This document shows, piece by piece, positions 1-32,749 of a stretch of DNA of 32,749 nt. The stretch comes from Candidatus Gastranaerophilales bacterium (GTDB taxonomy: Bacteria; Cyanobacteriota; Vampirovibrionia; Gastranaerophilales; Gastranaerophilaceae): positions 1 through 32,749 of the forward strand of contig CALVAW010000020.1 in NCBI GenBank assembly GCA_944325655.1, read 5' to 3'. The notes below the pieces were generated by a model. The model made no database searches. It saw only the letters and a program-made list of their open reading frames with translations, and was not told where the DNA came from. Positions within the stretch are counted from its first letter, which is position 1, and each line of letters opens with the position of its first letter. The position numbers and the translations under genes are program-made.

Positions 1-12
1 TTGTTTTAATTA

Positions 13-2289
13 TTATTTAATCCCTTCAACTAGAGGGTCATAGTCAGGATTATTTATCATTTCCCAATAATCTATGTATCCTGCAGTGTCGTATTGATAG
101 CTGTATCCCTTACAGAATACCATAACTCCATGCGCTGTTGCTAAATTTCTGCCCAGTTTTTCTTTATCTGAATTCGATGTGCAACCTAATTTTTCTGTTC
201 CGCCGTCATAAGAATCCCATATAAGAATATCCCCGTCGTCTGACATACCTATAGCAACAGCCCAGTGCGTGCCACTTGCATGCGGTACGCTGACCAAGAC
301 CGGTCTTCCGTTTTGCAATTCATTTTCAATAATTGCTCTTTCAGCATCTCTGTCTTCTGCTCTGCATCGAGCATAGTCTCTGGAGTTGTATTCGTGTGTT
401 GTACCCATATATCCTGCTGTATCTTTGTCACCATATTCAGGATTATTTGTTTCTTCATACATTGCTTCCAATAAATCGGTGTTGATTGAACCGATTACAA
501 AATCGGCCATAACATTTGAATAGTTGTGACATTGCATTGAACCAAATTGTCCTATATTTGCTAATCCTCCGTTTGCAAAATATCTTTGAACTTCTTCCCA
601 GCTATCAGGCTTAAATTCTTCGCCGTTTATTGTGTAGCTTGTAAATCCTACGCAATGGTATTCTTTTCCGTCCAGAGTATGTGTCATTGGCATATTTGTA
701 AAATCATAGCCTTCTTGGTCGCTGTAATCTTTTGAGCGTTCATCAATTGAAGGCATATCGACATTTTCTGCTCTTTGTTTATCTTTGTTCCTTTGATTTA
801 ATTTTTCTTGTACCGCAGCTTCATATTGCACAGCTTGATTGTATGCTTCTTGTTTAGCTGCCAGTTCTTCGTTGTTTTGAGCAAGCGTTGTAATTTCATT
901 TTGTATTTCATTATATTGAGTATTGAATTCTTCAAGTTGAACGTTTAATTCTTCAAGTTTTGCATTAATATTAGCTATTTCTTCGTTTAGTTTTGGTATG
1001 GTGTTATTTTCAATTTCTTCTTTTTGCGCTTTGAGTGCGGATATTTGTTCTTTAATTTGACTTTTTAAACTTTCATCTTCGCAAGAACTTAATTGCGCTT
1101 CCAAATCAGAAATTTGACTCGTAAGCTCGCTTACGTTATTTTGTGCTTCGGTTAAGGAATTTTGTTTTTCAGTAAGATTTGAATTGTATTCGGTTATTTC
1201 ATTTTGTGTATTAGTTACATTTTCCTGAGTTGTTGATAATTTTTCCGCAAGTTCCTTGTTTTGTTCTTTTAAAGTTGCTTCAAATTCTGTTTGAGCTGTT
1301 TTTATGTTTTCTTGTGCATTTTTTAATTCATTTTCAAGGTCTTCTATAGACATATTATCGATATTTTTTTGTTTCATTGCAGGATTAAAGGGCGCATTTC
1401 CGCCTGAGCCGGCAGGAGAATTTTGAGCACTTAATTCATCCTGAGCTTCCAATATTTCATTTGGCATTATATTGGCTATTGCGTATTCGGATAATTTTAA
1501 TAAATCGTTTACGCTAAAATCTTCTGCGTTGCCGTCTAACCCTTTTATGAAATTTAACAAATTTTCATCATTGTATTCGGGTTTTTCTTTTAAAGTATCA
1601 ACATAGTTTTTAATGGCAGAAAGCGGGTTTTTTTGGTTATTTTCATCATTTTTTAATATATTAACACATTGATTAACGGCATCTTTTTCTTCATCAGATA
1701 GTGCGCCGTCGCCGTCTCTGTCAAATATTTTTAGATACAGCGCCATATCTTCGTTTGATATTTTTCTTCTTGATGTATTAAAGGAATTTAAAAATGTTTT
1801 TGATTCTGTGATTTCTTCTTCAGAAGCCCTTTTCACACCCGTAGCGTTATTTGCAAAATTTTCAAGTAATTTTACTCCTTCAATTTGTTCGCCGTCTTCA
1901 GTCATGGTATCTAAATAGCTTAGATATTCATCTTGGGTTATATCGCCGCTGAAATCCGTATCCAAAGCTTCTACAAAACCATTATCATGTGACAGTTCGT
2001 TTAATATTTCGACAAATAAATCCATTTCGTCATTATCTTTATTTTCGTTATTTTTTTGAAAATTACCGTTAACAAGCTCTATTTCTTTTAAATCAGAAAT
2101 TTGAAAGCCTTGAGTAAACAAAGAATCGTATTTGCTTCCAAAGGTTTCGTGTATATATTCCTTAAATTCATCGGAATATTGTGTAAAAACACTTGATGAA
2201 TTTAAATCGTATCTTTCATCAGTATTTTCAATAGTTTCATTTTTATCGGATAAAAATTGTTTAAAACCTAGAATTATTGAATTTATCAT
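13..2289 (-). CDS. EF-hand / coiled-coil / papain-like cysteine peptidase protein
   Basis: A modular protein of 758 residues. The ATG at 2289 is preferred over an upstream GTG at 2298 because a GGAAGG ribosome binding site lies eight bases before the ATG. Two canonical EF-hand loops are visible: DTDFSGDITQDE near residues 110-121 and DRDGDGALSDEE near 190-201, which should bind calcium. Residues about 312-500 are a long Glu/Gln/Asn-rich coiled coil. The C-terminal domain (about 530-758) has the order of a papain-like or C39-like cysteine peptidase: Cys587 in SMQCHNYS, His675 in SGTHWAVAIG and Asp692 in IWDSYDGG. No signal peptide or membrane segment is seen, so its location is unclear. Domain assignment is by motif; substrate and role are unknown. 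It could also be an inactive or transglutaminase-like relative. Confidence 0.85.
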   Translation of the reverse strand: MINSIILGFKQFLSDKNETIENTDERYDLNSSSVFTQYSDEFKEYIHETFGSKYDSLFTQGFQISDLKEIELVNGNFQKNNENKDNDEMDLFVEILNELSHDNGFVEALDTDFSGDITQDEYLSYLDTMTEDGEQIEGVKLLENFANNATGVKRASEEEITESKTFLNSFNTSRRKISNEDMALYLKIFDRDGDGALSDEEKDAVNQCVNILKNDENNQKNPLSAIKNYVDTLKEKPEYNDENLLNFIKGLDGNAEDFSVNDLLKLSEYAIANIMPNEILEAQDELSAQNSPAGSGGNAPFNPAMKQKNIDNMSIEDLENELKNAQENIKTAQTEFEATLKEQNKELAEKLSTTQENVTNTQNEITEYNSNLTEKQNSLTEAQNNVSELTSQISDLEAQLSSCEDESLKSQIKEQISALKAQKEEIENNTIPKLNEEIANINAKLEELNVQLEEFNTQYNEIQNEITTLAQNNEELAAKQEAYNQAVQYEAAVQEKLNQRNKDKQRAENVDMPSIDERSKDYSDQEGYDFTNMPMTHTLDGKEYHCVGFTSYTINGEEFKPDSWEEVQRYFANGGLANIGQFGSMQCHNYSNVMADFVIGSINTDLLEAMYEETNNPEYGDKDTAGYMGTTHEYNSRDYARCRAEDRDAERAIIENELQNGRPVLVSVPHASGTHWAVAIGMSDDGDILIWDSYDGGTEKLGCTSNSDKEKLGRNLATAHGVMVFCKGYSYQYDTAGYIDYWEMINNPDYDPLVEGIK

Positions 2290-2350
2290 TTTACACACCT
2301 TCCGCTTTTATCTTGATAATCGGCAGGAAGCTTTTAAAACTTAAGTATTT

Positions 2351-2464
2351 TTAACAAAAATTAACAAAATTAAAATCATTCAAAAGTTCCGATTCAATTA
2401 ATTTTGCAAGTTTGGAAAAACTAATTTCAAATGTATTTGATAATTTACAAAGAACCGTTTTCAT
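2351..2464 (-). CDS. possible 37-residue small ORF
   Basis: A complete reading frame, ATG at 2464 to TAA at 2351, in the 200-base gap between yraN and the EF-hand gene and on the same strand as both. It begins MKTVLCKLSNTF and would form one amphipathic helix. There is no Shine-Dalgarno sequence and no recognised family. It may be chance in AT-rich DNA. Apart from it, the gap 2290-2498 shows only AT-rich sequence and the ribosome binding site of the EF-hand gene. Confidence 0.2.
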   Translation of the reverse strand: MKTVLCKLSNTFEISFSKLAKLIESELLNDFNFVNFC

Positions 2465-2498
2465 ATAATATTCAAAAGAAAATTTATTTATACCTTTT

Positions 2499-2861
2499 TT
2501 AATTTAATTCGATATTTTCAATAAAATCAATTTTTATCTTTTGATTTCTATTTAATACTATTCCTATTGCATCTATTTGAATTTTTTTATAATGTTTTTT
2601 TGAATTTTTCAGATAAAATTTTGCACAAGTATATATATTGTTTAGTTTAGATTGATTTATAGCTTCAATTGGTGTTCCGAAATTTTTTGACTGCCTTGTT
2701 TTTACTTCTACAAAATGTAGAATATCTTTTTTTGAAGCAATTATGTCAATTTCTGCCATTCTTGAATAACGATAATTTGTTTCAAGAATTTCATATCCGT
2801 TTTTTATTAAGAAATTTTTTGCTAATTCTTCGCCTTGTTTACCAATCTGTTTATTTGTCAT
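2499..2861 (-). CDS. yraN: YraN/UPF0102 family endonuclease-like protein
   Basis: A 120-residue protein matching the whole length of the UPF0102 (YraN) family, which has a Holliday-junction-resolvase-like nuclease fold. The N-terminus has the family pattern GKQGEELAKNFLIKNGYEIL. The nuclease-like acidic residues follow: AEIDIIA near residues 36-42 and FVEVKTR near 50-56, the D...ExK signature. Family members are widespread, usually single copy, and not firmly assigned a function; a DNA repair or processing role is inferred from the fold. It is divergent from gatA across 40 bases. No Shine-Dalgarno sequence precedes the ATG, and a promoter-like sequence places the transcript start on the ATG itself (see promoter entry). 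Confidence 0.9.
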   Translation of the reverse strand: MTNKQIGKQGEELAKNFLIKNGYEILETNYRYSRMAEIDIIASKKDILHFVEVKTRQSKNFGTPIEAINQSKLNNIYTCAKFYLKNSKKHYKKIQIDAIGIVLNRNQKIKIDFIENIELN

Positions 2862-2867
2862 AAAATG

Positions 2868-2896
2868 ATTGTAAGATAAATTTTATATGGAGTAAA
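2868..2896 (-). promoter_or_regulatory. Predicted leaderless promoter of yraN
   Basis: On the minus strand, TTTACT (2891-2896), a 17-base spacer and TACAAT (2868-2873) are followed by exactly six bases and then the yraN ATG. With usual sigma-70 spacing the first transcribed base is the A of the ATG. A possible opposing promoter for gatA (TTGTCA 2855-2860, TAAATT 2877-2882) overlaps it. AT richness makes chance matches common. Confidence 0.5.
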
Positions 2897-2901
2897 TATT
2901 A

Positions 2902-4362
2902 ATGGAATTATTATTCAAAACTGCGACTGAGCAACATAAAGCACTTGTGAATAAGGAAGTTAGTGCGCTTGAGTTGGTTAATGCTTCAATTGAAAGAATA
3001 GAAAAGCTTGATGATACTTTGGGTGCATTTAATTCTTTGACTTTTGAGAGTGCAATTGAAACGGCGAAAAAAGTTGATGAAAAAATTGCAAAAAATGAGA
3101 AGATTCCGCCGCTTGCAGGAATTCCTACTGCTCTTAAAGATAATATGAACGCAATCGGTACGAAGACAACTTGCTCTTCGAAGATTTTGGAAAATTTTGT
3201 TTCTCCTTATGATGCTACCATAACCGTTAAACTAAAAGAAAATTTAGTTCCGATTATGGGAAAAGCAAATTTGGATGAATTCGCAATGGGTTCAAGTAAT
3301 GAAAACTCCGCTTTTAAAATTGTTAGAAACCCGTATAACTTAGATAAAGTGCCGGGAGGTTCTTCCGGTGGTTCTGCAGCAAGCGTATGTGCAAGTGAAG
3401 TTACTTTGTCCTTAGGTTCTGATACGGGCGGTTCTATTCGTTTACCTGCTTCATTTTGCGGGATTACAGGTTTTAAACCGACATACGGAAGAATATCAAG
3501 ATACGGACTTATTGCGTTTGCATCTTCATTAGATCAGATAGGACCATTCGGTCGTTCAATTCAAGATGTTACACATCTTTATGAGGCAATTGCCGGCTAT
3601 GATAGTAAAGATTCCACTTCTCTTAAGATGGATGTCGGAAATATCTCAGATAATTTAAAAAGAGATATAAAAGGACTTAGAGTCGGTGTAATAAAAGAAT
3701 TAATGTCAGAAGGCGTCGCTGATGATGTTAAAACTGCGGTTGAAAATGCTATAAAAACATACGAAAAAATGGGTGCTGAAATTATAGAAATTTCTCTTCC
3801 TTTATTAAAACATTCTATCGGTGTTTATTATATAGTTGCAACTGCAGAGGCAAGCTCTAACCTTGCTCGTTTTGACGGTGTTAAATACGGTTATCGAGCT
3901 CAAAATTGTGAAAATCTTATGGAGATGTATTGCAAAACAAGAGCACAAGGATTTGGTCCCGAAGTAAAAAGAAGAATTATGCTCGGCACCTATGCGCTAT
4001 CCAGCGGATACTACGATGCATACTATAAGAAAGCGCAACAGTTAAGACATCTTATAGCGGATGATTTTAAAAGGGCTTTTGAAAAGGTGAATATTTTGGT
4101 TTCTCCTACTTGCCCTACTACTGCTTTTGATTTGAATTCAAAAGCGAACAATCCTCTTGAAATGTATTTAACCGACATTGCAACAATTTCTTCTAATCTT
4201 GTAGGAGCACCTGCTTTGTCTATGCCTGTTGGTTTTGACAGAGAAAAAATGCCAATCGGACTTCAGGTTATTGCTAAAAATCTTGATGAGCTTACATTAT
4301 TGCAAAGTGCTTATGCTTTAGAACAAGAGCTTGGTGTTTATACGGAACGACCAAATATATAA
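2902..4362 (+). CDS. gatA: Glutamyl/aspartyl-tRNA amidotransferase subunit A
   Basis: GatA is the glutaminase subunit of GatCAB, which converts Glu-tRNA(Gln) and often Asp-tRNA(Asn) to the amidated forms in the cytoplasm. The 486-residue protein has the normal length and the full amidase signature. The Ser-cisSer-Lys triad is visible as Lys79 (TALKDNMNA), Ser154 (PGGSSGGSAA) and Ser178 (GSDTGGSIRLPA), the same numbering as characterised GatA proteins. GGAG at 2889-2892 stands nine bases before the ATG. gatB and gatC are not adjacent, so the complex must be encoded in scattered loci. A strong terminator follows. Confidence 0.97.
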   Translation: MELLFKTATEQHKALVNKEVSALELVNASIERIEKLDDTLGAFNSLTFESAIETAKKVDEKIAKNEKIPPLAGIPTALKDNMNAIGTKTTCSSKILENFVSPYDATITVKLKENLVPIMGKANLDEFAMGSSNENSAFKIVRNPYNLDKVPGGSSGGSAASVCASEVTLSLGSDTGGSIRLPASFCGITGFKPTYGRISRYGLIAFASSLDQIGPFGRSIQDVTHLYEAIAGYDSKDSTSLKMDVGNISDNLKRDIKGLRVGVIKELMSEGVADDVKTAVENAIKTYEKMGAEIIEISLPLLKHSIGVYYIVATAEASSNLARFDGVKYGYRAQNCENLMEMYCKTRAQGFGPEVKRRIMLGTYALSSGYYDAYYKKAQQLRHLIADDFKRAFEKVNILVSPTCPTTAFDLNSKANNPLEMYLTDIATISSNLVGAPALSMPVGFDREKMPIGLQVIAKNLDELTLLQSAYALEQELGVYTERPNI

Positions 4363-4382
4363 ATTAAGAAATTAAATTATAT

Positions 4383-4420
4383 AAATTGTCTAAAATTTAA
4401 AAATTTTAGGCAATTTTTTT
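4383..4420 (+). terminator. Rho-independent terminator of gatA
   Basis: Sixteen-base arms (4383-4398 and 4401-4416) pair with one T-G wobble around a tiny AA loop, so the last pairs probably open. The right arm runs into seven T residues (4414-4420). It lies 20 bases after the gatA stop. Confidence 0.85.
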
Positions 4421-4462
4421 GTAAAAATTTTTTTTATTTATATATCAGGGGGAATATTTTTT

Positions 4463-5392
4463 ATGTTACACACAACAAATGTTCGTATAATCACAATTCG
4501 TGATATTTTCAACAAGATAAGACGTTTAATTAATTTTATGGTTATAGCATTAGTTTGTTTGTCTATTATTTATTTTGTTTATTGGACGGCTGTTATGTCG
4601 GATGATATGATTTTAGAATATAGTGCAAATTATTTTAATCTGTTAGCAGGTTTGCTTTTTCCTAATGACTCGTCTGTTGATATATATCGTTCAACAGGTG
4701 TTGTGTTAGCTTTATTGGTTTTACCGGTGGGTTTTTTGTATTATGTTGCAGATAAAATAGAAGAAAAATTGATTAAAAGAGAAAATAAAATCGAAGAAGT
4801 GCTTGAAAATAATCGTAAAAAACAAGAACAAATAAACAATTTGATGCAATATGAGGTAATTAACAGCTATTCTATTTGTCTTTCTTTAGATTATGAATCT
4901 AAAAAAATTCTAAAGGATGAAACAAAGACAATTTTAAATAATATAGTTTTTCAAAAAATTAAAAAGGTTTTAAATTATGCTTTTGATGATTTAAGAATAA
5001 ATACAGGTGATGTTTTTGTTATTACATCCGGAAATTTTGAAAAATATGATTATATTTACTCTACACTTTTAAGAACATTAGCTAAAATTAAAACAGTTAT
5101 AGAAAATAAGTATAATATAAAGATGGTTCCCAATATAACATCTGATGCTTATACTAAAAATGAAACAATTAGCAGAATAGAAAATTATCACAAAGAAATA
5201 AAAAAATTAAATTTTAAAAACAGAGCGCTTTCAACAGCTATGTTTTTGAAAAAATATAAATATTTAAAACATAACAAATATGCAGGAGTTCCTATTGGTG
5301 AATATGCATTATTTACAGAAAATTCAACAGGTACTTATGAGTTAAATATGGTGTTTAAGAATTTATCACAAACATTGGCAAGTATTTCTTAA
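4463..5392 (+). CDS. Two-helix membrane protein with cytoplasmic cyclase-like domain, unknown function
   Basis: A 309-residue protein with a very strong ribosome binding site (AGGGGGA) nine bases before its ATG. It has two predicted membrane helices (about residues 23-42 and 76-96), a charged coiled coil (98-128) that could mediate dimerisation, and a soluble domain (129-309). That domain faintly recalls a class III nucleotide cyclase: NTGDVFVITSG near 180-190 resembles the GD-containing core strand, and NRALSTAMFLKKY near 253-265 resembles the region near the second nucleotide-binding segment. The expected metal-binding aspartates are not evident, so catalysis is doubtful. The fold call is inference; no family was recognised. 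It appears monocistronic, between two terminators. Confidence 0.75.
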   Translation: MLHTTNVRIITIRDIFNKIRRLINFMVIALVCLSIIYFVYWTAVMSDDMILEYSANYFNLLAGLLFPNDSSVDIYRSTGVVLALLVLPVGFLYYVADKIEEKLIKRENKIEEVLENNRKKQEQINNLMQYEVINSYSICLSLDYESKKILKDETKTILNNIVFQKIKKVLNYAFDDLRINTGDVFVITSGNFEKYDYIYSTLLRTLAKIKTVIENKYNIKMVPNITSDAYTKNETISRIENYHKEIKKLNFKNRALSTAMFLKKYKYLKHNKYAGVPIGEYALFTENSTGTYELNMVFKNLSQTLASIS

Positions 5393-5409
5393 TACTTGCT
5401 TATTTTTTG
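5378..5409 (+). terminator. Terminator over the stop codon of the membrane protein gene
   Basis: Perfect nine-base arms GCAAGTATT (5378-5386) and AATACTTGC (5391-5399) around a TCTT loop, followed by TTATTTTTTG. The plus-strand stop codon (5390-5392) is inside the hairpin, and the T-run contains the stop codon of the small minus-strand ORF. Confidence 0.8.
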
Positions 5410-5552
5410 TCTTTTGAAATATAAGCGGTTAATTTTTGAGCAATTTCTTTGCATTTTTCATTGTTCATAATTGACATTTGCATGTCTTGGATTTTTCTTT
5501 CTAATTCCGCTTTTTTGAAACCTGTGTTTTTTGAGTTAAATTTTTTTTCCAT
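5400..5552 (-). CDS. Small 50-residue basic helical protein
   Basis: An open frame from ATG at 5552 to TAA at 5400, starting MEKKFNSKNTGFKK and ending in KDKK. It lies 36 bases downstream of the TPR gene on the same strand and fills the gap up to the convergent membrane protein gene. The predicted protein is rich in Lys, Glu and Gln, probably one or two amphipathic helices, with no membrane segment and no recognised family. A weak GAG lies about nine bases upstream of the ATG. Its position, codon use similar to neighbouring genes and near-exact fit to the gap support it, but homologues would be needed to be sure. Confidence 0.5.
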   Translation of the reverse strand: MEKKFNSKNTGFKKAELERKIQDMQMSIMNNEKCKEIAQKLTAYISKDKK

Positions 5553-5588
5553 ATTTTTAAACTCGGCAGTTTTGATTAAAACTTGAAT

Positions 5589-6746
5589 TTATTTTTTTGT
5601 GAAAAATTCCATAATTTTATCTATTAAACCGCTATAGTTTTCTTCTTTTTTTTCTACTATTTTACCAAATTGTTCAGCTTTTTCAAAATTTCCTTCGCTG
5701 TAATAAAATTCTGCTAAAATTTCTTTTGCCTGTTCATCTTTATCTATAGCATATACTTTTTCCCAAAATTCAATTGCAACAAATCTTTCTTTGTTTTGCA
5801 TATACAATTTTGCAAGTTCAATTAATACAGTTTTGTCATTTGGATTAACTTGATAAGCATGGGTAAATTCGACTATTGCATCATCAAGTTTACCTTGAAG
5901 CTTAAAACAAAATCCCCAATTCAAATGTGCATTAAATTCATCTTCCATTTCCTCATATATAAGAGCTTTCATTTGGAAGGATATTGCATCACAAGTGGCA
6001 ATTTTTGTATATTTATCTATTTCTTCAAGAGCTTCTTTGAAGTTTTTTGTGTTGTATAAATATTGAGCTTTTAATATGTGGTATGATTTTTCTTGTATTT
6101 CATTTAATTTTTTTGAATCATATTTTTTTAAACACTCATTTGCTTCTTCGTTTTGTTCGTCTTGAAGAAGAATTTTTATTTTGAGAAAATCGTCTTCAAC
6201 AACTTTTAGTGCTTCTTTGAAATCATTTGCTTTGAAATAAAGTTGAGCCAGCATATTTCTCAAATTTATTTCATCTTTAAATTCTTCCAGCCCCTTTTTT
6301 GCTATTGAAATTGCGCTTTCAATAGCTCCTTCTTTCATGTATAAATCAACAAGTTCAAAATATGCATCAAGTTCGCTTGGACTTAATTCCAAGAGCTTTA
6401 TAAATTCATCTATCGCTTTGAGATTTTTATTATCTACTTTGTAGAGGCGCGCAAGTTTTCTTCTTGCATTTACATTATCCATATCCAAATCAAGAGCTTT
6501 TTTTGTATCATTTATTGCATATTCTAATTTGTTTTGTGCGATATTTACATTTGCTCTTGAAAGGTAATAATTAAATTTATCCCCCTGTTCAAGATATATA
6601 TCCATAATGCAAGAAAGAGCCACTTCGTCGTTTGGAATTATTTTTATTATGTCTTCATATATTTTAAGAGCGCCTTCCAGGTCTTTGTTTTCATAAAGAC
6701 TTGCTGCGGTTTGGTGCATTTTTTCAAGTTGAGTTATGTTTGACAT
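5589..6746 (-). CDS. Tetratricopeptide repeat protein
   Basis: A 385-residue protein made almost wholly of helix-turn-helix TPR units with the usual A/G, Y/F and P spacing, for example LEGALKIYEDIIKIIPNDEV near residues 19-38 and LDDAIVEFTHAYQVNPND near 287-304. No signal peptide or membrane helix is seen, so it is probably cytoplasmic. TPR arrays bind partner proteins; the partner cannot be read from the sequence. AAGGAT lies about eight bases before the ATG. It stands 88 bases after the phosphoesterase gene with its own probable promoter, and the small 50-residue ORF follows it. Confidence 0.9.
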   Translation of the reverse strand: MSNITQLEKMHQTAASLYENKDLEGALKIYEDIIKIIPNDEVALSCIMDIYLEQGDKFNYYLSRANVNIAQNKLEYAINDTKKALDLDMDNVNARRKLARLYKVDNKNLKAIDEFIKLLELSPSELDAYFELVDLYMKEGAIESAISIAKKGLEEFKDEINLRNMLAQLYFKANDFKEALKVVEDDFLKIKILLQDEQNEEANECLKKYDSKKLNEIQEKSYHILKAQYLYNTKNFKEALEEIDKYTKIATCDAISFQMKALIYEEMEDEFNAHLNWGFCFKLQGKLDDAIVEFTHAYQVNPNDKTVLIELAKLYMQNKERFVAIEFWEKVYAIDKDEQAKEILAEFYYSEGNFEKAEQFGKIVEKKEENYSGLIDKIMEFFTKK

Positions 6747-6764
6747 TAGTTTATCCTTTTTTTT

Positions 6765-6773
6765 ATATTAGCA
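6765..6773 (-). promoter_or_regulatory. Extended -10 promoter for the TPR gene
   Basis: Minus-strand TGCTAATAT fits an extended -10 (TGn plus hexamer 6765-6770), with a predicted start about 6758, leaving a short leader that holds the AAGGAT site. No good -35 is seen. Confidence 0.35.
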
Positions 6774-6834
6774 TAAAATATTTTTTAAAAAATAATAAAA
6801 GTAGTATGTTCCAATTACGGATGTTTTAGGTATC

Positions 6835-7572
6835 CTATTTACTTATGAACATTTCAGCTAAATCTTCAACATGTTTAAAACCTCTTGCAAGAATATGTTT
6901 CGATACTTCGATATTGTCGTATTTTACAATTCTGTGTTCGACAAAAAATTTGCCGTTATTATCAACGGTAAGTTGTAAATAAACCGGCATTTTATCTTTT
7001 GTCATTGATCTTCCGATTGAACCAACGTTTATAACGGTTTTTCCGTTAGATAAACTGTATCCGCATGGTTTGTGAGTGTGCCCGCATAAAATCAGGTCGG
7101 CTTTAGAATTTTCTGTCATTTCAATTACTGTTTTTTCTGTTAATTCGGGATATATGTTTTCATTTTGACTTCTGGGAGAACCGTGCACCAATTGTATTAT
7201 AAGCCCGTTAATTTCCGTATATTTACTTTCAGGTAAGTTTTTTACAAAATCTATATATTTTTTATCCGTTATTTTGACATCTTCTTCAAGAGAATAGCCC
7301 ATGCAAGGAAATGCTTCTTTGGTTTTTTTGATGAGTTCTTCGCTGCAATTTGCAATCATTTTATCTGTATTTCCTTGTATGATTTCAAAGTTTTTATTCA
7401 TTTTTTCTTTTAGTTCCATAATTTTTTTGCAAACATAGTTTGGTCTGTAGCCCGCTAAAATTAAGTCTCCAAGAAAGAATATTTTATCGGGATTAAATGT
7501 ATTGATATCTTCCAGCACCTTATCTAAAGCTAAAGCGTTGCTGTGTATGTCGGATATAACTGCGATTTTCAT
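6835..7572 (-). CDS. YfcE/MJ0936-like metallophosphoesterase
   Basis: A 245-residue calcineurin-like phosphoesterase of the small YfcE/YmdB-related type. The two-metal site is complete: Asp8 and His10 (SDIHSN), Asp36 (FLGDLI), Asn68 (QGNTDK; the usual GNHD with Thr for His), His130 (LVHGSPR), and His165/His167 (CGHTHKP). NVGSIGRS near residues 182-189 matches the conserved C-terminal NPGS-like loop. It should hydrolyse phosphodiester or phosphomonoester bonds in the cytoplasm; the physiological substrate is unknown. It starts eight bases after the glycosyltransferase gene, with AGGAG in that gap, so the two are cotranscribed. Confidence 0.93.
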   Translation of the reverse strand: MKIAVISDIHSNALALDKVLEDINTFNPDKIFFLGDLILAGYRPNYVCKKIMELKEKMNKNFEIIQGNTDKMIANCSEELIKKTKEAFPCMGYSLEEDVKITDKKYIDFVKNLPESKYTEINGLIIQLVHGSPRSQNENIYPELTEKTVIEMTENSKADLILCGHTHKPCGYSLSNGKTVINVGSIGRSMTKDKMPVYLQLTVDNNGKFFVEHRIVKYDNIEVSKHILARGFKHVEDLAEMFISK

Positions 7573-7580
7573 TTTTTCTC

Positions 7581-9659
7581 CTATTCATAAATTAATTTTA
7601 AATTTCTTATTGAATTTGTATGGTATATTCTTGCATTTGGATTGAGAAAGCCTATTTTATCAATGTCTGCGGACATATCATGTAAGTATATTATACCTTT
7701 TTTGTTGTTTTTAATAAAATCTTTTTTCGAAATTTTTTTAATATATTCCATTGAATTTGAATTAACATAATGCCATATTATGTATTTGTTTGATTTTAAG
7801 TTTTTATAGTTATTTATATATTTTTGCGTGTCGTTTGTTACACAGTGAATTTCATATTTGTTTTTATATTGAATTGAATCTTTTTCAACAAAATTCATGA
7901 AATCATCCAGCACATATATTTGCCTTAGGGGCATTGGTTTTGTCATATATATGAAAATAAACATTAGTATGATTTTTGCCGATATTTGTGCATGTATATA
8001 TTTTTTAACATTAAAAATTCCGAGAATTAATATTCCTTCAAGCAAAAGTAATAATTCATAACAGGACAATAATAATCTTTTGTGCAGAATTGGTTTTACC
8101 AGCAGTGAAACAAGACTTGTTGTTATTATTATGAATAAAATCGAAAAAATAAGGTATAAGAATAGTTCTGTTTTTTTGTGATTAAGGTTAATTTTTTTGT
8201 AAAATTTGTGAATTATTATCGCTGAAAGATATATGATGATAATTGTGATAAATAGAATAAAAATATATTTATTGCTGAAATATTCTTTTAAAATATAGTT
8301 AAAAGTATTCAAATCAAGAGGTTTTATCCAGGAATTAAATTGTTGTGATGTTGAAAATTTGAAGCTATACACCAAGTAGGGTAAAAAAGTTATAAAAGAA
8401 AGACAGTTTGCAAACAGATATTTAAATCTTTCTTTTTTGTTTTTAATGTTAAACAATCCCCAGATAACATTAAAAAGCCCCAAGAAAAGGTTGTAATAAT
8501 GAAGGTTTATTAGAAAAATTAAATTTAGAGTATATATAATAAGATTTTTTGCATTTTGTTTTTCAAGATATTTAAACAAAAAATAAATTGAAAAAACACC
8601 CGCACACATACTTAATCCGTACACCCTTGCTTCTTGAGAATGATATATGTTGATTATGTTGATAGATGCAAAAAATGTCATAAAAATTGCAGATTTAATA
8701 TTTATTTTTTTGAAAATTAAATATATGCCAAAAGGAAAAAATATACCTGAAACAAGAGATATTAATCTTAATGATATGGTGCTATCGTTTAGTATTTTTG
8801 TAATTACATATTCTAAAATATAGAATAGAGGCGGATTACCGGGGTCTTGAAAGCAGCTTTTTAGTGATGTTATTGCAGTTGTTTTTGTATATATTTCATC
8901 CAACCAAAGAGGATAATATGTTATGCCGTTTAGTCTTAAAAGAAATCCTAAAAAAATTATTGAAATCAGAATAAATATTTTTGTTTTGTGTGTTATTTTG
9001 AATTTAAGGTTGAATTCGTTTTTGTTGAAAAAATATAATAAAAAAGCTATAAAAAGCCAAAAATAAGGAATTATAAAGAAAGATGCATTATAGAACAATG
9101 ATAAAAATAAAATGCAGCAATGATTAAAAACACCTTTGTAGTTTGTGTTAAAGGGTATTTTAATTGCATTATATTTTTTTGTTGTGTCATTTAATTCTAC
9201 TTTAAAAGCAGTTTTTTTAAATTTTTGTATATCTTTATTTTCAAAATAAAGACTCTTTGTGCCGCAGTGCAGGTCTATTACTTTTATATTTTTTTCAAAA
9301 TTATTGTCGTTGTAAGGGTATATGAGATAAATATTTTTTATTTTTGAATTAAAAAATTCTTGCGTTTCTTCGTTAAATTTAATGGTATATAAATTTGAAA
9401 AATCATCTTTTTGAGCGCCGGAGCAAAAATTATTAAAACAGAAGAGAAAGTCTTTGTTTGTTCTTTGGTTAAATTCCATATTAATTGTTATTTGCTCTAC
9501 AGGATAGTCAAACCCTTTGATTTTAAAGTGTAAAGGATATGATTTAATGATATTAAAAATTGAATATAAAGAGAATATAATAAGCAGGTAAAAAGCAAAT
9601 TTAATAATTGGATTTTTTGTTATTTTCTCTCTTTTTTTTCTTTTTATTTTAAAATTCAT
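7581..9659 (-). CDS. GT-C family membrane glycosyltransferase (GT39/GT83-like)
   Basis: A 692-residue polytopic protein. The GT-C core has the expected first-loop catalytic acid pair in YYPLWLDEIYTKT (Asp254/Glu255), then NPPLFYILEY near 275-284 and HSQEARVYGLS near 340-350, as in protein mannosyltransferase and ArnT-like enzymes that take sugars from polyprenyl phosphates. About ten further helices follow. Unusually, a first helix (about 20-38) is followed by a roughly 140-residue polar segment (40-180) and a second helix pair before the core, suggesting an added extracytoplasmic domain. Acceptor and sugar are unknown. No Shine-Dalgarno sequence precedes the ATG; see the promoter entry. Confidence 0.88.
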   Translation of the reverse strand: MNFKIKRKKREKITKNPIIKFAFYLLIIFSLYSIFNIIKSYPLHFKIKGFDYPVEQITINMEFNQRTNKDFLFCFNNFCSGAQKDDFSNLYTIKFNEETQEFFNSKIKNIYLIYPYNDNNFEKNIKVIDLHCGTKSLYFENKDIQKFKKTAFKVELNDTTKKYNAIKIPFNTNYKGVFNHCCILFLSLFYNASFFIIPYFWLFIAFLLYFFNKNEFNLKFKITHKTKIFILISIIFLGFLLRLNGITYYPLWLDEIYTKTTAITSLKSCFQDPGNPPLFYILEYVITKILNDSTISLRLISLVSGIFFPFGIYLIFKKINIKSAIFMTFFASINIINIYHSQEARVYGLSMCAGVFSIYFLFKYLEKQNAKNLIIYTLNLIFLINLHYYNLFLGLFNVIWGLFNIKNKKERFKYLFANCLSFITFLPYLVYSFKFSTSQQFNSWIKPLDLNTFNYILKEYFSNKYIFILFITIIIIYLSAIIIHKFYKKINLNHKKTELFLYLIFSILFIIITTSLVSLLVKPILHKRLLLSCYELLLLLEGILILGIFNVKKYIHAQISAKIILMFIFIYMTKPMPLRQIYVLDDFMNFVEKDSIQYKNKYEIHCVTNDTQKYINNYKNLKSNKYIIWHYVNSNSMEYIKKISKKDFIKNNKKGIIYLHDMSADIDKIGFLNPNARIYHTNSIRNLKLIYE

Positions 9660-9665
9660 GGTATG

Positions 9666-9674
9666 ATTTTAGCA
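9666..9674 (-). promoter_or_regulatory. Extended -10, leaderless start of glycosyltransferase gene
   Basis: Minus-strand TGCTAAAAT: an extended -10 whose hexamer (9666-9671) ends six bases before the ATG at 9659, predicting transcription from the start codon. No -35 is visible. On the plus strand CATAAT (9673-9678) in the same 46-base divergent gap may serve ispG. Confidence 0.5.
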
Positions 9675-9705
9675 TAATTTATGTTTATGAGGTTGTTTGT
9701 AAATT

Positions 9706-10758
9706 ATGAAAAAAATTAAAATAAAGATTGGAGATGTTGAAATTGGCGGCGGGGCCCCTGTTTCAGTTCAATCTATGACCAATACCAAAACGGATGATAC
9801 AAAATCAACTTTAAATCAAATTGAAAAACTTTACAATGCCGGTTGTCAGATAGTTAGAGTTGCGGTTTTAAATAAAAAATGCGCCTCTGCATTGGGTGAA
9901 ATTGTAAAATATTCTCCTATTCCGGTTGTTGCCGATATTCATTTTGATTATCGACTTGCATTAACGGCAATGGATAACGGAATAAATGCTTTGAGATTAA
10001 ACCCCGGAAATATAGGAAAAATTGAGCACACCCAGAGAGTCGTTGAAATGGCAAAAAAAACCTTGACTCCTATCAGGATTGGTGTCAATGCCGGCTCTCT
10101 TGAAAAAGATTTATATGAAAATAAATCTTTGTCTTTGAAAGAAAAGATGGTTATTTCCGCTCAAAGACACATTGAAATACTTGAAAAATTAGATTTTAAT
10201 TTAATCAAAGTTTCGCTAAAATCATCTGATGTTATGACTACAATAAAGGCGTATCGAAAGATGTATGAGCTTAGTCCTTATCCGTTACATGTCGGTTTGA
10301 CGGAAGCAGGAACTTTAAGAGGCGGGGTTGTTAAGTCATCAATTGGTATCGGCACGCTTTTAGCAGAAGGGATTGGGGACACCATAAGAGTATCTTTAAC
10401 AGAAGATCCTGTTGAAGAGGTTAAGCTTGCGGTTCAGATTTTGAGAACATTAAATTTAAAAAAAGGCGGTGTTAATTTTATTTCATGCCCTACTTGCGGA
10501 AGAACTCAAATAGATTTAATCGGATTGGCAAAAAAAGTAGAAAATAAGTTTGCAGATTTGAATGCAAATATAACAATTGCAACTATGGGATGTCCCGTTA
10601 ATGGTCCAAAGGAAGCGGCAGGAGCTGATTACGGAATAGCAGGAGCAATAAATGAAGGATATATTTTCAAAAAAGGTCAAATGATAAAAAAAGTTTCTCA
10701 AGAGCATTTATTAGATGAACTTGAAAAAATTATTAAAACTGATTTAAAAATTTTGTAA
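9706..10758 (+). CDS. ispG: 4-hydroxy-3-methylbut-2-enyl diphosphate synthase (MEP pathway)
   Basis: IspG reduces methylerythritol cyclodiphosphate to HMBPP in isoprenoid synthesis, using a [4Fe-4S] cluster. The 350-residue protein is the compact bacterial form. TIM-barrel motifs include VSVQSMTNTKTDD (19-31), VVADIHFDYRLA (74-85) and LRLNPGNIG (96-104). Cluster ligands are Cys261 and Cys264 (SCPTCGR) and Cys296 (MGCPVNGP), with the catalytic Glu303. The usual NGPGEA motif reads NGPKEA here, a Gly to Lys change beside that Glu. GAGG lies about 13 bases before the ATG, rather far. It is divergent from the glycosyltransferase gene. Confidence 0.96.
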   Translation: MKKIKIKIGDVEIGGGAPVSVQSMTNTKTDDTKSTLNQIEKLYNAGCQIVRVAVLNKKCASALGEIVKYSPIPVVADIHFDYRLALTAMDNGINALRLNPGNIGKIEHTQRVVEMAKKTLTPIRIGVNAGSLEKDLYENKSLSLKEKMVISAQRHIEILEKLDFNLIKVSLKSSDVMTTIKAYRKMYELSPYPLHVGLTEAGTLRGGVVKSSIGIGTLLAEGIGDTIRVSLTEDPVEEVKLAVQILRTLNLKKGGVNFISCPTCGRTQIDLIGLAKKVENKFADLNANITIATMGCPVNGPKEAAGADYGIAGAINEGYIFKKGQMIKKVSQEHLLDELEKIIKTDLKIL

Positions 10759-10780
10759 AAAGAATAATATGGTATATAAT
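10753..10780 (+). promoter_or_regulatory. Promoter of small secreted protein gene
   Basis: TTGTAA (10753-10758), 16-base spacer, TATAAT (10775-10780). The -35 overlaps the ispG stop codon. The start would lie near 10787, giving a leader of about 33 bases with a GGGGAAG ribosome binding site. Confidence 0.6.
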
Positions 10781-10819
10781 ATAATCAAATCGGATAATTT
10801 TAGTTACAGGGGAAGTTTA

Positions 10820-11191
10820 ATGAAAAAAATATTAATTATGTCGGGACTTTTTTTGATAAGCACAGCAAGCTGTTTTGCTTATTTGAATGAAAGTACTTCA
10901 AGTGATGTTGAGACATTACGTGCTCAGGGTTTTAGCGAAAATATGCTGAGAGTTATAGATCTTGCAAATGAAAAAAATAAAGGTATAAACGGTAATTACG
11001 TAAGACATTTTCAACCAAAAAATCAATCAAAAAAATTAGGAGCTTATTCTAAAGTAAAGATTTATTTTGATCCGACACAAGATGACGGATTGTTTGGCGA
11101 ACATCAAATTAATTTTTCAAACAGCTGGATGGGAGATGAAAACTCATATTCTTCACCCTTGCAAGAAAAACAAGTTGTTGAGAATTTATAA
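10820..11191 (+). CDS. Small secreted protein, unknown function
   Basis: The ATG at 10820 is chosen over the ATG at 10769 because GGGGAAG lies just before it and the protein then opens with a classic signal peptide: MKKILIMSGLFLIS, with probable cleavage after SCFA (about residue 20). The upstream ATG would also overlap the promoter. The mature part, about 103 residues, is polar and has no recognised domain; it includes YFDPTQDDGLFG near 76-87. It should be exported across the cytoplasmic membrane. Its stop codon abuts the end of the convergent NuoN-like gene, and its terminator lies inside that gene. Confidence 0.75.
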   Translation: MKKILIMSGLFLISTASCFAYLNESTSSDVETLRAQGFSENMLRVIDLANEKNKGINGNYVRHFQPKNQSKKLGAYSKVKIYFDPTQDDGLFGEHQINFSNSWMGDENSYSSPLQEKQVVENL

Positions 11192-12568
11192 AAACAGGCT
11201 TATTGCACAAAATATTATAATTGAAAAGGAAACAATGTAATTCAACATTGTTTTCTTTTTGAATTTATCTTTTATTCTTTTTAAGTTTACGGTGTATAAG
11301 CTTTGAATTATTTTTAGTGAATTAATTAAAATTAAAATATTTGCAAGAGTTATTGCAAAAACCGCGCAAAAAGCCAGTTTGTCATAAGAATATACGGTTT
11401 TAAGAATTTCTGCTCCGTATTTAAGTATGCCGCTTGGTATTGTACAAGTTAATATAAGAAGCATTATTGAGAAAATAAGTGCAAAAAATTGATTATTAAA
11501 TGCGAGTCCTTCTATTGTTAATAAATTTATTTTTAGTGCTTTTAAGTTTATTTTTATTATGCAAAGCAATGAAAAAATTCCCATAATGCAGAATGCTAAA
11601 AGGGTAGAATATTTTATCGTTGTATTATTTGCGGACATAAACAAAGTATTTAGCAAACAAAATGAGGTGAGACAATAATTAGATTTAGCTAAAAATTTTG
11701 TGAGATTTTTTTGTTTCAAAGTCATGAGTCCAAAGTATGCGATTGTAAGCGTAAGAAACATGGTTATTGAAATTTGATATATTTCTCCGGTGAAGTTTGT
11801 GAATTTTGTAATGTTATTAAAACCTATAGTAGCCATCCAAGGTAAAAAACCAAATAATAAAATCGAGTAAGGTATGTTTGTTTTTGTGTTGTTAGCGGAA
11901 ATATAATTTGAAAAAGGAAACAGCCCTATTTTTAAGAAAAAGGCAAGGGTTAAACATACATTAATTATATTTAATTGAACATAGTCTTTTATCAGAAAAG
12001 TTAGTATGTAAAATCCAAAAAACAATACGCTTGCACAAATTCCAATTATTATAAAATTTGTTGAATAATATGCTTGTTTTTTTATTCTCATTTTTGAAGC
12101 AAATTTGTATATTAAGATTGTAAGGATGTCTAATAGCACATAAGTAATAAGTATATTTTCGCTTTTAATTAAAAAACCGCTTATAATAGCAATTAACAAT
12201 AATATAGAATTGATAACAGGTGTTTTGAATTTTATTTTTCTTGTAAGCTTGTAGGTGATAAAAATAAATGCAAGCAGAAAAATATAAATTGAAATTTTTA
12301 AACAAATTGTTTTTTTGTCGTTTGGTATATATTCTCCAATAGGAAAATGATACATTTCATTAAAATTTATTGAATTTGTTATTCCGATTGCTGCAAGTGT
12401 AATTATGCAAATTATAAATATAATGCAGGTTAGAAAGTCTGAAATTCTTTTTATATTTGTTTTTTTTGCAAAGAATATATATAAAATTGAATTCAATATT
12501 ATTCCTGCCAAACAAAAGAATTCACAAGAAAAATATGACAGCGTATTTTGATTTATTATATTTTGCAT
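11186..12568 (-). CDS. NuoN/NdhB-like antiporter-type membrane protein, divergent
   Basis: A 460-residue protein with about 13-14 predicted helices. It resembles complex I subunit N: NFIIIGICASVLFFG near residues 171-185 matches the NuoN segment KYFxLGAxASxxxxxG, and AFFLKIGLFPFSNY near 209-222 matches the motif with the central-helix lysine (Lys213). Lys291 in QKNLTKFLAKSNY matches the second conserved lysine. The helix-5 glutamate position reads Asp147 (VLLDILT). So this is the least degenerate of the trio. GGAGGG lies before the ATG, two bases after the previous gene's stop. No complex I redox subunit is nearby; the function in this organism is unknown. Confidence 0.75.
   Translation of the reverse strand: MQNIINQNTLSYFSCEFFCLAGIILNSILYIFFAKKTNIKRISDFLTCIIFIICIITLAAIGITNSINFNEMYHFPIGEYIPNDKKTICLKISIYIFLLAFIFITYKLTRKIKFKTPVINSILLLIAIISGFLIKSENILITYVLLDILTILIYKFASKMRIKKQAYYSTNFIIIGICASVLFFGFYILTFLIKDYVQLNIINVCLTLAFFLKIGLFPFSNYISANNTKTNIPYSILLFGFLPWMATIGFNNITKFTNFTGEIYQISITMFLTLTIAYFGLMTLKQKNLTKFLAKSNYCLTSFCLLNTLFMSANNTTIKYSTLLAFCIMGIFSLLCIIKINLKALKINLLTIEGLAFNNQFFALIFSIMLLILTCTIPSGILKYGAEILKTVYSYDKLAFCAVFAITLANILILINSLKIIQSLYTVNLKRIKDKFKKKTMLNYIVSFSIIIFCAISLFL
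11224..11260 (+). terminator. Terminator of secreted protein gene, inside the convergent coding region
   Basis: Fifteen-base arms (11224-11238, 11245-11259) with one G-T wobble, loop AATTCA, ending in TTTTCTTTTT. It serves the plus-strand gene but lies within the last 75 bases of the NuoN-like coding sequence. The minus strand has no matching T-run. Confidence 0.75.
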
Positions 12569-12570
12569 AT

Positions 12571-13998
12571 TTACAGCCCTCCGTTGAAAAAGCTTTGAGG
12601 AAATATTCCCGCAAGAATTATTGCCGCGGATAAAACAATAAGCGTAATTATTTGGTGATTTGAAAGTTCTGTTTCGTTTTTATATGATTTTTGCGGTTCT
12701 ATAAGTATTCTGTAAAACATGTTTAAAGCTGATAATGTTATTATAAAACAGGTTATAACACATATATAAGGTGCAAAATTTAATACTGTGCCGTCATAAT
12801 CTATTGAAAATATAATAATAAAGTTAATTAATGTAGCAGAAAATAGCGCCAGTGTGGGGACTTTTGCTATATTCATTATTGCAAAAATACTGAAAAATTT
12901 AATTAATTTGTTTTTTGAAGAAATTTTTGGTAATTGTGCTATTTCGTTTGTTTTAAATTTATATGAAATTAAATTTAAAGTTAAAAACACAAGAGTATAT
13001 GATAAGATAATTGCAATCGCCCCATATAAAAATGCAAGAATACCTTCATCTTCAAAAGAAAACAGAGTGAAAATATTTGTGGTTATGAAAACCAAGAAAC
13101 TTGAAAATGCATAATTTATGAGAGTTCTTTGTTTTAATGAAATGATAGCAAACCAAACAAGATTTAAAATCAAATAAGCCGCTATAAAATCTTCGTAATC
13201 ATAAAATAAATAATCAAATACAAAATATATTTTAATTAAAAGCGCATTTGCAATAATATTAAAGGTTAATATATTTATTGTGCTGATGTGATTGTTGGAG
13301 CTTGATTTTTCAATTTTTTCATTAAAAGGAGCAAGGTTAAAAAGCCTGCATATTATAATAAAAAATCCTATAAACGCATAAAGTATTGAACTGTTATTTA
13401 TATGATAGAGGTTTTGTGTTAGATTTGTGAAATTAAACGGGATTTCATTTAAAATAAAGAGCCTTGCAAAGTCATAAAAAATTAAAACACAACACGCTAA
13501 AAGAATTAAAATATCGGCTTTAAGTTGATTTAACAGTAAGTTTTTATTGTTGTATCGGTAGTTTTTTTTGAGAAGATAACTGATAAGAAAAACCCAAAAA
13601 ATTCCGCCTAAAGTAAGACATATATTATCTGACAATATGATTAAGTTTGTTAATCCTAAAATAGTACTTAAGGAACAATAGAATAATCTGCAAGATTTTT
13701 TAATAAATGTTTTTGAGATGATTGAGAATATAAAAAATAAAAAAGCCGTTAAAAAAGTAAATATTGAGGCGATCTCATCAAAAATAAAATTAAAATTAAA
13801 AAATGAAAAAGAATTGTTGTTTTCTTTGATTAATAAAAGAAAAGCAAGAATGAATTGAATAAAGAAAAAAGTTTTAGATATTCTTCTTATATAAATCGGG
13901 TTTTTTAAGAATGTCAGAATTCCGAGAAAAACGGCAAAAACAAACGGAATAACAAGATATATATAAAAAAGAAATTTTTCTAAAAAAAGGTCTAGCAT
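12571..13998 (-). CDS. NuoM/NdhD-like antiporter-type membrane protein, strongly degenerate
   Basis: A 475-residue protein of about 13-14 helices, placed as complex I subunit M by gene order and by weak motifs. SDNICLTLGGIFWVFLISYL near 123-142 corresponds to the NuoM region with FWE, but the glutamate is Val here. CRLFNLAPFNEK near 217-228 corresponds to the KxPxxPFH helix, with Arg218 near the lysine and the histidine lost. LLIKIYF (Lys256) and LKQRTLINYAFSS near 288-300 match later motifs, the latter without its lysine. It starts inside the end of the NuoL-like gene (ATGCTAG overlap) with GGGAG eight bases upstream, so translation is coupled. Family placement is inferred. Confidence 0.65.
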   Translation of the reverse strand: MLDLFLEKFLFYIYLVIPFVFAVFLGILTFLKNPIYIRRISKTFFFIQFILAFLLLIKENNNSFSFFNFNFIFDEIASIFTFLTAFLFFIFSIISKTFIKKSCRLFYCSLSTILGLTNLIILSDNICLTLGGIFWVFLISYLLKKNYRYNNKNLLLNQLKADILILLACCVLIFYDFARLFILNEIPFNFTNLTQNLYHINNSSILYAFIGFFIIICRLFNLAPFNEKIEKSSSNNHISTINILTFNIIANALLIKIYFVFDYLFYDYEDFIAAYLILNLVWFAIISLKQRTLINYAFSSFLVFITTNIFTLFSFEDEGILAFLYGAIAIILSYTLVFLTLNLISYKFKTNEIAQLPKISSKNKLIKFFSIFAIMNIAKVPTLALFSATLINFIIIFSIDYDGTVLNFAPYICVITCFIITLSALNMFYRILIEPQKSYKNETELSNHQIITLIVLSAAIILAGIFPQSFFNGGL

Positions 13999-15410
13999 TT
14001 ATATCTCCCAAAAAGTGCTATAAATATTGCCAATAGTGTAAATAACACAAAAATAAACAAAATGATTCTTATGATTTTTGTGCTATCTTTTTTTGTGATT
14101 CTTAATATCATAAATGATGCCGTTGCATTTAATATTTTTATCGGAATTATGATTATGTTTTGCACTATATTTTCGTTAATTATATTTGCAATATCCGAAA
14201 TTTTATTCGGAATTTTTTCAAATAAAATAATGTGCATTTTTTCAAGAAAATAGCCCTTGTATTTTGAAATTATTGCTTTATTTAAGCTGCTCTTGTCTTT
14301 TATAAAAAGATACATTAAAACAAATAAAGTAATAAAATTGAAAATTAAGTAAATTATAAAAATGCTGTTTTGTTTTGAAAACAGATACAGTGTTAAGAAA
14401 AACACATTTAATATTGATATAAAATGTCCGAATATTATTTTTAAATTTTTTTCAAAAAGCGTTGCTGCTAATGAAACTATTCCGGAGAAAATAAAGATGA
14501 TAATTAAGTAATCCTGTAAATTATAATACAGTTCTATAAAGGGAATGGTTCTGAAAAAAATATAAATTCCAATCAAAGAATTTGCAACTGTTACAGAAGA
14601 CAAATATAAAAGATTTGAAGAATTTGCCATAAAACTACAATAACAGCCGAAAGGAAATATAAATAATCTGCTCATAAAGGCTATGATAAAACCTGCCGTA
14701 GTTATTTTAAATTCTATTGGCGTGCTTATTCCGTACGTGTAGCTTGCCAAAACGTCTAATTCGTTAAAATTCAGAGATGTTGAATTAATGTATCCTTCAG
14801 AAAGTATCGCATATTTGAATAAGATTAATATGCTTATTAAAACAGAAAAATCCCCTAATGTATGAATTCTTTGAAATCTGGTTATATTGAAATTGACTGT
14901 TGTTTTGTAAACGTCAAAATATGAATATATAAAAATAACCATACCTGTTAAACAGAGAAATAAGAACATTTGAAACAGGTTTGATGAGGCAAAAAACATA
15001 TATATGCAAAAAGATAGTGCAGATAAAAAAATGTAAAATCTTTGCTTTGTGAATAGGAATTTTTTGTTTTTGTCAAAGTATAGTTTAGAATATATTGCAA
15101 TAAGAGTAAATATAAAACTTGAAAACAAAAGGAATAATATATTTTCTGCATTTATTATAATCCCGGCATTGAGATTGATTTTTCGAATATTAAATAAGAA
15201 CAAATCAATATTAATACTTGAATTTTCTTTTATTATAAGTGCTGTTTGAACGGTAAAAATAAATAAGCTTAATATGTTTATTGCAATAGAGCCGGTATTT
15301 AAAATTTTTTTATTTATGTATGATAAACTTATTCTTGATATAAAAAGATACAACGCATAAAAAAGCGGAAGAAATATTGCTGTTAAACAACTTATAATAC
15401 TCATATCCAT
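13992..15410 (-). CDS. NuoL/NdhF-like antiporter-type membrane protein, degenerate
   Basis: A 472-residue protein; NuoL is normally over 600. Homology is visible in IYSKLYFDKNKK near 106-117 (NuoL HxYSxGYM region), NLFQMFLFLCLTGMVIFIYS near 144-163 (NuoL NxxxxxxxWExVGLxSYLLI) and IHTLGDF near 182-188 (NRxGD). The helix-5 Trp-Glu pair is lost. FMSRLFIFPFGCY near 245-257 aligns with GKSAQFPLHTW, with Arg248 replacing the key lysine; the ALIHAATM histidine is also absent. A long helical stretch (about 370-440) and a last membrane helix may be a shortened lateral helix. First gene of the L-M-N operon, with a predicted leaderless start. A second ATG at codon 3 is an alternative. Confidence 0.7.
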   Translation of the reverse strand: MDMSIISCLTAIFLPLFYALYLFISRISLSYINKKILNTGSIAINILSLFIFTVQTALIIKENSSINIDLFLFNIRKINLNAGIIINAENILFLLFSSFIFTLIAIYSKLYFDKNKKFLFTKQRFYIFLSALSFCIYMFFASSNLFQMFLFLCLTGMVIFIYSYFDVYKTTVNFNITRFQRIHTLGDFSVLISILILFKYAILSEGYINSTSLNFNELDVLASYTYGISTPIEFKITTAGFIIAFMSRLFIFPFGCYCSFMANSSNLLYLSSVTVANSLIGIYIFFRTIPFIELYYNLQDYLIIIFIFSGIVSLAATLFEKNLKIIFGHFISILNVFFLTLYLFSKQNSIFIIYLIFNFITLFVLMYLFIKDKSSLNKAIISKYKGYFLEKMHIILFEKIPNKISDIANIINENIVQNIIIIPIKILNATASFMILRITKKDSTKIIRIILFIFVLFTLLAIFIALFGRYKC

Positions 15411-15417
15411 AAGTTTT

Positions 15418-15445
15418 ATTATATAGTTTTTTACTTTAAAGGCAA
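15418..15445 (-). promoter_or_regulatory. Leaderless promoter of the NuoL/M/N-like operon
   Basis: Minus strand: TTGCCT (15440-15445), 16-base spacer, TATAAT (15418-15423), then seven bases to the ATG at 15410. No Shine-Dalgarno sequence precedes this ATG. The divergent gap 15411-15526 also holds TATAAC (15497-15502), a weak -10 candidate for proS. Confidence 0.55.
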
Positions 15446-15526
15446 ACTTTTTTAATATAAAGTTTATTTTAAAAAGCTTTTGAGCTAAGATTGAGGTATA
15501 ACTATTTAACGGGAGTACAGATAATT

Positions 15527-17230
15527 ATGAAAATGTCGCAATTATTTTTGCAAACTTTAAGAGAATTTCCAAATGATGCTGAGGCTATTTCTCATAAGTT
15601 GCTTGTAAGAGCGGGATATATAAAGAAACTGGCAAACGGTATATATACCTATTTGCCGCTTGCGCAAAGAGTTTTAAATAAAATTTCAAATATAGTAAGA
15701 GAAGAAATGAATTCAACGGGCGCTCAAGAAATGTTAATGCCTTTTGTTCAACCTGCCGAGTTGTGGCAAAAATCGGGCAGATGGAATGTCTACGGAAAAG
15801 AGCTTTTAAGATGTGTTGACAGGCATGAAAACCAGATGTGCTTAGCACCAACCCATGAAGAAGTTGTTACTTCTGTTGTTGCAGATATTGTTAATTCATA
15901 TAAACAACTTCCTTTGAATGTATATCACATACAGTTGAAATTTAGGGATGAAATTCGTCCGAGATTTGGTCTTTTGAGAGGAAGAGAATTTATAATGAAA
16001 GATGCATACAGTTTTCACACTTCTCAAGAAGATTTAGATAGAGAATATGAAGTTATGGGTAGAACCTATACAAATATTTTCAAAAGATGCGGCTTGGATA
16101 CTCGTGCTGTACAGTCTGATTCGGGAGCAATCGGCGGCAGCGTGTCTCATGAATATATGGTGTTAACCGATACTGCAGTTGGTGAAAACGATGTATTTTA
16201 TTGTGATGAGTGCGGATATAGCGCAAATTCAAATCATGCCGATTCGTTTTTACCGGTTGAAATTGTTGACGGTGGTTTTGTTGAAGAAAAATTGATTGAT
16301 ACTCCGAATGTTAAAACCATTGCTGAATTGTCTGAATTTTTGAATGTTGATTCAAACTGCATTTTAAAAGCTGTTGCATACATTGCAGATTCAAAACCTG
16401 TTATTGCAATGATTAGAGGCGATAAAGAAATTGAGGAGACAAAATTATTAAATGCTCTCAGTGCTCTTGAAATTCGTCCTATGGAAAATGACGAAATAAT
16501 TTCATTATTAAATTCTTATGCCGGTTTTATTTCATATCGTGATGTTGATGCATCTAAAGTTAAAGTTCTTTTTGACAAGTCTGCAAAAGGTATGAAAAAT
16601 TTTGTTCTTGGTGCAAATGTGAAAGATAAGCACTTTGTAGGTTCAAATTTACCTCAAGGGATTCAATTTGTCGATATTTCTTGCGTTAAAGCCGGCGAAT
16701 ATTGTCCTGTTTGTAAGAAACCTTTAAAAATGACCAGAGGTATTGAAGTCGGCAATATTTTTCAATTGGGTACTAAATATTCAAAACCGATGAATGCTTG
16801 CTATACTGATGCGGAAGGGCAACTCAAACCTTATATAATGGGTTGCTACGGTATAGGTATTACAAGGACGATGGCTGCTGCGGTTGAAAAATATCACGAT
16901 GATTTTGGAATTATTTGGCCAAAAGAAATCGCTCCGTATCATGTTGATATTGTGCCTGTTAACATTGATGATGAAGTTCAATCTAAAGTTGCTTATGATT
17001 TATATGAAAAGTTGAATAATCTTAAGATAGAAACTGTTATTGATGACAGAACAGATAGAGCCGGTGTTAAGTTTAAAGATGCCGATTTGATAGGTTTTCC
17101 TGTCAGAATAACGGTTGGTAAAACCATATCCGAAGGACTTGTAGAATTTAAAACCAGAAATGACGGAGTAGTGATTAAATTGACTCCCGATGAAGCGATT
17201 AAAAAATGCCAAGAAATCCTCTTAAATTAA
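15527..17230 (+). CDS. proS: Prolyl-tRNA synthetase
   Basis: Charges tRNA(Pro) with proline. The ATG at 15527 is used rather than a TTG at 15491: GGGAG lies 11 bases upstream, and family members begin with a short MxxSQ leader before LREFPNDAEAISHKLL. The resulting 567 residues fit the bacterial-type enzyme. Class II motifs are clear: motif 1 around LPLAQRVLNKISNI, motif 2 in FRDEIRPRFGLLRGREF, and motif 3 in CYGIGITRTM. The insertion (editing) domain lies between motifs 2 and 3, and an anticodon-binding domain closes the protein. The last 25 bases overlap the gatD-like gene, which suggests cotranscription. Confidence 0.97.
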   Translation: MKMSQLFLQTLREFPNDAEAISHKLLVRAGYIKKLANGIYTYLPLAQRVLNKISNIVREEMNSTGAQEMLMPFVQPAELWQKSGRWNVYGKELLRCVDRHENQMCLAPTHEEVVTSVVADIVNSYKQLPLNVYHIQLKFRDEIRPRFGLLRGREFIMKDAYSFHTSQEDLDREYEVMGRTYTNIFKRCGLDTRAVQSDSGAIGGSVSHEYMVLTDTAVGENDVFYCDECGYSANSNHADSFLPVEIVDGGFVEEKLIDTPNVKTIAELSEFLNVDSNCILKAVAYIADSKPVIAMIRGDKEIEETKLLNALSALEIRPMENDEIISLLNSYAGFISYRDVDASKVKVLFDKSAKGMKNFVLGANVKDKHFVGSNLPQGIQFVDISCVKAGEYCPVCKKPLKMTRGIEVGNIFQLGTKYSKPMNACYTDAEGQLKPYIMGCYGIGITRTMAAAVEKYHDDFGIIWPKEIAPYHVDIVPVNIDDEVQSKVAYDLYEKLNNLKIETVIDDRTDRAGVKFKDADLIGFPVRITVGKTISEGLVEFKTRNDGVVIKLTPDEAIKKCQEILLN

Positions 17231-17943
17231 AAATTGCATATCTTTATCCCGATGTTTTAGAAAGTAATTGCGACAGAGCAAATGTTGAAACTTTTTATTA
17301 TCGTGCTAATTGGCGTGGTATTGATGTATCAGTGCATGAAATTTTTGGAAATGATAAAATACAGTCGGCAAGATATGATTTTTATTATATAGGGGGTTCA
17401 AATACTCAAGCTCTTAGTCTTGCTTTAAAATATTTACAACAAAATGAAGATGAATTAAGAATTGCTGCATATTCTTCCGTACCTATGCTGGCTGTGAATT
17501 GCGGATATATGCTTTTTGGTAATTTTTACCAGCTTCACAATCAAGTTAAAATGGAAGGATTGCAAATTTTAGATGTCGATTCAATTGCAGGAAAAAGTCG
17601 TCATTTTGGTAATATATACGGAAATTGTCCTTTCTTAAGAAACAGAATAATAGCCGGATTTGAAAATCATAGTATGATAACATATTTAAAATCCGGTGCA
17701 GGTCATTTTTTTACTGTAAAATCAGGTCTTGGTAATAACGGAAAAGATAAGACAGAAGGTGCAAGATTTAAAAATGTCATAGGTACTTACCTTATAAGTC
17801 CTATTCTTGCTCAAAATCCTCATTTTTGCGATTTTTTAATTGCTAAAGCACTGAGAGTAAAATATAGGTGTAAAATTCCTTTAACAAAATTAACTGATGA
17901 TATCGAGTGGTATTCACATAACTACATCATTGATTCAAAATAA
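17206..17943 (+). CDS. GatD-like glutamine amidotransferase (lipid II amidation)
   Basis: A 245-residue class I glutamine amidotransferase of the CobB/CobQ-like GatD group. GatD works with MurT to amidate D-glutamate of lipid II. Visible features are LYPDVLESNCDRANVETF near 13-30 (family LYPDxxNxxGDRGNxxxL), IGGSNTQA near 62-69 (usual GGGQD), the nucleophile Cys99 in VNCGYMLFG, GFENH near 151-155, and EGARFKNVIGTYL near 184-196. The catalytic histidine expected after GTYL is Ile197-Ser198 (GTYLISPILAQNP), so glutaminase activity is uncertain. No murT is adjacent. It starts inside proS; the start is the only ATG that keeps the N-terminal strand. Confidence 0.85.
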   Translation: MPRNPLKLKIAYLYPDVLESNCDRANVETFYYRANWRGIDVSVHEIFGNDKIQSARYDFYYIGGSNTQALSLALKYLQQNEDELRIAAYSSVPMLAVNCGYMLFGNFYQLHNQVKMEGLQILDVDSIAGKSRHFGNIYGNCPFLRNRIIAGFENHSMITYLKSGAGHFFTVKSGLGNNGKDKTEGARFKNVIGTYLISPILAQNPHFCDFLIAKALRVKYRCKIPLTKLTDDIEWYSHNYIIDSK

Positions 17944-17972
17944 TTTAAAAATAATTTTGTCTGTGGTAAAAA
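17944..17972 (+). promoter_or_regulatory. Possible leaderless promoter of coaX
   Basis: TTTAAA (17944-17949), 17-base spacer, TAAAAA (17967-17972) preceded by TGG (extended -10), then six bases to the coaX ATG. coaX lacks a Shine-Dalgarno sequence. Readthrough from proS-gatD is also possible. Confidence 0.4.
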
Positions 17973-17978
17973 TATTTT

Positions 17979-18746
17979 ATGCTTTTAGTAATTGATATAG
18001 GAAATACAAATACGTCCGTAGGGGTTTTTGATAATGATAGTTTATTAAAGACTTTTAATTTTTCGTCTGATATAAAAAAGACGGATGACGAATATGGAAT
18101 TAATTTGTTTTCTATATTAAATCATAACGGTTTGGTTTCTAAAATTAAAGGTGCGATAGTTTCTTCCGTTGTGCCGCAGCTATGCGAAGTTTATAAGAAT
18201 GCAGTTTATAAGTATTTAAGTATAAAAGCTTTAAGTGTTTCTTATAAGTCTAAACTTCCCGTAAAACTTGCTTTAAATAACAATAGAGAGCTTGGAGCAG
18301 ACAGAATTGCAAATGCAAGTGCAGTTTGTTTGAAATATAAGCTACCTGCAATTGTTATAGATTTTGGTACAGCTACAACTTTTGATATTGTAGATGAAAA
18401 TGCTAATTTTATAGGCGGTATTATAGCACCGGGACTTAAAATTCAGGCTAATTCTTTAGCACAATTTACGTCAAAACTGCCTAAATTAAAAATTGAAGCG
18501 CCAAAAAATGCTATAGGAAAAGATACTATATCTGCGATGTTATCGGGGATAGTATTGGGGCATGGCGCAATGATTGAAGGCATGATAAAAAAATGCGAAA
18601 AAGAACTCAAAAAGAAAGCCACTGTAGTTGTAACAGGCGGCTATTCTCCGGTTTTGTTTGAAAATATGGATAATGTTTTGAATTATATCGACAAGGATCT
18701 TACTTTATTTGGATTAAAAGAACTATATTACATGAATAAGGAATAA
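17979..18746 (+). CDS. coaX: Type III pantothenate kinase
   Basis: Catalyses the first step of coenzyme A synthesis, phosphorylating pantothenate. The 255-residue protein has the ASKHA-fold motifs of the CoaX family: VIDIGNTNTSVG with Asp6 (phosphate loop), SSVVPQL near 62-68, LGADRIANA near 105-113, VIDFGTATTFDIV near 126-138 with Asp128, IGGIIAPGL, and VVTGGYSPVL near the end. Type III enzymes usually need a monovalent cation and are not inhibited by CoA (family knowledge). It lies 35 bases after the gatD-like gene and three bases before dut. Confidence 0.96.
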   Translation: MLLVIDIGNTNTSVGVFDNDSLLKTFNFSSDIKKTDDEYGINLFSILNHNGLVSKIKGAIVSSVVPQLCEVYKNAVYKYLSIKALSVSYKSKLPVKLALNNNRELGADRIANASAVCLKYKLPAIVIDFGTATTFDIVDENANFIGGIIAPGLKIQANSLAQFTSKLPKLKIEAPKNAIGKDTISAMLSGIVLGHGAMIEGMIKKCEKELKKKATVVVTGGYSPVLFENMDNVLNYIDKDLTLFGLKELYYMNKE

Positions 18747-18749
18747 ATA

Positions 18750-19205
18750 ATGAAAACTATGGAAAAATTAACTTTAAAAATTAAAAAATTGGATAATTTT
18801 GTCTCTATGCCTGAATATAAAACTGTAGGGGCTTCCGCTATGGATTTGGTTGCTGCAATAGATAATGATGTTATTATTCCGGCGGGAGAAATAAGAATAA
18901 TTCCGACGGGGATTGCTATTGAGCTGCCTCATAATACTGAAGCTCAAGTTCGTTCACGTTCAGGATTGGCAATAAAAAAAGGCATTGCGGTTGTAAACGG
19001 GATAGGTACAATTGATGAAGATTATAGAGGTGAAATATGTGTTGGTTTGATTAACCACTCTAAGGTTGATTTTACTGTTCAAAGAGGGGATAGAATTGCT
19101 CAAATGGCAATTATGGAGGTATTAAAGCCTGATGTGGTTTGCTCTGATGAACTGTCTGATACAAAAAGAGCAGCCGGCGGTTTTGGTTCAACCGGTGTCA
19201 GATAA
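18750..19205 (+). CDS. dut: dUTP diphosphatase
   Basis: Hydrolyses dUTP to dUMP, keeping uracil out of DNA and feeding thymidylate synthesis. This 151-residue trimeric-type dUTPase has all five motifs: GASAMDL (27-33), RSRSGLAIKKGI (68-79), GTIDEDYRGEI with catalytic Asp near 86-96, RGDRIAQMAI (112-121), and the C-terminal P-loop-like RAAGGFGSTGVR (140-151). AAGGA at the end of coaX serves as ribosome binding site, three bases separate the genes, and translation is probably coupled. The ATG at codon 4 is an alternative start. Confidence 0.97.
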   Translation: MKTMEKLTLKIKKLDNFVSMPEYKTVGASAMDLVAAIDNDVIIPAGEIRIIPTGIAIELPHNTEAQVRSRSGLAIKKGIAVVNGIGTIDEDYRGEICVGLINHSKVDFTVQRGDRIAQMAIMEVLKPDVVCSDELSDTKRAAGGFGSTGVR

Positions 19206-19244
19206 TGTTGTGTGAAAGTTGTTTGAATTTGGAATTATTATAAT

Positions 19245-21575
19245 ATGTACGGATTTAATTTCGAACTTGATGACTTTCAAAAAGAAGCCGTTAATCATAT
19301 TAAAAACGGAAAAAGTGTGGTAGTGTGTGCTCCTACCGGTGCAGGCAAGACTTGTATTGCACAAAGCGCAATACATTTAGCTTTGGAAAAGGGTGAGAGA
19401 ATTTTTTATACAACTCCTTTGAAAGCTCTTTCAAATCAAAAATATAGTGATTTTTCAAGTTTGTACGGAGAAGATAATGTAGGACTTTTAACAGGTGATA
19501 CTACAATCAATAGAGATGCAAAGATTGTAGTTATGACCACTGAAGTTTTTAGAAATATGCTTTATGGTACAACTTTTGGTACCGTAAAGGATAATTTAAA
19601 AGATGTTCGCTACGTAGTGCTTGATGAAGTCCATTACATGAATGATGAATCAAGAGGGACCGTTTGGGAAGAGAGTATAATATATTGTCCTGTGAATATA
19701 CAAATTATTGCTTTGAGTGCTACTGTTAAAAATTCAAGACAGTTAACCGATTGGATTAATACTGTACATTCAAAAACGGAACTTGTATATACGGATTTTC
19801 GTCCTGTTCCTTTGAGATTTTTTTATTTTGACAGCTCGAAGCCCGATACTATATTGCCCCTTTTAACACCTGAAGGAAAATTGAATAAAAAAATTAAACC
19901 TGAGTCAAAATATAAATATTTTAATAAAAAAGAAAAAGTCAAAAATCCTACAACAAGTGTTGTTAAAGTACTTCATGATAAAAATATGCTTCCTTGTATT
20001 TATTTTACTTTTTCAAGAAAAAAGTGTGATGAAAATGCAAATAAATGTTTAAAATTAGATTTGTTAACAAAAGAAGAAAAGCTTATTTTAAATCAAGAAG
20101 TAGATAATTATATAAAAGAAAATCCTTATCTTGAAAATAATCCTCAAATTGATTTAATTAAGTCCGGAATTGCATCTCATCATGCCGGTCTTTTGCCTTC
20201 TTGGAAGGTTTTGGTTGAGAGATTATTTCAAAAAGGGTTAATAAAAGTGGTATTTGCAACAGAAACATTAGCTGCAGGGATAAACATGCCTGCACGAACC
20301 ACAATAATAAGCGCTATTTCAAAAAGAACCGACTCGGGGCACAGAATGTTAAGTGCGAATGAATTTTTGCAAATGTCCGGAAGAGCAGGACGCAGAGGGA
20401 TGGATGAAATCGGTTATGTTGTAATTATAGGTACACCATTTCAAACCCCCGAAGAAGTTGCAGCATTGGTTAAATCGGATGCAAATCCTTTAGAAAGTAA
20501 ATTTTCTCCTTCTTATTCGATGGTGTTAAATCTTTTGCAGAGATTTTCTTTGGAAGAAGCAAAAGAACTTATTTTTAAAACATTCGGTTATTTTTCTTCA
20601 ACGGACAGATTGATTCCTTTTATTGAAAAAAGGGATAAAAGAATTGCGGACATAAAAAACATTCATGATTTTACCTGTAAATGGGGTTTAAATGATGATG
20701 ATTTTGAAAATTACAATAAATTTAAAAATCAATTTGTTCAAATGCGCACTTTGTATAAAACGCTAAAAAGACAAGCAAAAGGTAAATATAAAAATCCAAA
20801 CAATGCTCCTGAAGTTATTGAATTTTATGAAAAATCAAAAGAACTTCAACGAAAAATTGAAGGATATGGTTGTAATGTTTGTAAAATATATAAAAAACAT
20901 AAAAAATGTCTTGAATTAACTCAAAGATATGAGAAAGAAATTAAGATTTTAGATAAAGAAATTGAATTTCAAAAAGATGTTTATTGGCAGAAATTTCTCT
21001 CCCATAAACATATTTTGGAACAAACAAAAAATTTAGAAAGTGATTTTCCAACTGAAAGAGGTAAAATTACAATGGCATTAAGGTGTGAAAACGAGCTCTT
21101 TTTATCGGAGATAATTTTATCCGGACTTTTGGATAATCTTTCGGTTGTTGAATTAGCATCTGTTGTTTGTGCAATTATAAGTGAAGATATAAGAAGTAAA
21201 GATAATTCTGTAAACAAATCCTGTTCTAAAAATGTCAGAAAGGTTTTAAATCAAATAAAAGATATTAAAAGAAAAATATTTCTTTTGGAAAGAGAAAATA
21301 AAATTGAAAATCCTATGTATATAAACACCCATTTTTGTTACTTTATGGAATATTGGGTGGGAGCTAATTTGAATCCGGAAAATAATCCTGTTGAGACTTG
21401 GGAGAATATGTTTTCGGATACAGAATTTTCGCAGGGCGATGTTGTTCGAACATTCAAACGTGCTATAGATGTTTTGCGGCAGTTTATAATTTTAGACAAT
21501 ATTAATGAAAATTTAAAAGCGAATGCAAAAGCGGCAATTAAATTAATAAATATAGAGCCTGTTAATGTTGATTAA
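19245..21575 (+). CDS. Ski2-like DExH-box RNA helicase
   Basis: A 776-residue superfamily 2 helicase. Motifs in order: Q-like FQKEAV (11-16), Walker A APTGAGKT (29-36), Ia TTPLKALSNQKY (56-67), Ib MTTEVFRNMLY (97-107), DEVH (127-130), SAT (158-160), then ASHHAGLLPSW, VVFATETLAAGINMPARTT and motif VI QMSGRAGRRGMDE. The DEVH box and motif VI place it with Ski2/Mtr4-like helicases, a type found in cyanobacteria and plastids (ISE2), where it is linked to RNA processing. The C-terminal third is helical and basic. Only a weak GGA precedes the ATG. It closes the proS-gatD-coaX-dut series, and its stop codon overlaps that of yqeK. Confidence 0.93.
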   Translation: MYGFNFELDDFQKEAVNHIKNGKSVVVCAPTGAGKTCIAQSAIHLALEKGERIFYTTPLKALSNQKYSDFSSLYGEDNVGLLTGDTTINRDAKIVVMTTEVFRNMLYGTTFGTVKDNLKDVRYVVLDEVHYMNDESRGTVWEESIIYCPVNIQIIALSATVKNSRQLTDWINTVHSKTELVYTDFRPVPLRFFYFDSSKPDTILPLLTPEGKLNKKIKPESKYKYFNKKEKVKNPTTSVVKVLHDKNMLPCIYFTFSRKKCDENANKCLKLDLLTKEEKLILNQEVDNYIKENPYLENNPQIDLIKSGIASHHAGLLPSWKVLVERLFQKGLIKVVFATETLAAGINMPARTTIISAISKRTDSGHRMLSANEFLQMSGRAGRRGMDEIGYVVIIGTPFQTPEEVAALVKSDANPLESKFSPSYSMVLNLLQRFSLEEAKELIFKTFGYFSSTDRLIPFIEKRDKRIADIKNIHDFTCKWGLNDDDFENYNKFKNQFVQMRTLYKTLKRQAKGKYKNPNNAPEVIEFYEKSKELQRKIEGYGCNVCKIYKKHKKCLELTQRYEKEIKILDKEIEFQKDVYWQKFLSHKHILEQTKNLESDFPTERGKITMALRCENELFLSEIILSGLLDNLSVVELASVVCAIISEDIRSKDNSVNKSCSKNVRKVLNQIKDIKRKIFLLERENKIENPMYINTHFCYFMEYWVGANLNPENNPVETWENMFSDTEFSQGDVVRTFKRAIDVLRQFIILDNINENLKANAKAAIKLINIEPVNVD

Positions 21576-21590
21576 TCATCATTAACGGCT
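21556..21590. terminator. Hairpin over overlapping stop codons of helicase and yqeK
   Basis: Arms AGCC-GTTAATG-TGAT (21556-21572) and their complement (21575-21590), with one bulged T and one mismatch, span both stop codons. Neither strand has a good T-run, so termination efficiency is uncertain; it may stabilise 3' ends. Confidence 0.45.
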
Positions 21591-22183
21591 AAATATCCAA
21601 CGCTCATTATCAAATGATTATATAAATCTATTGTTTCGGGGCAAATATACAGCTGTCTTTTTACAAGACTTTTTATTGTTTCTTTGCTGCATTTTAAAAT
21701 TGCTAAATCAAGTCCTATTGTTCCTTTGTTGTTTTCTAAAATTTTAAATATTTTTTTTGAGTATTTTTCATCTCTTTCATTCGGTTCAATTTTGTCTGCA
21801 AGAAATATTATTTTATCGAAAACAGTCATATCAATTTTGCCGGTAGTGTGATTTCTTATTGCACTCAGAATACTTTCATCTTCTATTTCAAATATTTTTT
21901 TTGCAAAATATGCTCCTGCTATTGCATGATATGTTTTGGAATTTTTGAGTTCGTGCTCGCTGTATCCTTCTTTTATTTCACCGGTTATAATTTTATAAAG
22001 TTTTTCATCATCTGTGTTTTTTGCACAGTCATGAATAAGTCCTGCAATGTATGCTTTATTTTCATCTTGATTATAAATTTTAGCAAGTCTTTTTGCACAA
22101 TCGGCACAGCCTATCGAATGCGAATATCTTTTAGCTGATAGGTTTTCTCTGAGCCAATTTTCTATAAAGTCCGTTGTTTTCAA
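21572..22183 (-). CDS. yqeK: YqeK-type HD domain phosphohydrolase
   Basis: A 203-residue HD-superfamily hydrolase. YqeK enzymes cleave diadenosine tetraphosphate symmetrically (family knowledge). Metal-binding residues are complete: His22 (YSHSIG), His51-Asp52 (GLIHDCAK), His86 (TYHAIAG), His112 (RNHTTGK) and Asp130 (FLADKIEP). The gene overlaps nadD by 53 bases, and the nadD-yqeK pairing is common in bacteria. The ATG at 22183 is retained because no later Met precedes the first essential His. Its stop codon shares bases with that of the convergent helicase gene. Confidence 0.94.
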   Translation of the reverse strand: MKTTDFIENWLRENLSAKRYSHSIGCADCAKRLAKIYNQDENKAYIAGLIHDCAKNTDDEKLYKIITGEIKEGYSEHELKNSKTYHAIAGAYFAKKIFEIEDESILSAIRNHTTGKIDMTVFDKIIFLADKIEPNERDEKYSKKIFKILENNKGTIGLDLAILKCSKETIKSLVKRQLYICPETIDLYNHLIMSVGYLAVNDD

Positions 22184-22739
22184 TGTATTCTTTAACCTCT
22201 TTTGAAACTAAGCCTGTTATGTTTTCATTGTTTTGAATAAATTTTCTTATCATATCCGAAGAAATATCAAGAAAATTGATATTTAAAATTTTGAATGTAT
22301 AGCCTTTGTTTTTATAATATTCAAAAGCTCTTTCATTTACGGTTTGTCCGTTTTTAAATTTTCTCGGAATAATTATAAAATTTAGGTTTTCTCTTAAAAA
22401 TTGCGGTTCTCTCCAATTTTCTATTTGAAAAAATTGGTCATAACCTATTATAAAATTAATTTTACCGCTTTCTGTTTCAAGCAATTTTTGAATAGTTCTA
22501 TAAGTATAACTGGGAGGTTTTAGTTTTGATTCAATGTTTGAAACATTTTCTTCTCCGGCTGCAAGTTTAACCATGTTATATCTGTCTATAAAACTTATTG
22601 TTTCTGTTGTGGATTTATGGGGAGGAATGTATGACGGAACAAAAATAATTTTGTCAAAGCCTTGTGCTTTAACTTGTCTTGCAATTTCTATATGCCCCAG
22701 ATGAATCGGGTTAAATGTTCCAAAAAAATAGCAATTCAT
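22131..22739 (-). CDS. nadD: Nicotinate-nucleotide adenylyltransferase
   Basis: Adenylates nicotinate mononucleotide in NAD synthesis. The 202-residue protein has the nucleotidyltransferase motif FFGTFNPIHLGHIEIA near residues 5-20 (His13 and His16) and the C-terminal ISSDMIR near 159-165, the form of ISxTxIR. PPHK near 39-42 and IIGYDQF near 97-103 are also family motifs. The last 53 bases overlap yqeK, so the two are translated from one mRNA. No Shine-Dalgarno sequence is present; a -10-like hexamer lies six bases before the ATG. Confidence 0.95.
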   Translation of the reverse strand: MNCYFFGTFNPIHLGHIEIARQVKAQGFDKIIFVPSYIPPHKSTTETISFIDRYNMVKLAAGEENVSNIESKLKPPSYTYRTIQKLLETESGKINFIIGYDQFFQIENWREPQFLRENLNFIIIPRKFKNGQTVNERAFEYYKNKGYTFKILNINFLDISSDMIRKFIQNNENITGLVSKEVKEYIENNGLYRKLAQRKPIS

Positions 22740-22745
22740 ATAGTA

Positions 22746-22751
22746 ATTTTA
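22746..22751 (-). promoter_or_regulatory. Possible leaderless -10 of nadD
   Basis: Minus-strand TAAAAT ends exactly six bases before the nadD ATG. The -35 region is poor (TTCCTA, 22769-22774, 17-base spacer). The upstream zinc-peptidase gene ends only 28 bases away, so readthrough is possible. Confidence 0.35.
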
Positions 22752-22767
22752 CAATAAAATCGAAATT

Positions 22768-24081
22768 TTAGGAATTATTAGAAAAATTTATTTTAATTCC
22801 ATGCCAATTTTTTCTGAACATTTCATCTGTTTCTGTCGGGTAATTTATGCCTGCTGTTTTACCTGCTATGTATTCTGCGCAAAATTCAATTGTGCTTGTT
22901 GTTGCATAGTTAGATACTTTTTGAGCCACCATTTTTTCATAATCGCTCATTTTGCGTTCCTTGTTTTGAAATGACATTCCGACTTCATTGAATGCTTTTG
23001 GGTTTGCCTTCCAGTCAAGATAGTGTGCAAGTTCATGTACAAAAATATAGCGCGGGTTTATGTATGGATGATAGCAACAGTTGTAATCTATTTTACTTTT
23101 TTCTGCCTGTTTGCTCCAGTCATAATTTGTTCTAATCACAATACAAGCTTTTTTAGGATTTCGATTGTTTACTTTTAGTGCTGCAATTAATTTTGTGGCA
23201 TTGTTTTGCCAGGGTTTAATCTTTAATCCTTTAAATATTTTATCGTCTCCGATTAATTTTATTATTTCATATATGGCTTCAGCAAAATATTTTGCCACTT
23301 CCGGGTTTGGAAATTTTGCTTTTATTCCGAGTTTTTTGAGGTATTCTTTTATTTCTTGCATTGATTTGAAAACAGGAATTTCTTTTTGAGCAAAGGGCAA
23401 AGATCCATCGGGAAATTTTAGTTCACAATCTTTGCGATTTTTTATAAATAGATAGTTTGCAGCATCAGGCAGATTTACACCCGACATTTTAGCTGCTAAG
23501 TAATTTTTATTAAATATATCAATTCTTGCTGTGTTAGTTAAAAATCTTGATATGTATTCATCTTTTGGTTTCACATATTTGTCTGTTTGTTCGTTGTATG
23601 TTTTGGGGTTGGTTTTATAGAGCAAATAATCGCCAAATGCTAAATATAGAATATATAAAGGATTATCTGTCGGTATCATTCCTTTTTCATAGAGTTTTTT
23701 TGTGTATTTTGGAAGGTATTTAAAGTTAAAATTTTTATTAAAAGTGATTGTTTGTTCTTCAAAATGTCTGTTTTCAAAAATAGTATCATCTATTGCATCA
23801 GTTCTTATTTTTAATCCTGCAAAAAGGTCATTTGAGTCATTAATTTCACAATAGTCTTTAATTGTTTGATATATTTGATAAAGAAGCGCAGGGTCATCAA
23901 TATCGCTTTGAATTTGGTATTGTTGATATAATTTTTCATTAATAATTTGCGCACTGCTTGCAGACGGTTGATAGCTGTCTGATAATAATTCAGTTTTGTT
24001 TATGTTTCCCTTAAAAAATATATTTTTATTTGTATTTATTTTTTGAGGCAATATGCTTTTTGGTATTATTGATAAAATCAT
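22768..24081 (-). CDS. Zincin-like peptidase with a tandem, catalytically dead N-terminal repeat
   Basis: A 437-residue protein. Residues 349-353 are HELAH in NPRYIFVHELAHYLDWKANP, a zinc-peptidase signature, with Glu399 or Glu403 (EFCAEYIAG) as likely third ligand. The N-terminal half repeats this domain: NPLYILYLAFGDYLLYKTNP (140-159) aligns with 342-361, LFAGLKI (86-92) with IFKGLKI (282-288), and YLAAKMSGVNLP (194-205) with YIAGKTAGINYP (404-415). The zinc ligands are missing from the first copy. No signal peptide is seen and the family was not recognised. Substrate unknown. It is divergent from rqcH across 55 bases, with no clear Shine-Dalgarno sequence. Confidence 0.8.
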   Translation of the reverse strand: MILSIIPKSILPQKINTNKNIFFKGNINKTELLSDSYQPSASSAQIINEKLYQQYQIQSDIDDPALLYQIYQTIKDYCEINDSNDLFAGLKIRTDAIDDTIFENRHFEEQTITFNKNFNFKYLPKYTKKLYEKGMIPTDNPLYILYLAFGDYLLYKTNPKTYNEQTDKYVKPKDEYISRFLTNTARIDIFNKNYLAAKMSGVNLPDAANYLFIKNRKDCELKFPDGSLPFAQKEIPVFKSMQEIKEYLKKLGIKAKFPNPEVAKYFAEAIYEIIKLIGDDKIFKGLKIKPWQNNATKLIAALKVNNRNPKKACIVIRTNYDWSKQAEKSKIDYNCCYHPYINPRYIFVHELAHYLDWKANPKAFNEVGMSFQNKERKMSDYEKMVAQKVSNYATTSTIEFCAEYIAGKTAGINYPTETDEMFRKNWHGIKINFSNNS

Positions 24082-24123
24082 ATTTTAATAAACAAAAAAC
24101 ATTAAAAAAATTGCTTTTTATTT

Positions 24124-24129
24124 TATAAT
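24124..24129 (+). promoter_or_regulatory. Possible near-leaderless -10 of rqcH
   Basis: TATAAT ends seven bases before the ATG at 24137; no Shine-Dalgarno sequence lies between. No convincing -35 was found at 16-18 bases upstream. Confidence 0.4.
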
Positions 24130-24136
24130 TTGTAGT

Positions 24137-25717
24137 ATGAATTCTTTTGATTCCTTAACTTTGAAATATTTTTTTGAAGAAAATAAAGATTTTATTAATG
24201 GTGCGATTGTACAAAAAATTCAATTGCCCAGTCGATATGAGATTATATTAAATATAAGAAATATAAAATGTGCCAAAAACAAAAAATTATATATAAACAT
24301 TAATCCAAAATATCCGCATATTTGTTTTGTAAATGATATTTCGTTAAAAAAAAGAGATGTTGAAGTTCCAAAAGTGCCTCCAATGTTTTGCATGCAGTTG
24401 AGGAAGTATTTAAGCGGGTCTAAAATTAAAGATTTTAGACTTGTTAAATATGAAAGAATTTTGGAATTATATTTTGATTATTTTGATGAAATAGGTTCTT
24501 TGACAAGGTTATGTTTAGCGTTTGAATTTATGGGCAAATATTCGAATGTAATATTGTATAATGTAAAAACAAAAAAAATTATCGGCTCAATGCACAATGT
24601 TTCTTCGCAAAAAAGTTCCGTAAGGGAAATATATGGCGGAATTAACTATATTTATCCGCCCCTAAAAGAAAAACTCGATATATTGAAATGCAGCTATTCT
24701 ACTTTTTATCAAATAGCAAAGGACAGAAATTTAAAATTAATTAGCGACAACTTTTATTATTTTTCACAACCTGTATTGAATAAAATATTTGATGAAATGG
24801 AGTCATTAGAAGAAATTTTTAATTTTCTTCAAGCTTTGCAGAGCGGTGAAAATAAGGAATTTATTATTAATTTTTGGGATAAAACTTCAAATTTAACAGA
24901 TGCAATAGATAATTATTTTTCTGAAATTATGTTTCTTGAAATATTGAAATCTAAAAAGAGTCAGTTAATCGGATATATAAAAAAAGATTACCAAAAAATA
25001 AAAAAAATATTAAAAAATGTTCCAGACGATAAAAAGGCTGAAAAATATAAAAAAATTGGCGAATATATAATGTCGAATTTATATAACGAAAATATTAAAA
25101 ATAATGTTGACGGAATAGAAATCGAACTGGATAAAAATATCTCATTAAGCGATAATGCTCAAAAATATTTTAAACTATATAAAAAAGCTAAAAATGAATT
25201 TCAACATTCCGAAATAAGATATAATGAGGCAAAATTAAAATTTGAATACTATGAAACGATAATGTTAAATATAGAACTTATAAATTCATTTGAAGAAATT
25301 AATGAAGTTCTGGATGAATATTCGGATATGGGAATTGTATGCATTAAAGATAAAAATAAAAAACAACAGAATAAATTTGAAATTAATCCAATTGTTTTTA
25401 TGAATCATGAGATATATTTGGGAAAAAATAACAAGCAAAACGATTATATTATTTCAAAAATTGCTTCAGGTGAAGATTTGTGGTTCCATGGGCTTAATTT
25501 TCCGAGTGCCCATGTTATTTTAAAATTAAAGAATAATGAAAATAATCTTCCCGGAGAACTTCTTGAATATTGCGCAAGGCTTGTTAAAGAAAACTCCAAA
25601 GCAAAATTTTCAGGTAAAACTTCAATTATAATGACAAAAAGAAAAAATTTAAAAAAGCCCCCTAATACTTATTTAGGTTATGTAACATACAAAAATGAAA
25701 CAGAGATTGTTGTATAG
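24137..25717 (+). CDS. rqcH: NFACT-family ribosome quality control protein (RqcH)
   Basis: A 526-residue NFACT protein (older name: fibronectin-binding protein A family). RqcH binds stalled 50S subunits carrying peptidyl-tRNA and adds C-terminal alanines. The NFACT-N domain covers about 1-200, including PPMFCMQLRKYLSG near 81-94. A coiled-coil middle section (about 260-390) includes lysine-rich helices. The NFACT-R domain is at the C-terminus, with GEDLWFHGLNFPSAHVILK near 445-463. The conserved Asp-Arg pair reads Glu106-Arg107 (KYERILEL), a conservative change. It is divergent from the zinc-peptidase gene. Confidence 0.9.
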   Translation: MNSFDSLTLKYFFEENKDFINGAIVQKIQLPSRYEIILNIRNIKCAKNKKLYININPKYPHICFVNDISLKKRDVEVPKVPPMFCMQLRKYLSGSKIKDFRLVKYERILELYFDYFDEIGSLTRLCLAFEFMGKYSNVILYNVKTKKIIGSMHNVSSQKSSVREIYGGINYIYPPLKEKLDILKCSYSTFYQIAKDRNLKLISDNFYYFSQPVLNKIFDEMESLEEIFNFLQALQSGENKEFIINFWDKTSNLTDAIDNYFSEIMFLEILKSKKSQLIGYIKKDYQKIKKILKNVPDDKKAEKYKKIGEYIMSNLYNENIKNNVDGIEIELDKNISLSDNAQKYFKLYKKAKNEFQHSEIRYNEAKLKFEYYETIMLNIELINSFEEINEVLDEYSDMGIVCIKDKNKKQQNKFEINPIVFMNHEIYLGKNNKQNDYIISKIASGEDLWFHGLNFPSAHVILKLKNNENNLPGELLEYCARLVKENSKAKFSGKTSIIMTKRKNLKKPPNTYLGYVTYKNETEIVV

Positions 25718-25734
25718 TGTTTTTGTAATATAAT
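25707..25734 (+). promoter_or_regulatory. Promoter of pheT
   Basis: TTGTTG (25707-25712), 16-base spacer, TATAAT (25729-25734), start near 25741, then a 24-base leader with AAGGAA before the ATG. The -35 overlaps the end of rqcH. Confidence 0.5.
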
Positions 25735-25764
25735 TGTGTTGAAGAATAAAAAAAGGAATTAAAA

Positions 25765-28230
25765 ATGCAGGTTTCATACGAATGGTTAAATGAATTTGTT
25801 GATTTAGCGGGAATAAGTCCCGAGGAAATATCTCATAATCTTACTATGTCGGGTTTAGAGGTTGAAGAAATAGAATATAAAAAACCTGCTTTTACAAATA
25901 TAAGAACCGCTAAAATTGTGAAAATTGAAAACCATCCTAATGCTGATAAGCTCCATTTAGTAACATTGGATATTGGCGGTTTGGAAAAAAGGGTTGTTTG
26001 CGGTGCTCAAAATATTGAAGTCGGACAAATTATTCCTTATGCTTCTGTGGGCTCAAGAGTACTTGACAGAAAAACAGGCGAAAGTTTTGAGCTTACTCCT
26101 GCTGTGATTAGGGGAGTAGAATCACAGGGTATGCTTTGTTCGCAGGATGAATTGGGTTTAACAGGTTTGCAAGATGAAGACGGCATACTTATTTTGAACA
26201 GATTGTATGATAATGTTGAATTAAATTTACCTCTTGAAAAGCTTATGAATTTGTCGGATGAAATTATTTTTCATGTGGCACCCACTGCAAATCGTGGCGA
26301 TGAGATGAGTGTTATTGGTATTGCAAGAGAGTTAAGTGCTTTATTTAATCGTAAAATGAAATTTAAAAAGCTTGATTTTGATTATGAAGAATTGTCTGAT
26401 TTTAAAGTTGAAATAAAAAATGATGAGATTTGTAAGTTTTATTCTGTAGGAGTTTTAAAAAATTTAAAAATAAAATCTTCTCCTGATTTTATTCAAAGGA
26501 GAATAATAGCTTCAGGCATGCGTCCCATAAATAATATTGTTGATATTACAAATTATGTAATGCTTGAATACGGTACACCTCAACATGCTTTTGATTATGA
26601 TAAACTGAATAAATATTTGTGTGTAAGGTATGCTGAAAATTCGGAAACAATTGTTACTATTGACGGAGTAGAACGCAAACTTGTTCCGAACCAGAGCGTT
26701 GTGATTGCTTCTGAAACTAAGCCGGTTTGTATAGCAGGTGTGTTTGGCGGTTTGAATTCTGAAATTGATTCAAATACAAAAAATATTGCCCTTGAGGCTG
26801 CATATTTTACCTCGCATACTAACAGAAAATCCGCTCATAGTGTCGGATATCGTTCAGAGGCTTCTTCAAGATACGAGCGTGGAGTTGATATTGAAATGGT
26901 TTTGCCGGCATTATATCGTTCAATAGAATTGCTGCAAAAATATGCAGACGCTGAATTTGTGGGAATTGCAAAATGCGGACAAGATAAATTAACTCCCATA
27001 GAAATCACGCTGAGAAATTCCGAAATTAAAAGAATACTCGGAATTGAAATTGAACAATCAAGATGTATTGAAATTTTGGAAAATCTCGGTTTTAAATTGT
27101 TGGGTAAAAATGAAATTGCGGCTAAATTTGTAGTCCCGAGTTACAGATATAATGATGTAACAAGAGAAATAGATTTAATTGAGGAAATTTCAAGAATAGA
27201 AGGTTTTGATAAGATTAATCCTGAAATTCCAAATATCTCACAAGGCGCAGATATTAGTTTTGATACAAGAACTGTTAAAATAATTAATGAGACAATGCTC
27301 GCTTATGGGTTCGATGAAATTGTTACGGGTTCTCTTGTCGGCAAAAACTTGTGTAAAACATATTTGCAGCCGCTCGATGAATCGGCAGCAATTACTGTGC
27401 TTAATCCGCATTCTGAAGATTATACAACACTCAGACAATGGTTGATGCCGAGTCTTCTTGATGTTGTTAAAAATAATTTTGATAACGGTCAGAAGAATTT
27501 CAGGTTGTATGAAATAGGTAAAACTTATATTAAAAAGTCGCAGCCGACCGAAGATTATTCCGGAGCACTTGAGATAAGAAAATTAAGCGGATGTCTTTTT
27601 GGTTCCGTGGAAAATGCTTTATATAAGAAGAATATTGATGATTTTTATACTTTAAAGGGTATTCTTGAAAGTTTGTTTGAAAAGCTAAATCTTTCAAAAA
27701 GAATTGTTTTTTCTCCTTTAAATGAAGCTGAAATGTCGGCATTTGAGTTTTTGCATCCTGCTCAAAGCGCTACTGTTTCAATTTTGGGTAAAAACAGAGA
27801 ATCGATTGGCTATATAGGAAAATTGCATCCTGTGTTGTCTGATAAATTAAAGTTTAATCAACCTTTGTATGTATTTGAGATAAATTTAGAAGAAGTTATT
27901 GCGGCTATGTCTCCTTCTGTTGTTAAGTTTAAGAAAATACCTGTTTATGGTTCAGTTCAAAGGGACATTGCTTTTATAACCGATAAAAATACAACGGTAG
28001 AAGAAGTTTATAAGGTAATAAAAAAATCGGCCGATAAAAATATTTTAAAGAGCGTAAAAGTTTTTGATATATATGAAGGCAAGGGAATTGATGAGGGTAA
28101 AAAGTCTTTGGCATTCAGAGTTACTTTGCAAGATGAGAATAAGACGTTGACTGATGATATTATTCAAGGCGAGGTTAACAAAATAAAATCAGGACTTGAA
28201 AAAAATATTATAGGACTTATTTTAAGGTAG
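25765..28230 (+). CDS. pheT: Phenylalanyl-tRNA synthetase beta subunit
   Basis: Beta subunit of the heterotetrameric PheRS, which charges tRNA(Phe). At 821 residues it has the full bacterial architecture: the N-terminal VSYEWLNEFVDL segment, an OB-fold tRNA-binding domain (about 40-150; KIENHPNADKLHLVTLDIG), B3/B4 editing domain (about 205-380; RPINNIVDITNYVMLEYGTP and SRYERGVD), B5 domain (about 405-475), catalytic-like core, and the C-terminal anticodon-binding FDX-ACB domain (about 728-821; PVYGSVQRDIAFI). The alpha subunit gene pheS is not adjacent here, unlike many bacteria. AAGGAA provides the ribosome binding site. galE follows after four bases. Confidence 0.97.
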   Translation: MQVSYEWLNEFVDLAGISPEEISHNLTMSGLEVEEIEYKKPAFTNIRTAKIVKIENHPNADKLHLVTLDIGGLEKRVVCGAQNIEVGQIIPYASVGSRVLDRKTGESFELTPAVIRGVESQGMLCSQDELGLTGLQDEDGILILNRLYDNVELNLPLEKLMNLSDEIIFHVAPTANRGDEMSVIGIARELSALFNRKMKFKKLDFDYEELSDFKVEIKNDEICKFYSVGVLKNLKIKSSPDFIQRRIIASGMRPINNIVDITNYVMLEYGTPQHAFDYDKLNKYLCVRYAENSETIVTIDGVERKLVPNQSVVIASETKPVCIAGVFGGLNSEIDSNTKNIALEAAYFTSHTNRKSAHSVGYRSEASSRYERGVDIEMVLPALYRSIELLQKYADAEFVGIAKCGQDKLTPIEITLRNSEIKRILGIEIEQSRCIEILENLGFKLLGKNEIAAKFVVPSYRYNDVTREIDLIEEISRIEGFDKINPEIPNISQGADISFDTRTVKIINETMLAYGFDEIVTGSLVGKNLCKTYLQPLDESAAITVLNPHSEDYTTLRQWLMPSLLDVVKNNFDNGQKNFRLYEIGKTYIKKSQPTEDYSGALEIRKLSGCLFGSVENALYKKNIDDFYTLKGILESLFEKLNLSKRIVFSPLNEAEMSAFEFLHPAQSATVSILGKNRESIGYIGKLHPVLSDKLKFNQPLYVFEINLEEVIAAMSPSVVKFKKIPVYGSVQRDIAFITDKNTTVEEVYKVIKKSADKNILKSVKVFDIYEGKGIDEGKKSLAFRVTLQDENKTLTDDIIQGEVNKIKSGLEKNIIGLILR

Positions 28231-28234
28231 TTTC

Positions 28235-29239
28235 ATGATATTAATAACCGGCGGTGCGGGCTATATTGGCAGTCATTGTGCAGTTGAATTTTTAAAAGAC
28301 GGCTTTGATGTTTTGATTTTTGACAATTTTTCAACAGGTCATAGAGAGATTATCCAAAATATTCAAAGTAAATATAAAAGTGCGGTTTTTTGTGAAGGTG
28401 ATTTAAGAAATAAAAGTGATATAGATAATTTATTTAAGTCATATAAAATAGATGCAGTTATCCATTTGGCCGCTTATTCTATAGTTTCAGAGAGTTTTAA
28501 TGTGCCTGAAAAATATTATGAGAATAATGTATGTGCTACGATTAATCTTTTAAATTCAATGCTTGAAAACAGCGTTATGAATATTATTTTTTCATCCACT
28601 GCGGCTGTATATGGAGAACCTTTGTATTTACCGATAGATGAAAAACATTCTAAAAAACCGATTAATCCTTATGGAAAAACAAAATTAATGATTGAAAATA
28701 TAATGGATGATTATGATATTGCTTATAGGCTGAAATCTGTCAGACTGAGATATTTTAATGTTATCGGTGCGGATTATGAGAATGGTTTAGGCGAATGGCA
28801 CGATAATGAGACACACCTTGTTCCGATTATATTGAAGTCCGCTTTAAAAAATGATTTTGTTTTTAAAATTTTTGGTAAAGATTATTCTACAAAGGATGGA
28901 ACCTGCATAAGAGACTATATTGATGTTCGGGATTTGGTTGCTGCCCATAAACTTGCTTATTATTATTTAATAAAAAATCAGATCAGTGATGTTTTTAATA
29001 TAGGCACTCAAAAAGGTTATAGCGTAAAAGAAATATATGAAATAATTGTTGAAATTTTAGGAAAAAAAATTCCTGTAGAATATGCTCCAAAAAGAAACGG
29101 CGATTCTGCGGTTTTACTTGCTTCAGCTAAAAAGGCGGAAAATTTATTGGGCTGGAGATACAAAAAAACGCTTTATGAAAGTATAAAAAGTGCTTACGAA
29201 TGGGAGAGATATTTGATTAATTTAAAAGCCTCAAATTGA
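28235..29239 (+). CDS. galE: UDP-glucose 4-epimerase
   Basis: Interconverts UDP-glucose and UDP-galactose (or the N-acetylated forms), supplying sugars for envelope polymers. This 334-residue short-chain dehydrogenase-type protein has the NAD-binding GGAGYIGSH (6-14), HLAAYSIVSES near 77-87, the catalytic Thr122 position in FSSTAAVYGEP, and Tyr146-x3-Lys150 (NPYGKTK). GTCIRDYIDVRDL, where many GalE proteins have DGTxxRDYIHVxDL, is near 225-237. It begins four bases after pheT with AAGG in the pheT end, so it is cotranscribed. Its last codons form the left arm of a palindromic terminator. Confidence 0.95.
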   Translation: MILITGGAGYIGSHCAVEFLKDGFDVLIFDNFSTGHREIIQNIQSKYKSAVFCEGDLRNKSDIDNLFKSYKIDAVIHLAAYSIVSESFNVPEKYYENNVCATINLLNSMLENSVMNIIFSSTAAVYGEPLYLPIDEKHSKKPINPYGKTKLMIENIMDDYDIAYRLKSVRLRYFNVIGADYENGLGEWHDNETHLVPIILKSALKNDFVFKIFGKDYSTKDGTCIRDYIDVRDLVAAHKLAYYYLIKNQISDVFNIGTQKGYSVKEIYEIIVEILGKKIPVEYAPKRNGDSAVLLASAKKAENLLGWRYKKTLYESIKSAYEWERYLINLKASN

Positions 29240-29254
29240 GGCTTTTAAATTAAT
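29216..29254. terminator. Perfect bidirectional terminator between convergent genes
   Basis: A perfect 19-base inverted repeat centred on 29235 (core AAAAGCCTCAA/TTGAGGCTTTT) covers the galE stop (29237-29239) and the stop of the opposing secreted protein gene (29250-29252). The AT-rich outer arms give a T-rich tail on either strand. Confidence 0.8.
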
Positions 29255-29519
29255 ATTCTTTAATTCTATCTTGGTAAAAGTTTGTTTTTGGTTGCGGCTT
29301 TTCAAGAGATTTAAGAGCTTCTTCGTAATTTAATCTCGCTGCTGCCGCTGCTTCAAGTTTTCTTTGTCTTTCTGCTCGTGCTTCTGCTGCGCGTTTTTGT
29401 CCGCGAATTGTACCATCATAAATTATTTTTCTTCCTGTGGAATCGTATTTTGTTCTTGCAAAAACCATCCCCGAACAGCAGAATAGTGCAATTAACATTA
29501 AAACTAAAAATTTCTTCAT
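29250..29519 (-). CDS. Small secreted Ala/Arg-rich protein
   Basis: An 89-residue protein, taking the ATG at 29519 because GGAGG lies six bases upstream. It opens with a signal peptide, MKKFLVLMLIALFCCSGMVFA, with probable cleavage before RTKYDS. The mature part of about 68 residues is basic and helical, with the Ala/Arg-rich stretch RAAEARAERQRKLEAAAAAR near 42-61. No family was recognised; an extracytoplasmic structural or binding role is possible. An in-frame ATG four codons earlier (29531) coincides with the predicted transcription start. Convergent with galE. Confidence 0.75.
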   Translation of the reverse strand: MKKFLVLMLIALFCCSGMVFARTKYDSTGRKIIYDGTIRGQKRAAEARAERQRKLEAAAAARLNYEEALKSLEKPQPKTNFYQDRIKEY

Positions 29520-29537
29520 AGTTTCCTCCATGTTTTT

Positions 29538-29566
29538 ATTATATATTTATAAAAACGAAATTTCAA
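29538..29566 (-). promoter_or_regulatory. Near-consensus promoter of the small secreted protein
   Basis: Minus strand: TTGAAA (29561-29566), 17-base spacer, TATAAT (29538-29543), six bases, then 29531 as predicted first base. This base is the A of an in-frame ATG; the Shine-Dalgarno-led ATG follows at 29519. Confidence 0.75.
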
Positions 29567-29603
29567 AAAAATTGTTCTTTTTTATGTGTATTATATATAA
29601 AAC

Positions 29604-30290
29604 TTAACAATTATAGACAGGTGTTTCTTTTAATTTTTTTCTTAATATTTTATATTTTGGACAATATTTTTCAACTTCTATCCAAAAATTTTGACTATGA
29701 TTTTTTATTTTTGTATGTACAAGTTCATGGATTAATACATAATCTATAACCTCTGTATCATATAGCATAAGATTTATATTCAAGTTGATATTATTTTTAA
29801 TTGAACAACTTCCAAATCGTGTTTTCTGATTTTTAAGAGCTATTTTGTTGTATTTAAAATTGTGTTTTTTTGCTAAGAAATCTATCCTGTTTATGAGATA
29901 GTTTTTTGCCTCTGTTTTAAGAGCTTTTTTATAAGCTTCTTTTAGTTTATTTTGTATTTTATCAGAGTTAAAATCTTCGTTTTTCGGATAGTAGAAATAA
30001 ATATATTCTTTTTTCTTTTGAATTTTTAAAATGTCTGATTTTATTATTTTTAATGTGTCAAACTTTGTTTTTAAATCGGGAGTGTATGTTTTTTTGTTTA
30101 TTTTAAAATTTTTAATTTTTTCAAAATTTTTGTATAAAAAATCACGCGCAATTTTATAACTGCAAAAAATCGGCATTGTTACCAGAACAGTTAAATCTTT
30201 GCTTAGTGTTATTTTTATATTTTTTGAGAAAATATGTTTTTTATATTTTATTTTATAGCCGTCTATTATTTCTTCTTTGATGTTTTTCAT
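29604..30290 (-). CDS. YgjP-like (DUF45) zinc metallopeptidase
   Basis: A 228-residue protein of the YgjP/DUF45 family, related to SprT/WLM zincins. The C-terminal half has TRFGSCS near 157-163, the family marker before the active site, then His188-Glu189-x2-His192 (LIHELVHT) and a third ligand His198 in KNHSQNFW. A basic N-terminal beta-rich region precedes it. These proteins are small cytoplasmic metallopeptidase-like proteins; YgjP partners are often linked to restriction loci elsewhere, but no such gene is seen here. It starts 12 bases after the R3H ATPase gene and so shares its transcript. No clear Shine-Dalgarno sequence. The gap 29544-29603 holds only AT-rich sequence and the neighbouring promoter. 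Confidence 0.88.
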   Translation of the reverse strand: MKNIKEEIIDGYKIKYKKHIFSKNIKITLSKDLTVLVTMPIFCSYKIARDFLYKNFEKIKNFKINKKTYTPDLKTKFDTLKIIKSDILKIQKKKEYIYFYYPKNEDFNSDKIQNKLKEAYKKALKTEAKNYLINRIDFLAKKHNFKYNKIALKNQKTRFGSCSIKNNINLNINLMLYDTEVIDYVLIHELVHTKIKNHSQNFWIEVEKYCPKYKILRKKLKETPVYNC

Positions 30291-30302
30291 TTGTTTGATT
30301 AT

Positions 30303-31898
30303 TTATTCATCTTTATATATTTTAAGATGTCTTTCTTTTCCTTCTCCAATGCTTATTGATTTGTATCCATGGGCATCTACAAGTTCGTGTTGTAATTTTC
30401 TGATAGTTTTTTCTTGAGGCTCAAGTTCTATTACTTCAGCTCCTTCGGATAATTTTGCAATGGCAGCATTTGTTTCATCTAACGCCAATTCTGCAGAATC
30501 TTTATAGTTTGTTAATTTTTGGATTTCTTGGTTTTCTTGAGTCAGATTTAACGCTTCTTTTAAAACTCTTTGAATTTGACTCATGGAATTTGTTCTGACA
30601 AAAAATACGGGCAAATGATATTCATTTGCGGTAGATAGGATTTTTGTTCCGCCTTTTGCGAAGTTTTTGTGCGCAATTACAAAGTCGGCATCTTCTACAT
30701 TTCTTACTATTGTTGCATCTATGTCCAGTCTTTCTATTAATTTATCAACAATCGACCTTGAGACTGCGTAGATATATATTTTTTTATGTTTTTTGTTGTC
30801 TTGTATATATTTTTGTCTGTTAAAGCTAAAACTTAGCGGAGAGTTTTCGGCTTTTTGTACTTTGTTTTCAAGTTCTTCAACTTTTTTCATTATGTCTATT
30901 TCGGATTTTTTTTCTTTGTAATTTCCGTCGACTTTTCTGATTTCAGGTGTTATTGGCCAGCCTCTGAGTATGTAATCTACTGCTTGAGCACTGTCTTTGT
31001 ATATAGCAAGAGTGTTTCTGTCTATTATTTCAATAACTATGTCAAAAGTAGGTTGTTTTTGCCTTTCTAATACCGTTTTTTGACATCCTCTGTGTTTTGC
31101 TTCGTCGTCACCGAGAGTTACGGTGTCTACTCCACCTATTAAATCCGATAGTGTAGGGTTTTTGATTAAATTATCCAATGTATTTCCGTGTGCGGTTGCA
31201 ATGAGCATTACGCCACGTTCTGCTATTGTTCTTGCTGCTTGAGCCTCAAGCTCTGTTCCGATTTCATCTACAACAATAACTTCCGGAGTATGGTTTTCGA
31301 CTGCTTCAATCATGATGTCCTTTTGAAATTCCGGCTGGCTTACTTGCATTCTTCTTGCTTTTCCTATGGCGGGATGAGCAACATCACCGTCGCCTGCGAT
31401 TTCATTTGATGTATCTACAACAACCACGCGTTTGCCGAGTTCATCTGCCATTAGTCGAGTAATTTCTCTTAATTTTGTAGTTTTTCCGACTCCCGGGCGT
31501 CCCAAGAACAATATTGATTTATTTTGTACAACAAAATCTTTAATACACTCTATTGTTCCTGTTATTACTCTGCCGATTCTGCAAGTTAAGCCTACAATTT
31601 TTCCTTGCCTGTTTCTTATAGCGCTTATTCTATGCAGTGTTCCCGCTATCCCTGAACGGTTGTCCGAAGTAAATTCGGGCAGTTGTTGTGTTATGTAATC
31701 TAAATCCTCTCTTGTTATATTTTCACTGCCAAGTGAGATAATCTTTCCGTTACCAAGTCTTATTTCGGGAATTCTTCCTATATCTAATACAATCTCTATG
31801 GCATCATCTAAAAGCCCTTCTTGTATATTTCTTTTAATTTTTAAAGGCATTATTTCTATTAATTTTTCAATGTCTGTTTGAAATTGTATTTCGCTCAT
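30303..31898 (-). CDS. Ycf45/SpoIIIAA-like AAA ATPase with R3H domain
   Basis: A 531-residue P-loop ATPase of the SpoIIIAA/Ycf45 type, typical of cyanobacteria and some plastids. Walker A is GRPGVGKTT (133-141), Walker B EVIVVDE (206-212), followed by ERGVMLIATAHGNTL near 227-241, a secretion-ATPase-like sensor region. The C-terminus carries an R3H single-stranded nucleic acid binding motif: Arg500-x3-His504 in IRKLQHELVDAHGY. A middle segment (about 370-440) is a separate alpha/beta domain. Role in this lineage is unknown; nucleic-acid handling is inferred from the R3H motif. AAAGGA lies close to the ATG, and TATAAT (31928-31933) with a weak TTTAAA forms a plausible promoter. Confidence 0.92.
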   Translation of the reverse strand: MSEIQFQTDIEKLIEIMPLKIKRNIQEGLLDDAIEIVLDIGRIPEIRLGNGKIISLGSENITREDLDYITQQLPEFTSDNRSGIAGTLHRISAIRNRQGKIVGLTCRIGRVITGTIECIKDFVVQNKSILFLGRPGVGKTTKLREITRLMADELGKRVVVVDTSNEIAGDGDVAHPAIGKARRMQVSQPEFQKDIMIEAVENHTPEVIVVDEIGTELEAQAARTIAERGVMLIATAHGNTLDNLIKNPTLSDLIGGVDTVTLGDDEAKHRGCQKTVLERQKQPTFDIVIEIIDRNTLAIYKDSAQAVDYILRGWPITPEIRKVDGNYKEKKSEIDIMKKVEELENKVQKAENSPLSFSFNRQKYIQDNKKHKKIYIYAVSRSIVDKLIERLDIDATIVRNVEDADFVIAHKNFAKGGTKILSTANEYHLPVFFVRTNSMSQIQRVLKEALNLTQENQEIQKLTNYKDSAELALDETNAAIAKLSEGAEVIELEPQEKTIRKLQHELVDAHGYKSISIGEGKERHLKIYKDE

Positions 31899-31985
31899 TT
31901 TCCTTTGAACCTTTTGAATGTCCCTTAATTATATTATTCCCTTTTTGAAATTTAAAAAACAATAAATTATTTTGTATTACTTAAT

Positions 31986-32078
31986 TTACTACTAGGCTAA
32001 CAAAAATTTAGTTATTAGTCTACTTCTTATTTTGTAGTAACAAATACTATTTATATTAAATATATAAATAGTATTTGT
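31986..32078. repeat. Two inverted repeats in the divergent gap before the last gene
   Basis: The gap 31899-32135 contains two dyads. The first is nested: TTACTAC (31986-31992) with GTAGTAA (32034-32040), enclosing TAGGCTAA (31993-32000) with TTAGTCTA (32015-32022, one wobble). The second is perfect: 17-base arms 32040-32056 and 32062-32078 around TAAAT. TATAAT (32083-32088) follows directly, so the second dyad covers the likely -35 zone of the last gene. No T-run follows, so a terminator is unlikely; an operator or structured leader is possible. Confidence 0.65.
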
Positions 32079-32135
32079 ATTATATAATTTTTTGTGTTTA
32101 TATTATCATGTTGAGGATTATTGGAATTATTGAAA

Positions 32136-32749
32136 ATGAATTTGCTGAATTATTTTTATGATATTAATTTAAAGAAACTGCCTGTTATGTCTTTGGGCAT
32201 GTTTTTGCAATTGCTTATTTTTTTATTTTTAATTTATGTTTTTTCTTCATTCGGTTTTATTTTTAATTTGAAAATCAATATATTTTATCCGATAGTTTCT
32301 TATATAATTTCTTGTTGGGTTTTAAATAAATTTTTATCTGATAAGGGTTTTTCTTTAAAGGATGTATTTTTGTGCGGTATTATTAATTTTTTAATTATAT
32401 TGTTATCTTTTGTTGTTTCTTCTTATTTTTTTGATTTTACTTATGATGGTAGGTGTTATCATCAGCACGCTATAATTTTGCTTGATGACGGGTGGAATCC
32501 TGTTTGGAAAAAAATCGAAAAATATATTGGTAATATTACTGATACTCATTCTTCGCCAAATATTTGGGCGCAAAATTATCCGAAATTTTGCGAAATTATT
32601 GCTGCAAATTTTATGAAAATTACAAATAAAATTGAACCTACAAAAGCATATCAGTTTATCACTTTTTTCATTGTATTTTTCTATTCTTTTTATATATTGA
32701 ATAAAAAGAGTTTTGTTAATTTAAAATTTTATTTAACAATTTTGCTTTC
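32136..32749 (+). CDS. Polytopic membrane protein, possibly GT-C-like, cut by window end
   Basis: An open frame from the ATG at 32136 running off the window after 204 codons; an in-frame stop just upstream (32112-32114) limits the start. Predicted helices lie near residues 18-42, 50-65, 75-100 and 175-190. After the third helix comes a probable extracytoplasmic loop with DFTYDGRCYHQHAIILLDDG near 103-122 followed by WNPVW; acidic and histidine residues in such a first loop recall membrane glycosyltransferases, but this is inference and no family was firmly recognised. A weak GGA is about ten bases before the ATG. The C-terminal part is missing only because the window ends. Confidence 0.7.
   Translation, partial: MNLLNYFYDINLKKLPVMSLGMFLQLLIFLFLIYVFSSFGFIFNLKINIFYPIVSYIISCWVLNKFLSDKGFSLKDVFLCGIINFLIILLSFVVSSYFFDFTYDGRCYHQHAIILLDDGWNPVWKKIEKYIGNITDTHSSPNIWAQNYPKFCEIIAANFMKITNKIEPTKAYQFITFFIVFFYSFYILNKKSFVNLKFYLTILL

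Follow-up and report, generated by a model that had tools for sequence, protein, structure and literature searches.

Three antiporter-like subunits, very probably descended from complex I, are retained under purifying selection in gut Gastranaerophilales

The window analysed here (the whole stretch of 32,749 nucleotides) corresponds to contig C20 in a genome of 1.69 Mb with 98.8% completeness. Its minus strand carries, at 11186-15410, three co-directional and intact ORFs in the order nuoL-M-N, overlapping or 2 bp apart (hereafter L, M and N, or the trio). The features of the locus are as follows:

9706-10758, plus strand: ispG, a conserved flank marking the locus
10769-11191, plus strand: small ORF, conserved and convergent with N; present also where the trio is absent
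11186-12568, minus strand: NuoN-like subunit, 460 aa
11930-11932, minus strand: N Lys213, the TM7 Lys, invariant (25/25 genus sequences)
12128-12130, minus strand: N Asp147, in place of the TM5 Glu; most genus sequences have Asp or Glu here
12571-13998, minus strand: NuoM-like subunit, 475 aa, with a full 14-helix antiporter fold (predicted)
13345-13347, minus strand: M Arg218, within one residue of the TM7 Lys position
13591-13596, minus strand: M Trp135-Val136, Phe-Trp-Val at TM5, Glu lost
13992-15410, minus strand: NuoL-like subunit, 472 aa; TM1-11 followed, after an internal deletion of about TM12-15, by the C-terminal lateral helix and the last TM
14010-14084, minus strand: last transmembrane helix of L (TM16-like), residues about 443-467
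14085-14249, minus strand: lateral (HL-like) amphipathic helix of L, residues about 388-442, with invariant F397 and E398
14250-14297, minus strand: junction of the missing internal NuoL helices in L, residues 372-387
14612-14666, minus strand: TM7-TM8 cytoplasmic loop of L, with the genus-specific conserved motif P253..SF..NSSN266
14667-14669, minus strand: L Arg248, at the TM7 Lys (K229) position; basic (R/K) in 25/25 genus sequences
15491-17230, plus strand: proS, the conserved flank on the opposite side of the trio

A sequence-only reading of this DNA had described three overlapping genes in the NuoL-NuoM-NuoN order, and each ORF indeed has its own family as top NCBIfam model: NuoL for L (E = 2.6e-7, first 200 residues), NuoM for M (E = 1e-11, full length) and NuoN for N (E = 1.6e-7, full length), all three far below the curated cut-offs. 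Pfam by itself is misleading for the trio, as L and M resemble almost nothing in it and N alone comes near the PF00361 cut-off. The large internal deletion in L goes beyond what had been described.

AlphaFold2 predictions of L and M were made as single chains, with ten window and locus sequences as input. The M model (pLDDT 86, pTM 0.91) has NdhD and NuoM as its best PDB matches (TM 0.86, NdhD top), and the L model (pLDDT 73, pTM 0.76) aligns with NuoL (8e9g_L) over 378 residues at 3.1 A (Z 36.6); the antiporter fold implied by the sequence-only reading is thus predicted for both proteins. Model confidence is low in the lateral helix region of L, and the assignment of this helix therefore rests on sequence alignment, in which both it and the terminal TM are found. 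Antiporter-subunit homology, predicted fold (L and M) and L-M-N order are all those of complex I, and the locus is shared with a full nuo operon (see below).

In each complex I antiporter-like subunit the relay comprises a TM5 Glu, a TM7 Lys, a TM8 Lys or His and a TM12 Lys or Glu; what is left of it in the trio is N Asp147 and Lys213 together with basic residues at TM7. The loss of the TM5 Glu from L and M, proposed previously, was confirmed by alignment: Cys153 of L stands at the E144 position and the Glu is absent from 25/25 genus sequences, while M reads Phe-Trp-Val and its genus counterparts lack the TM5 Glu and, in most cases, the TM12 Glu. Arg248 of L had been taken to replace the central lysine; the arginine and its conservation stand, but the position is that of the TM7 pair lysine and not the central (TM8) site. 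An arginine near the lysine position in M had also been recognised correctly, and Arg218 can be assigned to the TM7 Lys position only to within one residue, because different runs aligned the TM5 and TM7 region of M one column apart. For N, the previously named Asp147 and Lys213 are both relay positions, although Lys213 belongs to TM7 rather than to the centre; Lys291, named with them, lies by the TM9-10 loop, outside the proton path. The TM8 Lys position of N is Pro243 (Pro in 24/25 genus sequences) and its TM12 Lys is missing in most. Given the loss of the TM5 Glu in L and M, the disappearance of most TM8 and TM12 charges across the trio and the removal of part of the second channel of L by its internal deletion, it is very unlikely that an unbroken proton relay remains.

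Mutagenesis of the Mrp cation/proton antiporter gives a measure of what these losses mean, since both of its large subunits need their TM5 Glu and TM7 Lys for antiport: MrpA E140A and K223A and MrpD E137A and K219A abolish it, whereas MrpD E137D only raises the Km (PMC5703873). With its relay residues lost, the trio is unlikely to be a pump or an ordinary antiporter. A Mrp-like secondary antiporter or an ion channel, in which the redox-free arm would exchange a cation for protons or leak one with N as the conducting subunit, is the leading alternative. N retains a TM5 Asp, which recalls the mild MrpD E137D change, and an invariant TM7 Lys, and L and M are basic at TM7; the J-K-L-M-N arms of relatives resemble the Mrp core (MrpA corresponding to L, MrpC to K and MrpD to M or N; PMC5703873); and in B. 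subtilis the deletion of mrpD or mrpA can, in certain conditions, be rescued by NuoN or NuoL, respectively, from E. coli (PMC4938563). Against this, the trio lacks the TM5 Glu in both L (Cys153) and M (Val136), with Arg at TM7 in each, the very TM5 position at which Mrp mutants lose antiport; N has lost its TM8 Lys and in most genomes its TM12 Lys; and no Mrp-type partner was found. A PF00361 search of the genome returned just three genes, N itself and two from a hydrogenase-like cluster on contig C3, and no MrpC/NuoK-type or NuoJ-type gene scored over cut-off in 28 genus genomes. On balance we consider Mrp-like exchange or leakage unlikely.

The sequence-only reading had also stated that no redox, NuoK, NuoJ or NuoH gene accompanies the trio, and this extends to the genome as a whole with the exception of that separate cluster, which supplies the only homologues of redox and quinone-side subunits (B, C, D, H, I), namely Ehr-type H and D:

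13407-19860 of L004 (G000, contig C3): Ehr-type hydrogenase-related cluster with HyfB, C, E, F and G-like genes

The large subunit of the cluster has no CxxC motif, which identifies it as Ehr type, and its C subunit is the sole NuoH-type gene in the genome. An Ehr-like complex has already been described for Melainabacteria (PMC3787301), and the cluster occurs in most, though not all, genus genomes. No intact nuo set was found elsewhere in the genome. The trio is not a redox-driven pump, since it comes with no redox genes as partners; and because Glu and Lys are intact in the antiporter subunits of this genome's Ehr cluster, the relay loss is specific to the trio. The presence of a common Ehr cluster raises the idea that the trio is an extra antiporter module of that complex encoded at a distance. 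The two lie on different contigs, however, and do not strictly co-occur: G165 (99% complete), G150 and G156 have the trio and no detectable Ehr large subunit, and G084 has Ehr and no trio. The Ehr complex moreover has intact antiporter subunits of its own, and in relatives J-K-L-M-N arms are retained in genomes with no detected NuoD-like gene at all (g33, G248), so that membership of the Ehr complex is improbable.

L was found in 25 of the 28 genus genomes, always full length and with no internal stop; M and N lie beside it in the genus loci read, and wherever the contig extends that far the trio sits between ispG with the small ORF and proS. In G084 both flanks are present with nothing between them, a clean empty site, and L gave no match in G021. 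A search of genome contigs with the L alignment yielded nine loci with a related L protein, all in MAGs and most titled Candidatus Gastranaerophilales; a single-protein scan of assembled genome contigs with M gave no match. The small ORF at 10769-11191 is secreted-looking, overlaps the end of nuoN by 6 bases and lies next to ispG throughout the genus and also in some relatives; it was rejected as a partner of the trio since it remains in G084, which has none.

For close pairs dN/dS was 0.10-0.16 for L, 0.12-0.23 for M and 0.12-0.20 for N, compared with 0.02-0.2 for neighbouring genes. The trio values exceed those of ispG or proS and are far below 1, indicating genes that evolve fast yet are constrained; the trio is retained under purifying selection. 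That it might be a functionless remnant decaying towards pseudogenisation could be argued from the rapid divergence of L (35-63% identity to the window copy within the genus), the lost residues, the clean loss in G084 and the missing match in G021. Neither relaxed selection nor broken frames were found, however: 25/25 L copies are open, dN/dS lies within 0.10-0.23 for all close pairs, and motifs new to the genus are invariant, all of which makes a decaying remnant highly improbable. The related idea that these are decaying duplicates was rejected on the open L copies and the dN/dS range and because no intact nuo set was found elsewhere in the genome.

The pattern of constraint within L is informative. 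Conserved motifs in the genus (FTKQR, YFD..K, SF..NSSN, FEKN.KIIFG and GF.LE..HI..FE) go with a conservation of 0.71 in the cytoplasmic loops, the highest of any part, versus 0.59 in the TMs and 0.50 on the outer side, the cytoplasmic side being assigned from the predicted model and the established topology of complex I. Equivalent L positions in seven family complexes have no such trend (0.51 cytoplasmic, 0.59 TMs, 0.50 outer). The difference for the cytoplasmic loops was attained by 5 of 471 label shifts, in what is a rough test, and cytoplasmic-face conservation looked for likewise in M was not found.

The origin of the trio can be read from the family. At the same ispG-proS locus G037 carries a full nuoA-B-C-D-H-I-J-K-L-M-N operon of 11 subunits, a form of complex I already known (PMC3787301), and G066, G115 and genus g36 carry J-K-L-M-N there. 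A survey of 356 family genomes, with true NuoD defined by E at or below 1e-54, found NuoM with no true NuoD in g1, g6, g9, g17, g20, g23, g33, g36 and G081. Architectures were read from the loci of all of these except g9: A-H-J-K-L-M-N in g17 and G081; J-K-L-M-N in g36 and g23; J-K-L-M-N with a 385-residue L in g6, g33 and g20; and L-M-N in g1. G126 (L033) has an otherwise complete nuo operon in which I alone is missing, and is possibly the first step of the series. In a PheT and ProS tree redox-less arms are interspersed with full-complex genomes at four or more distinct positions, which, if the redox module was lost and never regained, puts at least four independent losses in the family; g17 could share a single loss with the g6/g33/g20 group or have one of its own, support there being weak (60-74). 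NuoL was internally deleted three times (g1, 472 aa; G081, 478 aa; g6/g33/g20, 385 aa), with the lateral helix and last TM retained every time. Every full complex read retains NuoK Glu36, as do G126, G081, G052 and the contig-cut G106; the residue is lost in all J-K-L-M-N lineages (the contig-cut G106 apart) and in G016; its loss in the J-K-L-M-N lineages is expected since the quinone-driven axis is gone. Separately, in J-K-L-M-N lineages the TM12 Glu407 of NuoM has become Lys (g6, g33, g20) or Arg/Lys (g36), and NuoM E407K is a change tested in E. coli (PMC9271201).

We therefore hold it very probable that the trio descends vertically from an 11-subunit complex I and has been kept by selection. 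Strong selection, and similar cuts repeated independently in relatives, mean that the altered arm pieces must serve something other than classical redox-driven proton pumping. On this point the sequence-only reading, which preferred a repurposed arm or a scaffold to a normal proton pump, agrees with the purifying selection, genus-wide retention, relay loss and arms with no NuoD-like subunit, while its other suggestion, a new antiporter, fits poorly with the missing TM5 Glu in L and M. It also underestimated the case, the trio being the end point of a family-wide and repeated reduction of complex I.

Synteny, the intermediate architectures and the dN/dS values show that this lineage lost the redox subunits B, C, D and I, the quinone-side A and H and the linkers J and K stepwise and kept L-M-N, the distal part of the membrane arm, under purifying selection. 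L, M and N most likely still assemble as one block, because the antiporter fold (predicted for L and M) and the lateral helix of L, which runs along M and N in complex I, are retained; in E. coli, end truncations of NuoL leave a complex that is fragile and has negligible activity (PMC3274701), in keeping with a part for this helix in assembly. The conserved cytoplasmic face of L may dock a partner or ligand, making the trio a membrane platform that would carry out no transport, and the Asp147-Lys213 pair of N may be its remaining ion-sensitive element. We favour a docking platform over passive ion exchange because the cytoplasmic loops of L became its most conserved part; this putative role, ion-sensitive element included, is put forward tentatively and at slightly less than even odds, as the conservation is confined to L by comparison with M, the shift test is rough, and the basic residues that all three proteins keep at TM7 would be in keeping with ion handling of some kind. 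The trio is, on these grounds, a selected, redox-uncoupled membrane arm for which pumping is very unlikely, and we give the whole explanation, a reduced arm under selection serving as a non-pumping membrane platform, a rough probability of 0.55. The wider proposition, that gut Gastranaerophilales repeatedly made complex I into a redox-free membrane arm with a new conserved function, the end state in this genus being an L-M-N block with a cut-down NuoL acting as a non-pumping platform, seems to us evenly balanced.

Comparison with known systems places the trio closest to its direct ancestor, the 11-subunit complex I of gut Melainabacteria (NDH-1 with the NADH module absent), with which it shares L-M-N order, fold and locus (G037) and from which it differs in having no A, B, C, D, H, I, J or K, an internally deleted L and lost relay residues. 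The Mrp antiporters (CPA3) are likewise redox-free assemblies of NuoL/M/N-type subunits, whereas the trio has no MrpC-type gene or further MrpA/D genes that could be found, lacks the TM5 Glu in L and M, and is derived from complex I by loss. Ehr and group 4 hydrogenase-related complexes also contain NuoL-type subunits, one being present in the same genome, but have catalytic-like and H-like subunits and intact antiporter residues, none of which the trio has, and the trio is not genetically tied to Ehr. The DAB/MpsAB carbon transporters offer another case of a NuoL-type protein, DabB, that has taken on a new task free of redox partners; they consist of one NuoL-type subunit and a DabA partner as opposed to three subunits, and no DabA (PF10070) was found among the window genes scanned. 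The open-licence literature yielded the 11-subunit and Ehr-like complexes of Melainabacteria and no report of a membrane-arm-only complex I.

The graded series in related genomes (full, no I, A-H-J-K-L-M-N, J-K-L-M-N, L-M-N) amounts to a natural dissection of complex I with repeated outcomes, and makes the role of antiporter-like subunits with no redox drive directly testable. Once electron transfer is gone NuoI is dispensable, then B, C and D, then A and H, then J and K, and NuoK Glu36 decays along with these losses; M, N and the lateral helix of L are what is retained. For metabolic annotation, NuoL, NuoM and NuoN matches in these gut genomes do not equate to a working complex I. A redox-free arm with a new function would, if true, reverse the usual story in which complex I arose as an antiporter with added redox parts.

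Three further observations were made in the family genomes. In genus g29 (L034 2701-3678, L035 3161-4138 and other loci) nuoB is about 325 aa and a separate nuoC ORF is absent, resembling a natural NuoB-NuoC fusion. NuoM matches occur in open frames of about 970 aa in G222:C7, G232:C2 and G233:C7, perhaps through fusion of neighbouring antiporter genes or as a frame-counting effect. At L030 1477-6031 (G127) four tandem, similar membrane-protein-like ORFs are inserted between coaX and a GATase gene.
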